Shown here one piece after another: positions 1 to 64,000 of a DNA stretch of 64,000 bases. The translations under genes were made by a program, and so were the position numbers. The notes below the pieces were generated by a model, which was given only the letters and a program-made list of their open reading frames with translations, ran no database searches and was not told where the DNA came from. The stretch spans positions 2,170,001 to 2,234,000 of the forward strand of contig NZ_CP116615.1 of the NCBI RefSeq assembly GCF_024832785.1, given 5' to 3'. The first letter of the stretch is position 1. Every line of letters begins with the position of its first letter. Origin of the DNA: Fontisphaera persica (GTDB taxonomy: Bacteria; Verrucomicrobiota; Verrucomicrobiia; Limisphaerales; Fontisphaeraceae).

Positions 1-785
1 CCCACCGCGCCCCGACGGGCGCGGTCCGAACATATCCCCCGCCGTGTCCCCTCGACAAATTCAATCACCGCCAGGGCCGCCGGACTGCTAAACTGCGCGC
101 GCGCCTCTTGCAAGGCATCCCGCAATTTTTTGGGACTGCGGAAGAGCGCGTGGTACAGGCGGCGCAACTCCAGCCGTTGCGCGCTGGTCAGCCCGGCGCG
201 GCGCAAACCCACCACATTCAATCCACAAATGGTGTTGGGGCCGCGCACGATGCAGTATGGCGGCACATCCAGACTCACCCGGCTGCCGCCCTGCATCAGG
301 GCCAGCGTGCCGATGCGGGTGAACTGATGCACCAGGCAATTGCCGGAAATAAACACGCGGTCCTGCACCTGCACGTGCCCGCCCAACAGGGCCCCGTTGG
401 CCAGGATGACGTAATCCCCCAGCACGCTGTTGTGCCCCACGTGGCTGCCCGCCATCAAAAAATTGTTTGAGCCAATCACCGTCTCGCCCTCCAGCGTGGT
501 GGAGCGATGGACCGTGACGTTTTCCCGGAAAACGTTGTTGTCGCCAATCCGCAGCCGGGTGGGCTCGCCGCGGTATTTCAAATCCTGGGGCGCATCCCCA
601 ATGACCGCCCCGGTGTGGAAACGGTTGCCCGCGCCAATCACCGTCTGCCCGGTAAGATGCACATGCGGGCCAACCACACAATGCGGCCCCACCCGCACCC
701 CGGCATCAATGAGGGCGTACGGCCCCACCATGACGGTGCTGTCCACTTCGGCTTTGGGATCAATAATTGCCGTCGGATGAATCAT
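1..785 (-). CDS. lpxA: UDP-N-acetylglucosamine acyltransferase LpxA, C-terminus cut by window edge
   Basis: First enzyme of lipid A synthesis: transfers a 3-hydroxyacyl chain from acyl carrier protein to UDP-GlcNAc in the cytosol. The reading frame starts at the ATG at 783-785 (MIHPTAIIDP) and stays open to base 1, about 261 codons, so nearly all of the usual ~262 residues are present and the stop lies just outside. The left-handed beta-helix hexapeptide pattern is visible throughout. The catalytic His is in GSHVGHNS (about residue 118, matching His125 of the E. coli enzyme), and the family segments VHQF and DVPPYCIVRG follow. The gene is divergent from a lipid A acyltransferase that starts 92 bases away, so both sides of the promoter region serve lipid A synthesis. 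Identity is secure; only the last residues are unseen. Confidence 0.95.
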   Translation of the reverse strand, partial: MIHPTAIIDPKAEVDSTVMVGPYALIDAGVRVGPHCVVGPHVHLTGQTVIGAGNRFHTGAVIGDAPQDLKYRGEPTRLRIGDNNVFRENVTVHRSTTLEGETVIGSNNFLMAGSHVGHNSVLGDYVILANGALLGGHVQVQDRVFISGNCLVHQFTRIGTLALMQGGSRVSLDVPPYCIVRGPNTICGLNVVGLRRAGLTSAQRLELRRLYHALFRSPKKLRDALQEARAQFSSPAALAVIEFVEGTRRGICSDRARRGAV

Positions 786-877
786 GCGCCGAGTGTGCCT
801 GAAATTCCGCACCCCGGCAACCTCGGGAAACTTTGAAGATTGAGCGGCACGCCGCCGCAGTCTAAACTCAGCCTGCT

Positions 878-1795
878 TTGTCCAGCGAAACCAAAGTTGA
901 ATCAACCGCAATCCTGGCGGCACATAGCCGGAGATGGTATTCCTCGGGTGTCTGGCGCGCCGGCCGGCGTTCGGCCGGATGGCTGCCTCGCCGCGTGGCC
1001 TTGGCATTGGCACAAACCTTGGGGATATGCTGGTGGGCGCTGGCCCCGCAACGCCGCCGGGCCGTGGTGGCCAACCTGGTGCCCGTCACCGGCAACCTGC
1101 CCGCCGCCCGCGCTGGTGCGCGCCGGATGTTTCAGGAGTTTGCCTGCAAGCTGGTGGACTTATGGCAATTTGAAAATGGCGCCAACACCGCCAGCCTGTT
1201 TTGCGAGCTGCAAGGATGGGAGCATGTGCTTGCCGCCCAAAACCAGGGACTGGGACAGCTACTCGTTTCCCCTCACCTCGGCAACTGGGAGTTGGGCGCG
1301 CCTTTGCTCGCCAGCCGGGGCGTGACCTTGACGGTCATCACCCGCCCCGAGCCGGAAGGTTTGACCCGCTTGCGAGAGCAGGCCCGCGCCAGATGGGGCA
1401 TTCAAACGGTGGTGGTGGGCAACGGCGCTTTTGGTTTCGTGGAAGTCATCCGTTGTCTGGAAAAAGGCGCCTGCGTGGCCTTGCTGGTGGACCGGCCTGC
1501 CCCCGAATCCGCGGTCACCGTGGAGCTTTTTGGTCGTCCCTTCCTGGCGTCGGTGGCCCCGGCCGAACTGGCACGCGCCAGCGGCTGCGCCATTCTGCCA
1601 ACCACCATTGTCCGCACGCCGGCCGGCTATCGGGGCGTGGCCGCCCCTCCAATACCCTACGAGCGGGCCGCCCTGCGCCAAGCCCATGCCCGGCAGCAAC
1701 TCATCCAAAACCTCATGAACGCCTTGGCGCCCGTCATTGCCGCCCATCCCGAACAATGGTTTCATTTCGCGCCCATCTGGCCCAAAGCGGATTAA
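878..1795 (+). CDS. Lipid A biosynthesis acyltransferase (LpxL/HtrB family)
   Basis: Membrane-associated acyltransferase of the LpxL/LpxM (lysophospholipid acyltransferase) family, expected to add a secondary acyl chain to Kdo-lipid A. The 305-residue protein has the HX4E catalytic motif as HLGNWE near residue 132, followed by the family pattern with LLVDRPAPESAVTVELFGRPF, and length matches the family (about 300). The start chosen is a TTG at 878 (MSSETKV); no in-frame ATG gives a better N-terminus, so the exact start is uncertain. The next gene, a LolA-like carrier, begins 11 bases after the stop, so the two probably form an operon for outer-membrane assembly. Which acyl chain and position it uses cannot be told from sequence. 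Confidence 0.85.
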   Translation: MSSETKVESTAILAAHSRRWYSSGVWRAGRRSAGWLPRRVALALAQTLGICWWALAPQRRRAVVANLVPVTGNLPAARAGARRMFQEFACKLVDLWQFENGANTASLFCELQGWEHVLAAQNQGLGQLLVSPHLGNWELGAPLLASRGVTLTVITRPEPEGLTRLREQARARWGIQTVVVGNGAFGFVEVIRCLEKGACVALLVDRPAPESAVTVELFGRPFLASVAPAELARASGCAILPTTIVRTPAGYRGVAAPPIPYERAALRQAHARQQLIQNLMNALAPVIAAHPEQWFHFAPIWPKAD

Positions 1796-1806
1796 TCGTT
1801 ATCCTG

Positions 1807-2616
1807 ATGAACCAGCCACACCCCCTCCCTTTCACCTGTTTCCTTTCCTTCTTCATTCGCCCCAGGCAGCGGAGACCCGCCGGGGGGGTTAAGGGTAAGA
1901 CTTCAACCAAACACCGCTCATCCACGGCTCTTGGCCTGTTTCTGCCCGTGCTGCTCCTGCTCGCACCCGGCCATGGCCGCGTGCAAGCTGCGGAAAGCCC
2001 GGAAATGCTGCTCCACCGCTGGCTTGCTTCTCAAACCAACCTGCAATCCTTCGCCGCCGACTTTGTCCAAACCCGCACCCTGCGCTCGCTGGCGCAACCG
2101 CTCACTACCTCCGGGCGGCTTTACTTTGCGGCTCCTTCGAGTTTCCGCTGGGAACTGGGCACGCCGCCCCAGACCATCGCCTTGCGCCATACCAACCTCC
2201 TGTGGGTCATTTACCCCGCCCAAAAACGCGCCGAACGGTATGACCTGCAAAATGCCGGCAGCCAGTGGCGGGATACTTTTGCGCTGTTGGAGGCGGGTTT
2301 TCCCCGCTCCCGTGCCGAACTGGAGACCCGCTACCGGCTGGGAAACCTGTTCATCACCAACGGGGTATTGGAAGTCACCCTGACCCCGCGGCAAATGGCT
2401 GCGCGGCGCTTAATCCCCGAGCTGCGCCTGGGTGTGGCGCCAGAGGAAAATCGCCTGTGTTATACGTCCTTGAAAATGGCGGACGGCTCCCAAATGCGTC
2501 AGGATTACACGAATGCAGTGGTGAATCCAACGTGGAACAACTCCCCTTTCACATGGACGCCCCCGCCCGATTATCAAGTGGTGGAGCCTCTGCAACGCCG
2601 CAGCCCCCGTCTCTGA
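1807..2616 (+). CDS. LolA-like outer-membrane lipoprotein carrier protein
   Basis: Periplasmic lipoprotein (or lipid) carrier of the LolA superfamily, 269 residues from the ATG at 1807. An N-terminal positively charged stretch is followed by a hydrophobic segment (GLFLPVLLLLAP) and an AxA-like cleavage region near VQAAES. The mature part has the family signatures DFVQTRTL, GRLYFAAPSSFRWEL and LLWVIYPAQKRAERY. The open frame extends much further upstream inside the acyltransferase gene in another frame; the start was set at 1807 because it lies 11 bases past the preceding stop and gives a credible signal peptide. Classical LolA and the LolA-like proteins found beside lipid A/glycolipid genes are hard to separate by eye, so the cargo is unknown. 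Confidence 0.8.
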   Translation: MNQPHPLPFTCFLSFFIRPRQRRPAGGVKGKTSTKHRSSTALGLFLPVLLLLAPGHGRVQAAESPEMLLHRWLASQTNLQSFAADFVQTRTLRSLAQPLTTSGRLYFAAPSSFRWELGTPPQTIALRHTNLLWVIYPAQKRAERYDLQNAGSQWRDTFALLEAGFPRSRAELETRYRLGNLFITNGVLEVTLTPRQMAARRLIPELRLGVAPEENRLCYTSLKMADGSQMRQDYTNAVVNPTWNNSPFTWTPPPDYQVVEPLQRRSPRL

Positions 2617-2678
2617 TTCCCAAAACCGCGGCGCAGCCACCCAACCGTGTCCCCCAAACTCTGCCGCCCTTAAAGAGA

Positions 2679-2716
2679 CGGGCCGGAGGGTGTCTCTCCC
2701 ACACCACTCCGGCCCG
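2679..2716. terminator. Strong hairpin between convergent lolA-like gene and nrdJ
   Basis: The arms CGGGCCGGAG and CTCCGGCCCG pair perfectly, with five further pairs (GGTGT/ACACC) above a one-base bulge and a 7-base loop. It lies 62 bases after the LolA-like stop and 27 bases after the nrdJ stop on the other strand. On the minus strand the stem is followed by a modest T-rich run, so it may end nrdJ transcription; the plus side lacks a T-tract. Confidence 0.6.
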
Positions 2717-2743
2717 GGTTCCTCCGCGACCCAGAGGGCCAGG

Positions 2744-5722
2744 TCACGAACAGCCGAGGCTTTCCCCACAGTTCAGGCACTTGTAACAGGCGCCGTTGCG
2801 CACGGTCACATGCCCGCAATTGGGACAGGTGGGGGCATCGCCTTGATTAACAAAGCTGGCCGTCAATTGGCGCGCCGGTTTGTCGGGCGTGGTGGCCACG
2901 CCGCTTACGGGCTTGATGTCCGTATCGTTCTCCTCGGCCACGGGCAGCAGGCCCGGCACCGGCCGGTTGACGTGCTTTTTAATCTCCTCCATCAACCCCG
3001 GCATGGCCAGCTCCGGCTGGTTGTTCGGCGCGGTATTGGCCTCGCGATAGCCGGGAATGAACTGCAGCGCCATCCAGCGGAAGACATAGTCAGTAATCGA
3101 GGTGGCCATGCGGATTTCCGGATTCTTGGTGAACCCGCTGGGCTCGAACCGCTGATGGGCAAACTTCCGCACCAGCGCCTCCAGCGGCACGCCATATTGG
3201 AGCGCCAGGCTGGTCAGCGTGCCAATGCTGTCCATCAACCCGCCAATCGTGGAGCCTTCCTTGGCCATGGTGATGAACAGCTCGCCCGGCTGGCCATCCT
3301 CGAACAAGCCCACGGTGAGATAGCCCTCGTGCCCGGCCACATCAAACTTGTGGGTGATGGCCGTGCGCGTTTCCGGCAGCCGCCGGCGCAGCGGCTGGTT
3401 GACCTGCTGCTTGAGCCGCGCCACCTCCGCCTCCAGCTCGGCGATGCGCGCCCGCAGGGCCTCCACTTCGCCGGCCTTGCCGGCATCCCCCTCGCCCTTC
3501 TTGGTGCTCAGCGGCTGGCTGCGCTTGGAGTTGTCGCGATAAATGGCCACGCACTTCAACCCCATCTTCCACGCCTGCACATAGGCATCGCGGATGTCCG
3601 CCACCGTGGCGGATTCGGGCATGTTGACCGTCTTGGAAATGGCGCCGCTGATGAACGGCTGCGCCGCCGCCATCATTTTAAGATGCGCCATGTAATGGAT
3701 GCTGCGCTGGCCCCGCGCGGGCTTGAAGGCGCAGTCAAACACCGGCAGATGCTCCGGCTTCAGCCCGCTGGCAATCACCGCGCCGTTTTCGGTCACATCC
3801 TCGATGGTGTCGTACTTCTCAATGTGCGCCACAATGTGGGCCACCTCCGTCTCGGAGTACCCCAGCCGGCGCAGGGCCTCGGGCACGGTGCGATTGACAA
3901 TTTTCAACATGCCACCGCCGGCCAGCAATTTGTACTTCACCAGCGCGATGTCCGGCTCAATGCCGGTGGTGTCGCAATCCATCATGAAGGCAATGGTGCC
4001 CGTGGGCGCCAGCACCGTGACCTGCGCATTGCGGTACCCCACCTGTCGGCCCCGGCTCAGGGCGCGGTCCCAGCACGCCCGCGCCTCGTCCACCAAATAC
4101 GACAGCGCCGGCGGTGCCTGGATTTTCTCCACCGCCTCGCGGTGCATTTGGATGACCCCCAGCATGGACTCCACGTTGTCTTTGGCCGCTGGTTTGGGCA
4201 CATGCGCGCAACGGGCATCGCGATAGCCGGGGAACGGCCCCAGAATGGCCGCCATTTCGGCCGATTGCTCGTAGGCATGGCCGGTCATGATGGCCGTGAT
4301 GGCGCCCGCCAGCGCGCGGCCCTCGTCCGAATCATACGGCAGGCCGCAGGCCATGATGAGCGAGCCCAGGTTGGCATAGCCCAGCCCCAGCGTGCGGAAA
4401 ATGTGCGAGTTCTCCGTGATTTCTTTGGTGGGATAACTGGCGTTGTCCACAATGATTTCCTGCGCGGTGATGAAAATGCGCACCGCCGCCTTGAAACGCT
4501 CCACGTCAAACGTGCCGTCCTCCCGCAAGAATTTCATCAAGTTCAACGAGGCCAGATTGCAGGCCGTGTTGTTGATGAACACATATTCCGAGCATGGATT
4601 GGTGGAGTGAATCGGCTCGGTGCCCTTGCAGGTGTGCCAGCGCTGAATCGCGCCGTCATACTGCAGGCCGGGGTCGCCGCAAATCCACGTCCCCTCGGCC
4701 ACCTTGTCCAGCAGACGCCCCGCGTTTTTCTTCTCCAGCGGCTGGCCGGTGGTCACGGCGCGCGTCCACCAGTCCTTTCCTTCCAGCGCCGCCTGCATGA
4801 ACTCATCACTGACCCGCACCGAAAGGTTTTCGTTCTGATACATGACCGAGCCGTACGCCTCGCCGTTGAACGAGCCGTCATATCCCTGTTCAATCAAGGC
4901 CCACGCCTTTTTCTCCTCCTTGGCCTTGGCTTCGATGAACTCTTCAATGTCCCCGTGCCAGTCGCGCAGGGTGTTCATCTTGGCGGCGCGCCGCGTCTTG
5001 CCGCCGCTCTTCACCACATTGGCCACCTGGTCATACACCTTCAGAAAGCTCAACGGCCCGCTCGGACGCCCCCCGCCGGAAAGCTTCTCCTTGCTGCTCC
5101 GGATGGGCGACAGGTCCGTGCCCGTGCCGCTGCCGTACTTGAACAACATGGCCTCCGAATACGCCAGTTGCATGATGGATTCCATGTTGTCTTCCACTGA
5201 TTGGATGAAGCACGCGCTGCCCTGCGGATATTCGTACTGCGTCGGCGCGCGCTCGGCCCGGTGTTTGCGCCGGTTGTAATACCAGTTGCCGCGGGCGCTG
5301 GTCTTGCCCACGCCGTACTGATGGTACAGGCCCACGTTGAACCACACCGGCGAGTTGAAGGCGCCGTATTGATTGAGGCACAGCCACGTCAGCTCTGCGT
5401 AAAAAACCTCGCCCTCCGCCGACGTGAAATAACCGTCCTTCACGCCCCAATCGGCAATGGTGCGCGTCACCCGATGAATCAACTGGCGCACCGAATACTC
5501 CCGCTCCTTGGGCTTGTGCGGGTCACCATAAAAATACTTCGAGCAGACCACCTTGGTGGCCAGTTGCGACCACGACTTGGGCACCTCCACGTTCTCCTGC
5601 CGGAACACCACTTTGCCCGAGTCATCCGTGATTTCCGCCGTCCGCTTTTCCCATTCCACCTGGTCAAAGGGGCTGACTTTGGAATCACTGAACACCCGTT
5701 TAATCTTCAAATGCTTTTTCAT
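2744..5722 (-). CDS. nrdJ: Class II (adenosylcobalamin-dependent) ribonucleoside-diphosphate reductase
   Basis: Makes deoxyribonucleotides using a thiyl radical generated from vitamin B12 coenzyme, independent of oxygen. The 992-residue product from ATG 5722 (MKKHLKIKRV) shows the reductase barrel motifs: GSACFIQSVEDNM with the first redox Cys, the NPCSEY active-site triad, the second redox Cys in NNTACNLASLN, and the PTGTIAFMMD loop. A Lys/Glu-rich coiled stretch lies near residues 750-780. The C-terminus ends in a zinc-ribbon-like CPNCG...CYKCLNCG segment common in this family. The start at 5722 has an AAGGG ribosome-binding site; the frame extends 35 codons further upstream without one. 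No NrdA/B or activator gene is nearby, consistent with a stand-alone class II enzyme. The upstream region holds NrdR-like and DnaA boxes. Confidence 0.95.
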   Translation of the reverse strand: MKKHLKIKRVFSDSKVSPFDQVEWEKRTAEITDDSGKVVFRQENVEVPKSWSQLATKVVCSKYFYGDPHKPKEREYSVRQLIHRVTRTIADWGVKDGYFTSAEGEVFYAELTWLCLNQYGAFNSPVWFNVGLYHQYGVGKTSARGNWYYNRRKHRAERAPTQYEYPQGSACFIQSVEDNMESIMQLAYSEAMLFKYGSGTGTDLSPIRSSKEKLSGGGRPSGPLSFLKVYDQVANVVKSGGKTRRAAKMNTLRDWHGDIEEFIEAKAKEEKKAWALIEQGYDGSFNGEAYGSVMYQNENLSVRVSDEFMQAALEGKDWWTRAVTTGQPLEKKNAGRLLDKVAEGTWICGDPGLQYDGAIQRWHTCKGTEPIHSTNPCSEYVFINNTACNLASLNLMKFLREDGTFDVERFKAAVRIFITAQEIIVDNASYPTKEITENSHIFRTLGLGYANLGSLIMACGLPYDSDEGRALAGAITAIMTGHAYEQSAEMAAILGPFPGYRDARCAHVPKPAAKDNVESMLGVIQMHREAVEKIQAPPALSYLVDEARACWDRALSRGRQVGYRNAQVTVLAPTGTIAFMMDCDTTGIEPDIALVKYKLLAGGGMLKIVNRTVPEALRRLGYSETEVAHIVAHIEKYDTIEDVTENGAVIASGLKPEHLPVFDCAFKPARGQRSIHYMAHLKMMAAAQPFISGAISKTVNMPESATVADIRDAYVQAWKMGLKCVAIYRDNSKRSQPLSTKKGEGDAGKAGEVEALRARIAELEAEVARLKQQVNQPLRRRLPETRTAITHKFDVAGHEGYLTVGLFEDGQPGELFITMAKEGSTIGGLMDSIGTLTSLALQYGVPLEALVRKFAHQRFEPSGFTKNPEIRMATSITDYVFRWMALQFIPGYREANTAPNNQPELAMPGLMEEIKKHVNRPVPGLLPVAEENDTDIKPVSGVATTPDKPARQLTASFVNQGDAPTCPNCGHVTVRNGACYKCLNCGESLGCS

Positions 5723-5976
5723 ATCACCCTTGGAATCAGGGTTTCCTCGCCGCCCACCCACGCCGGCCCGACGCGAACGCACCGTCAAGGCAGGCGACGA
5801 CACGACTTGGTCACGCGTATCAATCATGGTAAAATGTAAATTTAGTTGTTTTCGGGCGCTAATCCAGCACCATCCCCGGTGCCTAAATCCGCGCTGTCTC
5901 GCCCTGCAGCCAGAGGCAAACCAGCCCTTTTAGGGGGCTCGGAAGCCCCATTAGTTGTGGGGCGAAAAGAAGAATA

Positions 5977-5992
5977 ACACTATATCTTGTGG
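5977..5992 (-). promoter_or_regulatory. NrdR-like box upstream of nrdJ
   Basis: On the minus strand this reads CCACAAGATATAGTGT, matching 14 of 16 positions of the NrdR box consensus as I recall it (acaCwAtATaTwGtgt). A much weaker copy (about 9 of 16) lies at 5945-5960, exactly 32 bases away, the spacing usual for paired NrdR boxes. NrdR is the dedicated repressor of ribonucleotide reductase genes, and the next gene downstream is nrdJ, 255 bases away. Confidence 0.55.
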
Positions 5993-6080
5993 TGTAAATA
6001 ATTATTTTCAAAAAAATTACACCCCAGCTTGTTCACCACTTCATCATTGCAACGTGCTGCTGTTAAGCAACTTATGAGCT

Positions 6081-6112
6081 TGTGAATAACCTTGACCCCT
6101 CTCTGTGGATAA
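6081..6112 (-). promoter_or_regulatory. Pair of perfect DnaA boxes
   Basis: TGTGAATAA at 6081-6089 and TGTGGATAA at 6104-6112 are both exact reverse complements of the DnaA box TTATNCACA, in the same orientation and 23 bases apart. An AT-rich stretch lies 50-110 bases to the left. In E. coli DnaA boxes control nrdAB, so a role in nrdJ control fits; a replication origin is the alternative. Confidence 0.5.
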
Positions 6113-6341
6113 TTTTTTGGGAGGTTGGCATGGCCTCTAAGGCCCAAATCAGAGGCTCTTTCCTAGGTTTTAGGCCTGTAAGATACCCCTTGGAAAGCCT
6201 CTGTAACCTTTCTTTTACGCTTGTCGTCTGGTCATTTGAATCCAGTTCCCGAGAGCGGGGAGAAGATGGAACGAGGATTCAACCGGGCGGCAGGGCAGGC
6301 AAACCACCCGGAAAAAGAGCGCCTGTAAACGCATAAAACTT

Positions 6342-7100
6342 ATGAAACGTTGTATCTCCATCCTTCAGCGGAAGCTAATGACGGTTGCCCTTGGCAGCCT
6401 GGCGGTGGTGTTGGCCGGCTCCCTCTTTGCCCAACCAGGCGGCGGCGGCCGCGGTGGAAGATTTAATCAAGACCCCAATCAGGGCCCCCAAGGCGGGCCG
6501 GGCGGGCCACCTGACCGGGCCATGATGGGTGGCCGTGGTGGTTTTGGCTTTGGTTTGGATGAACAGCAGCGCCAGGTTTTCAACGAAGCTCTGCAAAAAC
6601 ACCAGGAAGCCCTGCGCAAACTGGAGGAACAACTGCAGGCGGCGCAACGCGAGCTGATCAAGGCTGTCATCGCCGAGGAATACGTCGAAAAAACCGTGCG
6701 CGAAAAAGCGGAAGTCGTGGCCCGGCTGCAAACGGAAATCATGATGCTCCGCTCGCAGGCCCTGCACACCGTAGCCCCCACCCTGCGTGAAGAGCAGCGC
6801 GCCCAAATGGAAGACTCGCGCTTCAGCATGATGCTCCTGAGCGGCGGCTTTGGGGGTGGCGGCGGCCGCGGCATGATGATGGTCGGCGGTCCTCCGGGAA
6901 TGGACCCCGCCGCCGGTGGTTTCGGCGGCCCGGGTGGGCGTGACCCGATGCAATTCCGCGGCGGCCCGGGTGGGCGGCCAGATGCCGCTCAGGGCGGCGG
7001 TCAGGACCAGCGCGGCAACCGGGACCGTGGCAACCGCGGCAACCGCGACGGTGGCCAGGGCGCGCCCGGCCTGCCGACGGAACCCCGGCCAGCCCGCTAA
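6342..7100 (+). CDS. Exported glycine-rich protein with Spy/CpxP-like helical core
   Basis: A 252-residue protein with an N-terminal signal peptide (hydrophobic stretch about residues 12-30, ending SLFAQ). A Gly/Pro/Gln-rich linker follows, then a charged helical segment (residues about 70-150) with the look of periplasmic Spy/CpxP/CnrX-type helical-hairpin proteins: HQEALRKLEEQL, LIKAVIAEEY, ARLQTEIMMLRSQAL, LREEQRAQM. The C-terminal 90 residues are very Gly/Arg/Asp-rich and Met-containing and probably disordered. Members of this superfamily act as periplasmic chaperones or metal sensors; which applies here is not evident. It stands alone, divergent from nrdJ and with no obvious partner. The assignment to the superfamily is by helix pattern only. 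Confidence 0.6.
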   Translation: MKRCISILQRKLMTVALGSLAVVLAGSLFAQPGGGGRGGRFNQDPNQGPQGGPGGPPDRAMMGGRGGFGFGLDEQQRQVFNEALQKHQEALRKLEEQLQAAQRELIKAVIAEEYVEKTVREKAEVVARLQTEIMMLRSQALHTVAPTLREEQRAQMEDSRFSMMLLSGGFGGGGGRGMMMVGGPPGMDPAAGGFGGPGGRDPMQFRGGPGGRPDAAQGGGQDQRGNRDRGNRGNRDGGQGAPGLPTEPRPAR

Positions 7101-7154
7101 ATCAGTTACAAGCCTTTTCTAGGTTGGCACTCCCCCACCAACCTACTGCCACAA

Positions 7155-7183
7155 GACTACGCCCGGCATGCCCGGGCGTAGTC
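7155..7183. repeat. Perfect 12-bp inverted repeat at the 3' end of the MtaA-like gene
   Basis: GACTACGCCCGG and its exact reverse complement flank a 5-base loop. It overlaps the last codons and the stop of the minus-strand gene. A second, shorter hairpin (AGGTTGG/CCAACCT, 7121-7144) lies next to it. Neither is followed by a T-run, so these may be structural 3' ends rather than classical intrinsic terminators. Confidence 0.45.
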
Positions 7184-8170
7184 GCTTATGGCCCGGACAT
7201 TTTCCGGCGGTGTGTCCCGCACAATCTCGCATCCCGCCCCGGCAATGTAACGCTCGCCGGCCGCCTGATGGCAGGCCGACAGCGCAGCCCGAATCGCTTC
7301 CGGGGTTTGATTCCGCACCACCCCCACCGGCTCCAGATTGCCCAGCAAAACCTGTTGCGCTCCCATCTCCTGGCGGGCTCGGGCCATGTCCGCAAAATAA
7401 TCCAAATCCACAATCTCACATCCCAACGCGCCCATGCCTTTGAGAATCGGATTGGTGCGCCCGCAAATGTGCAACCGCACCCGCCCCCCCGCGGCATGAA
7501 TGCCGTCCACCAGCCGCTTCTCGTAGGGCCAGACAAACTCCTGATAAATCTGCGGCCCCACCAAACTGGCCGCCGCATCACCCACCCCGATGAGGTCCGC
7601 GCCCGCCTCTATTTGCGCCCGCGCAAACCGCAGCTCCATTTCCAGGATAAACTCGAATAAATCTCGCACGAAGGCCTCATCATCAAAAAAATCCAGCATG
7701 ATGGTGTTGATGCCCCGCAAATCCGCTCCCTGCGCGATGGGCCCTTCCACCCAGCCCTCCACAATTTTTTCGCCTGCCGTTTTTTCCTTCAGCAACGCCA
7801 CCGCCTGCACGCGGTCGGTCATGCGCCCACCGCCCAGAGGGTCGGGCACGCGCAACCGCGCCAGCGTCGTTTTATCGGCCAGCAGGGCCTCCTCTTCGAC
7901 AAGGGCCGGCGGTTGGTTGGGAAACCACTGGATTTTTGCGCCGCAATCGGCGGCTTCGCGCGCCGGGTCCGAAATGGCCGAAACGTAATCAAAATCAAAC
8001 TCCTCGGCCACCCGCACCTGCGCCTCCACCAGCCGGCGATAATCGCGGCAGTATTCGCCATACGGTATGCCGGCGCGGTCCCCGGCAAACATCATGGTAA
8101 TGGGCATGACAGGCAGACGATCCACCGGCTGGCCGGCGATCCGGGCAAGCACTCGTTCTCGGCTGTTCAT
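7157..8170 (-). CDS. Uroporphyrinogen decarboxylase-family methyltransferase (MtaA/MtbA-like)
   Basis: A 337-residue TIM-barrel protein of the URO-D superfamily. It is unlikely to be HemE: it carries the zinc-thiolate ligands typical of cobamide-dependent methyltransferases, with HICG (about residues 234-237) and a second Cys in GAGCEIVRDTP (about 314). Other family landmarks are RLPVMPITMMFAGDRAG, GWVEGPIAQGADLRG and ADLIGVGDAAASLVGP. Such enzymes move methyl groups between a corrinoid protein and a thiol such as coenzyme M, or act in uncharacterised methyl transfer. No corrinoid protein gene is adjacent, so the methyl donor is unknown. It is divergent from the GH127 gene with about 220 bases between. 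Confidence 0.8.
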   Translation of the reverse strand: MNSRERVLARIAGQPVDRLPVMPITMMFAGDRAGIPYGEYCRDYRRLVEAQVRVAEEFDFDYVSAISDPAREAADCGAKIQWFPNQPPALVEEEALLADKTTLARLRVPDPLGGGRMTDRVQAVALLKEKTAGEKIVEGWVEGPIAQGADLRGINTIMLDFFDDEAFVRDLFEFILEMELRFARAQIEAGADLIGVGDAAASLVGPQIYQEFVWPYEKRLVDGIHAAGGRVRLHICGRTNPILKGMGALGCEIVDLDYFADMARARQEMGAQQVLLGNLEPVGVVRNQTPEAIRAALSACHQAAGERYIAGAGCEIVRDTPPENVRAISDYARACRA

Positions 8171-8393
8171 AACAAAGGAATTGACCCCCGCATTAAATCA
8201 CCCTCGCTCCCCGCCGCCAAGCTGATTACAGCCGCGCCGGTGGGTTGTCACTGCGCGGACCCGCGCCACCTTGCTGGAGTGCCTGTGACACGCGAATCTT
8301 GCGGTATAAATTAGCCCCCTATTCCGCTTTTGGTTTGACCAAAACGGCAAGCCACGGCAGTTTCGGCACGGTCGCCCATTCATATTAGAGCTT

Positions 8394-10676
8394 ATGAGCC
8401 ATCTATATTCTCGCGGTTGGGTTGCCCTCTTCCTGTGTACGGCCGTCCTGGTGAAGGCCGCCCTACCCCAACCGATAGCGTTCAAAACCCCGGACCGCCT
8501 GCCCGACCAATTCCAGCCGCTCTCCCCCGCGGAGGTGAAGCTGGAGGGATTCCTGGGCGAGCGCATCCGCGCCAATGCCCTGAACCGGCTGGCCAAAGTG
8601 GACTTGGAGCCGTTACTGGCCGGCTTCCGCCAGAAGCCCGGCTCCCATCCTTGGATTGGCGAACACATCGGCAAATGGATGCACGCCGCCACCCTGGCGT
8701 GGGCCTACACCGGCGATGCAGGCTTGCGCGCCAAACTGGATTACGCCGCGGCTGAATTGATTAAAACGCAGGAAGCGGACGGGTACCTGGGCACTTACAC
8801 GCCGGACAAACGTTTTGGCCTGTTTCCCGGCGCCGATTGGGACGTGTGGTCTCACAAATATTGCCTCATGGGCCTTCTCACCTATTACCAATACACCGGC
8901 AACCCCGCCGCGCTGGAAGCCAGCCGCAAGGCGGCCGATTTGTTGCTGGCCACCTTCCCCGCCAAAAAGAGCATTCTGGCCGCCGGCACGCATGTGGGCA
9001 TGGCGGCCACCAGTGTGCTGGAGCCAATCGTGTTGCTCTATCGGCACACCGGCGAGGACAAGTATTTGGAGTTTGCCCGCTATATCGTGCGCTCATGGGA
9101 TGAACCCAACGGCCCTAAAATCATCGCCGCGCTGCTCAAGGAAGGCAAAGTCAACAAAACCGCCAACGGCAAAGCGTATGAGATGCTCTCCAACCTGGTG
9201 GGGCTTTGCGAGCTGGCCCGTGCTACCGGCGAGGCGGAGTTACTTATCCCCGTCGAAAAGGCCATCCAGGACATCGTCAGCACCAAGCTCTATATCACCG
9301 GCGGCATGAGCCAGGGGGAGCATTTCCGCGATGACCATTACCTCCCCAATGGCATGGGCGCACACGTGAGCGAAACCTGCGTCAGCACCACGTGGGTGCA
9401 ACTCTTGTGGCAGATGCTGCGGCTCAAAGGGAATGCCCTTTACGGGCATGAACTGGAGCGCATTTTGTACAATCACCTGGCGGCGGCGCAGCGGCCGGAT
9501 GGAGCGCAATGGTGTTATTTCACTTCGTTGGAGGGCACCAAGCCCTACGGCCCCGGCATCAATTGCTGCGTTTCCAGCGGCCCGCGCGGCATGGCGCTGG
9601 CTGCCCAGTGCGCTTATTTCAAAACCCGCGATGCGCAGGGACGGGAAAGCATCGTGGTGAACATCCTGGAGCCGGGCCGGCTCACCACCATGGTGGACGG
9701 CCAAACCGTCACTTTGGAGTTTCAGAACTCCTACCCCGACAGCAGCAGCAGTTTCACGGTGCGGCTGACCACCCCCAAACCTGTAACCGTCGGTTTTACT
9801 CTTCGCATTCCGCCGTGGGAGGTGAAGCCCTTAAATACGGGATGGCTCCCCTTGATGCCACGAGTGTGGCAGGATAAGGAAACCTCTACGCTTTACTATC
9901 TGCCCCGGCCTCAACAGATGATTCTTGGTGAGCACGGCAACGCCGGCCGCGCCGCGATGACTTATGGGCCCTTTGTCCTAGCCTTTGACAGTGCCTTGAA
10001 TCCCGGCATGGAGTCGCCCAACCTGCTGGGCTGGGCAATTGACCGCCTCCAGCGCCGTCCCGGAACACTGGAATTTGTGGCGCAGGTCAGGTCCCTGCGC
10101 CAGCCAGAGCCGCGGCCAGCGGTCTTGGTGCCTTTCGCCAACGCCGGTGCCACCGGCGGCCGTTTTCAAGTCTGGTTGCGCGCTCCCGGCGCCGACCTGC
10201 CGGAGAATGTTTCCCTGCTGGCTGGCGCGCGCGAAAGCCGCTCCCGCAACGGCAATGTCAGCGGCTCCATTGCTGATGAGGATGTGGGCACTTTTGTTGT
10301 GACCTTCGACGGCACAGCCAGGGCTGAAGACTGGTTTGCCGTGCAGGTGGAAAAACCAGTAACCTTCAGCCGGGCAGTTTTTGCGCACGGACAAAACTTC
10401 CACGATGGCGGCTGGTTTGACGCCAGTGCCGGCAAGCCTCGCCTGCAAATCCAGCGCACGACCAATGGGCCATGGGAGGATTTGGCGGTGTGGGAAACCT
10501 ACCCTGCCACCACGGCCACCGACAACCGCGGCTTGAAACCCGGCCAAACTTTCAGCCTCCAACTGCCTGCGCCGGTTCAAGCAGTGGGCGTCCGCGTGGT
10601 GGGCAAACCCGCCTGCGGTGACAACCCCAAACAAGCGTTCAGCTCCTGTGCGGAGCTGCAGGTGTTTGAAAAATGA
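8394..10676 (+). CDS. Secreted glycoside hydrolase family 127 (beta-L-arabinofuranosidase-type)
   Basis: A 760-residue enzyme of the DUF1680/GH127 family, expected to cleave beta-L-arabinofuranose or related sugars from plant or microbial glycans. The (alpha/alpha)6 barrel occupies about residues 35-450. The zinc-cysteine active site is visible: Glu327 and Cys329 in SETCVS, and Cys391-Cys392 in GINCCVSSGPRGMA, matching the Glu/Cys ligands and Cys nucleophile of HypBA1. C-terminal beta-sandwich domains follow. A hydrophobic N-terminus (ALFLCTAVLVKAALP) suggests export to the periplasm or outside. The stop overlaps the start of the next gene by four bases (ATGA), so this and the isomerase-like gene are translationally coupled. 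Substrate within the family is not predictable. Confidence 0.92.
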   Translation: MSHLYSRGWVALFLCTAVLVKAALPQPIAFKTPDRLPDQFQPLSPAEVKLEGFLGERIRANALNRLAKVDLEPLLAGFRQKPGSHPWIGEHIGKWMHAATLAWAYTGDAGLRAKLDYAAAELIKTQEADGYLGTYTPDKRFGLFPGADWDVWSHKYCLMGLLTYYQYTGNPAALEASRKAADLLLATFPAKKSILAAGTHVGMAATSVLEPIVLLYRHTGEDKYLEFARYIVRSWDEPNGPKIIAALLKEGKVNKTANGKAYEMLSNLVGLCELARATGEAELLIPVEKAIQDIVSTKLYITGGMSQGEHFRDDHYLPNGMGAHVSETCVSTTWVQLLWQMLRLKGNALYGHELERILYNHLAAAQRPDGAQWCYFTSLEGTKPYGPGINCCVSSGPRGMALAAQCAYFKTRDAQGRESIVVNILEPGRLTTMVDGQTVTLEFQNSYPDSSSSFTVRLTTPKPVTVGFTLRIPPWEVKPLNTGWLPLMPRVWQDKETSTLYYLPRPQQMILGEHGNAGRAAMTYGPFVLAFDSALNPGMESPNLLGWAIDRLQRRPGTLEFVAQVRSLRQPEPRPAVLVPFANAGATGGRFQVWLRAPGADLPENVSLLAGARESRSRNGNVSGSIADEDVGTFVVTFDGTARAEDWFAVQVEKPVTFSRAVFAHGQNFHDGGWFDASAGKPRLQIQRTTNGPWEDLAVWETYPATTATDNRGLKPGQTFSLQLPAPVQAVGVRVVGKPACGDNPKQAFSSCAELQVFEK

Positions 10677-11611
10677 AGAGTCTCTCACCTCACGTTGCTT
10701 CCCGACGCGCCTGGCTGCAACGCGCCGCCGCGGCTGCCGCGGCGCTGACCCTTGCGCCATCGTGCGCTACTTCAGCCACCACGCGCCCCGCGCGCTACCT
10801 GATCGGTTGCTACACACGCCCTTGGGACCAACTGGATTATCGCGTCGCGTTGGATGGCATTGCCGAGGCAGGCTTTCAGTACGTGGGTCTGATGACTGCG
10901 CGCGGCCGGCCCTCGCTGGTGGTGCACGTGGACTCCACCCCCGAAGAAGTGGCCGCGGTGGCCGCCGCGGTCAAGGCGCGCGGGTTGAAGGTCATTTCCA
11001 TTTATGGCGGCGACTTTCGCGCCGAGCAATCCGTGGCCGCGGGTGTGGCCGGCCTCAAGCGGTTGGTGGATTATTGCGTGACCTGCGGCTGCCCTCATCT
11101 GCTCCTCGGCGGCACCGGCGATGCCAAGGTCTTTCCCGCCTATTACCAGGCCGTGCGGGAAGTCTGTCCTTATGCCGAGCAAAAGCAGGTGACCCTCACC
11201 ATCAAACCGCATGGCGGCTTGAATGCCACCGGGCCGGAGTGCCGTAAAATCATCGAATCGGTCGGGCACCGCCGTTTCCGCCTCTGGTACGACCCGGGGA
11301 ATATTTTTTATTATTCGGACGGCAAGCTGGACCCGGTGGAAGATGCCGGTACCGTGAACGGACTGGTGGCTGGCATGAGCGTCAAAGATTTCCTGCCCCC
11401 CAAAGAAGTCATGCTGACGCCGGGCACCGGCCGGGTCAACTTTCCGGAAGTGATGCGCCGTTTGCAGCGGGGCGGGTTCACCGCCGGGCCGCTGGTAATT
11501 GAGTGTCTGGCGCGCGGCAACGGGCAGGATGCCCGCTTTATTGTGGCCGAGGCGAAAAAGGCGCGCGCTTTCGTGGAAGGGCTGGCGGCAGGCGTGCCGC
11601 CGCGTTCGTAA
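10673..11611 (+). CDS. Tat-exported sugar phosphate isomerase/epimerase-like TIM barrel
   Basis: A 312-residue protein of the xylose-isomerase-like (AP endonuclease 2) superfamily. The N-terminus has a twin-arginine signal (SRRAWLQRAA then an Ala-rich hydrophobic core), so it should be exported folded, unusual for a sugar isomerase but common for this group in Verrucomicrobiota and Planctomycetota. Barrel strands with likely metal/substrate residues are visible at HLLLGGTGD, LTIKPHGGLN, LWYDPGNIFYY and PLVIECLARG. It starts inside the stop codon of the GH127 gene (ATGA overlap), implying the two act on the same exported or imported glycan. The exact reaction is unknown; epimerase, isomerase or a non-catalytic sugar-binding role are all possible. 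Confidence 0.8.
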   Translation: MKSLSPHVASRRAWLQRAAAAAAALTLAPSCATSATTRPARYLIGCYTRPWDQLDYRVALDGIAEAGFQYVGLMTARGRPSLVVHVDSTPEEVAAVAAAVKARGLKVISIYGGDFRAEQSVAAGVAGLKRLVDYCVTCGCPHLLLGGTGDAKVFPAYYQAVREVCPYAEQKQVTLTIKPHGGLNATGPECRKIIESVGHRRFRLWYDPGNIFYYSDGKLDPVEDAGTVNGLVAGMSVKDFLPPKEVMLTPGTGRVNFPEVMRRLQRGGFTAGPLVIECLARGNGQDARFIVAEAKKARAFVEGLAAGVPPRS

Positions 11612-11772
11612 CCTCCAAAACAACGGGCGGCTGGATTGAGCCGGGATGCCTGCGGGCCTTCGAGCATCGGCAGCGGGTCAAGCGGATTCGTCACCCCGAG
11701 CGAATCACCGCGGTTCACTGCCGCGCATGGCTGCAAGCACCCGGCTAAATCCAACCGCCCCCTGCGGGAACC

Positions 11773-11817
11773 TGACCGGAGGCGGGCGCTGCTGGCAAGC
11801 GCCCGCGCTCCGGGTCA
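11773..11817. terminator. Long hairpin downstream of glnA
   Basis: The core is a perfect 8-bp stem, CGGGCGCT/AGCGCCCG at 11783-11805 with a 7-base loop. It is extended outward by imperfect pairing of TGACCGGAG with CTCCGGGTCA. It sits 17 bases past the glnA stop and between two convergent genes, the position expected for a shared terminator; there is no T-tract. The rest of the 222-base gap shows nothing recognisable. Confidence 0.5.
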
Positions 11818-11833
11818 TTTCGGTTCCTCCCAA

Positions 11834-13252
11834 TTACACATCGTAATACAGGAAGAATTCGTACGGATGCGGCCGCAGCCGGATGGCGTCATGCTCCTTC
11901 CGTTTGGCGGCAATCCAAGTCTCGATGAAGTCGAGGGTGAAGACGTCACCCTTGAGCAGGAATTCGTAGTCCTTCTCCAGGTAATCCAGCGCCTCGCCGA
12001 GGCTGCTGGGCACCTGCGGAATCTTGGCATGTTCCTCGGGCGGCAGCTCGTACAGGTTCTTGTCCATCGGCTCACCGGGGTCAATCTTGTTGAGCACGCC
12101 GTCCAGGCCCGCCATGAGCAGGGCCGCGTTGCTCAGGTACACGTTGGCCGAGGGATCCGGCGGGCGATACTCAATGCGCTTGGCCTTCGGATTCTCGCTG
12201 TAGGTGGGGATGCGAATGGCCGCCGAGCGGTTGCGCGCGCTGTACGCCAGGTTCACCGGGGCTTCATAGCCCGGCACCAGCCGTTTGTAGGAGTTGGTGG
12301 TGGGGCTGCAAATGGCGCACAACGCCTTGGCATGCTTGAGGATGCCGCCAATGAAGTTCAACGCCAGCGGGCTGAGGCCGGCGTACGCGTTGCCCGCAAA
12401 CAACGGCTTGCCCTTCTTCCACACGCTGATGTGGGTGTGCATGCCGGAGCCGTTGTCGCCAAACAGGGGCTTGGGCATGAAGGTGGCCGTCTTGCCGTGC
12501 TTCTTGGCCACGTTTTTCACCACGTATTTGTAAATCATCATCTTGTCGGCGCAGCTCACCAGCGTGTCAAAGCGGATGTCAATTTCCGCCTGGCCCGCCG
12601 TGGCCACCTCGTGGTGCTGGCGCTCAATGGTCACGCCAAGCTGCTCCATCAACAGGGTCATCTCCGTGCGCAGGTCCTGCTGCGTGTCCGCCGGCGCCAC
12701 GGGGAAGTAACCTTCCTTGTGCCGGATTTTGTAACCCAGGTTGGGCATCTCCTCCCGACCGCTGTTCCAGATGCCTTCAATCGAGTCAATGCTGTGAAAA
12801 GCCGCGTTGGTCTTCACCTCGTACTGCACATTGTCGAAGACAAAGAACTCCGCTTCCGGCCCAAAGTAGGCGGCATCGCCCACGCCCGTGCTGGCCAGGT
12901 ATTTTTCGGCCTTCTGCGCAATGCCCCGCGGATCGCGGCCATACGGCTCCTTGGTGCCGGTTTCCGCTATGGTCGCCGTCAGCGACAGCGTGGGCACTTC
13001 CATGAACGGATCAATGAAGGCGGTATCGGGATCCGGCATGGCCAGCATGTCGGACGCCTCAATGGATTTCCAGCCACGAATGGACGAGCCATCAAAGCCC
13101 AGTCCCTCCGTGAAGATCTCTTCCGACAACTCGGCAATCGGGCAGCTAAAGTGCTGCCAGGAGCCAAACGTGTCGCAGAACTTGATGTCAAACATCTTGG
13201 CGCCGGCCTTCTTGGCCATTTCGATAACGCCTTTTGGGGTGTTTTTTGCCAT
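11834..13252 (-). CDS. glnA: Glutamine synthetase type I
   Basis: Cytosolic dodecameric enzyme making glutamine from glutamate, ammonia and ATP, the main ammonium assimilation step. The 472-residue length matches GSI-beta enzymes. Visible motifs: [21 protein letters not shown], the ATP-binding segment [14 protein letters not shown], and the glutamate-flap/active-site region NRSAAIRIP. The adenylylation loop KNLYELP has its Tyr at about residue 401, so activity is probably also controlled by GlnE-type adenylylation. It is the last gene of a glnB-amt-glnA cluster on the minus strand, 97 bases after amt, and is likely expressed under nitrogen limitation from the upstream sigma-54-type promoter or its own promoter in the gap. 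Confidence 0.97.
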
Positions 13253-13349
13253 AGGGTTTTGGTCTCAGGATTAACTGCTTTTTGTGTTGGTTTTAGGGCG
13301 CTGCGCCGTGATGTCGCCATCCCGGCGCAGCGCCGAAATTGTTGGTTGT

Positions 13350-14777
13350 TTAGCTCCGGCCGTAGTAGCCCTCTTCGCCGTGGTCGGTCAAATCCAGACC
13401 CACCGTCTCCGCCTCCGGGCTGTGCCGCAAGCCCATCACAGCCTTGATGATGTAGGCCAGGATGGCGGTCGCCACGATGGAGAGCACCAAGGTCACGACG
13501 ATAGCTTTGATTTGGGCGAAAAGCAACCCATCCTTCACCGACTCCACCACCGGGTTGGCCTCCGGAGTGGCCAGGATGCCGGTCATCAGCGCGCCCAGCG
13601 TGCCGCCGACGCCGTGCACGCCAAAGGTGTCCAGCGAATCGTCATAACCCAGCCAGGACTTCAGTTTCCAGCAGGCCAGGAAGGGCACAATGCCCGCGAC
13701 CACGCCAATAATCATGGCGCCAGTAGCGGTCACAAAACCCGCTGCCGGGGTAATCACCACCAGGCCGGCCACGATACCGGAGCAGAAGCCCAGCACGCTC
13801 GGCTTGCCCTTGAGCGCGTATTCCGCCATGCCCCACACAAAACCGCCCGTGGCCGCCGCCAGCGTGGTGGTGGTGAAGGCATTGGCAGCAATGCCATCCG
13901 CGGCCAGCGCGCTGCCAGCGTTAAACCCATACCAGCCCACCCACAGCATGCCCGTGCCAATCATCGTCAGCACCATGCTGTGCGGCGGCATGGGCTCCTT
14001 CGGGAATCCCAGCCGCTTGCCCAGAATCAGGCACAGCACCAGCGCGGACCACCCGGACGACATGTGCACCACCGTGCCGCCGGCAAAGTCCAGCGCCTTG
14101 ATTTTTGCATTGGGATTCAGCGGCCCGCACATCAAGCCGTCCGCCGCCCACACCATGTGCGCCAGCGGGTAATACACCAGAAACATCCAGCCCAGCATGA
14201 ACAACATCAGCGCGGAAAACTTCATGCGTTCGGCAATGGCGCCCACAATCAGGGCCGGGGTGATGATTGCAAAGGTGAGCTGAAACATGGCCCAAACGTT
14301 GTTGCTAATCCAGTTGCTCCCTTGCCCCACCTCCCCGCCATTGACGCCCTTGAGAAACAGGAAATCAAAGCCGCCCAGGAAAGGGTTGCCGGGCGCAAAG
14401 GCCAGGCTGTAACCACAAATGTACCACAGCACCGTGGACATGCCGGCAATGCCCAAACATTGAGCCATGACGGACAGCACGTTCTTGCGCCGCACCAAAC
14501 CGCCATAAAACAAGGCCAGCCCCGGCAACGTCATGAACAACACCAGCGCCGTCGAAGTCATCTGCCACGCGTTGTGGCCCGGTCCGGGGCCGGGGATTTT
14601 GGAGGGGGCGTTGGTGTTGCCACCACGCGCCACGTTGTTCATGTAAGCCTCCAAATCTTCAATGCGCTCCGCCAAAGAACGCTCCGGCTTCGCGGGCGCG
14701 TCTGCCCCGGCCGCCGTCACGACGCCGCCCAGCGTCAGCCAGCCCAACAAGCTCAGCACAAGAAAAATCTTTTTCAT
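13350..14777 (-). CDS. amt: Ammonium transporter (Amt family)
   Basis: Inner-membrane ammonium channel, 475 residues. An N-terminal hydrophobic segment (FLVLSLLGWLTLGGVVTAA) is followed by a charged, coiled-coil-like stretch (SLAERIEDLEAYMNN), then 11 transmembrane helices. Family signatures are seen at LPGLALFYGGLVRRKNVLS, DFAGGTVVHMSSGWSAL (pore region) and SLDTFGVHGVGGTLGALMTG (second pore His). The extra N-terminal soluble segment is found in a subset of Amt proteins. It lies 69 bases after the PII gene, the usual glnK-amtB pairing in which PII blocks the channel when nitrogen is plentiful. Start at the ATG giving the signal-like N-terminus. Confidence 0.95.
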   Translation of the reverse strand: MKKIFLVLSLLGWLTLGGVVTAAGADAPAKPERSLAERIEDLEAYMNNVARGGNTNAPSKIPGPGPGHNAWQMTSTALVLFMTLPGLALFYGGLVRRKNVLSVMAQCLGIAGMSTVLWYICGYSLAFAPGNPFLGGFDFLFLKGVNGGEVGQGSNWISNNVWAMFQLTFAIITPALIVGAIAERMKFSALMLFMLGWMFLVYYPLAHMVWAADGLMCGPLNPNAKIKALDFAGGTVVHMSSGWSALVLCLILGKRLGFPKEPMPPHSMVLTMIGTGMLWVGWYGFNAGSALAADGIAANAFTTTTLAAATGGFVWGMAEYALKGKPSVLGFCSGIVAGLVVITPAAGFVTATGAMIIGVVAGIVPFLACWKLKSWLGYDDSLDTFGVHGVGGTLGALMTGILATPEANPVVESVKDGLLFAQIKAIVVTLVLSIVATAILAYIIKAVMGLRHSPEAETVGLDLTDHGEEGYYGRS

Positions 14778-14846
14778 ATTTTCGGTTCAAAAATGGGTTC
14801 GTAATTTCGGTTCATTGCTTCGTCCTTGCCGCCATCTCGCCGCCGT

Positions 14847-15647
<801 letters not shown>

Positions 15648-16022
15648 TTATCTACCGGAAAGCTCAGGCTCGTCGGCGCGCCTGCTGTTGTGCTCCTCGT
15701 CCAATTCCTGCAATTGCTCAATGATGTTCACCAGCCGCCGGCCGGTGGAGGTCAAATGGTATTCCACCCGCATCACTTTGCCGGGATGCTCCTGGCGGGT
15801 AATCAACCCGTAATTCAGAAGCTTGCGCAAACGTTCATTCAACACTTTGGTGGATATGCCGGGAATGAATCGCTCAAGCTGGCCGGGACGACAGACTCCC
15901 CGCCCTATGGCGGCCAAAACGGCGGCAGACCATTTGCAGCCCACCACGTCCTCCAAGCGGCGATAATTACGGCGCTCAGGCAGGGACAGGTAGCGGGCTT
16001 TGGCTGATGTGGCGGTGGTCAT
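15648..16022 (-). CDS. HxlR-family winged-helix transcriptional regulator
   Basis: A 124-residue DNA-binding protein of the HxlR/MarR-like family. The family core is clear: CKWSAAVLAAIGRG, LERFIPGISTKVLNERLRKL, NYGLITRQEHPG and VEYHLTSTGRRL, followed by an acidic tail. A Cys (VVGCKW) sits at the position used as a redox sensor in several HxlR proteins. It is divergent from a small thioredoxin-like gene with 166 bases between, and a 7-bp inverted repeat lies in that gap; regulators of this family often control the adjacent redox gene. The signal (disulphide stress, aldehyde or other) is not known. Confidence 0.85.
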   Translation of the reverse strand: MTTATSAKARYLSLPERRNYRRLEDVVGCKWSAAVLAAIGRGVCRPGQLERFIPGISTKVLNERLRKLLNYGLITRQEHPGKVMRVEYHLTSTGRRLVNIIEQLQELDEEHNSRRADEPELSGR

Positions 16023-16133
16023 AAAATAAAATTGCCATAATTTCGCCGGCTGCCAAGGAGCTAACCAAAAGGTAACCCCTCACCATTTTGCGCCCTCTTG
16101 TGCGGCTGTAAGGCCGGCATTCTATTAACGGCG

Positions 16134-16151
16134 AATGATCGGGTGATCATT
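16134..16151. promoter_or_regulatory. Palindrome, candidate operator of the HxlR regulator
   Basis: AATGATC-GGGT-GATCATT is a perfect 7-bp inverted repeat, 38 bases before the thioredoxin-like start and 112 bases before the divergent HxlR start. It is a suitable dimer site for a winged-helix regulator. Function is inferred from position only. Confidence 0.4.
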
Positions 16152-16188
16152 CCTCGAAGAACACCACAAACGTTTGCTGCATTAAACC

Positions 16189-16425
16189 ATGAAAACCAAA
16201 GCCCTGTTCTATCACGCCGGCTGCCCGGTTTGCGTGGCCGCCGAGCAAAACCTTGCCGCCGCCCTGGACCCCCAGCGTTTCGAGGTGGAAATTGTCCACC
16301 TCGGTCATGACAAGTCCCGTTTGGCCGAAGCGGAACGCGCCGGGGTGAAATCGGTTCCGGCGCTGGTCCTCCATGGCCAGGCTTACCACATCAACTTTGG
16401 CGCCAGTCTCAGCGCATTGCGCTGA
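16189..16425 (+). CDS. Small thioredoxin/glutaredoxin-like protein
   Basis: A 78-residue thioredoxin-fold protein with a CPVC redox site (residues 12-15, HAGCPVCVAAEQNL) and the cis-Pro loop KSVPALVLHG. It lacks a signal peptide, so it should act in the cytosol, perhaps as a small disulphide reductase. The length is typical of minimal thioredoxin-like proteins. It is divergent from the HxlR-type regulator, a frequent pairing, and its stop is only 8 bases from the convergent GH106 gene. Its electron donor and target are unknown. Confidence 0.75.
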   Translation: MKTKALFYHAGCPVCVAAEQNLAAALDPQRFEVEIVHLGHDKSRLAEAERAGVKSVPALVLHGQAYHINFGASLSALR

Positions 16426-16433
16426 GTGCCCCG

Positions 16434-19400
16434 TCATTGCACCCGCAAGGTAACCGGCCCCAGCAGGCCGGAGGGTGGCAGGGGAGAGTCCTTGCTCCAA
16501 TGCCGCCATGTGGCAAAAGCCACCCGTCCGCTGGGGCTGGGCTGTCCTTGCCGGACCCATTCCGGCCAGGATTTGAGGCTGCCGTTGCGGTTCCACTCAG
16601 CGTCCGGCGGCAGATGCTCGTCCCCAATCAGGCGGTTCACCCATAGGTTGGCGACTTCAATTTCAATGCGGTTTTCCCCCCGCTGGAGCGCCGGCGTGAG
16701 TTCCACCACGCACGGCTCATGCCATGCCACGCCGGCCTCGCGTCCATTCACTCGCACTCGCGCCATCACGGCCACCCGGCCCAAGTCCAGCGTGGCCCGG
16801 GCACCCGCCCAAGGGGGCTGCCAGTGCACGGTGGTTTGGTACGTGGCCAGGCCGCTGTAAAAACGGATGCCAGCCTCGGGGTGTTGTGATAAATCCATGA
16901 GTTTCTCCAGCGTCACCGACTCCGGCGCCCCGCGCCCCGGTTGAAACCGCACCAGCCACGGCCCGCCAATCTCGATGGCCAACGCCGGTCGGCCCGCGCC
17001 TGCCGAGCCGGCCGTCCGCGGCGCCGTCCAGGATTTTTGCCAGACGATGAAGCATGACTCCTCCGGGCCCAAGGCCAGCGTCAATGTTGTGCGGCCCGCT
17101 TCCTCGCGATAATCGGTGAGCCTGTGTTGCACGCCGGTTTTGGGGTCCCACCGCTCCGGGCGCCGGCCGGACACGCGAAACCAGCAACGGGCGGTGACTG
17201 CGTTACGTGCCGGGTTGGCCACAAAGTAAATATCCACCCCCGGCATCTGCCGGTGGGTGTAGCGCAAGGGGGCATCTGCCTCAAAATCAGGAGGGACCCC
17301 CATGCCGCGCAATACCTGGGCCACCTGCGTAAAATCCCCGTACAGACTGGGAAGGGCACTGGCCGCCCGTTGCTGCCCCGCCTTGGACCACGGAGCCATG
17401 CCCGGCGGGCCAAGCGCCAATGCGGGCCGCATCGGTTCGCTTGGTGTAAGGCCTGCGACAGCCTGCCATTGTTCATCTGTGACAATCAGACGCACCTCCC
17501 CGTTGCTGAAACGCATCTGCAAAACAGCCAGCAACCCGGCGGGATTGGGCGCATCTCCGGCATTCTCCGCCGTCACTTCCAGAATATTGGCGCCCGCGCG
17601 CAAGGCCGACTCCACGGAAAACTCATACATGAGATTAAAATTGTCACCACGGCCCACCGCCTGCCCGTTGAGCCGCGCCACAAAAGAATTATCAGCGGTT
17701 ATCCGCAACCAAGCCTGGGTGACCACGGCGCCTTCCGACAGGACAAAGCTGCGTTGAAAACGGCAGGCTCCCGGCGGCGCCGACTTATGCGGCTCGCCCT
17801 CGGCCAGCCAAATCCACCGGGCCGTTTGCGGCCATGGCTCGGGTTTTTGGGTTGCTCTGGAATATGCCTCGCGCCAGCGCCGGCCATCGGTGGAAACCAC
17901 CTTTCCCTTGCCCACCTGCCGCGCCTGCATGGGCACGGGTTGGGCGCCCCACAATTCCTCCACCATGTCCCGCAACAATTCATCGCGGGCATCCGGACTT
18001 AAACTGGGTGACGTCTCCACTGGCGGCCCCATGACCGTAGCCCCTGCCCGCACCAGCTCCCGCACCTTGCTCAACAAGCGGGGCGTCATAACCCCCATCT
18101 CCGGCAATACGAGCACCTTGAACTCGGCCCCGCTCGCCAACACCAACCGGCCGCCTTGCACGCGCGCGCCATATAACAATTCCGGCGCGCAACCGGCGAA
18201 ATTGTAGCCTTTGCGCTCTGGCAAAAAATCCGAGCCGCCCAATGCCGAGGGGGGCGGTTGCCAGACCAACGGCGCCCCCTCCGGGGCCAGGTAGAGTATG
18301 TCAGCCACGGGCCGTCCCCGTTGCAGCAAGGTCTGGCAACGCGCCAGGTACTCATGCCACGCACCGGCCAGCGGCCACCATGTTTGCGTGCGCTCGTAAT
18401 GCGCGCCATAAGGCCCCATCGTCATGCCGGGCGCATAATTGGGCCAGGGTTGATGCGCAAACCGGTGAAACACGAGGCGGTTGATGCCCAGGCAAAACGC
18501 CCAGTCCGCCTGGGCCTTCATGGCGCCGGGATGCAGGGAAAAGCCCTCTTTCACCTCGGAGGTAAAGGCCTCGGCCGGCACCACCGGCCGCCCGTGAGTG
18601 TGGCCGATGGATACTGCCTCCAGACAACTGTAAGCCGCATTGAACCCCAAGCCTTCCGCCCAAAACTCACCCATGGGCACATCGGCCACCCCGCCGAGCG
18701 ACAAATCCGAGCACGGATTCATGTCATACGGCTCAATGGACAATTGAAAACCGTGGGCGCGTCCCAGCTCCCGGGTGTAGAGGGCGTAATTTTCCACCAC
18801 CAACTCCTGCGCCGTCTGCCGCCAGTCCCACAGAAAACGCTCCGTGTCTCTGCGGCTTTGGATGAGGCACCCCGCCAGCACCGGCAGCCACGGGCGGGCA
18901 TCGTAGCCGCGCCGCTTTTGAAACTCCGCCAGGAGGTTGGCCGAGCCGTTTTGCGCGCCCATCTCCCAACTGTCCAAATGCAGCATCGTCCAACCCGCAG
19001 TGCGTTTAACGGGACGCGGGCCAATCTCGCGCAAAAGCCCGCCGACAAAATGATCGAAATGCGCCTTGACCGCCGTGCGCTCAAACTTGTCGCACTCAAA
19101 ACCAATGCCCGGCGGCGGGGCCGGCCGCGTGTTGGCGCCCGTGGTGCGCAGGCCAAACCGCAGCACCCGCCAACGCCCGGGCGGCGCGTCCCAAACCAGC
19201 CGGCCGTCCTCCAGCAATTTCGTGGTTAAATCCACCACCTGCCCGGCGGGCAACCCTTTCTCCTCGCTGGCGAAGGTCCCTGCCAGGTAGGGTTTGACGC
19301 CTGGTTGCGAGGAGAAAGGCATGCGCACATACAACGCTTTTTCTGCCAGCTCCTCTTGTAGGCCGCACGGCGTCTCCGCGGGCACCGCCAGCACCGCCAA

Positions 19401-19937
19401 ATCGCGGTAATAATTGGCCCGCGCCTGCTCCAGCTCTCTGGGTAAATACCCAAACACCGGCGGGTGCGGCGCAGGCAGGGGCAGGCGGCCCTCGAAACGC
19501 TGACCGCCCACGAGATTGGTTTCCGCCACCACCACGTGTTGCATGGACTGCTCGACCGGCACCCACGGCCCTCCGCTGCCGGTCCACCCCGGCCCCACAT
19601 TCACCGCCATCTCCAATCCCAGCCTCTCGGCCTCCTGCACGGCATGTTTGAACAGCGCTCGCCACTCCGGCCCCATGAAATGCACTGGCCCCGCGGGCAC
19701 GCCCACATCCACCTCCATCAATATCACGCCCCCGATGCCGGCTGCCTTCATGGCGCCTAAATCGGCCGTGATGCCCTCGCGCGTGATGTTGCCGTTGATG
19801 AAAAACCAATACACCCACGGTCTGGCCGAGAGCGGAGGCTGGCGGAATTCTCGCGCCAGGTCCGCAGCCCATGACGACACAAGAGCAAGGCAAAAACAAC
19901 CTCCCCAGAGCGCTTGACGGATGAAATGACTAATCAT
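16434..19937 (-). CDS. Secreted glycoside hydrolase family 106-like (alpha-L-rhamnosidase type)
   Basis: An 1167-residue exported enzyme, expected to remove alpha-L-rhamnose from pectic or other glycans. The N-terminus has a signal peptide (LWGGCFCLALVSSWA). The GH106 N-terminal catalytic-barrel signature follows: RPWVYWFFINGNITREGIT and MKAAGIGGVILMEVDVG, then VNVGPGWTGSGGPWV. Barrel segments SLGGVADVPMGEFW, HTHGRPVVPAEAFTS and LVFHRFAHQPW follow. The C-terminal ~250 residues contain GH2-like sugar-binding beta-sandwich features (TLDLGRVAVMARVRVNGREAG, ENRIEIEVANLWVNRLIGD). Length agrees with family members (about 1000-1200). An inverted repeat lies just upstream. It stands without transporter or SusCD partners; substrate specificity is inferred from family only. 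Confidence 0.85.
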   Translation of the reverse strand: MISHFIRQALWGGCFCLALVSSWAADLAREFRQPPLSARPWVYWFFINGNITREGITADLGAMKAAGIGGVILMEVDVGVPAGPVHFMGPEWRALFKHAVQEAERLGLEMAVNVGPGWTGSGGPWVPVEQSMQHVVVAETNLVGGQRFEGRLPLPAPHPPVFGYLPRELEQARANYYRDLAVLAVPAETPCGLQEELAEKALYVRMPFSSQPGVKPYLAGTFASEEKGLPAGQVVDLTTKLLEDGRLVWDAPPGRWRVLRFGLRTTGANTRPAPPPGIGFECDKFERTAVKAHFDHFVGGLLREIGPRPVKRTAGWTMLHLDSWEMGAQNGSANLLAEFQKRRGYDARPWLPVLAGCLIQSRRDTERFLWDWRQTAQELVVENYALYTRELGRAHGFQLSIEPYDMNPCSDLSLGGVADVPMGEFWAEGLGFNAAYSCLEAVSIGHTHGRPVVPAEAFTSEVKEGFSLHPGAMKAQADWAFCLGINRLVFHRFAHQPWPNYAPGMTMGPYGAHYERTQTWWPLAGAWHEYLARCQTLLQRGRPVADILYLAPEGAPLVWQPPPSALGGSDFLPERKGYNFAGCAPELLYGARVQGGRLVLASGAEFKVLVLPEMGVMTPRLLSKVRELVRAGATVMGPPVETSPSLSPDARDELLRDMVEELWGAQPVPMQARQVGKGKVVSTDGRRWREAYSRATQKPEPWPQTARWIWLAEGEPHKSAPPGACRFQRSFVLSEGAVVTQAWLRITADNSFVARLNGQAVGRGDNFNLMYEFSVESALRAGANILEVTAENAGDAPNPAGLLAVLQMRFSNGEVRLIVTDEQWQAVAGLTPSEPMRPALALGPPGMAPWSKAGQQRAASALPSLYGDFTQVAQVLRGMGVPPDFEADAPLRYTHRQMPGVDIYFVANPARNAVTARCWFRVSGRRPERWDPKTGVQHRLTDYREEAGRTTLTLALGPEESCFIVWQKSWTAPRTAGSAGAGRPALAIEIGGPWLVRFQPGRGAPESVTLEKLMDLSQHPEAGIRFYSGLATYQTTVHWQPPWAGARATLDLGRVAVMARVRVNGREAGVAWHEPCVVELTPALQRGENRIEIEVANLWVNRLIGDEHLPPDAEWNRNGSLKSWPEWVRQGQPSPSGRVAFATWRHWSKDSPLPPSGLLGPVTLRVQ

Positions 19938-19955
19938 GGTGAACGCTCCTTGTGA

Positions 19956-19981
19956 TTATCAAGGCTGCCCCGCCTTGACAA
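19956..19981. promoter_or_regulatory. Inverted repeat upstream of the GH106 gene
   Basis: TTATCAAGGC-N6-GCCTTGACAA pairs at 9 of 10 positions. It lies 19-44 bases before the GH106 start, and on the minus strand includes promoter-like TTGTCA and GATAAT elements 15 bases apart. This would suit a repressor operator over a promoter; the regulator is unknown. Confidence 0.35.
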
Positions 19982-20161
19982 GCAAGTCTCTGGCGCGAAA
20001 AAACCAACTTTGCGGCGTGCCCTAACGGCTCTGAAAGGGCGCTCCTGCTGAAATTTCGGCTTGCGACCCCGCCTATTTTCGGTTTAATAAGCTCACCGTA
20101 AACCAACCCGTGTTCCCGTTCGCCAGCCCAAGTGCCTGGTCGAACGGGGGATAAGCAATTT

Positions 20162-21211
20162 ATGGCAAAAACCTCTGGCACAACTCGGTGCGGCCTGCTG
20201 GCCGGCGGAAATTGGATTATTGACCAGGTTAAAATCATTGACGCCTATCCTCAACCTGAGCATCTGGGCAACATCCTCGACCAATACCAGGGCACCGGCG
20301 GCGCACCTTATAATGTGCTGGTGGACCTGGCCAAACTGGGCGTGGATTTTCCCCTCGCCGGCGCCGGCCTGGTAGGCAAAGATGCCTTGGGCGAGGCCAT
20401 CTTCGCGGATTGCAAAGCCCATAACATTGATACCCGCTTCCTTGCCGCCACGCCCGCCGCGCCCACTTCCTTCACCGATGTCATGACCGAGCAGGCCAAT
20501 GGCCGTCGCACTTTCTTCCATCAACGCGGTGCCAATGCCCTCTGGGATGCCAAAGGATTGGATTTTTCCAAAACCAAAGCCCGCATCTTCCACCTCGGCT
20601 ACCTGCTATTGCTCGATAAACTCGACCAGCCCGACACCAAGTACGGCACCAAGGCCGCCCGCCTTCTGGCCGAAGCCCAGGCCGCCGGCCTCAAAACTTG
20701 CGTGGACGTGGTCAGCGAAGACAGCGACCGCTTCAGCGCCATCGTCACCCCAGCCCTCAAACACGTGGATTACTGCATCCTCAATGAAATCGAAGCCGGC
20801 CGCACCGCTGGCTTCAAACCGCGCACCCCCGAAGGCCAGATTGACACCGTGGCCCTTCGCCACACCGCCGGCACGCTGCTGCAGCAGGGCGTGCGCGAGC
20901 TGGTGGTGATACACTTCCCTGAAGGCTGCTTCGCCCGCACCCGCCGCGGCGAGGATGTCTGGCAATCCAGCCTGAAACTGCCGGACAAATACATTGCCGG
21001 CTCCGCTGGCGCGGGCGATGCCTTCTGCGCCGGTGTCCTCCTCGGCCTCCATGAAGGGTGGGAATTGCAGCGCTGCCTCCTGGCCGGCGTGTGCGTCGCC
21101 GCCATGTCCCTTTCCCATGCCACCTGCACCGCAGGAATGAAATCGCTGCAAAGCTGCCTGGCGCTCGCCAAAAAATTTGGTTTCCGTCCCCCGCTGGTAT
21201 CAGAAGATTAA
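20162..21211 (+). CDS. PfkB/ribokinase-family sugar kinase
   Basis: Cytosolic carbohydrate kinase phosphorylating a sugar or nucleoside with ATP. The 349 residues from ATG 20162 (MAKTSGTTRC) show the N-terminal PfkB motif GGAPYNVLVDLAKLG, the substrate segment RTFFHQRGANAL, and the C-terminal anion-hole/catalytic signature AGSAGAGDAFCAG with the catalytic Asp. The frame extends 10 codons upstream but the ATG at 20162 gives the normal family start. It is divergent from the GH106 gene, so a role in metabolising a released sugar is possible but unproven. PfkB members vary widely in substrate (ribose, fructose, KDG, adenosine). Confidence 0.88.
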   Translation: MAKTSGTTRCGLLAGGNWIIDQVKIIDAYPQPEHLGNILDQYQGTGGAPYNVLVDLAKLGVDFPLAGAGLVGKDALGEAIFADCKAHNIDTRFLAATPAAPTSFTDVMTEQANGRRTFFHQRGANALWDAKGLDFSKTKARIFHLGYLLLLDKLDQPDTKYGTKAARLLAEAQAAGLKTCVDVVSEDSDRFSAIVTPALKHVDYCILNEIEAGRTAGFKPRTPEGQIDTVALRHTAGTLLQQGVRELVVIHFPEGCFARTRRGEDVWQSSLKLPDKYIAGSAGAGDAFCAGVLLGLHEGWELQRCLLAGVCVAAMSLSHATCTAGMKSLQSCLALAKKFGFRPPLVSED

Positions 21212-21491
21212 AAGGCCCGCAGCTCAAAGCCATCGCAGTGCCTTGTCTTTGGACAGCCATTTAAAAACAAGACATGCCGGTACAAACCACCCTTTTGCTT
21301 TTTTCAATTTTAAGAAAAAATTGCGGTTGCAATCTCATTTTTACGAAAAAAGAACATCCTTTTTCTCAAACTCAAGACTCCTCCAAAACAAGCTGTACCA
21401 CAATAAGCTAACATGGGGAAGCGCCCCCAAGGCCAAATGGCAGTATGGGAAGGCCGGGTGGAAGACAATTGATTTTTTCGCGCTTGCAAGT

Positions 21492-21507
21492 TGGCACGGT
21501 GTCTGCT
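21492..21507 (+). promoter_or_regulatory. Sigma-54 (-24/-12) promoter of pseudopilin copy 1
   Basis: TGGCAC-N5-CTGCT: the -24 half is a perfect match and the -12 half keeps the GC doublet at correct spacing. The -12 element lies 133 bases before the start codon. Copy 2 has a matching element at nearly the same distance, which supports both. Type IV pilin genes of other bacteria are classical sigma-54 targets. Confidence 0.7.
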
Positions 21508-21529
21508 CTTATCAGGCGTGCGGTTAGCA

Positions 21530-21599
21530 TATGGCAATAAGTGAACAGAAAGTGTCATCATTATATGGGCCATATGCTGTTGTTCACGCCGCGCAACAG
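21530..21599 (+). ncRNA. Candidate structured leader of pseudopilin copy 1
   Basis: The segment begins with TATGGCAATAAGTGA, identical in copy 2 and exactly 25 bases past the -12 element in both. GTGAAC (21541-21546) can pair with GTTCAC (21582-21587); in copy 2 the same pair is GTGAGC/GCTCAC, so one G-C pair is exchanged for A-U with pairing kept. A competing stem CTGTTG/CAACAG (21577-21599) exists only here. It matches no riboswitch class that I recognise. Confidence 0.45.
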
Positions 21600-21638
21600 T
21601 AAGTAACAACAACCATCAAACCAACCAAAGGACAGCAT

Positions 21639-21986
21639 ATGCGTATCAACCGTAATCGTAAATCCGGCTTCACGCTGGTGGAAATCATGATCGTGGTGGC
21701 CATCATCGGCCTGCTCGCTGCGATCGCCATTCCCAACTTCGTGAAAGCCCGCACCACCGCGCAAAAGAATGCGTGCGTCAACAACCTCCGTCAGATTGAC
21801 GGCGCCAAGGAACAGTGGGCCCTCGAAAACGGCAAGAAGGGCACCGATACCCCGGGTGATGGCGACCTGTTTGGCGATGGCAAGTACATCAAACAGAAAC
21901 CCACCTGCCCCGCCAACGGCACCTACACCATCGGTGACATGCAAACCAAGCCCAAATGCAGCGTGACTGACCACACCCTGCCCTAA
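21639..21986 (+). CDS. Major type IV pilin/pseudopilin-like protein, copy 1
   Basis: A 115-residue prepilin: 10-residue basic leader ending in Gly, cleavage/methylation site G|FTLVE with Glu at +5, and a hydrophobic alpha-1 helix (IMIVVAIIGLLAAIAIPNF). The short C-terminal domain has one Cys in CVNNLRQIDGAKEQWAL and a pair in CPANGTY...KCSV that could form a disulphide. It would be processed by a PilD-type peptidase and assembled into a fibre in the envelope. Copy 2, 689 bases downstream, differs at five bases and one residue (Lys106 here, Thr in copy 2). The single-gene unit has its own sigma-54-type promoter, leader and intrinsic terminator, pointing to high regulated expression. Confidence 0.93.
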   Translation: MRINRNRKSGFTLVEIMIVVAIIGLLAAIAIPNFVKARTTAQKNACVNNLRQIDGAKEQWALENGKKGTDTPGDGDLFGDGKYIKQKPTCPANGTYTIGDMQTKPKCSVTDHTLP

Positions 21987-22007
21987 GGCGCAGTGTTAAT
22001 CTTCACC

Positions 22008-22036
22008 GCCCGGAGGCTCACCCCTCCGGGCTTTTT
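22008..22036 (+). terminator. Intrinsic terminator of pseudopilin copy 1
   Basis: GCCCGGAGG pairs with CCTCCGGGC over a 6-base loop, followed directly by TTTTT. It lies 22 bases after the stop codon and is repeated, almost unchanged, after copy 2. Confidence 0.93.
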
Positions 22037-22185
22037 GCTTTGATGCGAAAACTAGCCACAAGCACCGGGACCACACAGCCGCCATTGCCCAGGCGTTGCA
22101 TCCCTTGGGGTTCTTGGCCACCCTATTTCCTCAAACCATCAGAAAAAAGAAATTCCATCCTAAATTGTGAAAAATCATTGGAGCA

Positions 22186-22201
22186 TGGCATGAATGGTGC
22201 T
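22186..22201 (+). promoter_or_regulatory. Sigma-54 (-24/-12) promoter of pseudopilin copy 2
   Basis: TGGCAT-N5-GTGCT keeps the GG and GC doublets and matches the consensus at 9 of 11 defined positions. Its -12 GC is 128 bases before the start codon, compared with 133 in copy 1. Confidence 0.6.
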
Positions 22202-22223
22202 ATTCTATTCAATGCGGCTCGCC

Positions 22224-22282
22224 TATGGCAATAAGTGAGCAACAACCGGCATATTAATAAGGGGCCATGGGTGATGGCTCAC
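22224..22282 (+). ncRNA. Candidate structured leader of pseudopilin copy 2
   Basis: It starts with the same TATGGCAATAAGTGA at the same 25-base distance from the -12 element as copy 1. GTGAGC (22235-22240) pairs with GCTCAC (22277-22282), and an inner stem GCCAT/ATGGC (22264-22278) competes partly with it. The surrounding leader sequence has diverged from copy 1 while this pairing is kept. Function unknown. Confidence 0.45.
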
Positions 22283-22327
22283 GCCGCAGGCAAGAACAAC
22301 TAAAACATCAGTCAAGACCCAAAAACT

Positions 22328-22675
22328 ATGCGTATCAACCGTAATCGTAAATCCGGCTTCACGCTGGTGGAAATCATGATCGTGGTGGCCATCATCGGCC
22401 TGCTCGCTGCGATCGCCATTCCCAACTTCGTGAAAGCCCGCACCACCGCGCAAAAGAATGCGTGCGTCAACAACCTCCGTCAGATTGACGGCGCCAAGGA
22501 ACAGTGGGCCCTCGAAAACGGCAAGAAGGGCACCGACACCCCGGGTGATGGCGACCTGTTTGGCGATGGCAAGTACATCAAACAGAAACCCACCTGCCCC
22601 GCCAACGGCACCTACACCATCGGCGACATGCAGACCAAGCCCACCTGCAGCGTGACTGACCACACCCTGCCCTAA
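22328..22675 (+). CDS. Major type IV pilin/pseudopilin-like protein, copy 2
   Basis: A second 115-residue prepilin, identical to copy 1 except Thr at residue 106 in place of Lys. It has the same basic leader, G|FTLVE processing site, alpha-1 helix and Cys pattern. The near-identity of the two copies begins exactly at the ATG and runs past the terminator, while the upstream DNA differs. That suggests either recent duplication with promoter replacement or gene conversion limited to the transcribed part. Both copies look functional. No assembly ATPase or secretin lies nearby, so the fibre machinery must be encoded elsewhere. Confidence 0.93.
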   Translation: MRINRNRKSGFTLVEIMIVVAIIGLLAAIAIPNFVKARTTAQKNACVNNLRQIDGAKEQWALENGKKGTDTPGDGDLFGDGKYIKQKPTCPANGTYTIGDMQTKPTCSVTDHTLP

Positions 22676-22696
22676 GGCGCAGTGTTAATCTTCACA

Positions 22697-22725
22697 GCCC
22701 GGAGGCTCACCCCTCCGGGCTTTTT
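22697..22725 (+). terminator. Intrinsic terminator of pseudopilin copy 2
   Basis: Same GCCCGGAGG/CCTCCGGGC stem and 6-base loop as copy 1, followed by TTTTT, 21 bases after the stop. Confidence 0.93.
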
Positions 22726-22773
22726 CTTTCAGGCATGCCTCTCCCCCCGCCATCACTTCATCGCATCCCAGAG

Positions 22774-22801
22774 TTGACAGACTCCCCAGCCAGGGTATTA
22801 C
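22774..22801 (+). promoter_or_regulatory. Sigma-70-type promoter of the tRNA gene
   Basis: A perfect TTGACA -35 box, a 16-base spacer, then TATTAC. Transcription would begin near 22808, about 14 bases before the tRNA. A small GC hairpin (CGCGCATTTTCGCG) lies between. Confidence 0.65.
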
Positions 22802-22821
22802 TTATCCGCGCATTTTCGCGT

Positions 22822-22896
22822 GCCAGTGTAGCTCAGCGGCAGAGCAACGGTTTCGTAAACCGTCGGTCGTCGGTTCGATCCCGACCACTGGCTCCA
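22822..22896 (+). tRNA. tRNA-Thr (anticodon CGT)
   Basis: A complete cloverleaf of 75 bases with encoded CCA. The acceptor stem is GCCAGTG/CACTGGC, the D arm GCTC/GAGC and the anticodon stem ACGGT/ACCGT with loop TTCGTAA. The T arm is GTCGG/CCGAC with loop TTCGATC. The anticodon CGT (22854-22856) reads ACG, threonine. All stems pair without mismatch. Confidence 0.97.
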
Positions 22897-23007
22897 GTTT
22901 GCCCATTCCATTGAATTCACTCTCCACCCCATGTGCCGCGGCGAAGTTGGATTAATCAAATCCTAGGCGCGACCGTCCCAGGCCGATGATTGGACTTCGG
23001 GCCAGTC

Positions 23008-23022
23008 CGTCCCGTAGGGACG
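23008..23022. repeat. REP-like palindrome
   Basis: CGTCCC-GTA-GGGACG followed by AAATGTTTATAG. This resembles a short dispersed palindromic element that I recall from intergenic DNA of several PVC and Bacteroidetes genomes; only one copy is present here. It sits directly before a gene remnant. Confidence 0.45.
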
Positions 23023-23047
23023 AAATGTTTATAGAAAACGTCCACCC

Positions 23048-23239
23048 TCCGAAAAAACCTCCGCCCCAGGACCAGTAAGCCGATCCATGGAAGTTCACTA
23101 TCGGCACTTCACTGCCGCGACGCTGGTGGATGCCGCCAAGGAATACCAACGCCAGCTCGCGCTCGGGAACCGCATGATGATTACCCTGGCAAGCGCCATG
23201 AGCACGGCGGAAATCGGCATTTCCCTGACCGAACCAAGG
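23048..23239 (+). pseudogene. Remnant of a deoxyhypusine-synthase-like gene
   Basis: In one frame this region reads a stretch matching the N-terminal part of deoxyhypusine synthase-like proteins: VHYRHFTAATLVDAAKEY followed by RMMITLASAMSTAEIGISL, close to the family pattern HFNAAALVDAAK...KMLVTLAGAMSTAELGISLAE. After SLTE the similarity stops and the frame runs into unrelated sequence and then across the thioesterase start. The rest of the ~320-residue enzyme, including the catalytic Lys region, is missing. No credible start with ribosome-binding site is present. It is therefore read as a decayed, 3'-truncated copy. A functional copy may exist elsewhere. Confidence 0.6.
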
Positions 23240-23306
23240 CCGGTTGCTGCGCTGAAAGGACTCGGATTGGGTTGGCTTGCACCGCAAATTGTGCTAGTAA
23301 ACACTC

Positions 23307-23696
23307 ATGCGGCACGAAAAAACCCTCGTCATCCGCCCCGAGTTCCTCAATCACGCCGGCCATTTGTTCGGCGGGTACATGATGAAGTGGGCGGATGAAA
23401 TGGCTTACAGCGCCGCCTCGCTCGCCTTTCCGGGTGCCAATTTTGTCACCAAACTCTTTGGCCAGTTCGATTTCAAGTCTCCCGTCCTCCTGGGGGACAT
23501 CATCAAGATTTACAGCGAGGTGGAAAACGTGGGGCACACGTCTTGCAAAATCAACGTCTGGGCAATCAATGCCCGCCAACATCACGAGGTCTTCCGCACC
23601 TTTGCCGTAATGGTTAACGTGCAGGACGGCCACAAAGCACCCCTCCCACCACCAGAGGTTCAGCCAGCCGTCCCCCTCACCGAAGTCAACCCATGA
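23307..23696 (+). CDS. Acyl-CoA thioesterase, hotdog fold (YciA/BFIT type)
   Basis: A 129-residue single-hotdog protein likely hydrolysing acyl-CoA in the cytosol. The pattern HAGHLFGGYMMKWADEMAY matches the active-site segment of YciA-like thioesterases (catalytic Asp in WADE), with FKSPVLLGDIIKIYSEVENVG in the following strands. A Pro-rich tail ends the protein. The stop overlaps the start of the PAS-domain gene by four bases (ATGA), so they are translationally coupled, although the functional link is not obvious. The start ATG at 23307 gives the normal family N-terminus. Confidence 0.85.
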   Translation: MRHEKTLVIRPEFLNHAGHLFGGYMMKWADEMAYSAASLAFPGANFVTKLFGQFDFKSPVLLGDIIKIYSEVENVGHTSCKINVWAINARQHHEVFRTFAVMVNVQDGHKAPLPPPEVQPAVPLTEVNP

Positions 23697-24295
23697 ACTT
23701 CACCATCAGCCAGGATTTGTTCCGTACCATGCTGGATGCCGTCCCGGCGCTCCTCTTTGTCGTGGACGACGATCTTCACTTGATTGAATGCAACCAGGCG
23801 GCCGCCGCATTGCTGCAACAGCCGCGCGAAAGCATCTTGCGCCGCCGCGGCGGTGAAGTGCTGCGTTGCCTGCACGCCAAAGATTCCCCTGCGGGTTGCG
23901 GGCGGGGAGAAGAATGCCGCCATTGCCTCATCCGCCAAAGTGTCAAAGAAGCCTATGCCGGCAACCGCGTGGTGCGGCGCCGCGCCCATCTGCAGTTGGA
24001 AAACGGCGCCCAACCCCGGCAATTCTACTGCCTGGTCACCGCCACTCCGTTTGATTATGAGCACCACCGCCTGGTGTTGCTGGTGCTCGAAGACATATCT
24101 CAATTAACCGAACTGCAACGCATCGTCCCCATTTGCATGAATTGCCGCAAAGTGCGCGATGATGACGAATACTGGCGCAGCGTCGAATCCTACTTCAACC
24201 GCCACTGGGACCTGCGTTTCTCTCATGGTCTCTGCCCCGAGTGCACCCGCAAGGAGTTGGAGAAATTGAACCGCGAGCTGCCGCCCAATGCCTGA
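23693..24295 (+). CDS. Cysteine-rich PAS-domain protein
   Basis: A 200-residue soluble protein. Residues about 8-130 form a PAS domain (LDAVPALLFVVDDDLHLIECNQ is its N-terminal part; FDYEHHRLVLLVLEDIS its end) with an inserted Cys-rich loop (CLHAKDSPAGCGRGEECRHC). The C-terminus has a second motif, ICMNCRKVRDDDEYW...FSHGLCPECTRK, a conserved tail seen after PAS/response-regulator modules. There is no kinase or cyclase domain, so it is probably a stand-alone sensor or adaptor; the Cys clusters could bind metal or react to redox state. Coupled to the upstream thioesterase and overlapping tilS downstream by 8 bases, so the three genes form one transcript. Confidence 0.75.
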   Translation: MNFTISQDLFRTMLDAVPALLFVVDDDLHLIECNQAAAALLQQPRESILRRRGGEVLRCLHAKDSPAGCGRGEECRHCLIRQSVKEAYAGNRVVRRRAHLQLENGAQPRQFYCLVTATPFDYEHHRLVLLVLEDISQLTELQRIVPICMNCRKVRDDDEYWRSVESYFNRHWDLRFSHGLCPECTRKELEKLNRELPPNA

Positions 24296-25679
24296 TGCCG
24301 AACCGCGGCGACGGCCTGGCATGAACCTGTCCCACCACGTCGAAAACACACTCCTTCAACTGGCCCGCTGCCGCCCGGGTGAATCGTTGGTGCTCGCCGT
24401 CTCCGGCGGCCTCGATTCCATGGTTTTGCTCCATCTCCTCGCCCGCCTGGCCCCTGCCCACCGTTGGCGACTCCTCGTGGCCCATTTCAACCATCGCCTG
24501 CGCGGCCGCGCCAGTGGAGCCGACGCCCGCTTTGTAGCGCTCACCGCCCAACGGCTGGGTTTGCCCCTGCGAGTCGAAGCTGCAGAGGTCCAAGCCATCG
24601 CCCAACGCGAACGACTCTCCCTCGAAATGGCCGCCCGCCAGGCTCGCCATGCCTTTTTCGCCCGCGCCGCAAAACACGCTGGCGCCCAGAAAATCCTCCT
24701 CGCCCACCATGCCAATGACCAAGTCGAGCTGTTCTTCGTGCGTCTTCTCCAGGGCACTGGCCCCACTGGCCTCAAAGGCATGGAAATAGTCTCCCCCTCG
24801 CCTGCTGACCCCTCCCTCCAACTGGTGCGCCCCTTTCTGGAAGTGCCCCGCAGCGACCTGGAGCACTACGCCCTCACCCACCAAGTGCGTTTCCGTGAGG
24901 ACCAGTCCAACGCCTCCCTGGCTCCCCTCCGCAACCGTATCCGCCATAAACTGCTGCCTTTGCTCACCACCTGGCAGCCTGGCCTGCCACAGGTCATCCG
25001 CCGCACCATGGAATTGCTGCGCGCCGAAGATTGCTTCCTCACCGAGGCCCTGGCCCAGCGCCAGCGAGAAACCGGCGAGCCTCCCGCCCAATGGCCCCTG
25101 GCGTTGCAACGCCGCTTCCTCACTGCTCAATTACTGCACCTGGGCATCGCTCCCAATTTCGATTTAATCGAGTTTCTGCGCCTGCATCCCGGCCAACCCA
25201 TCATGATTGGCGAAGACCAGCGAGTGCAGGCCGATGCCCATCTTAATCTGCAAAAAGTGCCTCCACCCCCCTCGCTAAACCACGCTGGCAATCGCCTGGT
25301 TTTGCAACTGTCAGCGGCCGGTCAAATCCAATGGCAAAACCGCGAATTCGCCTGGCAAATTCGCCCCTGCCGCGAAGGACGCCGGCCCCGGACACGCTCC
25401 GGGGTGGAATGGTTCGATGCTGACACCGTGGGAGAGCGGATCGTGCTGCGCCATTGGCAACCGGGGGATCGTTACTGGCCGATTGGCGCGCCCGCGGAAA
25501 TGAAATTGCAGGATTTCTTTGTGAATCAGAAGGTGCCGGCAGCCGAACGGCGCCGGCGGTTGCTGGCCGAAGCGGCCGACGGACGCATCTTTTGGATTGA
25601 GGGAGCGCGCATTGCCGAACCTTTCAAAGTGCGCCCCCAAACCCGGCTGCTCCTGCGCTGGCAATGGCGCACCGTTTGA
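24288..25679 (+). CDS. tilS: tRNA(Ile)-lysidine synthase
   Basis: Modifies C34 of the CAU-anticodon tRNA-Ile to lysidine so that it reads AUA; essential in nearly all bacteria. The 463-residue protein has the PP-loop SGGLDSM near residue 39, the family segment VAHFNHRLRG, and HHANDQVELFFVRLLQGTG. The TilS C-terminal domain follows (LRHWQPGDRYWPIG then KLQDFFVNQKVPAAERRRR). An alternative start is the Met at 24321, 11 codons in; the first ATG overlaps the PAS gene by 8 bases and is kept. It converges on argF with only 8 bases between. Confidence 0.93.
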   Translation: MPDAEPRRRPGMNLSHHVENTLLQLARCRPGESLVLAVSGGLDSMVLLHLLARLAPAHRWRLLVAHFNHRLRGRASGADARFVALTAQRLGLPLRVEAAEVQAIAQRERLSLEMAARQARHAFFARAAKHAGAQKILLAHHANDQVELFFVRLLQGTGPTGLKGMEIVSPSPADPSLQLVRPFLEVPRSDLEHYALTHQVRFREDQSNASLAPLRNRIRHKLLPLLTTWQPGLPQVIRRTMELLRAEDCFLTEALAQRQRETGEPPAQWPLALQRRFLTAQLLHLGIAPNFDLIEFLRLHPGQPIMIGEDQRVQADAHLNLQKVPPPPSLNHAGNRLVLQLSAAGQIQWQNREFAWQIRPCREGRRPRTRSGVEWFDADTVGERIVLRHWQPGDRYWPIGAPAEMKLQDFFVNQKVPAAERRRRLLAEAADGRIFWIEGARIAEPFKVRPQTRLLLRWQWRTV

Positions 25680-25687
25680 CCCCACCG

Positions 25688-26584
25688 CTATTTTGCCACC
25701 AACCAGGCCAGCACCGCTTTTTGCACGTGCAGCCGGTTTTCCGCCTCATCAAAGATGGTGGTGGCATGGGCCTCAAACGTTTCCTCATCAATCTCCTTGC
25801 CGCGATACGCCGGCAAACAATGCATAACCAGGGCATCCGGTTTGGCCAGGCGGAGGACCGAGGCATTGATTTGATAGCCGGAGAGAATCTTCAGGCGCTC
25901 CGCCGCCTCGGCTTCCTTGCCCATGGACACCCACACATCGGTGTATAACAAGTCGCTGCCGGCTGCCGCCTCCGCCACATTTTCTGTGACCATTACCCGG
26001 CCCCCGGCCCGTTGCAAAACCGCCGGCGCCGGTTGAAAAGGCCGCGGCGCGGCAATCCGCAGCTCAAATCCCATTTTGGCCGCGGCAAAAATCCATGAGT
26101 TGGCCATGTTGGACGCCCCATCCCCGATGAACGTCACCACCCGCCCCTGCATCGAACCCCGTTTCTCCTGAAACGTAAAAATATCCGTCAACACCTGGCA
26201 CGGATGCTCTTCATCCGTCAGGGCGTTGATGGTGGGGATTTGCGCATAGCGGGCAAATTCTTCCACGTCGCGCTGGGCGTACGTGCGAATAATCGCCCCG
26301 TGCACCATCCGCCCCAACACCCGCGCCGTGTCCTTCACCGGCTCGCCACGCCCCAACTGAATGTCCATCGCATTCAAGAACAGGGGACGCCCCCCCAGTT
26401 CATGAATGCCCACTTCAAAGGAAACCCGGGTGCGCGTGGAAGACTTGGCAAACATCATCGCCCACGTTTGTCCCTGCAAGGGACGCGGATGATTGCCTCG
26501 CTGGTGTTTGAACCCCCTGGACTGCAACAAAATCCAGTCCATGTCCTCGAGCGCCAGGCCTTCCAAACTCAACAAGTGTCGCAT
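25688..26584 (-). CDS. argF: Ornithine carbamoyltransferase
   Basis: Arginine biosynthesis: carbamoyl phosphate plus ornithine gives citrulline, in the cytosol. The 298-residue protein contains the carbamoyl-phosphate site SSTRTR, the HPCQ motif and the ornithine-binding HCLPAYRG. The start at 26584 (MRHLLSLEGL) was chosen because GGGAG lies at the right distance upstream and it gives the usual family length; the frame extends 21 codons further without a better site. The gene is single, with no other arg genes nearby, and divergent from trpE. Confidence 0.95.
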   Translation of the reverse strand: MRHLLSLEGLALEDMDWILLQSRGFKHQRGNHPRPLQGQTWAMMFAKSSTRTRVSFEVGIHELGGRPLFLNAMDIQLGRGEPVKDTARVLGRMVHGAIIRTYAQRDVEEFARYAQIPTINALTDEEHPCQVLTDIFTFQEKRGSMQGRVVTFIGDGASNMANSWIFAAAKMGFELRIAAPRPFQPAPAVLQRAGGRVMVTENVAEAAAGSDLLYTDVWVSMGKEAEAAERLKILSGYQINASVLRLAKPDALVMHCLPAYRGKEIDEETFEAHATTIFDEAENRLHVQKAVLAWLVAK

Positions 26585-26738
26585 AAAACTTCTCCCGCTG
26601 GCGGGCCTGACCGGCCCTGCCAGCCCTTTTATATTTACCCCGGCCATTGCTTCCGGGAAAAACTCATTGTTTAGCTCTTTTCAATCGCCGCGTCACGCAC
26701 TTTTTTACCACTCGCCAAGACCTCCCTTCCGCACTAAC

Positions 26739-26843
26739 ATGGGCCTGGTGGGCAGTCGCCGGAGCGGGAAGAGCATTGCCTGGTGGCAGTGCCAGCAAGC
26801 CACCCCTCCGGCTGCCTGGCCGTTGCTGATGGGATGCTGCTGA
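26739..26843 (+). promoter_or_regulatory. Possible trp leader peptide frame
   Basis: A 34-codon frame with three Trp codons, two of them adjacent (TGGTGG at 26781-26786), ends 10 bases before the trpE start codon. GGTGGC/GCCACC and CAGCAA/TTGCTG can form mutually exclusive stems around these codons. There is no U-tailed terminator, so if it regulates trpE it would act by translational coupling or unmasking rather than classical attenuation. The frame is part of a longer open stretch, so chance is possible. Confidence 0.3.
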
Positions 26844-26853
26844 TTAGCCCGGT

Positions 26854-28362
26854 ATGTACACCCCCACTTTGGACGAATTTGTGGCGCTGGCGCGCGGGGC
26901 CAATTTAATTCCGGTCACGCGCCGCCTGCTGGCCGACTTTGAAACGCCGCTCTCCGCCTATCACAAAATCCGCGGACAGGGCGAAAGCTTCCTCTTCGAG
27001 TCTGTGGAAGGCGGCGAGCATCTGGGCCGGTATTCCTTTGTGGGCTGCAACCCCCGCGCTGTCATCAAACAAATCGGCTCGCGCGTGGAGGTGTACGAGC
27101 ACGGGAAATGCATTGAAACCATTCCCATCGGCGCCGCCCCAGGCGAGGCGCGCGATGGTCTGGTGGTCGTCGAGCGCCTCATGCGCCGCTACCGCCCGGC
27201 CATTCTGCCCGGCCTGCCCCGCTTCACCGGCGGCGCGGTGGGCTACCTTGGCTACGAGTTCATCCACGACATTGAGCCGGTGGTGCCTCGTCCCCCTCGT
27301 GACGAACTGGGCACACCGGTCATGTACTTCCTGCTGGCTGATGAACTGCTCATCTTCGACCGCGTGGCGCAGACCATCACCATCCTGGTCAACGCCTTGA
27401 TTGAAGAGGGCCAGAATCCCGCTGACGCCTACGAGGACGCCCTTTCTGAAATTGACCGCATCATTGCCCTGCTCGAGCAGCCCGTGGGCGCCGCCCCCTT
27501 GAGTGTGCCGTTTGAAATCCCGGAAATCGCCGCCACCTCCAATGTGCCCCGGGAGCAATTCCTGGCCAATGTCCGCAAAGCCAAGGAATACATCAACGCC
27601 GGCGACATCATCCAAGTCGTCGGCTCCCAGCGCTTCTCTGCGCCGGTCACCGCCACTCCGCTGGACGTCTATCGGGCCGCCCGCACCGTCAACCCCTCCC
27701 CCTACATGTTCCTGCTCGAGCTGGACGGTTTCTCCCTTGTGGGCGCCTCACCGGAAATCCATGTCCGCTGCGAAGATCGCAAGGTGGAAATCCGTCCCAT
27801 CGCCGGCACCCGCGCCCGCGGCAAAACGCCCGAGGATGACCGCCGCCTCGCCGAAGAATTGCTCGCCGACCCCAAGGAACGCGCCGAGCATGTCATGCTC
27901 GTGGACCTGGCCCGCAACGATTTGGGGCGCGTCTGCGACTATGGCACTGTGCAGGTCAAAGACCTCATGATTATCGAGCGCTACAGCCACGTCATGCACA
28001 TCGTCTCCCAGGTCGAAGGCCGGCTCTCCGCCGAACGCAGCACCTTTGACCTCATGCGCGCCACCTTCCCGGCCGGCACCTTGAGCGGCGCACCCAAAAT
28101 CCGCGCCATGCAAATCATTGCCGAGCTGGAGCAGACCGCCCGCGGCCCCTATGGGGGGTGCGTCGGCTATTTCTCCTTCAACGGCAACCTCGATTGCTGC
28201 ATCACCATCCGCACCGCCTTGCTCAAAGATGGCATGGCCCACGTCCAGGCGGGTGGGGGCTGGGTCAATGACAGCGAACCCGAAGCCGAGTACATGGAAA
28301 CCGTGAACAAATCACGCGCCATGCTTAAAGCCGTGGCCCTGGCCCAGAATTTCCATCGTTAA
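26854..28362 (+). CDS. trpE: Anthranilate synthase component I
   Basis: First committed step of tryptophan synthesis: chorismate to anthranilate, with ammonia from a TrpG partner. The 502-residue length is normal. The N-terminal feedback-binding region (FLFESVEGGEHLGRYSFVG) and the chorismate-binding domain are intact: GDIIQVVGSQRF, PSPYMFLLELDGFSLVGASP, IRPIAGTRARGK, DLARNDLGRVC, FPAGTLSGAPKIRAM and GYFSFNGNLDCCITIRT. The Ser-containing LFESVE-type motif of tryptophan-sensitive enzymes is present, so feedback inhibition is likely. No trpG or other trp gene is adjacent. A Trp-codon-containing short frame directly upstream may regulate it. Confidence 0.95.
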   Translation: MYTPTLDEFVALARGANLIPVTRRLLADFETPLSAYHKIRGQGESFLFESVEGGEHLGRYSFVGCNPRAVIKQIGSRVEVYEHGKCIETIPIGAAPGEARDGLVVVERLMRRYRPAILPGLPRFTGGAVGYLGYEFIHDIEPVVPRPPRDELGTPVMYFLLADELLIFDRVAQTITILVNALIEEGQNPADAYEDALSEIDRIIALLEQPVGAAPLSVPFEIPEIAATSNVPREQFLANVRKAKEYINAGDIIQVVGSQRFSAPVTATPLDVYRAARTVNPSPYMFLLELDGFSLVGASPEIHVRCEDRKVEIRPIAGTRARGKTPEDDRRLAEELLADPKERAEHVMLVDLARNDLGRVCDYGTVQVKDLMIIERYSHVMHIVSQVEGRLSAERSTFDLMRATFPAGTLSGAPKIRAMQIIAELEQTARGPYGGCVGYFSFNGNLDCCITIRTALLKDGMAHVQAGGGWVNDSEPEAEYMETVNKSRAMLKAVALAQNFHR

Positions 28363-28430
28363 GCCCGGCACTACGCCACGTCACCGTCCCTTTTTGCGGG
28401 GTCTGGCCCCAAACCACAGAGGCTGGAGGC

Positions 28431-30011
28431 TTAAGCCTCTTCCACCACCTTCCAACCGATGGCCTTGGCCAGCTCATAGGCTGGTTCACGCAAGTCTCCG
28501 TAAAACGTCACCCGGTGCCAGCCCCATTGATCCCAGAAGGTAAACAACTTCTCAAAATCCCCCATCGGCACGGCACAAAGTTTCGTCCGGCACGCCCGAT
28601 CATCGGGGTCATTGCCTACCGTCCGCGCCCGATGCAGCAGGATTTCCTTGCGCCCGTTGTCCACCTCCAACGTGGTGACCACATAACCTGCCGGCAACAA
28701 CGAACGAACCGAGGCGCCCTGCCGGTCTTCTGAATGCGTCAGGATTTGATAGGCGTTGGCACGTCCCTGCGGGCCAAAGGGCCTGTTGGAGGCCACGCAA
28801 TGCGCGTAAATAATCTGTCCCTTGGCCGTGTCCATCACCGGGTCGGAAATGTAACCCGGCCGTCCCTGGGTCAACGTGGTGAAGGCCACCATCGTGGCCG
28901 TCGAACGAATGTCGCACTCGCAGGCCCCTATCAGCCCTTCATTTAACAGCTCATGGAACCCCAGGCACGGGTAGGCGTGAATATGGCCCCCGTAAAAACC
29001 CCCCAGACAATTGATGGTAATAGCATTGGCCTGATGCCGCTTCATCACTTCTTTCTGCGCCAGATACATCGCCGCCGAAGCCTCCAACGTGCTCCAATCC
29101 ACCCCGGCCACCCGGGCTGCGCCTTTGCTCCATCGGTACGCCAGCACCCGCGCCTCGTCCTTGTTGGCGTTTTTCCAGGCTTCATTCAACTCCGCAAAAC
29201 TGATGCGCTGCACCGGTATCTCCATGCAGGTCCCCTCGGCCCCCGCCGATGGATCCCGCACCGCCAAAATTTTCGATTGGCGCATCCGCCGCACACATTC
29301 ATCCACCGCCAGCAAATTCATCCGGTCCTCCCGGGACGCCAACCGCCCCACCCGTGGCATGCTCCGCTGGCGCACTTGCGCCGTGGCCGCCACGAAATCC
29401 GCCACCGTCCCCCCTTGCTGCACCAAGCGAAAACACTCCACCGCCGCCACCAAATCCTCCATGTCGCTGCTGGCCACAAAGCCCACATTGGGCGTGTTGG
29501 CCCGCAAAAAGGCCGCGTTGTACACCAAAAAACCGCCGCTCCCACCATACTGAAAGTCGGCATACAATGTCGGTTTGCCCGCACCCGCCACCGTCTGCAC
29601 CACGCGATTCCAACAATTCATCTGAAATACCACGTACCCCTGCACGCCGGTGGTTTTGTCCTCCTCCAGGATTTTGGCCGCCTGCTCCGGCCCTGTGGCC
29701 GTGGACGTCAGGAATTGCATATCCCGGCAGCGCCGTTGCAAAATCTGCTCCACCTTTTGCATGAAAGGCCGGAAGTCATAGCCCTTGTTGGGCCAGTCCG
29801 GCGCCGGCTGCACCGGCGCATGCAGGGCAAAAACCAGACGCAGTTTCATCTTGGGCGCGCCTGGCGCGGCGGCTTGACCCTGCTGCGGCAAAAATGCCGA
29901 GGCCGCCAGCCCCGCGCATGCGGCACCAGCCACTCCCAGAAAATCACGCCGGGACAATGGACACCCACGACAACGTGACGAGAAAGGGTGGGAAGAGCAT
30001 TCTTTTTTCAT
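28431..30011 (-). CDS. Tat-exported L-fucose/L-arabinose isomerase-like protein
   Basis: A 526-residue protein with a twin-arginine signal (SRRDFLGVAGAACAGLAASA, about residues 20-39). The body resembles the FucI/AraA fold: an N-terminal half with alternating strands (MQFLTSTATGPEQAAKILEE) and a C-terminal half with TINCLGGFYGGHIHAYPCLGF, GACECDIRSTATMVAF and IIYAHCVASNRPFGPQG, matching the metal-site region of sugar isomerases. Export of such an enzyme is unusual outside PVC bacteria, where it is common. Whether it isomerises free sugars in the periplasm or has another role is unknown. The gene stands alone between trpE and the toxin-antitoxin operon. Confidence 0.65.
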   Translation of the reverse strand: MKKECSSHPFSSRCRGCPLSRRDFLGVAGAACAGLAASAFLPQQGQAAAPGAPKMKLRLVFALHAPVQPAPDWPNKGYDFRPFMQKVEQILQRRCRDMQFLTSTATGPEQAAKILEEDKTTGVQGYVVFQMNCWNRVVQTVAGAGKPTLYADFQYGGSGGFLVYNAAFLRANTPNVGFVASSDMEDLVAAVECFRLVQQGGTVADFVAATAQVRQRSMPRVGRLASREDRMNLLAVDECVRRMRQSKILAVRDPSAGAEGTCMEIPVQRISFAELNEAWKNANKDEARVLAYRWSKGAARVAGVDWSTLEASAAMYLAQKEVMKRHQANAITINCLGGFYGGHIHAYPCLGFHELLNEGLIGACECDIRSTATMVAFTTLTQGRPGYISDPVMDTAKGQIIYAHCVASNRPFGPQGRANAYQILTHSEDRQGASVRSLLPAGYVVTTLEVDNGRKEILLHRARTVGNDPDDRACRTKLCAVPMGDFEKLFTFWDQWGWHRVTFYGDLREPAYELAKAIGWKVVEEA

Positions 30012-30239
30012 AAGATAAGCCTATGGGCTACGCTCAACATATCCTCTTCTTATGCTACTTTTGCAAGCAGTATTAAGGCTGATTTAGTCTGGGCCATTTG
30101 CCCAGCCAAGGCGCATGCGCCCTTGGCCCTAGGCAAAAAAACGGCATTAGGCCGGTTCTGCTCTTGACACCGCCAGCCGAATATGCGTAATTACATCGTA
30201 CATACAATGAATAGTGTTTGAATATACATTGAATGCATT
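30012..30239. promoter_or_regulatory. Promoter and operator region of the toxin-antitoxin/pseudopilin operon
   Basis: TTGACA (30164-30169) with CGTAAT 16 bases on forms a sigma-70-type promoter. Downstream lie the direct repeats ATACAATGAAT (30202-30212) and ATACATTGAAT (30224-30234), 22 bases apart (two helical turns) and differing at one base; these suit a ribbon-helix-helix antitoxin as autorepressor. Upstream are two inverted repeats (GGGCCATTTGCCC at 30091-30103 and CCAAGG/CCTTGG around GCGCATGCGC at 30106-30126) that could serve the divergent gene or end stray transcripts. Confidence 0.5.
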
Positions 30240-30527
30240 ATGGATTTTGATTGGAACCAACCGTCTTTTCCCATTGAGCCGCCCCTGACCCCCGTGGCCA
30301 TTGAGGAGTCTTTTGAGGACCCTTTTGCTGTCAAATTGCTGCCGGACACCCCCCGTTTCTCAGCTCAGGCACGGTATTTCAATCTGGGGTTATCTGCCAG
30401 TGGCCTGGGCATCTTCAGCGTTTATCGAACCAACGGCAAGTTAACCCGCGTCATTTTTGCCCGGCCCTTCACCCCGGAAGAACGCTTTTTTTACCAGAAA
30501 AAGGCCAGTCAACTGTTGTCAGCCTGA
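30240..30527 (+). CDS. BrnT-like toxin
   Basis: A 95-residue protein with the BrnT pattern: an N-terminal MDFDWN, the segment SFEDPFAVKL, RYFNLGLSASGLGIFSVY, and the terminal KLTRVIFARPFTPEERFFYQKK, where BrnT normally has RIISAR..T..ER..Y. BrnT toxins have a RelE-like fold and block translation as ribonucleases. Here the usual BrnT N-terminal K..K.HGVSF stretch is replaced by a Pro-rich sequence, so catalytic activity is not assured. The toxin-first order with the antitoxin 21 bases downstream is as in brnTA. It is the first gene of an operon that continues into pseudopilin genes. Confidence 0.65.
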   Translation: MDFDWNQPSFPIEPPLTPVAIEESFEDPFAVKLLPDTPRFSAQARYFNLGLSASGLGIFSVYRTNGKLTRVIFARPFTPEERFFYQKKASQLLSA

Positions 30528-30548
30528 ATCTTTTAACCTGCGGATGAC

Positions 30549-30863
30549 ATGAACACGCTTACCGATTGGGAAGAAGTGCCCCTGTTCGACAGTGAACAGG
30601 CCGAGGCGGCCTTTTGGGCCGAAAACCGAATTGACTTGCGTTTGATGGAAGCCGCCGTGGCCGCCGGCTCTGAACTGTCCGAATCGGTGACCATCACCCT
30701 GCGCATGGACCCGCGGCTGCTCTCGCGCATCAAACGGCTGGCCCGCTCACGGTATCTGAATTACCAGAGCATGATGAAACAATGGATTAGCGAGCGGTTG
30801 GAACAGGAAATGGCCGCCCGGCAAAACGAAAATGCGCCCGGAATGCGTTATTTACGCGGATAG
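30549..30863 (+). CDS. CopG-type (ribbon-helix-helix) antitoxin
   Basis: A 104-residue protein. The N-terminus VPLFDSEQAEAAFWAEN matches the F.SE.EEA.FW pattern of CopG-type antitoxins, and residues about 45-90 form the ribbon-helix-helix domain (SVTITLRMDPRLLSRIKRLA then NYQSMMKQWISERLEQE). It should neutralise the BrnT-like toxin and repress the shared promoter through the N-terminal beta strand. It lies 21 bases after the toxin gene and 9 bases before a small proline-rich gene with a strong ribosome-binding site. Two direct repeats upstream of the toxin gene are candidate operators. Family assignment is stronger for the RHH domain than for pairing specificity. Confidence 0.75.
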   Translation: MNTLTDWEEVPLFDSEQAEAAFWAENRIDLRLMEAAVAAGSELSESVTITLRMDPRLLSRIKRLARSRYLNYQSMMKQWISERLEQEMAARQNENAPGMRYLRG

Positions 30864-30872
30864 GAGAAGGTT

Positions 30873-31100
30873 ATGGCACGGAAGATTACCCGCCTGTTGC
30901 CGGAACCGCCGACTGAGCCGGCTGATTTCCTTGCGGCCGCCTCCGGCGAGATGTCTTTGCCTCCCTTCCCCCACCCGGTGGACTGGCCGCCTGCAGAAAC
31001 AGAGCCCAACCGCATGGAACTGCCCCCGCCGCCAGCAAATAAACATGGCGCGCCCCGGCGCCGGCAGGCTATAGTGCCGCGCAAAAAAACTGGCACATGA
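30873..31100 (+). CDS. Small proline-rich protein of unknown function in the pseudopilin operon
   Basis: A 75-residue protein, not recognised. It is preceded by an excellent ribosome-binding site (AGGAGAAGG, about 3 bases before ATG), and its stop overlaps the start of the first GspG-like gene by four bases (ATGA), so it is very likely translated and coupled to it. The sequence is Pro-rich in the middle (SLPPFPHPVDWPPAETEP, ELPPPPANK) with basic ends (MARKITRLLPEPP, RRRQAIVPRKK). There is no signal peptide or membrane segment, so it should be cytosolic and largely disordered. It might adapt the toxin-antitoxin pair to the pilin genes, or be an assembly factor; neither is shown. Confidence 0.6.
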   Translation: MARKITRLLPEPPTEPADFLAAASGEMSLPPFPHPVDWPPAETEPNRMELPPPPANKHGAPRRRQAIVPRKKTGT

Positions 31101-31735
31101 AGACCATGCTACCATCGCCCATGCGGAAACCAGGCCGGCAGGTCCAGGCGGGGGGATTTACCCTGGTGGAAATCCTGATGGTGTTGGCAATTATCGGCGT
31201 TTTGGCTGCCATCGCTCTGACCATTTTGCCGGTGGCCAAAGACCGCTCCCTGCGCAGCCGGGCAGAAACCCAGTTGCGGCAAATTGAAGCCGCCATCGAG
31301 GCCTACCACGCCAAACACGGGCTTTATCCACCGGACAATCCGGGCGGCAACACCGCCGTCCACCAGTTGTTCTACGAACTAACCGGCGTGCTCTGGGATG
31401 GCACACGTTTCACTGACCTTCACCAGCAACCCATTGACATGGGCAAACTGGGGGTCGGCGGCATTGTCCACGCCGCCAAGCCCGGCCAAACCATTCGCAA
31501 CTTTTTCGGCGACACCATTCCCGACACCGTGGACATTGGCGGCGTCAAACTGCTCAAGGCCCCCGGAGAATGGCCACCAGGCGTGGGTACTCCCCCGGTG
31601 CCCACCCACCCTTCGGTTAATGTCTGGCGCTATAAATCCACCAACCCCGACCACAATAAAAACTCCTACGACCTGTGGGCGGACCTGGTGATTCGCGGAA
31701 AAATCGTACGCATCTCCAACTGGGAACGACGCTAA
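31097..31735 (+). CDS. GspG-like pseudopilin 1
   Basis: A 212-residue type II secretion-type pseudopilin. A long 20-residue leader ends in Gly, with the processing site G|FTLVE and a hydrophobic helix (ILMVLAIIGVLAAIALTIL). The residues after it (RSRAETQLRQIEAAIEAYHAKHGLYPPDN) match the GspG alpha-1 C-terminal half and the LYP turn. The C-terminal beta region ends SYDLWADLVIRGKIVRISNW, resembling the calcium-site segment of GspG. First of six pseudopilin genes in GspG-G-H-I-J-K order, coupled to the upstream proline-rich gene. Translation probably depends on that coupling because no good ribosome-binding site precedes the ATG. Confidence 0.88.
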   Translation: MKTMLPSPMRKPGRQVQAGGFTLVEILMVLAIIGVLAAIALTILPVAKDRSLRSRAETQLRQIEAAIEAYHAKHGLYPPDNPGGNTAVHQLFYELTGVLWDGTRFTDLHQQPIDMGKLGVGGIVHAAKPGQTIRNFFGDTIPDTVDIGGVKLLKAPGEWPPGVGTPPVPTHPSVNVWRYKSTNPDHNKNSYDLWADLVIRGKIVRISNWERR

Positions 31736-31741
31736 TTGACC

Positions 31742-32371
31742 ATGTTAAACCAACCCTTGTTTATGAAAGCTCATGGACGCGCCCGCCGGGCGTTTACCTT
31801 GATTGAACTGCTGACGGTCATTGCCATCATCGCCATTTTGGCCGGATTAATCCTCTCCGCTGTGGTGGCCACCAAGGGCAAAGCCAAAAAGGCCATGGCC
31901 AAAACCGAAATGTCCGGTTTGAAAGCCGCCATTCTCATGTATGAAAAGGATTACAGCATTTACCCCACCACCAATGCGGTGGACACCACCTATGGCGCAG
32001 GCGCTTTCCTAACCGGCAGCCCGGACAACAACCTCGTGGTGGACGTCCTGCGCAATGTGAATCCCCAAAATCGCGCCAGCAACCAAGGGCATCCCCGCAA
32101 CCCGCGCCAAACGGTTTATCTCGACGTCAAACCCGCCAGTGACAACGGCGCGCCCGGCGTGACCCCCGGCGGCAATTATAATGACCCTTGGGGCAACCAG
32201 TACATCATCACCCTCGACAACGACTTTGATGACGTGGCCAAAGACCCCGTATATAACAACACGGGAGCCTTGCGGCTTAATGTCATCATCTGGTCGCGCG
32301 GCCCGGATGGCAGAGCCCATCCCGACCCCGACCACCCCGACAACAAGGACAACGTGCTCGGCTGGAAATAA
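31742..32371 (+). CDS. GspG-like pseudopilin 2
   Basis: A 209-residue pseudopilin from the ATG at 31742; a TTG at 31736, immediately after the preceding stop, is an alternative start. The processing site is A|FTLIE, with Ala rather than Gly at -1, which PilD-type peptidases tolerate. The helix LLTVIAIIAILAGLILSAVV is followed by a GspG-like MSGLKAAILMYEKDYSIYP and a C-terminal PWGNQYIITLDNDFDD...NVIIWSRGPDG. That YNDPWGNQY/SRGPDG pattern is the hallmark of GspG calcium-binding loops. A second GspG-like gene in the same operon suggests either two fibre types or a heteropolymer. Confidence 0.88.
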   Translation: MLNQPLFMKAHGRARRAFTLIELLTVIAIIAILAGLILSAVVATKGKAKKAMAKTEMSGLKAAILMYEKDYSIYPTTNAVDTTYGAGAFLTGSPDNNLVVDVLRNVNPQNRASNQGHPRNPRQTVYLDVKPASDNGAPGVTPGGNYNDPWGNQYIITLDNDFDDVAKDPVYNNTGALRLNVIIWSRGPDGRAHPDPDHPDNKDNVLGWK

Positions 32372-32391
32372 TCTCCGGCTGCCCTGCTGCC

Positions 32392-33228
32392 ATGAAGCTC
32401 CCTGCCATCCACCACCGCTGCGATGAAGGCTCTGTTCCCCACGGCGGCCTGATGTTCGCCACCAGCCCCTGGGTGAGGATGGCTTTTACGCTGGCGGAGC
32501 TCTTGGTGGTGATTGCCATCATCGGCATGCTGACCGCTGTGTCGCTGCCTGCCATCCGCAAAATCGCCAAATCCGATTCCATGAACGCGGCCAGTCGGCA
32601 GCTTCTGGACGACATTGGCTATGCGCGGCGGCTGGCCATCCGCAATCGCACCACCGTTTACATGGTTTTCCTGCCGCATCAATACTACAGCCTGGGCAGT
32701 GCCTTCTCGGGGGCAGAGCAAACCCGCGCCCGCGAGCTGTTGGATTTGCAATACACCGGTTATGCCATGTTTGCCCGCCGCCAGGCCGGCGACCAGCCCG
32801 GCCAGGGCATCCCTGCTTACCTGCGCGACTGGGTCAGCCTCCCGGAGGGAGTCTTCATCCCGGTGTGGAAATACACCACCGGCCATGACCATGCCACCCC
32901 CTTCCGCACAGTGCCCATCCCCTTCCCCGAAGCCACCAGCCGGCTCATCCCCATGCCCTATATTGCTTTCAATCATCAGGGGCAGTTGGTGCAATTTGAT
33001 TCTCAAGGCCGGCCGCTGCCCACGGCAGAGGATGTGGACCTGCCGCTCGCACGCGGCGCAGTGGTCCCGCCCAAAGACCCGGTGACCCAGGAATACCTGT
33101 GGCAGGCGCCCGAAATCATCGAAAATCCGCCCAACAACAGCATCAACAACCCCAACTACATTCACATAGACTGGATGACCGGGCGCGCCAAAATTGAGCG
33201 GCCAGAATTGCCGGAAGCGCGCCCCTGA
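32392..33228 (+). CDS. GspH-like minor pseudopilin
   Basis: A 278-residue pseudopilin with processing site A|FTLAE and helix LLVVIAIIGMLTAVSLPAI. The region after it (MNAASRQLLDDIGYARRLAIRNRTTVYMVFLP) is the typical GspH/FimT segment. The C-terminal domain is larger than in classical GspH (about 170-200 residues). The leader is long from the first ATG at 32392; an internal ATG at 32452 would give a more usual 10-residue leader and may be the true start. It lies in the H position of the G-H-I-J-K order. Confidence 0.85.
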   Translation: MKLPAIHHRCDEGSVPHGGLMFATSPWVRMAFTLAELLVVIAIIGMLTAVSLPAIRKIAKSDSMNAASRQLLDDIGYARRLAIRNRTTVYMVFLPHQYYSLGSAFSGAEQTRARELLDLQYTGYAMFARRQAGDQPGQGIPAYLRDWVSLPEGVFIPVWKYTTGHDHATPFRTVPIPFPEATSRLIPMPYIAFNHQGQLVQFDSQGRPLPTAEDVDLPLARGAVVPPKDPVTQEYLWQAPEIIENPPNNSINNPNYIHIDWMTGRAKIERPELPEARP

Positions 33229-33233
33229 CTGAC

Positions 33234-33857
33234 ATGCAACCTGCGCTGTCACATACCCGCTGCCGCCCCCGCCACGAGCGCGGTTTTAACATGGTGGAAA
33301 TCGCCATCTGCCTGGGCGTGATTGCCATCGCCCTGGTGGCCATCATTGGCGTGATGCCCACCGGCATGCGCGTCACCCAGGACAACCGCGAGGAAACCGT
33401 CATTGACCAGGACGCCCGTTATTTCATGCAAGCCATCCGGCTGGGCGCCGCAGGCGATGTCCAACTGGCGGGGCAGGTGGAAAGTGTCAACGGACAGTCA
33501 GCAAATGACCCGCTGCTCGTCATCGGGCGCCTGTGCATCCCCGACCAGGTCAACGTCGCCATCGTGCGCGGCTTAAGCGGCCCGGCAGCCGAGCGTTCCG
33601 CCGCCAGTGCGCCGGTGGCTTTCCGTTATCGCTTGTCCAGTGAAGTGCGTCCCTTCCCGCCGCCGCCCAACTCCCCGCCGCAATTGTCCGACTACCTGCA
33701 CGAAGTCACCCTGCGCTTCGAGTGGCCGCTGCGTCCTGATGGCACTCTGGGCCGCCGCATGGCCAGCGGCAGCCCGCGCATTTACCGGTTCCTGGTCAGC
33801 GGCACCCTCATGGAAACCAATGTGTCGGGCGAAACCATCTTTCTCTTCCGGCCATGA
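33234..33857 (+). CDS. GspI/PilV-like minor pseudopilin
   Basis: A 207-residue protein with processing site G|FNMVE and helix IAICLGVIAIALVAIIGV followed by MPTGMRVTQDNREETVIDQDA. This matches the minor pseudopilin class of GspI/PilV by position and N-terminal pattern. The start is 5 bases after the GspH-like stop, and its stop overlaps the next start by four bases (ATGA). The C-terminal domain ends in beta strands (HEVTLRFEWPL, YRFLVSGTLM). In type II secretion the GspI-J-K complex starts fibre assembly. Confidence 0.82.
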   Translation: MQPALSHTRCRPRHERGFNMVEIAICLGVIAIALVAIIGVMPTGMRVTQDNREETVIDQDARYFMQAIRLGAAGDVQLAGQVESVNGQSANDPLLVIGRLCIPDQVNVAIVRGLSGPAAERSAASAPVAFRYRLSSEVRPFPPPPNSPPQLSDYLHEVTLRFEWPLRPDGTLGRRMASGSPRIYRFLVSGTLMETNVSGETIFLFRP

Positions 33858-34735
33858 ACCTACTGACCATTCCCATACGCCCGCCCCTCAGGCCAGCCGG
33901 CCCCCAGCACGGTCTGGGGGGGCTGTCTGACCGCGGATGCCGGCGTTTTACTGCCGCGCGGCGGGCCTTCTCCCTGGTGGAAATGATGGTGGCCGTGGGC
34001 ATCCTGGCCATGATTATCGTGGTGTTGCTCGGGATTTTCTCCCAAACCTCCCGTGCTCTGCGTGCGGCCAACAATCAAACCGATGTCCTGGAAAGCGGCC
34101 GCCTCATCATGGAAATGATGACCCGCGAGGTGCAGCAGGCCGTCCCCACCGGCCAGGACAGTTACGGCTTCCATTTCTTTGCCTCGCGCATCCTGGGGGC
34201 CGCCCCCCTCACCCAACGTCTGCCGGGAGGCGGCACTTTGGACAATGATTTGGAGGCCTTCTTTTTTGTCATCCAGGAAAATACCACTTACAAAGGCATA
34301 GGCTATTTCGTGGACCCGGCCGAAAACGGCGTGGGCACCCTTTACCGCTTCTATGCCGAAACCAACTCCGCCGCGGGCACCCGTTCCTTCTACCGCCTGT
34401 TCACCAATGAAGTGGGCCGTCTGCCGGACAGCCCCCTCATGCATCGGGTGGCCGATGGCGTCACGCAGTTGGAAGTCCATGTCTATGACGCCGACGGCCA
34501 TCGTCCCAGCTCTTCCACCAATCAGTGGGTGGATGCCAACGTCGCCGCCTTCTGGGGCGAGGCCCTGCCGGCTTTTGTGGAAATCAAACTGGCCGTGCTC
34601 GAACTCCACCTGGTCGAGCGCATCAAGCACATGGACCCCGCCCAGGCGCGCGCCTTTCTCGAGCATGAGCGCCGCACGGCCCAAACCCATTTGTTCCGCC
34701 AGCGCATTCCGGTGCTGGCTGCGCCCCGCCCATGA
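33854..34735 (+). CDS. GspJ/PilW-like minor pseudopilin
   Basis: A 293-residue protein with an unusually long leader (about 38 residues, Pro/Gly/Arg-rich), processing site A|FSLVE and helix MMVAVGILAMIIVVLLGIF. The following stretch ESGRLIMEMMTREVQQAVP is the GspJ/PilW signature. It overlaps the preceding gene by four bases and the following GspK-like gene by four bases, so translation of the I-J-K set is coupled. The J position and neighbours support its role in the tip complex. Confidence 0.85.
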   Translation: MNLLTIPIRPPLRPAGPQHGLGGLSDRGCRRFTAARRAFSLVEMMVAVGILAMIIVVLLGIFSQTSRALRAANNQTDVLESGRLIMEMMTREVQQAVPTGQDSYGFHFFASRILGAAPLTQRLPGGGTLDNDLEAFFFVIQENTTYKGIGYFVDPAENGVGTLYRFYAETNSAAGTRSFYRLFTNEVGRLPDSPLMHRVADGVTQLEVHVYDADGHRPSSSTNQWVDANVAAFWGEALPAFVEIKLAVLELHLVERIKHMDPAQARAFLEHERRTAQTHLFRQRIPVLAAPRP

Positions 34736-37700
34736 AGTTGTTTGCCGCCCATAAGTTGAGAGGCCCAGAGATGACCCGCCCACGCCGGCGCCAATCCGGC
34801 GTGGCCCTGCTCATCACCCTCATTTTGTTGTCCATCATTACTTTCATTGCCGTTACCTTTCTGCTCATTGCGCGGCGCGAGCGCGCCCAAGTGACCCAGG
34901 CGGCCAGCATGACCGTGGCCGAAACGGCCGCCGCCGCCGGCCGCGAGCGGGCCATTGCAGAAATACTGGCGCGGATTGCCACCTCCAACGACCTGCTTAC
35001 CCTCCCGGTCGTTTGCTCCACCAACATGGATATTACCGGGCCGGTAGCCGGCTTCCCCAGTTTGCAAATCACCAATGACCCGCGCGCGCCGGTTTTCCTG
35101 CGCAACCTCGCCGGCCTGCTGGAGGAACGCTTTTTCCTGGACCTCAACCGCAACCGCCGCCCGGACCCCGCCCTGCCCGACGCCTTGGGGGACCCCGAAT
35201 GGATTGGCGTCACCGAGTATCCAGGCCAGGGCCACAGCGGCACCAACCGGTTTATTTATCGCTACGCCTTCCTCGTGCTGCCGGGGGGCGGAATGCTGGA
35301 TATCAATGTCAACCACAACCAGGCCAAGCGCCGGGGCGTCAATGATGAGGCTTATCTGCGCAATCAAGGGCATGGCCCGTGGGAAATCAATCTCGCGGCC
35401 TTCCTGCACAGTCTAAACTCCAATTATTGGACTTATGTCACTTACGACACCGACCCCACCGCCGCCAGTTTCGGCACGGCGTTTGAGGATGCCCGCGACT
35501 GGGTACGGTATCGCCTGGGCTTTGATTACCGCACCGGCCAGCCCAGTGCGGAGGCCCTGTATGGCCCCAACGCCTATAAACTGGGTCTGGACCGTCTGGA
35601 CACTTACGGCAACGGCCCCGTGCAACTGGCTGCCGACCACTTCCAAACCATTAATCTGGACAACCGCCCAATCGGTCAGGACCGCCCCAACGAAAGCTGG
35701 CCTGGCGGCCCGTCCACCAACCGCTTTTACACCCCGGGAGATTTATTTGACCCAACTAAAACCTCACCCGCTTTCACCAACCGCCTGCATGCGGCTGGAC
35801 AAAACCTGCCTCCCCAGGACGGCCAGTTATTTTACCGCCTCCTCAGCCAACTGGGCACCGATACCGTCCCCCTCAAGCTGACCAACTTCATTCATCTCAA
35901 CTACGACAATGTCACCACCAATCTGGAGAGCCTGACAGAATGGGACGCCACCACCTTTTTCAACCTGGTGGCGGATAGGCTCATCCGCACCCGGAGTAAT
36001 GAGTTTGGGTTTACCATCACCAACATTCTCATTTGGGGACCCACGGGCCAGACCAACCTTTACAGCCAGGAGCTGCATCAACTGCTCCAAATGACGGCCA
36101 ACATCTACGATGCCACGCGGAATGACGTGGGTATTTATCCGGATTATCCCACCGTCTTCCGGCCCGTCTTCGCCAAACAAGGGGACCTGATTTACATCGT
36201 GGGTTACCAGGAACAGAAGGACGACACCGTGTTGAACGCCCCGCTGCGCGACTTGTACAGTTCCACCGACCGCGCCGCGCTTCAGCCCTACGACATGGTA
36301 TGGGGTGTGCCTCTTATCATTGGCGCGCGCAAAGGCTATCCCAACTTCAACGAGTTTGCCTTGCAGACCTATATTCAAGTCACGCGCAAGCTCGAGTTCC
36401 GGCGGCCCAGCACCAACTCCCTGCCCAACCAGACCAATCAAATGTGGGTGTTGGGCATCTCCAACGTGATGGCGGTGGAATTGTGGAATTCCTACGCCAG
36501 CGCGTTTCCACGCAATTTGGAAATGCGCGCCACCAATTTCATGATGATTGTGTTCACCAATGAACTCGGCTACCCCAACCTTCCCAATGGCATGCCCAAT
36601 CCACCCGTCTTCACGCTGGCCATGGGACCAACCGCCATCCCCGCTGGAAGCTGGGGGCCAGGCGCCTTCCGCATCCCCCTGCAAACCAACCTGGTTTTCC
36701 TGCCCAACTCCGGCTATTTCACCACCGGCAACCGCTTCCTGCCCATTGTGCCCAACCCGGGTTTTGACCGCACCCCCGGCTTTGCCACGCCCCAGTGGAG
36801 TCTGAAAATAATCAACAAATTCCTCTACGCGCTGGTGGATACGGCCAGCGGCACCAACCGGATTGTGGACTATGTGAATTTACAGGGGCTTGACAGTTAC
36901 ATTGACATCACCCGCGAACTCATCGCCAACAACGATGTCCTCGGCGAGCCGTCGGCCATTGGCAGCATGTGGCTGACCAACCGCATCGGCGGCAACACCC
37001 TGATGCATCCGCCGGAGGGCATTTTCAATCAAATCGAAGTCTGCTTGGGCAACCGCACCGTCAGCGCGGGCGACTGGCGCAGTTACAACGACCAGCCCGC
37101 CCAGGGCATGGACAAGGAAAAGTCCATTGACACCTTCCGCGTCTTCATGGGTTTGCAACCGTTGCGCTATCAGCGCAGCCAGTTGCCGCTCTCCGGCCTG
37201 GTCCAGCAATCGCCGTTCTCCCCCACCCGCAAGCTCTACGTGCTGACTTCCTGGCAGGCCAATGACCCTTTGGTCCATTATCGCGTGGAAGACCTGATGG
37301 ACCCGCGGGGGGTCACCAATCAAATCCTCGTGCTGAAGCCCCCTTCCCTCGTGCCCACCAACTGGAACATTGGCCGGTTGAACACCCGTTACCAGCCTTG
37401 GGGCGGCAATCCACAAAAAGACCCCTCCGCCGACCCGTTTGCCTTTGATTTGCGCGTCAAGGACCCCGAAGTCCGCAAATCCGACGACTGGGACTTCCCC
37501 CACACCAAGTTTGCCAACATCGGCTGGCTGGGCCGCGTGCATCGGGGCACGCCGTGGCAGACCATCTATCTCAAAAGCACCGCCGCGGACGAGCCAACCT
37601 GGCGGCGCTGGTCCGGCAGCCGCCTCCCTCAAGTAAGCCATCCCACTAATGACTGGCGGCTGGTGGACTTGTTCACCATCGCGCCGCATCCGGAAGCCAC

Positions 37701-38283
37701 GCGGGGCCTGATGCCCATCAATCAGACCAATTACGCGGCCTGGAGCGCCGCTTTAAGTGGCATTCTGGTGGCGGCTCCCACCAACAACGGTTTGGTGGAT
37801 GTGGTCATTCAACCCAATTCACCCGAGCTGGATGCCATTTACCAGGGCATCATCAACTTCCGCGCCTCCCTGCCCCGCGGACGTTTCGAGCGCGTCAGCG
37901 ACATCCTGCAGGTGCCGGAGCTGACGGTCAACTCGCCTTACCTGAACAGCGCTCAACAATCCGTCAATCCAGGCCCCGGCCAGCGCAGCGCGCTTTCCGA
38001 TTTGGCCTACGAAATGCTGCCGCAGAAACTGTTGTCCTTGCTGCGGATGGAAGACGCGCGCTTCGTCATTTACGCTTGGGGGCAGTCCCTGAGGCCCGCC
38101 AATGCTTCCATTCAAATGACCCTCGCCCCCAACCACCCGGCTTACATGCTTTGCACCAATTATGTTGTCACCGGTGAAGTGGGCACGCGCACCGTGGTGC
38201 GGATAGAAGATGTTTCCACCACGCCCGGCACTGTGCGCCCGCGGGCCATCATCGAAAGCTTTAACTTCCTGCCGGCGGAGTAA
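34732..38283 (+). CDS. Giant GspK/PilX-like minor pseudopilin
   Basis: An 1183-residue protein whose N-terminus is a prepilin-like leader and helix (QSGVALLITLILLSIITFIA then TFLLIARRERAQVTQAASM). It lacks the Glu at +5 that other pilins need, which is the hallmark of GspK and, with its place after the J-like gene, identifies it. Classical GspK has about 320 residues; the extra ~850 residues here form a large, Asn/Thr-rich domain of unknown fold with many TN repeats and no family that I recognise. GspK caps the tip of the pseudopilus, so this could be an enlarged tip domain for cargo or adhesion. Last gene of the operon that starts with the toxin-antitoxin pair. Confidence 0.78.
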   Translation: MKLFAAHKLRGPEMTRPRRRQSGVALLITLILLSIITFIAVTFLLIARRERAQVTQAASMTVAETAAAAGRERAIAEILARIATSNDLLTLPVVCSTNMDITGPVAGFPSLQITNDPRAPVFLRNLAGLLEERFFLDLNRNRRPDPALPDALGDPEWIGVTEYPGQGHSGTNRFIYRYAFLVLPGGGMLDINVNHNQAKRRGVNDEAYLRNQGHGPWEINLAAFLHSLNSNYWTYVTYDTDPTAASFGTAFEDARDWVRYRLGFDYRTGQPSAEALYGPNAYKLGLDRLDTYGNGPVQLAADHFQTINLDNRPIGQDRPNESWPGGPSTNRFYTPGDLFDPTKTSPAFTNRLHAAGQNLPPQDGQLFYRLLSQLGTDTVPLKLTNFIHLNYDNVTTNLESLTEWDATTFFNLVADRLIRTRSNEFGFTITNILIWGPTGQTNLYSQELHQLLQMTANIYDATRNDVGIYPDYPTVFRPVFAKQGDLIYIVGYQEQKDDTVLNAPLRDLYSSTDRAALQPYDMVWGVPLIIGARKGYPNFNEFALQTYIQVTRKLEFRRPSTNSLPNQTNQMWVLGISNVMAVELWNSYASAFPRNLEMRATNFMMIVFTNELGYPNLPNGMPNPPVFTLAMGPTAIPAGSWGPGAFRIPLQTNLVFLPNSGYFTTGNRFLPIVPNPGFDRTPGFATPQWSLKIINKFLYALVDTASGTNRIVDYVNLQGLDSYIDITRELIANNDVLGEPSAIGSMWLTNRIGGNTLMHPPEGIFNQIEVCLGNRTVSAGDWRSYNDQPAQGMDKEKSIDTFRVFMGLQPLRYQRSQLPLSGLVQQSPFSPTRKLYVLTSWQANDPLVHYRVEDLMDPRGVTNQILVLKPPSLVPTNWNIGRLNTRYQPWGGNPQKDPSADPFAFDLRVKDPEVRKSDDWDFPHTKFANIGWLGRVHRGTPWQTIYLKSTAADEPTWRRWSGSRLPQVSHPTNDWRLVDLFTIAPHPEATRGLMPINQTNYAAWSAALSGILVAAPTNNGLVDVVIQPNSPELDAIYQGIINFRASLPRGRFERVSDILQVPELTVNSPYLNSAQQSVNPGPGQRSALSDLAYEMLPQKLLSLLRMEDARFVIYAWGQSLRPANASIQMTLAPNHPAYMLCTNYVVTGEVGTRTVVRIEDVSTTPGTVRPRAIIESFNFLPAE

Positions 38284-38641
38284 ATGTCTTATGCGTGGGA
38301 GTCTTACATACCTCTTCCACGATGAACGAGAGCGCATAGCCAATCACCGGACTTCATTGGGCCGCCTCAGGCTTGCTAAAGACCCGCGTGAATCAGGGAT
38401 GACCAATCCTTCCCACAACCAGCGTAACCAGCGCGAGCACCCACTTCTCCTTTCACTCTGCAATTATGCCTTGGAAGTAACATGGCTCGTCTCTTGCGCC
38501 GAACATTTGATTCCCCTCTCCCACTGGGAAAGGGCGCAATACCCCAACCCGCTCCCGAGCGTGGATACCCGATTTTCCCCCAGATTTCGGCCCGTCTGGG
38601 GCTCCCTGTCAACCGCGTGTCCCAATAGTGTAAATTGAGCT
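38284..38641. other. Intergenic region before the exoprotease
   Basis: 358 bases. The sequence holds an imperfect CCTCTCCCACTGGGAAAGGG hairpin (38514-38533) of a kind often seen in dispersed intergenic repeats. No convincing promoter, terminator or gene was seen. The protease start follows directly at 38642 without a strong ribosome-binding site. Confidence 0.4.
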
Positions 38642-41600
38642 ATGAAACGTGCCATGAGATTCCTGCCGGCCTTGGCCTTGATGCTCACCGCATCAGCGCT
38701 ATGGCTGTGGTGGCCATCGCCACCCGCTCCCCCCGCAGCGGTGCCGCCACCCGCCCCCATAGTTCACCATGCCCGCCCAGTTTCAACTGCGGAGCAAAGC
38801 CACGCAAATCTTCCCGTCACCACCGCGCAGACGTCACGAGACCCCCGCTACCCCCATCGGCTGGCGAACACTGACAAATCCATTGATGCCCTCGCCCGCC
38901 AGGACCACGCCCTTTTGCTGCGCAACGCTCTGTTGGACACCACTCAGCCGCTGAGCCTGCCCATTCCCCCCACTTTGAAGGCCGGCGGTGAACCCGGCGC
39001 TTTCATCGTTCAAGCCCGCCACCAAGCCGACGCACATTTTATCGCTGCTCTGAAAGCGGCTGGTGTCGAGCCCGTCTCCTACATCCCCAACCAGGCCTGG
39101 CTGGTGCGGGGCGATGCCGCCGCCGCCGGCCGCCTTGAAGGGCATCCTCAAGTACAGGCGGTCACAGCCTATGAGCCCTATTACAAATTGGAGGAAGAGT
39201 TGCTCGCCAGCGCACTATCCGCCACTCCCCTGCCTTCAAGGATGACTTTGCACGTGGTTTTATTTCCCGGCGTGGAGCAAACGGGACGCGACGCCTTGAG
39301 CCGCCTGGGCGCCGAGGTATTACGCGAACAACCCACTCCCTTTGGCCCGCAAATCACGGTGCAGCTTCCCGCCGACCGCCTGGCCGAAGCCGCTCGTTTG
39401 CCTGAAGTGCAAGCCATTGAAAAAGCCCGTGCCCGCAAACGCGCCAATGACCTGGCCCGCGTCACCTCCTCCGTGGCCCCCAACTCCACCTCCTCCGGTA
39501 ATTACCTTGGCCTCACGGGCGCCGGCATCACCGTCGGCATCAATGACACGGGCGTGGATGGCAATCACCCAGCCCTGCAAGGCCGTGTTTTCGGCGCCAC
39601 CACGGACGCCGATGGACACGGCACTCATATCGCCGGCTCCATCGCGGGAGATGGCACCGGCAGCCCTCTTTCGGTCACCCCCCCCGGCTCCACCAACGGC
39701 GCGGTGATGCGCGGCATGGCCCCCGCAGCCCGGCTCTTTTCCCAATATGCCTTGTTTGATTATTTCTCGGATACTCTGTTGCAGGAGAACACCGCGCGCA
39801 CCAACATCCTGATTTCCAATAATAGCTGGTATTACGAAGACGCCTATTCCTACAACTTCTCCAGCGCCAGCTTCGACGCCGCCACCCGCGATGCCCTGCC
39901 CGGCAAGCCCGGAGACCAGCCCGTGCTCTTTGTATTTGCCGCCGGCAATGACGGCGGCGGCACGGCCGACGGTCAGGGAGGCGGCCCCGGCACCATTCTC
40001 GCCCCCGGCACCGCCAAGAATGTCATCACGGTGGGCAGCCTCGAACAAAAGCGATTTATCACCAACCAGGTGGTGCTTAACGACATCACCAACCGCCTGT
40101 GGCTCGGCCATACCGACAGCTCCGTCGAAGTGGCCGCACACTCCAGCCGTGGCAATGTCTCCCCCGGCCAGGAGGGCGAGCATGGACGCTTCAAGCCGGA
40201 CGTAGTAGCCCCGGGCGAATTTGTCATCTCCTGCCGCTCCAGCGGCTGGCAATCGCCCACCAACGCCGGTGGCGGCTTCGTCAATAACTTCTACAACGTC
40301 ACCATCCCTGCTGGCGTGACTAATGAGTTCAGCATCGGCGTGCCCGATTCCGCCACCCGCTTGCGCATTCGCATCGTCCCCAATCCCTCCTCGCCCAATC
40401 CCATGCCCGCCCTGCCCATCTTTGTGAATCGCGGCACCAACACCACCCCCGCCGATTTCCGCGGCGTCAATGATGTGACCGTGACCGTTACCGGCGGGGC
40501 CGACCAGTACTTTTACGCTATCGGCAATCCCACCTTGTACCCGGTGACCTTTGACCTGACGGTCATCGTCGGCACCGCCCTGGACCTGGGTACCTATTTC
40601 CAGGAATTGGCTCAGCTCAACGCCGCCCTGGGTGATTTATACCGCTATGAATCCGGCACCAGCATGGCGGCCGGGATGGTTTCAGGCATTTTAGCTTTGA
40701 TGCAGGAATACTTTGAGAAAACCCTGCGACGCACCAACAGCCCAGCCCTGATGAAAGCCCTGATTATCAACGGTGCCCGCTCCCTGCCGGATTACGACCT
40801 CAACACCCGCAGTTTCATCAATTACCAAGGGTGGGGCGTGGTCAATCTGACCAACAGCATCCCCACTGTGCCGGCGGCTCTGTTTGACCAGGCCACCAAC
40901 CGCATCCTCACCACTGGCGACAGCCAGGCATGGACGATAACCCTTTCGACCGCTGCCCAAACTCAACCGCTGCGGGTGACACTGGCCTGGACCGACCCGC
41001 CGGGCAATCCAGTGGCCAGTCTCAAACTGGTCAACGACCTGGACCTCATCGTCAGCAACAACATCACCCACCAGGTTTACTTCGGAAATAATTTTGAGTC
41101 CGACAGCGATTTCACCACCCCGGTGGTGGCCACCAACCAGGCCGGCTCCAACGTCCTTGCCGCACTCCAGGCTGATTTTGTCAACAACGTCGAAAATGTC
41201 ATCGTCCGCGAGCCCACCGGTGGCAGTTTCACGGTCATCGTGCGCGCCCGGCGCGTCAACGTGAACGCAGTGACCAGTTTCACCAACGGCATTGGGCAGG
41301 ATTACGCGCTGGTCATTTCCAGTGATGCCCGCAATGATGCCAATGCCATACAGGTCACCGAGGCCCCCATCGTAGCTGACCCGGCACCCATTCTGATTGG
41401 CCTGACCAACGGCCAGGCCCTCATGCGCCAGCGCATCGGCGCCAATCCACCCCTGGCCCCCACCACCAATGGTGTGCCCAATCAATGGAACTTCTATGTC
41501 TTCACCAACAGCGCCATTGGCACCAACGCTGCCGGCACCAATCTGGCCTTCCTGACCTTTATTCCGCCCAATCTGGGCCGACCGCGCGCCCTGGACGCCG

Positions 41601-44422
41601 ACATTGATTTGTACGTGAGCACCGACCCCTCTCTCACTAATCTGAATCCAGGCGCCATTGCCTCCGCCCTGAAATCCACCCGCCGAGGAGGCAATGAGGC
41701 CATCGTGATTACCAATGCGCCGCAAGGCCAGGTGTATTATGTGGGCGTTAAAAGCGAGGACCAACAAGCCGCCGAATACGGCCTGTTTGCCAGCTCCAGC
41801 AACAATCCTTTCTCCCAGCGCGACCAGGAAGGCAACCTCATCGTCCAAGGTTTGAGCGTCAATGTGGAAGTGCCTGACGGCATGCCCGATGACCCCCAAG
41901 GCGCCATGGTCTTTGCCATTGCCACCGAACCCATCACCATCCGGCGGGTCGTAGTGACCAACGTCATCACCCACGAGAACTTGGGGGATTTGATTGGCAT
42001 CCTCAGCCATGCAGGCGAAGCCGGTGATGAATTCGTCGTGCTGAATAACCATACCTTTGGCGATGACATGGTGCCGCCCTCACCGGTGACCTATACCTTC
42101 ATCTACGACGACAGCGACGAGGGAGACATAGACAACAGCCGTTTCACCCAAGGGCCGGGCAGCCTCCGTGATTTCATTGGTGAGGAAGGCCAGGGCATGT
42201 GGATGCTGACCATGGTGGATAACGCCCTCCACCACACCGGCGTCGTCAACAGCCTCACCCTGCGCCTCGAACCCGCCATGGAAATGACCAACGACCTCGG
42301 CTACACCTACACCGATTTCTGGGTGCAACCCGGCGCCTACCATTACGAACCCATCAACGTCCCGCCCGGCGTCACGAATGTCTCCTTTACCGTTTCCATC
42401 ATCGAAGGCCCCAACGTCGCCTTTGATTTGTATGTCCGCCGCGGCGCCCCGCCCACCCTCTTGGACTATGACAAATCGCTCTCCATCACCCCGCCCGGCG
42501 GGCAAATGGATTTGAGCATCTACGACTCGCCCCCCTTGACGGCCGGTTTGTGGGTGGCCGGCATCTACAATCCCAGCCCCAATCGCATCAAAGTTCGGCT
42601 TGGCGTGGCCTTGGGCCGCAATCTCAACGCCGACCCTTTTCAGGCCTTTCTGCCGGGCATTGCGCGCGCCTTGGTGGACGACGTTACCACCAACTCCACG
42701 GTGTATGTGCCGCAAAACCGTCTGGTTGCTGATGTCATGGTGGACGTGCGCCTGGACCATCCGCGGGTGGCGGACCTGGTGTTGACGCTCGTCAGCCCCA
42801 GCCAGACGCGCATTCTCTTGATGGAAAACCGCGGCGGCCCGCTGGCCACTAATATCGGCTCAGGCTATCTGGTCACTAACTATCTGGCGCCCCAGCAGTT
42901 CTGGGATACCCCAGACCCCATCACCAATATCATCACCATCACCCAGACCGTGGGGACCTTGAAGATTGACTATGACTTTCTGGATATCCCGGACAATTTG
43001 CGTGTGTACTATCAGGGCCGCTTGATCTTCGACTCCGGCTTCATCAACGGCGCCGGCACCCTGCTGGTGGATTACGGCCCGGGCACGGATACCAATCTGG
43101 TGGTGGTCATGAACCAGGAAAACGGAAACTTTGGCACCGCCTGGTATTACACGCCGACGGTCATGAGCGGCCGCTACTATTACCTGAGTTTCACGGAAAA
43201 CACCAACCTCACCACTACCCCCATCAAGTTCCTTCCGCCACCTTATGATTCCAGTGCAATTCTGGATACCAATGGCGTGCCCGTCACCAACCGCCTCTTC
43301 GTTTTGCCCGAAGAATCGCTGAATCAACTCATCGGTGAAACTTCGCAGGGATTCTGGCGATTGGAAATATGGGACCGGCTCGGCGGCAACCCCGTCACTG
43401 ATGCTCAATTGCTCGATTGGCGGCTGAATCTGGCCTTTGTCAATACCAACCTCCTGGCCAATGCCCTTACCAATGGCATCCCCATTACAGCAACGGTCGC
43501 GGGCGGACAAACCTTGTATTTCGTGGTGGATGTGCCCGCCGTGGCCACCATGGCCACCAATGCACTGGCCACTGTCAATGGCTCCGGTTTGCTGGATTTG
43601 GTATTCAACCAAATCGGCATCCCCGACACCAACACCCCCGGCACCGTGGTTTTGTTAAACGACGTTCAAAACGGCGTGGCGGTGCTCGATGCCCTCGGAT
43701 TCAGCAATCCCCAGATGATTCCCGGCTTGCGCTACTACCTCGGCGTCCGCAACGAAAGTCCGGGCACCACCAACACCTTCACGCTTACCGTCAGCTTCAA
43801 CCTCCCGGTGCTTACCTCCGGCGGTCCCCCCATGGGGGGCATCCTCGGCCCCAACGCCCTCACCTATTTTGAAGTCACTCTCCCACCCGATGCCTCTGCC
43901 GGGGTGTTCATGCTCATGCCACTCGACGGTAACGTGGACCTGCTCTTGTCCCGGGCACCCGCCTACCCCACGCCGGGCAGCTTTGATTACAGCTCCGTCA
44001 GCGCCAGCACCAATAGCGAGCTGATTATCGTCAGCAACGCGCCTGTGGCCGGCAAATGGAATATCGCCGTCTATAATCCGGGCGCCACGCCCGTCAACTA
44101 CCTCCTCCAAGTCAATCACCTCACCGGCGGCTTTAGCAGCGCGCCGGGGCCGGGTTACCTGCTGGGTTTCGCCAGTGCCCCTCGTATCACCGCCGGCCAT
44201 GTTGTCCTGGAGTACCTCGCTGCCGCCGGTGTGCGCTACGTCCTGGAAAGCTCCACTAATTTGCAGGACTGGCAGCCGGTGGCCCCGCCTCTGGCACGTC
44301 AAGTCACCCCCTATCCCAAGGCGCCCTGGTATCGTGTCTTCCTGAGCCTGCCCGCGCCGGAAAATACGGGCCCCGGCCTCCCTGAAGGCCGCTTCTACCG
44401 CCTGCGTACGGCCGACCCGTAA
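38642..44422 (+). CDS. Very large secreted subtilisin-like (S8) serine protease with P domains
   Basis: A 1926-residue exported protein. An N-terminal hydrophobic segment (FLPALALMLTASALWLWW) is followed by a propeptide-like region, then an S8 catalytic domain. The catalytic triad is intact: Asp about 302 (NDTGVDGNHP), His about 327 (GHGTHIAGS) and Ser about 673 (SGTSMAAGM). A pre-peptidase-like beta domain and at least two proprotein-convertase P-domain-like units follow (FIGEEGQGMWMLTMVD...TLRLEP; LIGETSQGFWRLEIWDRLGG). The C-terminus (YVLESSTNLQDWQPV...FYRLRTAD) is a repeat type common at the end of exported Verrucomicrobial proteins. It lies between the pseudopilin operon and another prepilin gene, so it may be secreted through that machinery. 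Confidence 0.88.
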   Translation: MKRAMRFLPALALMLTASALWLWWPSPPAPPAAVPPPAPIVHHARPVSTAEQSHANLPVTTAQTSRDPRYPHRLANTDKSIDALARQDHALLLRNALLDTTQPLSLPIPPTLKAGGEPGAFIVQARHQADAHFIAALKAAGVEPVSYIPNQAWLVRGDAAAAGRLEGHPQVQAVTAYEPYYKLEEELLASALSATPLPSRMTLHVVLFPGVEQTGRDALSRLGAEVLREQPTPFGPQITVQLPADRLAEAARLPEVQAIEKARARKRANDLARVTSSVAPNSTSSGNYLGLTGAGITVGINDTGVDGNHPALQGRVFGATTDADGHGTHIAGSIAGDGTGSPLSVTPPGSTNGAVMRGMAPAARLFSQYALFDYFSDTLLQENTARTNILISNNSWYYEDAYSYNFSSASFDAATRDALPGKPGDQPVLFVFAAGNDGGGTADGQGGGPGTILAPGTAKNVITVGSLEQKRFITNQVVLNDITNRLWLGHTDSSVEVAAHSSRGNVSPGQEGEHGRFKPDVVAPGEFVISCRSSGWQSPTNAGGGFVNNFYNVTIPAGVTNEFSIGVPDSATRLRIRIVPNPSSPNPMPALPIFVNRGTNTTPADFRGVNDVTVTVTGGADQYFYAIGNPTLYPVTFDLTVIVGTALDLGTYFQELAQLNAALGDLYRYESGTSMAAGMVSGILALMQEYFEKTLRRTNSPALMKALIINGARSLPDYDLNTRSFINYQGWGVVNLTNSIPTVPAALFDQATNRILTTGDSQAWTITLSTAAQTQPLRVTLAWTDPPGNPVASLKLVNDLDLIVSNNITHQVYFGNNFESDSDFTTPVVATNQAGSNVLAALQADFVNNVENVIVREPTGGSFTVIVRARRVNVNAVTSFTNGIGQDYALVISSDARNDANAIQVTEAPIVADPAPILIGLTNGQALMRQRIGANPPLAPTTNGVPNQWNFYVFTNSAIGTNAAGTNLAFLTFIPPNLGRPRALDADIDLYVSTDPSLTNLNPGAIASALKSTRRGGNEAIVITNAPQGQVYYVGVKSEDQQAAEYGLFASSSNNPFSQRDQEGNLIVQGLSVNVEVPDGMPDDPQGAMVFAIATEPITIRRVVVTNVITHENLGDLIGILSHAGEAGDEFVVLNNHTFGDDMVPPSPVTYTFIYDDSDEGDIDNSRFTQGPGSLRDFIGEEGQGMWMLTMVDNALHHTGVVNSLTLRLEPAMEMTNDLGYTYTDFWVQPGAYHYEPINVPPGVTNVSFTVSIIEGPNVAFDLYVRRGAPPTLLDYDKSLSITPPGGQMDLSIYDSPPLTAGLWVAGIYNPSPNRIKVRLGVALGRNLNADPFQAFLPGIARALVDDVTTNSTVYVPQNRLVADVMVDVRLDHPRVADLVLTLVSPSQTRILLMENRGGPLATNIGSGYLVTNYLAPQQFWDTPDPITNIITITQTVGTLKIDYDFLDIPDNLRVYYQGRLIFDSGFINGAGTLLVDYGPGTDTNLVVVMNQENGNFGTAWYYTPTVMSGRYYYLSFTENTNLTTTPIKFLPPPYDSSAILDTNGVPVTNRLFVLPEESLNQLIGETSQGFWRLEIWDRLGGNPVTDAQLLDWRLNLAFVNTNLLANALTNGIPITATVAGGQTLYFVVDVPAVATMATNALATVNGSGLLDLVFNQIGIPDTNTPGTVVLLNDVQNGVAVLDALGFSNPQMIPGLRYYLGVRNESPGTTNTFTLTVSFNLPVLTSGGPPMGGILGPNALTYFEVTLPPDASAGVFMLMPLDGNVDLLLSRAPAYPTPGSFDYSSVSASTNSELIIVSNAPVAGKWNIAVYNPGATPVNYLLQVNHLTGGFSSAPGPGYLLGFASAPRITAGHVVLEYLAAAGVRYVLESSTNLQDWQPVAPPLARQVTPYPKAPWYRVFLSLPAPENTGPGLPEGRFYRLRTADP

Positions 44423-44517
44423 AACTCCAGCCTAAGGCCCCTACCCCGGCCTGCTCCGCTGCGGACCGGAAAAACGTTTGTAACGTCCGGCGCCTGCATG
44501 GCGTCTAACCGGATGAT

Positions 44518-45276
44518 ATGGTGTGCCCTGATAATAACCGTCCTGTCGTTCCCGGCCCCGGACGCCGGGGTTTCACCCTGATTGAGCTTCTGGTCGTGGT
44601 CGCCATCATTGCCATCCTGGCCAGCATGTTGCTCCCCGCTCTGGGGCGCGCCAAAGCCTCCGGCCAGCGCATCCAATGCGTCAACAACATGCGCCAGCTC
44701 GGCCTGGCCCTCAAAATGTATGTGGACGACAACGAAGGTTATTACCCGCCCCGCGCCCGGCGCGAGCGGTGGACCACCCGCCTGTTCCCTTATTTCAACA
44801 ACCTCAAACTCCTGGTCTGCCCCAGCGATGACATGAATCCGCAGACCTTTGGCCAGGGCGACAACACCGCCGCGCAATATCCCGCCGACGCCGCCCCCCG
44901 GAGTTATATCATCAATGGCTGGAATGATTATTTCAAGGTGAACGCCTCCAACGACTGGGCCAACTACCGGGCAGGCACCTCGACCCGGGTGCTCAGCGAA
45001 AATGCCATCAAAGATCCCAGTCAGACCATCGTTTTTGGCGAAAAAGAATACGATTCCGGGCATTACTACATGGACTACGACATGTATGATGACATCCTCC
45101 AGCTTGACCAAAACAAGCACATGCGCACCGCCCGCAACACCCAGGGAGGCATGTCCAATTACATCTGGGCCGATTACAGCGCCCGCCCGCTCAAATTTGG
45201 CCAGGCATTTGACCCCCTGAATTTGTGGGCCATCACGGATCTCTACCGGTACGCGGGCATGCCGCCCAAACCCTGA
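44518..45276 (+). CDS. Prepilin-like protein of the abundant Verrucomicrobial type
   Basis: A 252-residue protein with processing site G|FTLIE and helix [19 protein letters not shown]. The adjoining [24 protein letters not shown] is the signature of the large prepilin-like families expanded in Verrucomicrobiota and Planctomycetota. A CPSDDMN motif in the middle and an ending [11 protein letters not shown] are also typical. These proteins are thought to be exported or surface-associated, with unknown function. It follows the protease by 95 bases and converges on the glycosyltransferase gene, which ends 15 bases away. Confidence 0.88.
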
Positions 45277-45291
45277 GTCAAGGCCCAGGCT

Positions 45292-46515
45292 TTACCGCCG
45301 CGGGGCCTGGCCTTGGGTCGGGGCTACGGTGTGCTCAATGAAATCCACCGCCCGGCGGCTGATAACCTGCCAGTCCAGTTCCCGCTGCACCCGTGCGCTA
45401 GCCCGCTGTCCCCACTCCATCTGTTGTGCACGGGGCATTTCCAGTTGTTGCAGCACCGCCTCCGCAAAAGCCGTTCCCTCAAAGGGCACAAACCGCGCCA
45501 GAGGCTCGTTCGCAAAGTACCGGCTGATGCTCTGTATGGCGGTGCTCACCACCGGCAAGCCCACCCCAAGGTATTCCACAATCTTGGCCACAAACGCGCA
45601 ATGGGTGCCGGTGGTCTCCTGGTAGGGCACCAATCCCGCACTGGCCGTGTGCAAGTGACGCGCCACCTCCGGGTAAGGCGTAAAGCCGGTCAATTCCACC
45701 CGGGCTTGCGGCGCCCGCAGCCTTAAACGATGCACAAAACCCAACAGACTGGGCGTTTCCCGTCCCACAAAGCGAAAGACCACCTCCGGCCGGCGCAGCG
45801 CAATTTGCGTCATCCCCTCCAGCGCAATCGGCCCCAGATGATGCTGGTCAAACGAGCCATGCATCACGACCACCGGTTTTTCCGCAGGCGGGATGTCCTC
45901 CGCCTTTCGCAAGGGAAAAACTGCGCTGTCATAACCAAAATAAATGGGGCAAATGCGTTCGCGGGGATAACCTGCCTGCGCCAGATGGTCAGCCATCGTA
46001 TCGCTGATGGCCAAAACACCATCCACCCCATAGCGCCGGGGTAGAGTCACCTCAAAGCGCTCGAGGCGCCGCAACAGAAACGGCGGCGCCATGTAAGGCG
46101 GCCAGGCCTCCATGAAACCCGTCAGGAAATCCAGATAATTCATGATGGCGGCCACCCCCAGCCGCCGCTTCAGCCTCCCCGCCGCCACCGAGGCAATGGT
46201 GTGCTGAGATACCACAACCTGGGCGGGCGCGGCCCGCAAACTGTCCGCCACCTGCCGCTCCAAAAACCACGGAAAGGCCAGGTACTTGACGTTGCGCCAG
46301 CGCGCATATCGTCCCATCTTCCACCGTGTAAACGGCTCCAGCCGCACCTGAAACTCCCGCGCCACCCGCTCCGGCTCCTCCACCTGCGGGCAAAACAGCC
46401 GCACGGCATGCCCGCGCCGCACCAGCTCCCGCACCAGATAAATCGCCTCGGAAGAGCCGCCCCCGCTGGGCGGGTAAAACGGCTCGTGGGTCAGAAAGGC
46501 AACCGATAATCCCAT
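45292..46515 (-). CDS. Glycosyltransferase family 4
   Basis: A 407-residue GT-B glycosyltransferase, probably adding sugars to a surface glycan or lipopolysaccharide. The N-terminus MGLSVAFLTHEPFYPPSGGGS and RELVRRGHAVRLFCPQ are the nucleotide-fold acceptor half. The C-terminal half has VVMHGSFDQHHLGP, RVELTGFTPYPEVARHLHTA, and SAGLVPYQET...AFVAKIVEYLGVGLPVVST, the donor-binding motif with its Glu. The start was set at ATG 46515 because the family N-terminus begins there; the frame extends 29 codons upstream. It lies 13 bases after the DUF4404 gene in the same direction. Confidence 0.87.
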   Translation of the reverse strand: MGLSVAFLTHEPFYPPSGGGSSEAIYLVRELVRRGHAVRLFCPQVEEPERVAREFQVRLEPFTRWKMGRYARWRNVKYLAFPWFLERQVADSLRAAPAQVVVSQHTIASVAAGRLKRRLGVAAIMNYLDFLTGFMEAWPPYMAPPFLLRRLERFEVTLPRRYGVDGVLAISDTMADHLAQAGYPRERICPIYFGYDSAVFPLRKAEDIPPAEKPVVVMHGSFDQHHLGPIALEGMTQIALRRPEVVFRFVGRETPSLLGFVHRLRLRAPQARVELTGFTPYPEVARHLHTASAGLVPYQETTGTHCAFVAKIVEYLGVGLPVVSTAIQSISRYFANEPLARFVPFEGTAFAEAVLQQLEMPRAQQMEWGQRASARVQRELDWQVISRRAVDFIEHTVAPTQGQAPRR

Positions 46516-46528
46516 GGCGCGGCTTGGA

Positions 46529-46861
46529 TTATATCCCCAGATTGGAAAGGGTGGTGCAAATGCGATTGACCACATCCACCAGGCGGGGATGGGAGGATTC
46601 AAATCCCTGCACCGACCGCGCCAGGCCCCGCAAAGAAGTCTCCAACAAGGGCGCCTTCACCTCCTCGCGCGTCGCCTCATGCGTGGAAAGCGCCGCAAAC
46701 TGCGCAATGCTCCGGGCGTCATCTGCATGGGTTTGGGAAAGCGTTTGCACTTCCTCCTTGAGCCGCGCCACCAGTTCCATTAATTCCCGGCGTTTTTCCT
46801 CCGGCAACTGCTCCGCGGAGGCCAGCCGGGCTTCGATTTTGGCAATCGTGTCTTGAATCAT
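46529..46861 (-). CDS. DUF4404-type small coiled-coil protein
   Basis: A 110-residue, mostly helical protein. The sequence MIQDTIAKIEARLASAEQLP then LMELVARLKEEVQTLSQTHADDA...GFESSHPRLVDVVNRICTTLSNLGI matches the DUF4404 pattern (function unknown). There is no signal or membrane segment. Its start overlaps the stop of the histidine-kinase-like gene by four bases, so the two are coupled, and the link of a coiled-coil protein with a phosphotransfer-type dimerisation domain may be functional. The glycosyltransferase follows after 13 bases. Confidence 0.7.
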   Translation of the reverse strand: MIQDTIAKIEARLASAEQLPEEKRRELMELVARLKEEVQTLSQTHADDARSIAQFAALSTHEATREEVKAPLLETSLRGLARSVQGFESSHPRLVDVVNRICTTLSNLGI

Positions 46862-47571
46862 GCGCGGGCGGGAGTTTGCACCAGGGGAATCAAAATGACA
46901 ATCTCCTCGCGGCCATCTGGCCCGGCCTGCTGCACCAAGCCGCCCTCGAGTTTCCGAATCAATTCATAAACCGCCAGCGTCTGAAACTGCAAGATGGGGT
47001 CTTCATTCAAGGGCGGTTTCTCACCCGGCGCTGCCGCATAACTGATGCGCACCCGAAAACATTGGCGGTCAGGAAACAAGGGGGCCACATCCGCCCCCTC
47101 CGCGGGCACTTCGCCCCGTGCCTGGTCCACAATCACCACACCCTGCGCCCCAGAGCAGGCGGAGAGGAAATGACGCAAAATAAAACGCAGCCATCGCCGC
47201 TCCACCGCCAGCTTGCTCAAGCTGCCGGTATTCGGGGCGCGCAATTCCCAGCCCTGCCGCCCGGCCAGCAACTCCGTCAAAACCGCCAGGGCCTCCGCCG
47301 GCTCGCACTCATGGCGCTCGGTGGGCAGGGTGCGGCGCAACTTGGCCAGGGCCTCCACGTGCTTGCCCGCCTCCTCACTTACCCGCTTGATGATGGCCAT
47401 GCCTGAGGTGGCCACCTGCGGATTCTGCTTCGACATCTCGGCAAACTGGGCGTGACCGGAAATCACCGCCAGCTTGTTTTTCAAATCGTGGATGATGCGC
47501 GACGAAAGCAGGCCGAGCAACTCCAGGTTGGTCAGCTCGCTGTCTAATCGTGAAGCACCAGGACGGTTCAT
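46858..47571 (-). CDS. Histidine-kinase-like protein with degenerate ATPase domain
   Basis: A 237-residue soluble protein. The N-terminal dimerisation/phosphoacceptor helix carries the H-box SRIIHDLKNKLAVISGHAQF with the His at about residue 28, followed by a second helix (ISEEAGKHVEAL-like). The C-terminal part has the shape of a HATPase_c domain, but the N, G1 and G2 boxes are not recognisable, so ATP binding is doubtful. It may be a phosphotransfer protein of the ChpT type or a pseudo-kinase. No sensor domain or response regulator is adjacent. It is followed, with overlap, by the DUF4404 gene and lies 90 bases downstream of ftsH. Confidence 0.6.
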   Translation of the reverse strand: MNRPGASRLDSELTNLELLGLLSSRIIHDLKNKLAVISGHAQFAEMSKQNPQVATSGMAIIKRVSEEAGKHVEALAKLRRTLPTERHECEPAEALAVLTELLAGRQGWELRAPNTGSLSKLAVERRWLRFILRHFLSACSGAQGVVIVDQARGEVPAEGADVAPLFPDRQCFRVRISYAAAPGEKPPLNEDPILQFQTLAVYELIRKLEGGLVQQAGPDGREEIVILIPLVQTPARA

Positions 47572-47661
47572 GCAGGCATTATACCAAATCAGTCTTTGCC
47601 AGTCGCCAAAAAAACGCCTGAAAAACCACCACGCCCCGCCCGGCCTGTCCTCGGACGCGCC

Positions 47662-49683
47662 CTAAGCGGGCGCCGGCGCCGGCGAACCCAGCCCCGGCAG
47701 CGTGGGCGGCTTGGGAACCGCCATTTCGGGCGCGGGTGTTTCCGCCTGGGCGCCCATCGGCGCGCTGCCCCGGTATTGCGGGTCGGAAGGGGTGAATTTG
47801 CCGGTGCGCACAATCTCCTCCACCTGGCTGCCGTCCAGCGTTTCGTATTCCAGCAGGGCCTGGGCAATCACCTCCAGCTTGTCACGATGCTGCCAGATCA
47901 AATCCTTGGCCAGTTTGTAGCAATCATCAATGATGCGCTTAATCTCGTTGTCAATCTCGCGCGCCGTCTGCTCACTGTATCCCTTGCTGCGCACCATTTC
48001 CCGGCCCAGGAAAACGTAACCGTCCTCCTCGCCATATTGAATCATCCCCAGTTTGTCGCTCATCCCAAACTGGCACACCATCGCCCGCGCAATGCTGGTG
48101 GCCTGCTGAATGTCATTGGCCGCCCCGGTGGAGACATCGCCGGTGTACATTTCTTCCGCAATGCGCCCGGCCATAATCACGGAAATCATGGCCAGCATCT
48201 CCTTTTTCCGGCGGCTCCACGTATCCTCCCGCGGCAGGGACATCGTGGCCCCCAGCGATTGCCCGCGGGGTATGATGGTCACTTTGTGCAAGGGATGCGT
48301 GTGCGGCAGAAGCACATTCACCAGCGCATGGCCCGCCTCGTGCCACGCCGTGCTCCGCTTCTCCTCCTCACTCATGGCCAGGCTGCGCCGCTCCCGGCCC
48401 CACCGCACCTTCACCCGCGCTTCTTCCAGCTCGGTCATGGTGATGGATTTTTTGCCCGCCCGCGCCGCCAGCAGGGCGGCTTCGTTCAGAAGATTCGCCA
48501 GCTCCGCCCCCGAATAACCCGGCGTGCCGCGGGCAATGACCGCCAAATCCACACTGGGGTCCAGCTTCACCTTCTTGGCGTGCACCTTGAGAATCGCCTC
48601 ACGCCCCCGCACGTCCGGCAAATTTATCACAATCTGCCGGTCAAAACGGCCCGGACGCAACAAGGCCGGATCCAACACGTCCGGCCGGTTGGTGGCCGCA
48701 ATGATGATGATGCCCTCTGTCGTATCAAAACCATCCATCTCCACCAGCAGCGCGTTGAGCGTTTGTTCCCGCTCATCATTGCCGCCGCCCAGCCCATGCC
48801 CCCGGCTGCGGCCCACCGCGTCAATTTCGTCAATAAACACCAGGCACGGCGTGTTCTTGCGCGCCTGCTCAAACATGTCCCGCACCCGGCTGGCGCCCAC
48901 CCCCACAAACATTTCCACAAAATCCGAGCCGCTGATGCTGAAAAAAGCCGCATCGGCCTCGCCGGCAATGGCCTTGGCCAGCAATGTTTTGCCGGTGCCG
49001 GGGGCGCCAATCATCAGAATCCCCTTCGGGATCCGCCCGCCCAGGCGTTGGAACTTCTTGGGATCACGCAAAAACTCCACCAGCTCCTGCACCTCCTCCT
49101 TGGCCTCGTCCACTCCCGCCACGTCCTTGAAGGTGGTCTTGTTCTTTTCCTTGTTCAGCATCCGGGCCTTGCTCTTGCCAAAACTCAAGGCCCCCCGCCC
49201 CGCCATGCGAATCTGGCGGATGAGGAAAAAATAAATCAGCGCCACAATCAGAACAATTGGCAGCACGCCCACCAGCAACTGGGTAAGCACCGTGTTGGGC
49301 TTGCGCGTCGCAAACTTGTCCGTCTCCCACAACAGTTGCAAATCCGCGTCGCTGAGAATCACGTCTTTGAGGACAAAAGTTTTCTCCTCGGCCTTACCGT
49401 TGCGCTCCACGCGGTATTTGCCGATAATCTCATACATGTTATCGTATTGCGAGTCCCGCACGAGCGTGCCTTCCACAATCAGATTGCTGCGGACCAAGGA
49501 GAAAAACTCCCCGCGCCGCAAAGGTTGCTGCACCCCATCGGAACGCTCTTTGAGCATCATCAAAAGTGGAATGGTGGCCAGGATGATGATCCATACCAGC
49601 CACGTCCGCGGCGAGACCTTGAAATCCCCGCCCTTGCGCTCGCCCTCGTTGTCGCCCTTCCGATTATTGTCGTCGTCAAACAT
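47662..49683 (-). CDS. ftsH: ATP-dependent zinc metalloprotease FtsH
   Basis: Inner-membrane AAA+ protease degrading misfolded membrane and short-lived regulatory proteins. The 673 residues from ATG 49683 (MFDDDNN) contain two transmembrane helices (about 28-44 and 132-154) flanking a small periplasmic domain. Then come Walker A GAPGTGKT (about 226-233), Walker B FIDEID, and the second region of homology [19 protein letters not shown]. The zinc site HEAGH lies at about 448-452. A Pro/Ala-rich 40-residue tail ends the protein. An upstream in-frame ATG at 49713 adds ten residues; 49683 is preferred for its closer AAGG ribosome-binding site. It leads a minus-strand run with the kinase-like, DUF4404 and glycosyltransferase genes. 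Confidence 0.96.
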
Positions 49684-49821
49684 GCCTTGCCTCAATTCAT
49701 GCCAAGCTACCATTAAATGACTTCTTCCGCAATACGTTCCCTTGCGCCCTGGGCTTTTACCTTTCCGCTTGGCCTCTTATTCTCCCTGTAACCTTTCACC
49801 GCATCGCCACTCTATAACCGT

Positions 49822-50712
49822 ATGACTGAAGTAACACCAAAACCGCCAAAACGGCCGCCTTTTAGCTGGCGGGCGTTGACCTCTGTTTTAATTTTGGCCG
49901 GATTCCTGGTCCTCGTGCTCTCAGGCATCATGCTTTTCGTCGCGCCGCCGGGCCGGGTGGCCAATTGGACCAATTGGACCTTGCTGGGCTTCACCAAAAA
50001 GCAATGGACCGCCCTCCACGTCTGTTTTAGCGCCCTTTTCCTCATCGTCTCGCTCGTTCATCTTCTCCTCAACTGGCGGCCCATGCTCGGCTACTTCAAA
50101 GACCGCCTCGCAGGACGCTTGGGCTTTCGCTGGGAGTGGGCCTCCGCCCTGGCTCTTTGCGCCGTCATCGCGGTGGGCACTCATTACCACTGGCCCCCTT
50201 TCACCCAACTGCTGGCCTGGAATGAAACCGTCAAAGAAAGCTGGGAATCGCCGGGCCGCCGCGCCCCCATTCCCCATGCCGAACTGCTTTCCCTGACCGA
50301 ACTGGCCCGGCAGGCGGGGGTGGAGTACGAAGTCGCTACCCAGCGCCTGCAAGCCGCTGGCATCGCCGTGCCTGCGCCGGAAATCAAGGTGGAAGAACTG
50401 GCGCAGCGTCACAACCATTCCGCCCAACAAATCTACGACCTGATGACCGCCACACCCCAAGGCCGGGGGAAAGGCCGTCAAGGCGGTGGGGGTGGCGGTG
50501 GCGGCGGCGGGGGCGGGGGTGGGATGGGGTGGAAAACCCTCGCGCAATTCTGTCTGGAAGAAAACATTGCGCTGGAGCAGGCCTTGCAGCGGTTGGCCCA
50601 GCAAAATATTCAGGCTGCCACCAACCAAACCTTGCGCGAAATTGCCGTGCAAAATGGCTTTTCCCGCCCCTACGAATTACTGAACATCCTGCGCGGCAGC
50701 GCCTCCCAATAA
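49822..50712 (+). CDS. DUF4405 membrane protein with a long poly-glycine linker
   Basis: A 296-residue protein. Three transmembrane helices lie in the first 130 residues (ALTSVLILAGFLVLVLSGIM, WTALHVCFSALFLIVSLVHL, WASALALCAVIAVGTHYHW). His66 and His80 lie 14 residues apart in helix 2, the spacing of bis-histidine haem b ligation; this matches DUF4405, a cytochrome-b-like family. The cytoplasmic or periplasmic tail has two similar helical modules (SLTELARQAGVEYEVATQRL and TLAQFCLEENIALEQALQRL), separated by a run of 14 Gly. It is divergent from ftsH with a separate promoter. The electron-transfer role is inferred. Confidence 0.7.
   Translation: MTEVTPKPPKRPPFSWRALTSVLILAGFLVLVLSGIMLFVAPPGRVANWTNWTLLGFTKKQWTALHVCFSALFLIVSLVHLLLNWRPMLGYFKDRLAGRLGFRWEWASALALCAVIAVGTHYHWPPFTQLLAWNETVKESWESPGRRAPIPHAELLSLTELARQAGVEYEVATQRLQAAGIAVPAPEIKVEELAQRHNHSAQQIYDLMTATPQGRGKGRQGGGGGGGGGGGGGGMGWKTLAQFCLEENIALEQALQRLAQQNIQAATNQTLREIAVQNGFSRPYELLNILRGSASQ
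50486..50530 (+). repeat. GGN microsatellite encoding 14 glycines
   Basis: A run of GGT/GGG/GGC codons inside the DUF4405 gene, with several G-tracts of four or more bases. It is prone to slippage and could form a G-quadruplex on the coding strand. Confidence 0.85.
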
Positions 50713-50902
50713 GTCCCTAAGTCGCAGGCTCCTGCACGCCCTAAAACCTACACTGCCGGGTTTGTTTCGTGCGAGTAACTGCCGCGTCCGTTGCCGCCCA
50801 AAGTGAGCCAGGTCAACGGAACGCCTTGCCCTGACGCCGGTCTGGCGGAGTGAAAGCCACCCACTGGCCACCAGTCTTCCCCCTATCAAAAAAGGGTCCG
50901 TA
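50713..50902. other. Region upstream of thiH
   Basis: 190 bases were inspected for a thiamine pyrophosphate riboswitch; the conserved CTGAGA and ACCTGATCTGG-type boxes are absent. No other regulatory element was recognised. Confidence 0.5.
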
Positions 50903-52219
50903 ATGCCATTTGACCTCTCCGGCTGGCTGGACAATTTTGTAGAGGAAGGTAAGCTCGCCGCGCTAATGGCCGCCAGGCCATCGGCTCCTGATTCGGAAGG
51001 CAGACATCCTTCCACACAAAAAATGAGTTTTGTTGAAACATTTCGGACGGTGCCCATGGAAATCCTGACCGGGATTGCCCAAGGGGCCTCCAGTGCACGA
51101 GTCCAGGCAGCCCTCAACGCCCGGCGCCTGACCCTTGAAGATTTCGCCGCACTGATTTCGCCTGCTGCGGGTGACCTCTATCTGGAAAATATGGCCCAGC
51201 GCTCAGCGCGGCTGACGCAACAGCGTTTTGGCAAGGTCATCCGCCTCTTCGCGCCCCTCTACCTGTCCAACGAATGCATCAATAATTGTTTGTACTGCGG
51301 GTTTTCCCGCGACAACCCCATCCTGCGGGTAACCCTCAGCCTGGAAGAAGTGTGCCGCGAAACGGAGGCGCTCCTAGCGCAAGGTTTTCGCAATCTCCTC
51401 CTCGTGGCCGGTGAGCATCCCAAATTCATCCCCGTGGATTACCTGGAAACCTGCGTCCGCGAGGTCCACGCCCGCACCCCTAGTGTGTCATTGGAGGTGG
51501 GCCCGCTCGACGTCGAGGATTATCGCCGGATGGTGGCGGCGGGCGCCGATGGTCTGGTGGTCTATCAGGAAACCTACAACCGCCAAGTGTACCAAGAAAT
51601 GCATGTCAGCGGCCCCAAGCGGGATTTTGATTACCGCCTGGCCACGCCGGAACGCGCCTATGCCGCCGGTTTTCGCCGCCTGGGTATCGGGCCGCTCTAC
51701 GGCCTGGCCGACTGGCGCTACGAAGCCATCGCCGCCGCAGCCCATGCGCTTTATTTACTGAAACATTGCTGGAAGGCCTTCCTCACCATCTCCTTCCCGC
51801 GCCTCCGCCCGTGCGCCGGCGAATTTCAACCGCGCACGCAAATGAAAGACCGGGACCTGGTGCAACTCATCTGCGCCTTCCGCCTGTTGCTGCCGGATGT
51901 CGGGCTGGTCCTCTCCACCCGCGAATCCCCGGCCCTCCGCAATGGAGTTCTCCCCTTGGGCATCACCCTTATCAGCGCGGGCAGCCACACCGAACCCGGC
52001 GGCTACACCGGCGCCGGACGCGACAAACTCCACCTCACCGAGCGCGGCCGCATCCGCGAGCTGGCGGCCGGCGCCAGCGAGTGGGCCGGCGCAGGCTCCG
52101 GCGCCACCGGCCAATTCCAGATTGCCGATGAACGCTCCGCCGAGGAAGTAGCCGAGTTCATCCGCCGCCTGGGCTACGAGCCGGTGTGGAAAGACTGGGA
52201 CGCCGCGCTAACCGCTTGA
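50903..52219 (+). CDS. thiH: 2-iminoacetate synthase (thiamine biosynthesis)
   Basis: Radical SAM enzyme cleaving tyrosine to dehydroglycine for the thiazole ring of thiamine. The [4Fe-4S] motif CINNCLYC (Cys125, 129, 132 in the 438-residue product) follows APLYLSNE, and the C-terminus has the biotin/thiamine-synthesis-associated features SFPRLRPCAGEF, FRLLLPDVGLVLSTRE and PVWKDWD, all characteristic of ThiH. Homologues start near Met41 (ATG 51023, 398 residues). The longer start at 50903 has a better-placed AGGG ribosome-binding site, so either is possible. No other thi gene is in the window. Confidence 0.93.
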   Translation: MPFDLSGWLDNFVEEGKLAALMAARPSAPDSEGRHPSTQKMSFVETFRTVPMEILTGIAQGASSARVQAALNARRLTLEDFAALISPAAGDLYLENMAQRSARLTQQRFGKVIRLFAPLYLSNECINNCLYCGFSRDNPILRVTLSLEEVCRETEALLAQGFRNLLLVAGEHPKFIPVDYLETCVREVHARTPSVSLEVGPLDVEDYRRMVAAGADGLVVYQETYNRQVYQEMHVSGPKRDFDYRLATPERAYAAGFRRLGIGPLYGLADWRYEAIAAAAHALYLLKHCWKAFLTISFPRLRPCAGEFQPRTQMKDRDLVQLICAFRLLLPDVGLVLSTRESPALRNGVLPLGITLISAGSHTEPGGYTGAGRDKLHLTERGRIRELAAGASEWAGAGSGATGQFQIADERSAEEVAEFIRRLGYEPVWKDWDAALTA

Positions 52220-52254
52220 AGTCCGGTCCAACTTCAGGCAGGGTTGGCGCATCC

Positions 52255-53214
52255 ATGAAACCTGTACACCAGTTGCTGCGCTTCATCCTGCCCGTGGCAC
52301 TCGCCTTGGCCCTGCCTGCGCTGCGCGCCCACGGCGCCCCCGCTTTTCACGCCACCACCAACGGCTTCGCCTTCGACACCGGCATCTGGAATGGCCGCCT
52401 TCAGGCCAACGGCAAATCCTTTGGCCTCGTCCCCGTCCAACAAAGTGCTGACCGGCTGGCCCTGGCACGCTCCATGGGATGGCTGGCAGTGTACCGCGTC
52501 TTTTCTGACGGTCGCCGCTACGGCGACGGCGGTTGGGACTGGCCTCATCAAAGCCGGCTGCTGCCCGACGGCTCAGTCCTCGTCTCCTGTCCCGCTCAAA
52601 CCAACCGGCCCTTCGATTTCACCGGCCAATACTCCTGGCGCGATGCGCAAACAGTGGACCTCCAAATCACCGTGGTGCCACGCCAGCGGCTCACGGGTTT
52701 TGAGGTCTTTGTAGCCTCCTACTTTGCTCCCATTTTTTCCAATGCCATTACCACTATCATCCCCGGCCCCAACGCCAACCCCACCCTCATCCATGCCACC
52801 CGCGAGGCCGCTGAATGGCATATGTTTCCCCGCCGCCCTGACCTCGCCGCCCTCATCCAGGATGGACGCTGGAAATTGGAGCCACATCCGGTGACCTGGA
52901 CGTTGCGCCCGCCCTTTGCCTTTCCCATTGCCCTCCGGCACGCGCCCACCCATGGCTTGACCATTGCCGTCCTGGGCGACCCCACGGAATGTTTCGCCCT
53001 GGCCATGCCCTACGAGACCGAGGGACACTATTCGCTTTATCTCTCGCTATTTGGCCGCGATTTAATCATCGCCGGAAAACCCGCCACCGCCCGCGTGCGT
53101 TTGCAGGCCCTCAAGACACCCGACTGGCAAGATATCGTCAAGGCATGGCAGGCCTTTGCCCCCCGTCCGGGTGATAATTCAAGTGCACCAGCCGCGCCGG
53201 CGCAAAACCGTTGA
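52255..53214 (+). CDS. Exported protein of unknown function
   Basis: A 319-residue protein with a clear signal peptide (QLLRFILPVALALALPALRAHG). The mature part is rich in beta strands and aromatic residues (GWDWPHQSRLLPDGSVLVSC, FDFTGQYSWRDAQTVDLQIT, HYSLYLSLFGRDLIIAGKP), suggesting a jelly-roll or sugar-binding fold; I do not recognise the family. The start at 52255 follows thiH by 35 bases but the two are probably unrelated in function. Its last 77 bases overlap the 3' end of the convergent decarboxylase gene on the other strand, an unusually large overlap. Confidence 0.7.
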   Translation: MKPVHQLLRFILPVALALALPALRAHGAPAFHATTNGFAFDTGIWNGRLQANGKSFGLVPVQQSADRLALARSMGWLAVYRVFSDGRRYGDGGWDWPHQSRLLPDGSVLVSCPAQTNRPFDFTGQYSWRDAQTVDLQITVVPRQRLTGFEVFVASYFAPIFSNAITTIIPGPNANPTLIHATREAAEWHMFPRRPDLAALIQDGRWKLEPHPVTWTLRPPFAFPIALRHAPTHGLTIAVLGDPTECFALAMPYETEGHYSLYLSLFGRDLIIAGKPATARVRLQALKTPDWQDIVKAWQAFAPRPGDNSSAPAAPAQNR

Positions 53215-54307
53215 AGTGCGTGGCGGAAGCATTGGTGTAGGCCCCCACATTCTCAGCATACACCCAGTCATCCAGCTCCAGCGGCGGCAGCAGCTCCGAC
53301 TGGCTGATACAGTCCAACCCGTCACACGTCTGTCCAAACACCGCGCAAATCTCCGGCTCCCCCTTCTTGAACGCCTTTAGGTGATACTGGCAATGGTCGA
53401 AAATAATCCCGGAAAACGTGTGATAAACACTGTCATCTATGTAGTAGCATGTTTTGCCATCGCGCACCGCCTTCCCCACAATGGTGGCGATGCTCGTGGC
53501 CGCCGTGGCCACCAGAAAACGTCCCGGCTCGGCAATGATTTGCAACTCCGGGGAAAAGAGCCGGTCAATCTCCGCGTTGATGCGCTGCGCCAGTTCCTCG
53601 AAAGGCTTCACATGCTTGTGGTACGCCGCCGGAAAACCGCCGCCAATGTCCAGAATCTTCAACTCGTATCCCCGCGAACGGCTTTCCTTCATCACCGCCG
53701 CCGCCATTTCCAGCGCCTGCACAAAGTTCAAAAAATTCGTGCACTGACTGCCCACGTGGAAACTCAACCCCTCCACCACCAGCCCCAGCCGATGCGCCGC
53801 CTCAATCAAATCCACCGCTTCGCCGGAATCGCAGCCAAACTTGCTGGACAGCTCCACCATGGAACCCGTGTTGGGGACGCGCAGCCGCACCACCACCCCG
53901 GCTTGCGGCGCATACGTTTTGATCTTCTGCAGTTCGGCCAGGTTGTCAAAAGTCACCAGCGGCTTGTAGGGGTTTAACGCCTTCAGCGTGTCCTTGGCTT
54001 TGATGGGATTGGCATAAATGATTTTATCCCAGATGAAATCCTGCTGCTTGTCCGCCGGCCAATGCCGGATGTTGTCATACACCAGCATGAACTCCGCCAG
54101 CGAGGCCACATCAAAACTCGCCCCCTCCTGAAACAGCGTGCGCACAATTTCCGGCGCCGAATTGGCCTTCACGGCATAATAGGCCTGGACCTTCGGCAGA
54201 TGACTTTTGAAACGGGCATAATTCTGGCGGATGATGTCATGATCCACCACAATCACCGGCGTCCCATGCTGCCGGGCAATCTCCTGCAAAATGCCTTCGT
54301 TAATCAT
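53138..54307 (-). CDS. PLP-dependent ornithine/lysine decarboxylase (alanine racemase fold)
   Basis: Cytosolic fold-type III decarboxylase, probably making putrescine or cadaverine for polyamine synthesis. The 389 residues from ATG 54307 (MINEGILQEI) include the PLP Lys47 in YYAVKANS, SKFGCD, FHVGSQC, the glycine loop DIGGGFP, EPGRFLV, and the catalytic Cys and Asp in FGQTCDGLDCI. The eukaryotic-type ODC pattern CDGLD points to ornithine or lysine rather than carboxynorspermidine, but substrate choice is not certain. The frame extends six codons upstream. Its 3' end overlaps the convergent exported-protein gene by 77 bases. Confidence 0.87.
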   Translation of the reverse strand: MINEGILQEIARQHGTPVIVVDHDIIRQNYARFKSHLPKVQAYYAVKANSAPEIVRTLFQEGASFDVASLAEFMLVYDNIRHWPADKQQDFIWDKIIYANPIKAKDTLKALNPYKPLVTFDNLAELQKIKTYAPQAGVVVRLRVPNTGSMVELSSKFGCDSGEAVDLIEAAHRLGLVVEGLSFHVGSQCTNFLNFVQALEMAAAVMKESRSRGYELKILDIGGGFPAAYHKHVKPFEELAQRINAEIDRLFSPELQIIAEPGRFLVATAATSIATIVGKAVRDGKTCYYIDDSVYHTFSGIIFDHCQYHLKAFKKGEPEICAVFGQTCDGLDCISQSELLPPLELDDWVYAENVGAYTNASATHFNGFAPARLVHLNYHPDGGQRPAMP

Positions 54308-54364
54308 AATCGCTGCGCCCCGCAAACTTGCAGTCCAACTGCGCCGGGGTCTAGCAAAAAGTCG

Positions 54365-57280
54365 CTAGGGCCGCGCCGCAGCGCCATTCCGCCCGCTGAA
54401 CATAGCCCACCCTATCCAGCCCCCGCCTTTTTCCGTCCGCACCACTTCTCCCCGCGTTTCTCGCACCTTGATGGGGTAAGTTTTGCCAAAGGAAATCTCC
54501 CGTATGCCCATCGCGCTGAAAGCAGCGTCCTTGATGTCAAACATTGGGCGAAAATCATTGGTGGCTACATCCGGCGCGTAATTGAACAAACCCAGAATCT
54601 CCGTCGCCCCGCCCTGCTCCGTTAAAAATCGCACTCCCCGCCCCTCGTGCTTAATCCCCAGCGCCCACAACCGGCCTCCACGATTCCGCACCAAACCCGT
54701 GTCGCTGTCCCCCTCCGGATTAAGCTGCCGCGCCCATAACCGCTGACCGGGCGCATTCAACTCAATGCCGGACGGGCAATCGGTCACATAAATGTCCCCT
54801 TTCCCCGCCCCCACCACCCTCAAATCACAGCTCTCCACCACCAGCACCCGCGCCGTGGAACGGTTCTCCACCGCCGCCGGACGCCCGCCAAAGGCGTGGA
54901 TATGCTGAAACTTAACCACCGGCGCCGCCGTTTCATCCACAATAAACCGGCCATTCTTGCCCCCAATGATGCGCCCGAAACCCAGCCCAATCACGTGCCG
55001 CACCGAGCCATGCACGCGCACCTCGCCGTCCAGTGTGTACCAGTTGGGGTCCCGCCCGCCAATGCCCCGGAAGTACACGGTCGTTTTCCCTTCTTTGGCC
55101 GCCGCATCCATGGCGGCCTGAAAGGCGGCGGTATCGTCCTTGTTATCACCCGCCACCGCGCCAAAATCATTGACGCACACCCACCGGCTGAGATTGGTTT
55201 CCCATGGCACCTGCGGCTCCGGCTGGATGGGCAGCTTGAGCGCGGTGTCCGGCGAGTCGGGGAACAATTTCTTCACCGGGTGCGAAACGTATTCTTCCAA
55301 CCTCGCCCCCTCGCGACTGCCGCCGGGCGTCGTACTGACGAGCACTTGCTTGAAGCCCCGGCTGACCACATCGCGCGCATAAAGGACACTCGTGTTGGTG
55401 ATGGCCGGCTGCGTGGCATCGCCGCCGCTGAAGCGTCCCCCCACCAGCGCCACCACGCCACCCCACCAGGTCCAGTTGTTGGGATATTCATTATGCAGTG
55501 CCACCGGCGTGTTCTCCACCACCAGCTCCTCGATGCCCACCGCCGTGGCATTGACATACACCCCGAGCTTGCGCGCGTTGCGCACCGTGATGCGCGACAG
55601 GGTTTGCCCCCAGCTCCACGCACACCGCACCCCCGTCTCAAAAGACCCCTCCACCACCACGTCCTGCACCAGACTGGGGCCGTTTTGCCCCAGAAATCCC
55701 GCATTCACCCCCACGCTGCCGGTGCCGATAATCCGCACCTGCTTGAGCAGGCTGCTGTTGTTGCCGTACCACCGCACACCGTCCACATGTGGATTGCGCC
55801 CCACATCAATCGTGAAATTGCAGAAGTTGCGCATGAAAAAGTCTGCGGAGGTGGGTTGCGTATCACTGGGATGCGTGCGCAGGACGGAGGTAATATTGGT
55901 GGGGACCCCGTCATCCAGCCGCAAAATCACACCATCGCGCGTCTCGCCGTACACCCAAGGTCCCACCGCAGCGCGCACCACCAGGTTGCTCGTCAACCGA
56001 TAGATGCCATTCGGGAGGTACAGCACCTTCGTCCCCTGACCCCCGCCACGATTGGAGCTGGCCTCAATCCCCCGTTGCAACGCCTCTGTGTCATCCGCCT
56101 TCCCATCGCCCTTGGCCCCAAAGTCGCGCCGCACATCCAGCACCGCCGGGTCATTGGGAAAAACCAGCCGCCCCATTGCATTCCGCAACCCACCCTCTGC
56201 CGCCAACGGCGCGGCAACGGCCACACTGGCCGTCGGCACGGCAGACTCACTGGAAACACCATGCAGACCCACACCCTTCTCCACCGGGCTGCCCTCCAAA
56301 TAAAACACCAAATCGCGGTAAGTGCAGACATCGGGCATCCCCATGGTGCCAAAGGTCATGTCGGCCACCCGCTCCGCGAAATCCACCGGGAAACAAGCCT
56401 TCTCCAACGCTGCAGCCAGGGCCGCCGCATGGTTGGTGTCCCCCGCCAGCATCGCCTGCGTGTAGGGCGTCGCCTGCGCCGGATTGAAAAAGGCCGGCGT
56501 ATCCGCGCTCCCTTCACGCCGTATCCCATGACCGCCGGGGTAGCGACCCCGAAATTCATTCGCCAAAGTCATTGCCCGCTCTGGTGCAGGCGCCACAAAT
56601 CCCACCAGAAAGGCATAGGTGCGATGCGGCTGCAAAACCACCGCGTCCTCGCCCGTAAACGCCAATCGAATGAACTGGCCATTGCCCGGCGCTCCATCCG
56701 CATTCGCCCGGTAGGGCGTCAAATCCGGCACCCGCCCCCCACGCACCACCCGCAGGCTACGATATGTCTCCCCTTCCACGTAATCGTCCGTAATCGGATC
56801 CTTCGGATCGTAAGTTTGCCAAACCGTCCCCGGGGGAACGCTCGTCGTCCCGTGATGGTTTATCCTGGGCTGCCCCTCCACTTCCAACCATTGCACATAC
56901 AATTCCGCCCCCGCCGCGCCCGGACGGAAGGGATTTGTGCCAAAACCCGTCCGCAACGTCAGCGCCTCCACCCGCAGGGCCCGCGGCCCCATGCGAAAGG
57001 TCTGCCCTAAATCGCGGTCCCGGGTGAAGTAATGCTTTTGCAGCACCGCATCATATTTCAAATTGCGCCCCTCGCGCGGAGTGTGGCGGATGGAGGTATT
57101 TCCGCTGGTGTTGTAATTTGTGACCGCCAGAAAAACCTTTGGCCCCACCGGCGGCCCCTCCAGCCGCGTGATGGTCATGCCCGCCTGCGCCGCAGTTCCC
57201 AGCGCCACCGCGCCGGCCAGCCAACCGTGAACAAATACCCGGCGAGCCGTGGCCCACGCGGCGGAGATTTTTTTAGCCAT
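54365..57280 (-). CDS. Exported double pectate-lyase-superfamily beta-helix protein
   Basis: A 971-residue protein with an N-terminal signal (VFVHGWLAGAVALGTAAQAG). Residues about 40-350 look like an N-terminal beta domain. A first right-handed beta-helix of the Pectate_lyase_3 type begins at VRRDFGAKGDGKADDTEALQ, and a second at VCVNDFGAVAGDNKDDTAAFQ; tandem DFGA..GD..DDT modules are seen in GH55-like and polysaccharide-lyase proteins. It probably acts on or binds a polysaccharide outside the cytoplasm. No catalytic residues can be assigned with confidence, so substrate and reaction are open. It is 57 bases upstream, in minus orientation, of the decarboxylase gene. Confidence 0.75.
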   Translation of the reverse strand: MAKKISAAWATARRVFVHGWLAGAVALGTAAQAGMTITRLEGPPVGPKVFLAVTNYNTSGNTSIRHTPREGRNLKYDAVLQKHYFTRDRDLGQTFRMGPRALRVEALTLRTGFGTNPFRPGAAGAELYVQWLEVEGQPRINHHGTTSVPPGTVWQTYDPKDPITDDYVEGETYRSLRVVRGGRVPDLTPYRANADGAPGNGQFIRLAFTGEDAVVLQPHRTYAFLVGFVAPAPERAMTLANEFRGRYPGGHGIRREGSADTPAFFNPAQATPYTQAMLAGDTNHAAALAAALEKACFPVDFAERVADMTFGTMGMPDVCTYRDLVFYLEGSPVEKGVGLHGVSSESAVPTASVAVAAPLAAEGGLRNAMGRLVFPNDPAVLDVRRDFGAKGDGKADDTEALQRGIEASSNRGGGQGTKVLYLPNGIYRLTSNLVVRAAVGPWVYGETRDGVILRLDDGVPTNITSVLRTHPSDTQPTSADFFMRNFCNFTIDVGRNPHVDGVRWYGNNSSLLKQVRIIGTGSVGVNAGFLGQNGPSLVQDVVVEGSFETGVRCAWSWGQTLSRITVRNARKLGVYVNATAVGIEELVVENTPVALHNEYPNNWTWWGGVVALVGGRFSGGDATQPAITNTSVLYARDVVSRGFKQVLVSTTPGGSREGARLEEYVSHPVKKLFPDSPDTALKLPIQPEPQVPWETNLSRWVCVNDFGAVAGDNKDDTAAFQAAMDAAAKEGKTTVYFRGIGGRDPNWYTLDGEVRVHGSVRHVIGLGFGRIIGGKNGRFIVDETAAPVVKFQHIHAFGGRPAAVENRSTARVLVVESCDLRVVGAGKGDIYVTDCPSGIELNAPGQRLWARQLNPEGDSDTGLVRNRGGRLWALGIKHEGRGVRFLTEQGGATEILGLFNYAPDVATNDFRPMFDIKDAAFSAMGIREISFGKTYPIKVRETRGEVVRTEKGGGWIGWAMFSGRNGAAARP

Positions 57281-57307
57281 GTGTTTAAGGGTTGTTTTTA
57301 CCGGCTT

Positions 57308-58798
57308 TTACACTTCTTGGCCCCATCGCCGACCAATCAAACTCGCCGCAATCCGGCCCGATTGATAAATCGTGGGCAGCCCGCTGCCCGGATGCGTGCC
57401 CCCGCCCACCAGATAACACGCGTCAAATTCTTCAAAGGCATTGTGCGGACGGAAAATTAGCATCTGCCCCAACTTGTGGCTGAGGTTGAAAGTGGCGCCG
57501 CGATAAATATGATAATCCTGCTGCCACTCCAGCGGCGAAATCACCTTTTCCGCCACGATATGCTGGCGGATATCCTTCAGCTCGGTCTTGGTCTCGATTT
57601 GGCGCAGAATCAGCTCGCGGAAACGCGGCTTCTCCTTTTCCCAATCAATCGGCGCCTGCCGGTTGGGCACCGGCGCCAGCACATAAAGGGTGGACTGGCC
57701 AGGCGGCGCCAGCGTGGGGTCCACCTTGCTGGCGTTTTGCAGGTAAAACGAGGGGTCTTCCGAAAGCCGCCCGTTCTGCACGATGTCCCGCACGTTCTTC
57801 TCGTAGTCCTGGGCGAAGATGATGTTGTGGTGGGGGATGTCGTAAAGCTTGTCCAGCCCCAGGTACAACATAAAGGTGGAGCATGAGTATTCCATTCGTG
57901 CCAGACGCTCATCCGTGTATTTGCGGCGATGCTCCGGCCGCACCAGGTTGGACATGGCCCACGCGAAATCAGGATTGATGATGACGGCATCCGCCGCCAC
58001 CTTGTCCCCCGAAGCCAGTTGCACTCCCACTGCCCGACGGTTTTCCACCAGGATTTCCTTGACGGGCTGCTCCAAATGAATGCGCCCGCCGTCTTCCTGG
58101 ATGCATTTGGCCATGGCCAAAGAAATGGCATTCAGGCCGCCCCTTGGGTGGTAAATGCCATATTTATGCTCGATGAGGGAAAGAATGGTGAAGGTGGCCG
58201 GGCATTGCCAGGGCGACATCCCCAAGTACTTCGCCTGAAAGGTCATCGCGATGCGCATGTGCTCATGCTTGAAATAAGTGCGCAAGCGGTCATACACCGA
58301 CGCAAACGCATCCAGCCGCGGAATGGCCTTGATGAAATTGGAATTCAAAAAATCCCACCAACGCATGTAAGGATGCTGCAAACAAGGATAAACCAAATCC
58401 AGCTTCTTCCCCTCCCGCTCCCGGTAGCGCAGGTAGTTCGCCCCGTCCCCCGGAAACAGCCGCTCGATTTCCGCCACCATCCGCTCCGGGTTCATGGTCG
58501 GGAAAAAATCCGTGCGCCCGTCAAAACGCAGCCGGTAGAAGGGATCAATCGGGATTAATTGCAGATAATCACTCAATTTCCGGCCGCACTCCGCAAAGAC
58601 TTCCTCCAGCACCCGCGTCATCATGAGAAAGGTGGGGCCGGTGTCAAAAGTGAACCCATCCAGCTTCAAAGGCGCGTTGCGGCCGCCCACCACCTGGCCC
58701 TTTTCAAAAATCTCCACCTTGAAGCCCTTGCGGGCCAGCAACATGCCGGCGGTCAATCCGCCAGGTCCGGCGCCGATAATCACGATGGTTCGAGCCAT
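57308..58798 (-). CDS. Phytoene desaturase-like FAD oxidoreductase (CrtI/CrtN family)
   Basis: A 496-residue flavoprotein. The N-terminal Rossmann motif IGAGPGGLTAGMLLARKGF and FEKGQVVGGRNAPL (FAD) and the C-terminal FAD-binding YLVGGGTHPGSGLPTIYQSGR are typical of the carotenoid desaturase/isomerase family. Internal FDTGPTFLMMTRVLEEVF and ARMEYSCSTFMLYLGLDK agree. It would act at the membrane on a carotenoid precursor; no phytoene synthase is adjacent, so a different polyene substrate is possible. The gene starts 13 bases after the AarF-like gene, indicating an operon. Confidence 0.85.
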   Translation of the reverse strand: MARTIVIIGAGPGGLTAGMLLARKGFKVEIFEKGQVVGGRNAPLKLDGFTFDTGPTFLMMTRVLEEVFAECGRKLSDYLQLIPIDPFYRLRFDGRTDFFPTMNPERMVAEIERLFPGDGANYLRYREREGKKLDLVYPCLQHPYMRWWDFLNSNFIKAIPRLDAFASVYDRLRTYFKHEHMRIAMTFQAKYLGMSPWQCPATFTILSLIEHKYGIYHPRGGLNAISLAMAKCIQEDGGRIHLEQPVKEILVENRRAVGVQLASGDKVAADAVIINPDFAWAMSNLVRPEHRRKYTDERLARMEYSCSTFMLYLGLDKLYDIPHHNIIFAQDYEKNVRDIVQNGRLSEDPSFYLQNASKVDPTLAPPGQSTLYVLAPVPNRQAPIDWEKEKPRFRELILRQIETKTELKDIRQHIVAEKVISPLEWQQDYHIYRGATFNLSHKLGQMLIFRPHNAFEEFDACYLVGGGTHPGSGLPTIYQSGRIAASLIGRRWGQEV

Positions 58799-58811
58799 GC
58801 AACAAGTGCGG

Positions 58812-60074
58812 TTAGGATGACAGCACGGCAGGCTGCGCCCGCCCGCGGTTCAGATGGCCTGCCGGCCCTTCAAAATGACGCTTAAACGTGGCCAAATGCG
58901 GGCGCATGTCCTGCATTAAAACCGCATCCGGATTGCATTTCAAGACCATCCCATCCAGATACATCAAACTTTTGATGATGGGATACATCCCACGCTCGAA
59001 TTCCATGCCGCTGTGCACGGCCAGTTGAATGGTGCGCATCATCTGCCGGGTCAAGCTCACTTGGCTGACGGTCTTGCCCGAAAAATCCCGATACAAATCC
59101 ATAAATTGACGCAAGTACGCCTCCCACCGCGCGGCCGGCAGGGCGCGCCGTGACATCCGGTGAATGGCGCACGCCGCGGCCACGTAATCCTCCAGGGCCA
59201 ATGCCTCAAAAAAGGCAAATAGCCCCTGGCGAAAAGTGTCGCTCACCTGACTGAGCGCCCCGGTGTCCACAAAGTAGATGCGGCCGTCCTGCCAGAAGAT
59301 GTTGCCCGGATGCAAATCCCCATGAAAAACTCCAAGACCAAACATGTAGGCGCCATGAATCAAAAACAATTTCAACAGCTCCTCATACGGAAGCCGCCCC
59401 TGCTCCAATAACTCGTCAAAGGTGCGCCCGTGCAAGTATTCCGTCACCAGCACATGCTCGCCCGACAGTTCCTCATAAATTCGCGGAAACCGCAGGGGCG
59501 CCAGCATGGGCCAATGCTGATGTTGCTCCTGAAGTTCGCGCAGCACACGGGCATGACCGGCCTCATTGCGCAAGTCCAGTTCGGCCAGCGTGTATTCCTC
59601 AATATGCTCCAGGATGCCCACGGGGTCCGCCACCCGCTGCAACTTGGGATAAGCCCAGGTGGCCAGTCGCATCAGTTGCTTTAATCGCCGCACATCCGCT
59701 GTAAAACGCTCCTTGAAATCCCCCTTGATGACCTTCACCACCACCTCCTGCCCGTCGCGTAAAATAGCCCGATGCACCTGCCCCACCGAGGCCGCCGCCA
59801 AAGGACGGCGCTCAATCGAAGAAAAATGCTCGCGCCATCCCGCCGGGCAGTAGCGGTTCATCAGCGTCTCTAAGTCCTCGGCAGGTATGGGCGTCGTGCG
59901 CCGGTAAAGCTGCGCCAAATGCCGGCACTTGTCTTCCCCCAGGAAATCTATGCGCAAGGCAAAAGTTTGCCCAATTTTTACGGCTAGAAGCCCACGCGCC
60001 TGCAGACGCTCCAAATCGGGAAGCTTGGGACCGTAGATATCACGCATCAAAGCGATAAAACTTAGCCAGTTCAT
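58812..60074 (-). CDS. AarF/UbiB-family atypical kinase
   Basis: A 420-residue ABC1/UbiB protein from ATG 60074 (MNWLSF). Family motifs: KIGQTFALR (KxGQ), the Ala-rich loop AAASVGQVHRA replacing the usual P-loop, VVVKVIKGD (catalytic Lys), GVFHGDLHPGNIF (catalytic loop) and VDTGA (metal-binding Asp). Members support quinone or other isoprenoid lipid biosynthesis as ATPases or atypical kinases. Its pairing with a phytoene-desaturase-like gene 13 bases downstream suggests a role in isoprenoid or carotenoid metabolism rather than general ubiquinone synthesis. Two TTGTAT direct repeats, 22 bases apart, lie across the start region. The C-terminal transmembrane helices of UbiB are not obvious. Confidence 0.85.
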   Translation of the reverse strand: MNWLSFIALMRDIYGPKLPDLERLQARGLLAVKIGQTFALRIDFLGEDKCRHLAQLYRRTTPIPAEDLETLMNRYCPAGWREHFSSIERRPLAAASVGQVHRAILRDGQEVVVKVIKGDFKERFTADVRRLKQLMRLATWAYPKLQRVADPVGILEHIEEYTLAELDLRNEAGHARVLRELQEQHQHWPMLAPLRFPRIYEELSGEHVLVTEYLHGRTFDELLEQGRLPYEELLKLFLIHGAYMFGLGVFHGDLHPGNIFWQDGRIYFVDTGALSQVSDTFRQGLFAFFEALALEDYVAAACAIHRMSRRALPAARWEAYLRQFMDLYRDFSGKTVSQVSLTRQMMRTIQLAVHSGMEFERGMYPIIKSLMYLDGMVLKCNPDAVLMQDMRPHLATFKRHFEGPAGHLNRGRAQPAVLSS

Positions 60075-60202
60075 ATACAATAATTAGACATTACTAATAC
60101 AAACATGGCATGGTTTTATGCCTACGCAAGGAAATCGCGGGCCTTTATTTCGGCCACCCGGGCTGAGCATTCCCCGCGCCTGCCCCGCTCCCGGGCACTA
60201 GC

Positions 60203-61774
60203 TCATGGCTGGCTGCTCTCGCGCTGGCGATGGCTGTCCTGGCACAAGAAACGGTTGACGGCATTCAAATAAGCCCGCGCGCTGGCCTCGATGATGTCCG
60301 TGCTGGCGCCTTTGCCGGTAATGACCTTTTTATCGCCAAAGTCCACCTTCACCGTCACCTCGCCCACCGCGTCCTTGCCTTGAGAAACGGCCCGCAGGTT
60401 GTAATCCATCAAAGTGCCGCCGGTCTTGGTGATGCGGTCAATGGCCTTCAGGGCGGCGTCCACCGGACCGTCGCCAATGGCGGCATCCTGGAATTGCTCC
60501 ACCTTCCCTTTGGCGCCCGGCTTGCGCAGGCGCACGGTGGCCGTGGGCATGGTGGCATTGCCGGTGGTGACGTGCAGGTATTCCAAGGACCATGTCTCCG
60601 GCACCTCCGCTATATGGCCCTCCACCAGCGCAATCAAATCCTCGTCATAAACAAATTTCTTGCGGTCCCCGATTTCCTTGAAACGCTGGAAAAGGGAGTT
60701 GATGTCGGCATCGCTCATCTTGAAGCCCAGGTGCTTCAACCGCGCAGAAACCGCAGCCCGCCCGCTGTGCTTGGTCAGCGGCAACTCGGTCTGGCCCCAG
60801 CCCACCTCCATGGGGTCCATGATTTCATAGGTTTCACGCTTCTTGAGGATGCCGTCCTGATGAATCCCCGCCGAATGAGCAAACGCATTTTCCCCCACAA
60901 TCGCCTTGTTGCGCTGCACCATGAGGCCGCTCATGCGGGCCACCAGGCGGGACGTCTTAACAATCTCGCGCGTGTTCACCCCCACCGTATAACCCGCAAA
61001 GAAGTCGGCGCGCGTCTTGAGCGCCATGACAATTTCCTCCAGCGAGGCATTGCCGGCGCGCTCGCCAATGCCGTTGATGGTGCACTCCACCTGCCGCGCC
61101 CCGGCGCGAATGGCCGCCAGCGAATTGGCCACCGCCAGCCCCAAATCGTTGTGGCAATGCACGCTGATGATGGCCTGGCCGGATTGAAACTCCGGCACCG
61201 CCGCATGCAACTGGGCAATCAACGCCGCAAATTGGTCCGGCACCGCCCAGCCGACGGTATCCGGAATGTTCACCGTGGTGGCGCCGGCTTTGACCACCGC
61301 CTTGCACACCTCAATCAAAAATTCCGGCTCCGTGCGCGAAGCGTCCTCCGGCGAAAACTCCACGTTTTCCACATAACCCCGCGCGCGCGTGACCCCCTCC
61401 ACTGCCAGGCGGAGAATCTCATCTTGGGCCTTGCCCAGCTTGAATTCACGGTGGATTTTGCTCGTGGCCAGAAAGACATGAATGCGGGCGCGCTTGCCGG
61501 CCGGTTTGAGCGCTGCGCCGGCCGCGTCAATGTCCTTGGGCGTGCAACGAGCGAGGCCGGCTATCATGGGGCCTTTGATTTCTTTGGCTATCGCGTTGAC
61601 AGCGGCAAAATCCCCCTCGCTGATCACCGGAAAGCCGGCTTCGATGACATCCACTTTCAACCGCGCCAATTGGCGGGCCACCTCCAGTTTCTGGCGCAAA
61701 TTCATGGAGGCGCCGGGGCACTGCTCGCCATCGCGGAGCGTGGTATCGAAGATGAGAATGCGTTGGTTTTTCAT
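60203..61774 (-). CDS. leuA: 2-isopropylmalate synthase
   Basis: First committed step of leucine synthesis: 2-oxoisovalerate plus acetyl-CoA, in the cytosol. The 523 residues from ATG 61774 ([10 protein letters not shown]) include the HMGL-like barrel with [35 protein letters not shown] and the [18 protein letters not shown] segment, [10 protein letters not shown], and the C-terminal LeuA regulatory domain ([18 protein letters not shown]), so feedback by leucine is likely. Length and order match bacterial LeuA rather than citramalate synthase. The upstream leader contains a Leu-rich peptide and an attenuator (61826-61952), giving transcriptional control by leucyl-tRNA. No other leu gene follows in the window. 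Confidence 0.94.
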
Positions 61775-61825
61775 GTTGTTTGATTTGTCGCTGTCCGCTG
61801 GTGATGTGCTTCTGTCTGCCAAAAC

Positions 61826-61857
61826 AAAAACCCCACCGCCAGTGTGGCAGCGGGGTT
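61826..61857 (-). terminator. Leucine attenuator terminator upstream of leuA
   Basis: On the minus strand AACCCCGCTGCCA pairs with TGGCGGTGGGGTT (13 pairs, two of them G-U) over a 3-base loop, followed by a T-run. It lies 52 bases before the leuA start. Its 5' arm (CGCTGCCACAC) is the exact complement of GTGTGGCAGCG in the leader peptide frame, so an alternative antiterminator can form. Confidence 0.85.
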
Positions 61858-61877
61858 CAGATTGCTGATTTGTTGAC

Positions 61878-61952
61878 CTAAAACCCGCCTGCCACGCTGC
61901 CACACAACAGCAGCAGCGCGTTTGCCAGTCGCAGGTTCAGGTTTCTGCTCAT
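61878..61952 (-). CDS. leuL: Leucine leader peptide of leuA
   Basis: A 24-codon frame (MSRNLNLRLANALLLLCGSV...) with seven Leu codons, four consecutive (CTG CTG CTG TTG), ending 20 bases before the terminator stem. The GTGTGGCAGCG antiterminator arm starts within a few bases after the Leu run. The layout is that of classical leu/ilv attenuation: ribosome stalling at Leu codons when leucyl-tRNA is scarce should allow antiterminator pairing and leuA expression. The gene name is used by analogy with enterobacterial leuL; the sequence itself is not homologous as far as I can see. Confidence 0.82.
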   Translation of the reverse strand: MSRNLNLRLANALLLLCGSVAGGF

Positions 61953-62114
61953 GGACTAATCCATACGCCCAAAACCCCTGCGCGTCAAACAGTTTTTCTG
62001 GTAACCGACCGGGCCGGCGCAGTGTCAAAATAGGAGCGGATTGAACTGGCCATTTGTACCCATTGGTGGCATATCCAATCCAGAACATACGCTGCGGTTA
62101 AAACAAATATCATC

Positions 62115-64000
62115 ATGAAAACGCTTCACTGGTTGATTGTGGCTGCCGGGCTGGCGGTGGGGAGCCTCCAAGCGGCTAACGTGCCCCCCGCAGAAAAGTT
62201 GCTGCCAGAGAACACTCTGGCCGTGCTTACTGCCCCTGATTACAAAGCGGCCGCCACTTGGTACGACAGCACACCTGGCGGAAAATTCATGGCGGATCCC
62301 GCCATGAAACCATTTCTGGACAAGTTCAAGAGCAAGTTCAGAAAGGACGTGTTGGATCCCCTGGAAAAAGAGCTGGGCATCAAATTCGCCGATTACGAAG
62401 GTCTGGCCCAAGGTCAGGTCAGTTTGGCGATCACCGCCGCCGGCTGGCAGGGTTCTTCCGACAAACTGCCGGCCTTTCTGGTGCTCATGGATACGGGCAG
62501 CAAGAGCGACCAGTTAAAACGCAACCTGGCCGATCTTCGCAAAAAATGGAGCGATGCCGGCAAACCCCTTAAAGAAGAAAAACTGGGAGACGCCGAATTC
62601 ACCACTTACACGCTTATGACCGACGATTTGCGCACCACCTTTGAGCGCATCTTCCCTGACCCCAACGCCGGTTGGGAATCCATCACCCCAGCCCGCCCTG
62701 GCGCTCCGCCCCGGCGGCAGGCCACACGCCCCGAAAACCAGCCCATTCACCTGACGGTGGGCCAGTCCGACACGTTGCTGATTATCGGCACTTCGGTGAG
62801 TGAAATTCGCAAAGTGCTGGACCTGCAAGCAGGCAAGGGTGGCAGCGCGCTGGCGAGTGTCCCCGCCTTTCAAGCCGATTATCAACGGCTCTTCCGCGAC
62901 GCCAAATACTTCGGCTGGGTGAACGTCAAGCTGATCGTGGACTTGGCCATGAAAGGTGTGGACCAAGCCCCCGCCGGCGGTAACAATCCCATGGCCATGA
63001 ATCCCATGCAGGTCGTCAATGCTCTGGGCTTCAACGGCGCAGAATCCGCAGCCATGACCGTGCACGGGGACAAACAAGGCGCCACTGTTGAGTTCTTCTT
63101 GGGGGTGCCGGAGGCCGGCCGCAAGGGACTCTTCAAACTCATGGCCCCCATGGCTGGCGACACCGCCCCGCCGCCGTTTGTGCCGCGCGATGCCGTGAAG
63201 TACACGCGCATCCGCTACAGTTTCAGCGAGGCGTGGAACACCATTGAACAAACGTTGAACGACATCAACCCGGGGCTGTTGGGCGCGCTGGCCTTCTTTG
63301 AAAGCGCCCTGAAAAAACAAAATCCCGACTTCACCCTCCGCAAAGGACTCATTGATTTGTTGGGGGACGACATCATCACCTACGAATTTAATCCCACCGG
63401 CCAGAATCTCGAGGCTCTGGCCAACGCGCCCGGGCTGGTGTTGATAGGTTCTCCCGCCCCGGACAAGCTGGTGGAAACGGTGAAGGGGTTGTTCGAAAAC
63501 TTCGCCCAGATGCGCGGGCCTCGCGGGGGCCGCCGCGACGCCGAGCCGCCCCAACTCAAGACCCGCAAATTGGAGGGGGTCACCATCTACACCTTCCCCC
63601 CCACCCCGCAGATGAACTTCCAGGGCCAACGCATTGGCGAGCGCAGCCTGAGCCTCTGCGCCAGCGGCAAATACATCGCGCTCTCTTATGATGAAAACCT
63701 GCTGGCGCAGTTTCTGCGCACCGCCAAGGCCACCCGTCCCCTGGCAACCGTGCCCGGGCTGGCGGAAGCGGCGCAAAAGGCCGGCGGCTTCAATACCGGC
63801 ATGTTTCACTATGAAGACCAGGCCGAAACCATGCGGGTTCTGTTCAACATCCTCCGCAAGGACGGCCCGCGCATCGGCGAGCTGCTGGCGATGACCCCGC
63901 TAGGCGGGCGCCTCGGATTGGCCGACGATAGCAAGGCGTTTCAGGAATGGTTTGATTTCACCCTATTGCCGCCGTTTGAAAAAGTGAGCAAGTACCTGGG
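62115..64000 (+). CDS. Exported protein of unknown function, cut by right window edge
   Basis: The frame starts at ATG 62115 (MKTLHWLIVAAGLAVGSLQA, a signal peptide with cleavage near AANV) and remains open to the last base, at least 628 codons. The mature protein alternates helical stretches (FLDKFKSKFRKDVLDPLEKE) and beta segments (LPAFLVLMDTGS, ESAAMTVHGDKQGATVEFFLG). Phrases such as LLPENTLAVLTAPD and LIDLLGDDIITYEF resemble exported DUF3352-like proteins, an assignment I hold only loosely. A Met-containing, Gly/Pro-rich insert sits about residues 285-300. It is divergent from leuA with about 160 bases between. Function unknown. Confidence 0.75.
   Translation, partial: MKTLHWLIVAAGLAVGSLQAANVPPAEKLLPENTLAVLTAPDYKAAATWYDSTPGGKFMADPAMKPFLDKFKSKFRKDVLDPLEKELGIKFADYEGLAQGQVSLAITAAGWQGSSDKLPAFLVLMDTGSKSDQLKRNLADLRKKWSDAGKPLKEEKLGDAEFTTYTLMTDDLRTTFERIFPDPNAGWESITPARPGAPPRRQATRPENQPIHLTVGQSDTLLIIGTSVSEIRKVLDLQAGKGGSALASVPAFQADYQRLFRDAKYFGWVNVKLIVDLAMKGVDQAPAGGNNPMAMNPMQVVNALGFNGAESAAMTVHGDKQGATVEFFLGVPEAGRKGLFKLMAPMAGDTAPPPFVPRDAVKYTRIRYSFSEAWNTIEQTLNDINPGLLGALAFFESALKKQNPDFTLRKGLIDLLGDDIITYEFNPTGQNLEALANAPGLVLIGSPAPDKLVETVKGLFENFAQMRGPRGGRRDAEPPQLKTRKLEGVTIYTFPPTPQMNFQGQRIGERSLSLCASGKYIALSYDENLLAQFLRTAKATRPLATVPGLAEAAQKAGGFNTGMFHYEDQAETMRVLFNILRKDGPRIGELLAMTPLGGRLGLADDSKAFQEWFDFTLLPPFEKVSKYL

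Follow-up and report, generated by a model that had tools for sequence, protein, structure and literature searches.

A leucine-rich leader frame and a terminator precede leuA

In the stretch of Fontisphaera persica DNA analysed here (the window; 64,000 nucleotides of a genome that consists of a single 4.73-Mb contig), the leucine biosynthesis gene leuA is preceded by a short reading frame and a hairpin. This raises the question of whether leuA is controlled by a leucine-sensing attenuator. A first-pass annotation had reported a 24-codon leader frame with four consecutive leucine codons and a U-tailed terminator shortly 5′ of leuA. Both are present (Table 1), and the distance from the terminator to the leuA ATG (61774) is 53 nt rather than the 52 given there. 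The successive leucine codons are CTG CTG CTG TTG, with three further leucines earlier in the frame. The leader stop codon lies 19 nt from the terminator hairpin, a distance of 14–22 nt in nearly all the leaders of relatives. When folded, the 145-nt leader reached −67.3 kcal/mol (z = −4.5) and none of 200 shuffles was equally good. The LeuA protein scored 697 bits against TIGR00973 (cut-off 599), as a bacterial-type 2-isopropylmalate synthase. The next gene on the same strand after leuA encodes an ABC1-type kinase; the divergent neighbour of leuA, a long frame at 62115–63998 (+), had no Pfam match.

Table 1. Elements of the leuA leader region, in window coordinates
Feature	Position	Strand	Basis or remark
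−35 box TTGACG of leader promoter	61983..61988	−	TTGAC position kept across leuA upstreams
−10 box TATGGA	61960..61965	−	17-nt spacer; ends 7 nt before start codon
Leader peptide frame, MSRNLNLRLANALLLLCGSVAGGF-stop	61878..61952	−	24 codons, 7 Leu; in-frame Leu enrichment among 93 leaders
Region 1, Leu codons, 5′ arm of 1:2 (anti-antiterminator) hairpin	61908..61917	−	Covariation; host-leader folding
Region 2	61878..61901	−	3′ arm of 1:2 (61901–61892) overlaps antiterminator 5′ arm (61895–61878)
Region 3, antiterminator 3′ arm and also terminator 5′ arm	61844..61860	−	2:3 covariation
3:4 intrinsic terminator hairpin, then TTGTTTTG	61828..61858	−	3:4 covariation
leuA, 2-isopropylmalate synthase, regulated gene	60203..61774	−	TIGR00973

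The leader is found throughout the order of the host

Upstream regions were scanned for the combination of a −35-like promoter box, a reading frame holding five or more leucines, and a terminator. Of 111 distinct Verrucomicrobiota sequences upstream of leuA, 92 carried this combination. It turned up once in 279 dinucleotide shuffles, and once among 39 control sequences taken from in front of trpE and hisG in the host's order. Since positives are so rare in the shuffles and controls, the arrangement at leuA is not due to chance. The leucine fraction of 93 leaders was 0.307 in frame and 0.073 and 0.020 in the other two frames. The leucine codons used were mixed (CTG 322, CTT 114, TTG 70, CTA 68, CTC 32 and TTA 14).

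A covariance model of the leader (R1) was then used with a match threshold of E ≤ 1e-6, the E-values of such a home-made model being rough. The R1 element was found in 226 of the 293 genomes of the order, in 128 of the 154 of good quality, and in 106 of 118 genera. Outside the order, 21 of 388 genomes sampled from the phylum matched at E ≤ 0.001, most of these matches being plain terminators. The many weak R1 matches across the phylum were therefore rejected as attenuators; likewise, weak matches elsewhere in the host genome (E of 5e-4 and worse) were ordinary terminators or coding sequence. A few other families of the phylum have Leu-rich leaders 5′ of leuA that are unrelated to the R1 element, and families f64 and f65 of the same class, as sampled, showed no Leu-rich leader before leuA. 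On these sequence matches, the R1 element is order-wide and leuA leaders are patchy for the phylum. The check that the first-pass annotation had proposed, a search among relatives for a conserved leucine frame and covarying stems, thus came out in its favour, the stems being those of the 69-leader alignment described below.

Several individual loci are worth recording. In one genus (g67 of family f24; L014, L016–L018 and L023), the leuA isoform of the window occurs without an attenuator that its relatives have, which is probably a loss. A metagenome-assembled genome titled Akkermansia muciniphila (L011, CAMAVD010000005.1) carries the order's leuA and attenuator, with a 78% identical LeuA; the record name is probably wrong. 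In family f89 of the phylum (L333, L335 and L336), leuA is preceded by terminators and by unrelated, very Leu-rich leaders such as MIRSGLLRRLLLLLLLEG, perhaps of independent origin. Leaders MRIKNVFRSLPVLGLLAELLLRCPPGASAGT and MNSNNVTRNIPVLGLLSELLLRCPPGASAGT lie upstream of leuA in Candidatus Binatia and in bacterium HR30 (L045 and L046). They have TTGACA 41 nt upstream and a strong terminator; these are likely leucine attenuators outside the phylum.

Three covarying helices compete for shared regions

To assess the helices we used an alignment of 69 leaders, together with controls in which the same helix arms were slid by 1–3 columns. The 1:2 helix had two-sided changes in 6 of 7 pairs, with 83.2% of cells paired compared with 18–61% in the slid controls. 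For the 2:3 antiterminator helix, two-sided changes were seen in 7 of 12 pairs and 87% of cells were paired (33–57% when slid), and for the 3:4 terminator helix these values were 9 of 13 pairs and 95%. Compensatory changes in all three helices exceeded both shuffles and slid controls. Shuffles can be exceeded by related sequences that have no structure; the slid controls are fairer because they keep relatedness. The 1:2 arms occur in the alignment as CGCTGC/GCAGCG, CTCTGC/GCAGAG, TGTTGC/GCAACA, TGTCGC/GCGACA and GACTGC/GCAGTC. The 1:2 helix lies in coding sequence with both arms and the 2:3 helix with one, so coding constraint can explain their conservation but not these matched changes. Comparative sequence analysis shows that the leader frame and the three competing helices exist, that they are conserved and that they keep a fixed position in front of leuA.

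The antiterminator and the terminator are mutually exclusive, since region 3 is common to both, and both covary. Run on its own, RNAalifold recovered the terminator plus two pairs within region 2 and missed the 1:2 and 2:3 helices, as expected for mutually exclusive helices. In the host, the terminator has a predicted stability of −24.1 kcal/mol and a U-rich tail. The conserved antiterminator, GUGGCAGGCGGGUUUUAG : CUGAACCCCGCUGCCAC (61895–61878 with 61860–61844), is built from the last leader codons. It is not the exact 11-nt pairing between leader and terminator that the first-pass annotation had highlighted. That complement does exist (GTGTGGCAGCG, 61905–61895, with CGCTGCCACAC, 61852–61842), but it is not the antiterminator supported by covariation; on its leader side it shares bases with the 3′ arm of 1:2, and its pairing strength in the host is −21.2 kcal/mol, compared with −25.5 kcal/mol for the conserved antiterminator.

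Promoter spacing suggests a leaderless transcript

In 93 leuA upstreams, TTGAC was located mostly 35–39 nt from the leader start (range 35–41). This spacing is in part a product of selection, because the search required a −35-like box 33–42 nt upstream; nearly all cases were nevertheless TTGAC, though eight −35 variants were allowed. For the related leaders of ilvB described below, TTGAC was 34–42 nt before the start in 29 of 30 cases, the search having allowed 33–51 nt. The commonest spacer between the −35 and −10 boxes was 17 nt, and the −10 box was mostly 6–8 nt from the start codon. The position of TTGAC and the 17-nt spacer place the predicted transcription start at or near the leader ATG. 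Shine–Dalgarno-like tetramers were found 5′ of the leader start in only 3 of 93 leaders. A generic promoter scan gave no site at the leader, because it demands a T at the sixth −10 position. The arrangement suggests that the leader mRNA is leaderless, with a predicted 5′ end that coincides, or almost coincides, with the A of the ATG.

Ribosome position would select the helix that forms

The placement of codons and helices was explored by masked folding of the 69 leaders and the host leader, where the segment covered by a ribosome is masked and pairs are counted before region 4 exists. The mean expected number of 2:3 pairs in the 69 leaders was 9.7 with the ribosome on the leucine codons, 5.2 with no ribosome and 0.07 with the ribosome on the stop codon, this last value following partly from the masking of region 2 itself. 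In the host leader, the conserved antiterminator formed before region 4 with the A site at Leu 14, 15 or 16; with the ribosome at Leu 13, the winner was another fold, in which the 11-mer region takes part. The placement thus fits attenuation: in masked folding, region 2 is released by a stalled ribosome and blocked by one that has reached the stop codon. For the finished RNA at equilibrium, the terminator won in most sequences with or without stalling, so the switch must be kinetic and be chosen during transcription, as in known attenuators.

From this arrangement we infer the transcription start, the stalling of the ribosome and the direction of the response. Transcription would begin on the leader start codon or in its immediate vicinity. 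With ample Leu-tRNA, the ribosome would reach the stop codon and cover region 2, the 3:4 terminator would form and leuA would be off. When leucine is scarce, the ribosome would stall on the leucine codons, covering region 1 and freeing region 2. Region 2 would then pair with region 3 while region 4 is still untranscribed, and RNA polymerase would continue into leuA. If the leader is not translated, the 1:2 hairpin would sequester region 2, making termination the default.

The same predicted attenuator precedes two leuA isoforms

Of the order's 293 genomes, only 113 have the leuA type of the window, and 97 of these also have the attenuator. A further 129 genomes have the attenuator without this leuA type. 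Where the window's isoform did not follow the attenuator, 25 loci were readable and every one had the other leuA isoform next; two of these loci belong to genomes holding both. This other isoform is yeast/actinobacterial-like (best families PRK03739 and TIGR00970) and about 30% identical. Each isoform has an attenuator of its own in two genomes (G123 and G064). In family f22, the same upstream gene (89–94% identical), which we take from its sequence to be an aspartate kinase, precedes the attenuator of isoform I (L193, L194) and of isoform II (L197, L219). The simplest reading of the same attenuator and the same neighbour with two isoforms is gene exchange behind a kept attenuator. From these loci, leuA seems to have been swapped behind the attenuator, in one direction or the other.

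Predicted sister attenuators precede ilvB and a DAHP synthase gene

The host has two more attenuators of this kind. One, MSMLGQVHLLVVAVIGGAVCACRS with a terminator, lies before ilvB (G000:C1:1662501–1662632 (−); L255:2702–2833 (−)). Its family of leaders is Val-rich with an end like DAVGxCRA, and was found in 255 of the 293 genomes of the order and in 149 of the 154 good ones. The other, VNVSSFRFNGAWYGWYGHPQACV with a terminator, lies before a DAHP synthase gene (L317:1136–1266 (+), about G000:C1:1847657–1847787). Leaders of this type are rich in Phe, Tyr and Trp (an example from relatives is VNVSRQQAIEFAGRFFFFYFWPAGVRLRRR), and aromatic-rich leaders with a similar terminator were present at 11 of 17 DAHP synthase loci scanned. 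No attenuator was found at the second DAHP synthase gene of the host (L330), and scans upstream of trpE (in the window) and hisG gave no consistent leader.

Elsewhere in the class or phylum, there is a Phe/Tyr-rich leader before a DAHP synthase gene (MSFINNSFFYYFFSCFAYFYYRKRGGAVVAVLK; L177:1308–1473), a Leu/Ile-rich leader before leuA (L181:1501–1636) and a Val-rich leader before ilvB (MKLTLVVLLVKVVVVVVTSNEFARA; L192:1501–1635). A terminator was present with each.

We give somewhat better than even odds to a combined evolutionary reading: that the leaderless attenuators (Leu at leuA, Val at ilvB, Phe/Tyr/Trp at DAHP synthase) form an ancient, vertically inherited family and are the order's main means of sensing these amino acids, and that at leuA the attenuator has stayed in place as a fixed unit while a distant isoform replaced the enzyme gene behind it.

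Attenuation compared with other explanations

We put the probability that the leuA leader is a leucine-sensing, ribosome-mediated transcription attenuator at roughly 90%, judged from sequence; the g67 lineage, with this leuA but no such element, counts against it. A strong intrinsic terminator could instead merely stop transcription from upstream, with the short frame a chance by-product. The upstream gene is divergent in the host genome, however, so no transcript of a neighbouring gene arrives to be stopped, and the frame, its leucine codons and two more helices are conserved alongside the terminator. This explanation was already disfavoured and we regard it as very improbable. Slightly more room is left for control of the leuA start by translation coupling or RNA folding, or for Rho-dependent termination, in place of the proposed transcriptional switch. 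Such variants have been discussed for actinobacterial leuA, with leader peptides that have no clear terminator (PMC1262725, PMC8079986). In the present case a U-tailed terminator occurs throughout the alignment, with 95% of cells paired and 53 nt from the leuA start codon, and we think such control improbable.

That the leader is structured and conserved would also suit a riboswitch or T-box, with the RNA directly sensing leucine or another metabolite and the frame being secondary. At the gathering score, the host leader and 12 related loci matched no Rfam family, T-box and RF00512 Leu_leader included, and in the host leader nothing meaningful appeared at E up to 10, again including RF00512. 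A riboswitch has no need of leucine enrichment in codon phase, and the amino acid of the sister leaders changes with the target gene, which makes direct sensing by the RNA hardly credible.

Comparison with known attenuators

Leader-peptide systems have been described as known in Proteobacteria and Actinobacteria, with Firmicutes added by Naville and Gautheret (PMC2965389). The first-pass annotation, which called ribosome-stalling attenuation best documented in the first two groups, had omitted Firmicutes, where leader peptides are described too (PMC2965389, PMC5794164). Sun and colleagues suggested that the four Rfam attenuator families originated in gamma-proteobacteria (PMC3766115). In the open-licence literature we found no paper linking Verrucomicrobia with amino-acid attenuation. 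The mechanism is textbook; the RNA family, its lineage, its scale and its evolutionary behaviour look new as far as could be checked. An order-wide Verrucomicrobiota family with no Rfam match argues that attenuators arose repeatedly or are older than thought. The leaders also form a large natural sequence set for attenuation from leaderless mRNAs, and leuA offers a probable case of an enzyme gene being exchanged under retained control.

The attenuator of the enterobacterial leu operon (RF00512) likewise has a Leu-rich leader peptide, competing helices and an intrinsic terminator, and controls leuA. The present element differs in having no Rfam match, a predicted leaderless start and an ABC1-type kinase gene next instead of leuBCD. 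The trpL leader peptide of Sinorhizobium meliloti is leaderless. The trpL attenuator of this species resembles the leuA leader in its ribosome-mediated mechanism, but responds to tryptophan and belongs to the Alphaproteobacteria (PMC7298713). Outside Proteobacteria, the Staphylococcus aureus ilv attenuator peptide is likewise Leu-rich and serves branched-chain amino acid genes; it is found in Firmicutes and controls the branched-chain synthesis operon beside CodY, rather than leuA (PMC5794164). Streptomyces has leaderless leader peptides too (PMC8079986); its LeuL1/LeuL2 and the actinobacterial leuA leaders (PMC8079986, PMC1262725) share the leaderless Leu-rich frame, with LeuL1 directly before leuA. 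However, LeuL1 has no typical intrinsic terminator, and the LEU pseudoknot is found in the leuA region of Actinobacteria (PMC1262725), whereas in the Verrucomicrobiota leaders the terminator/antiterminator pair is clear and conserved.
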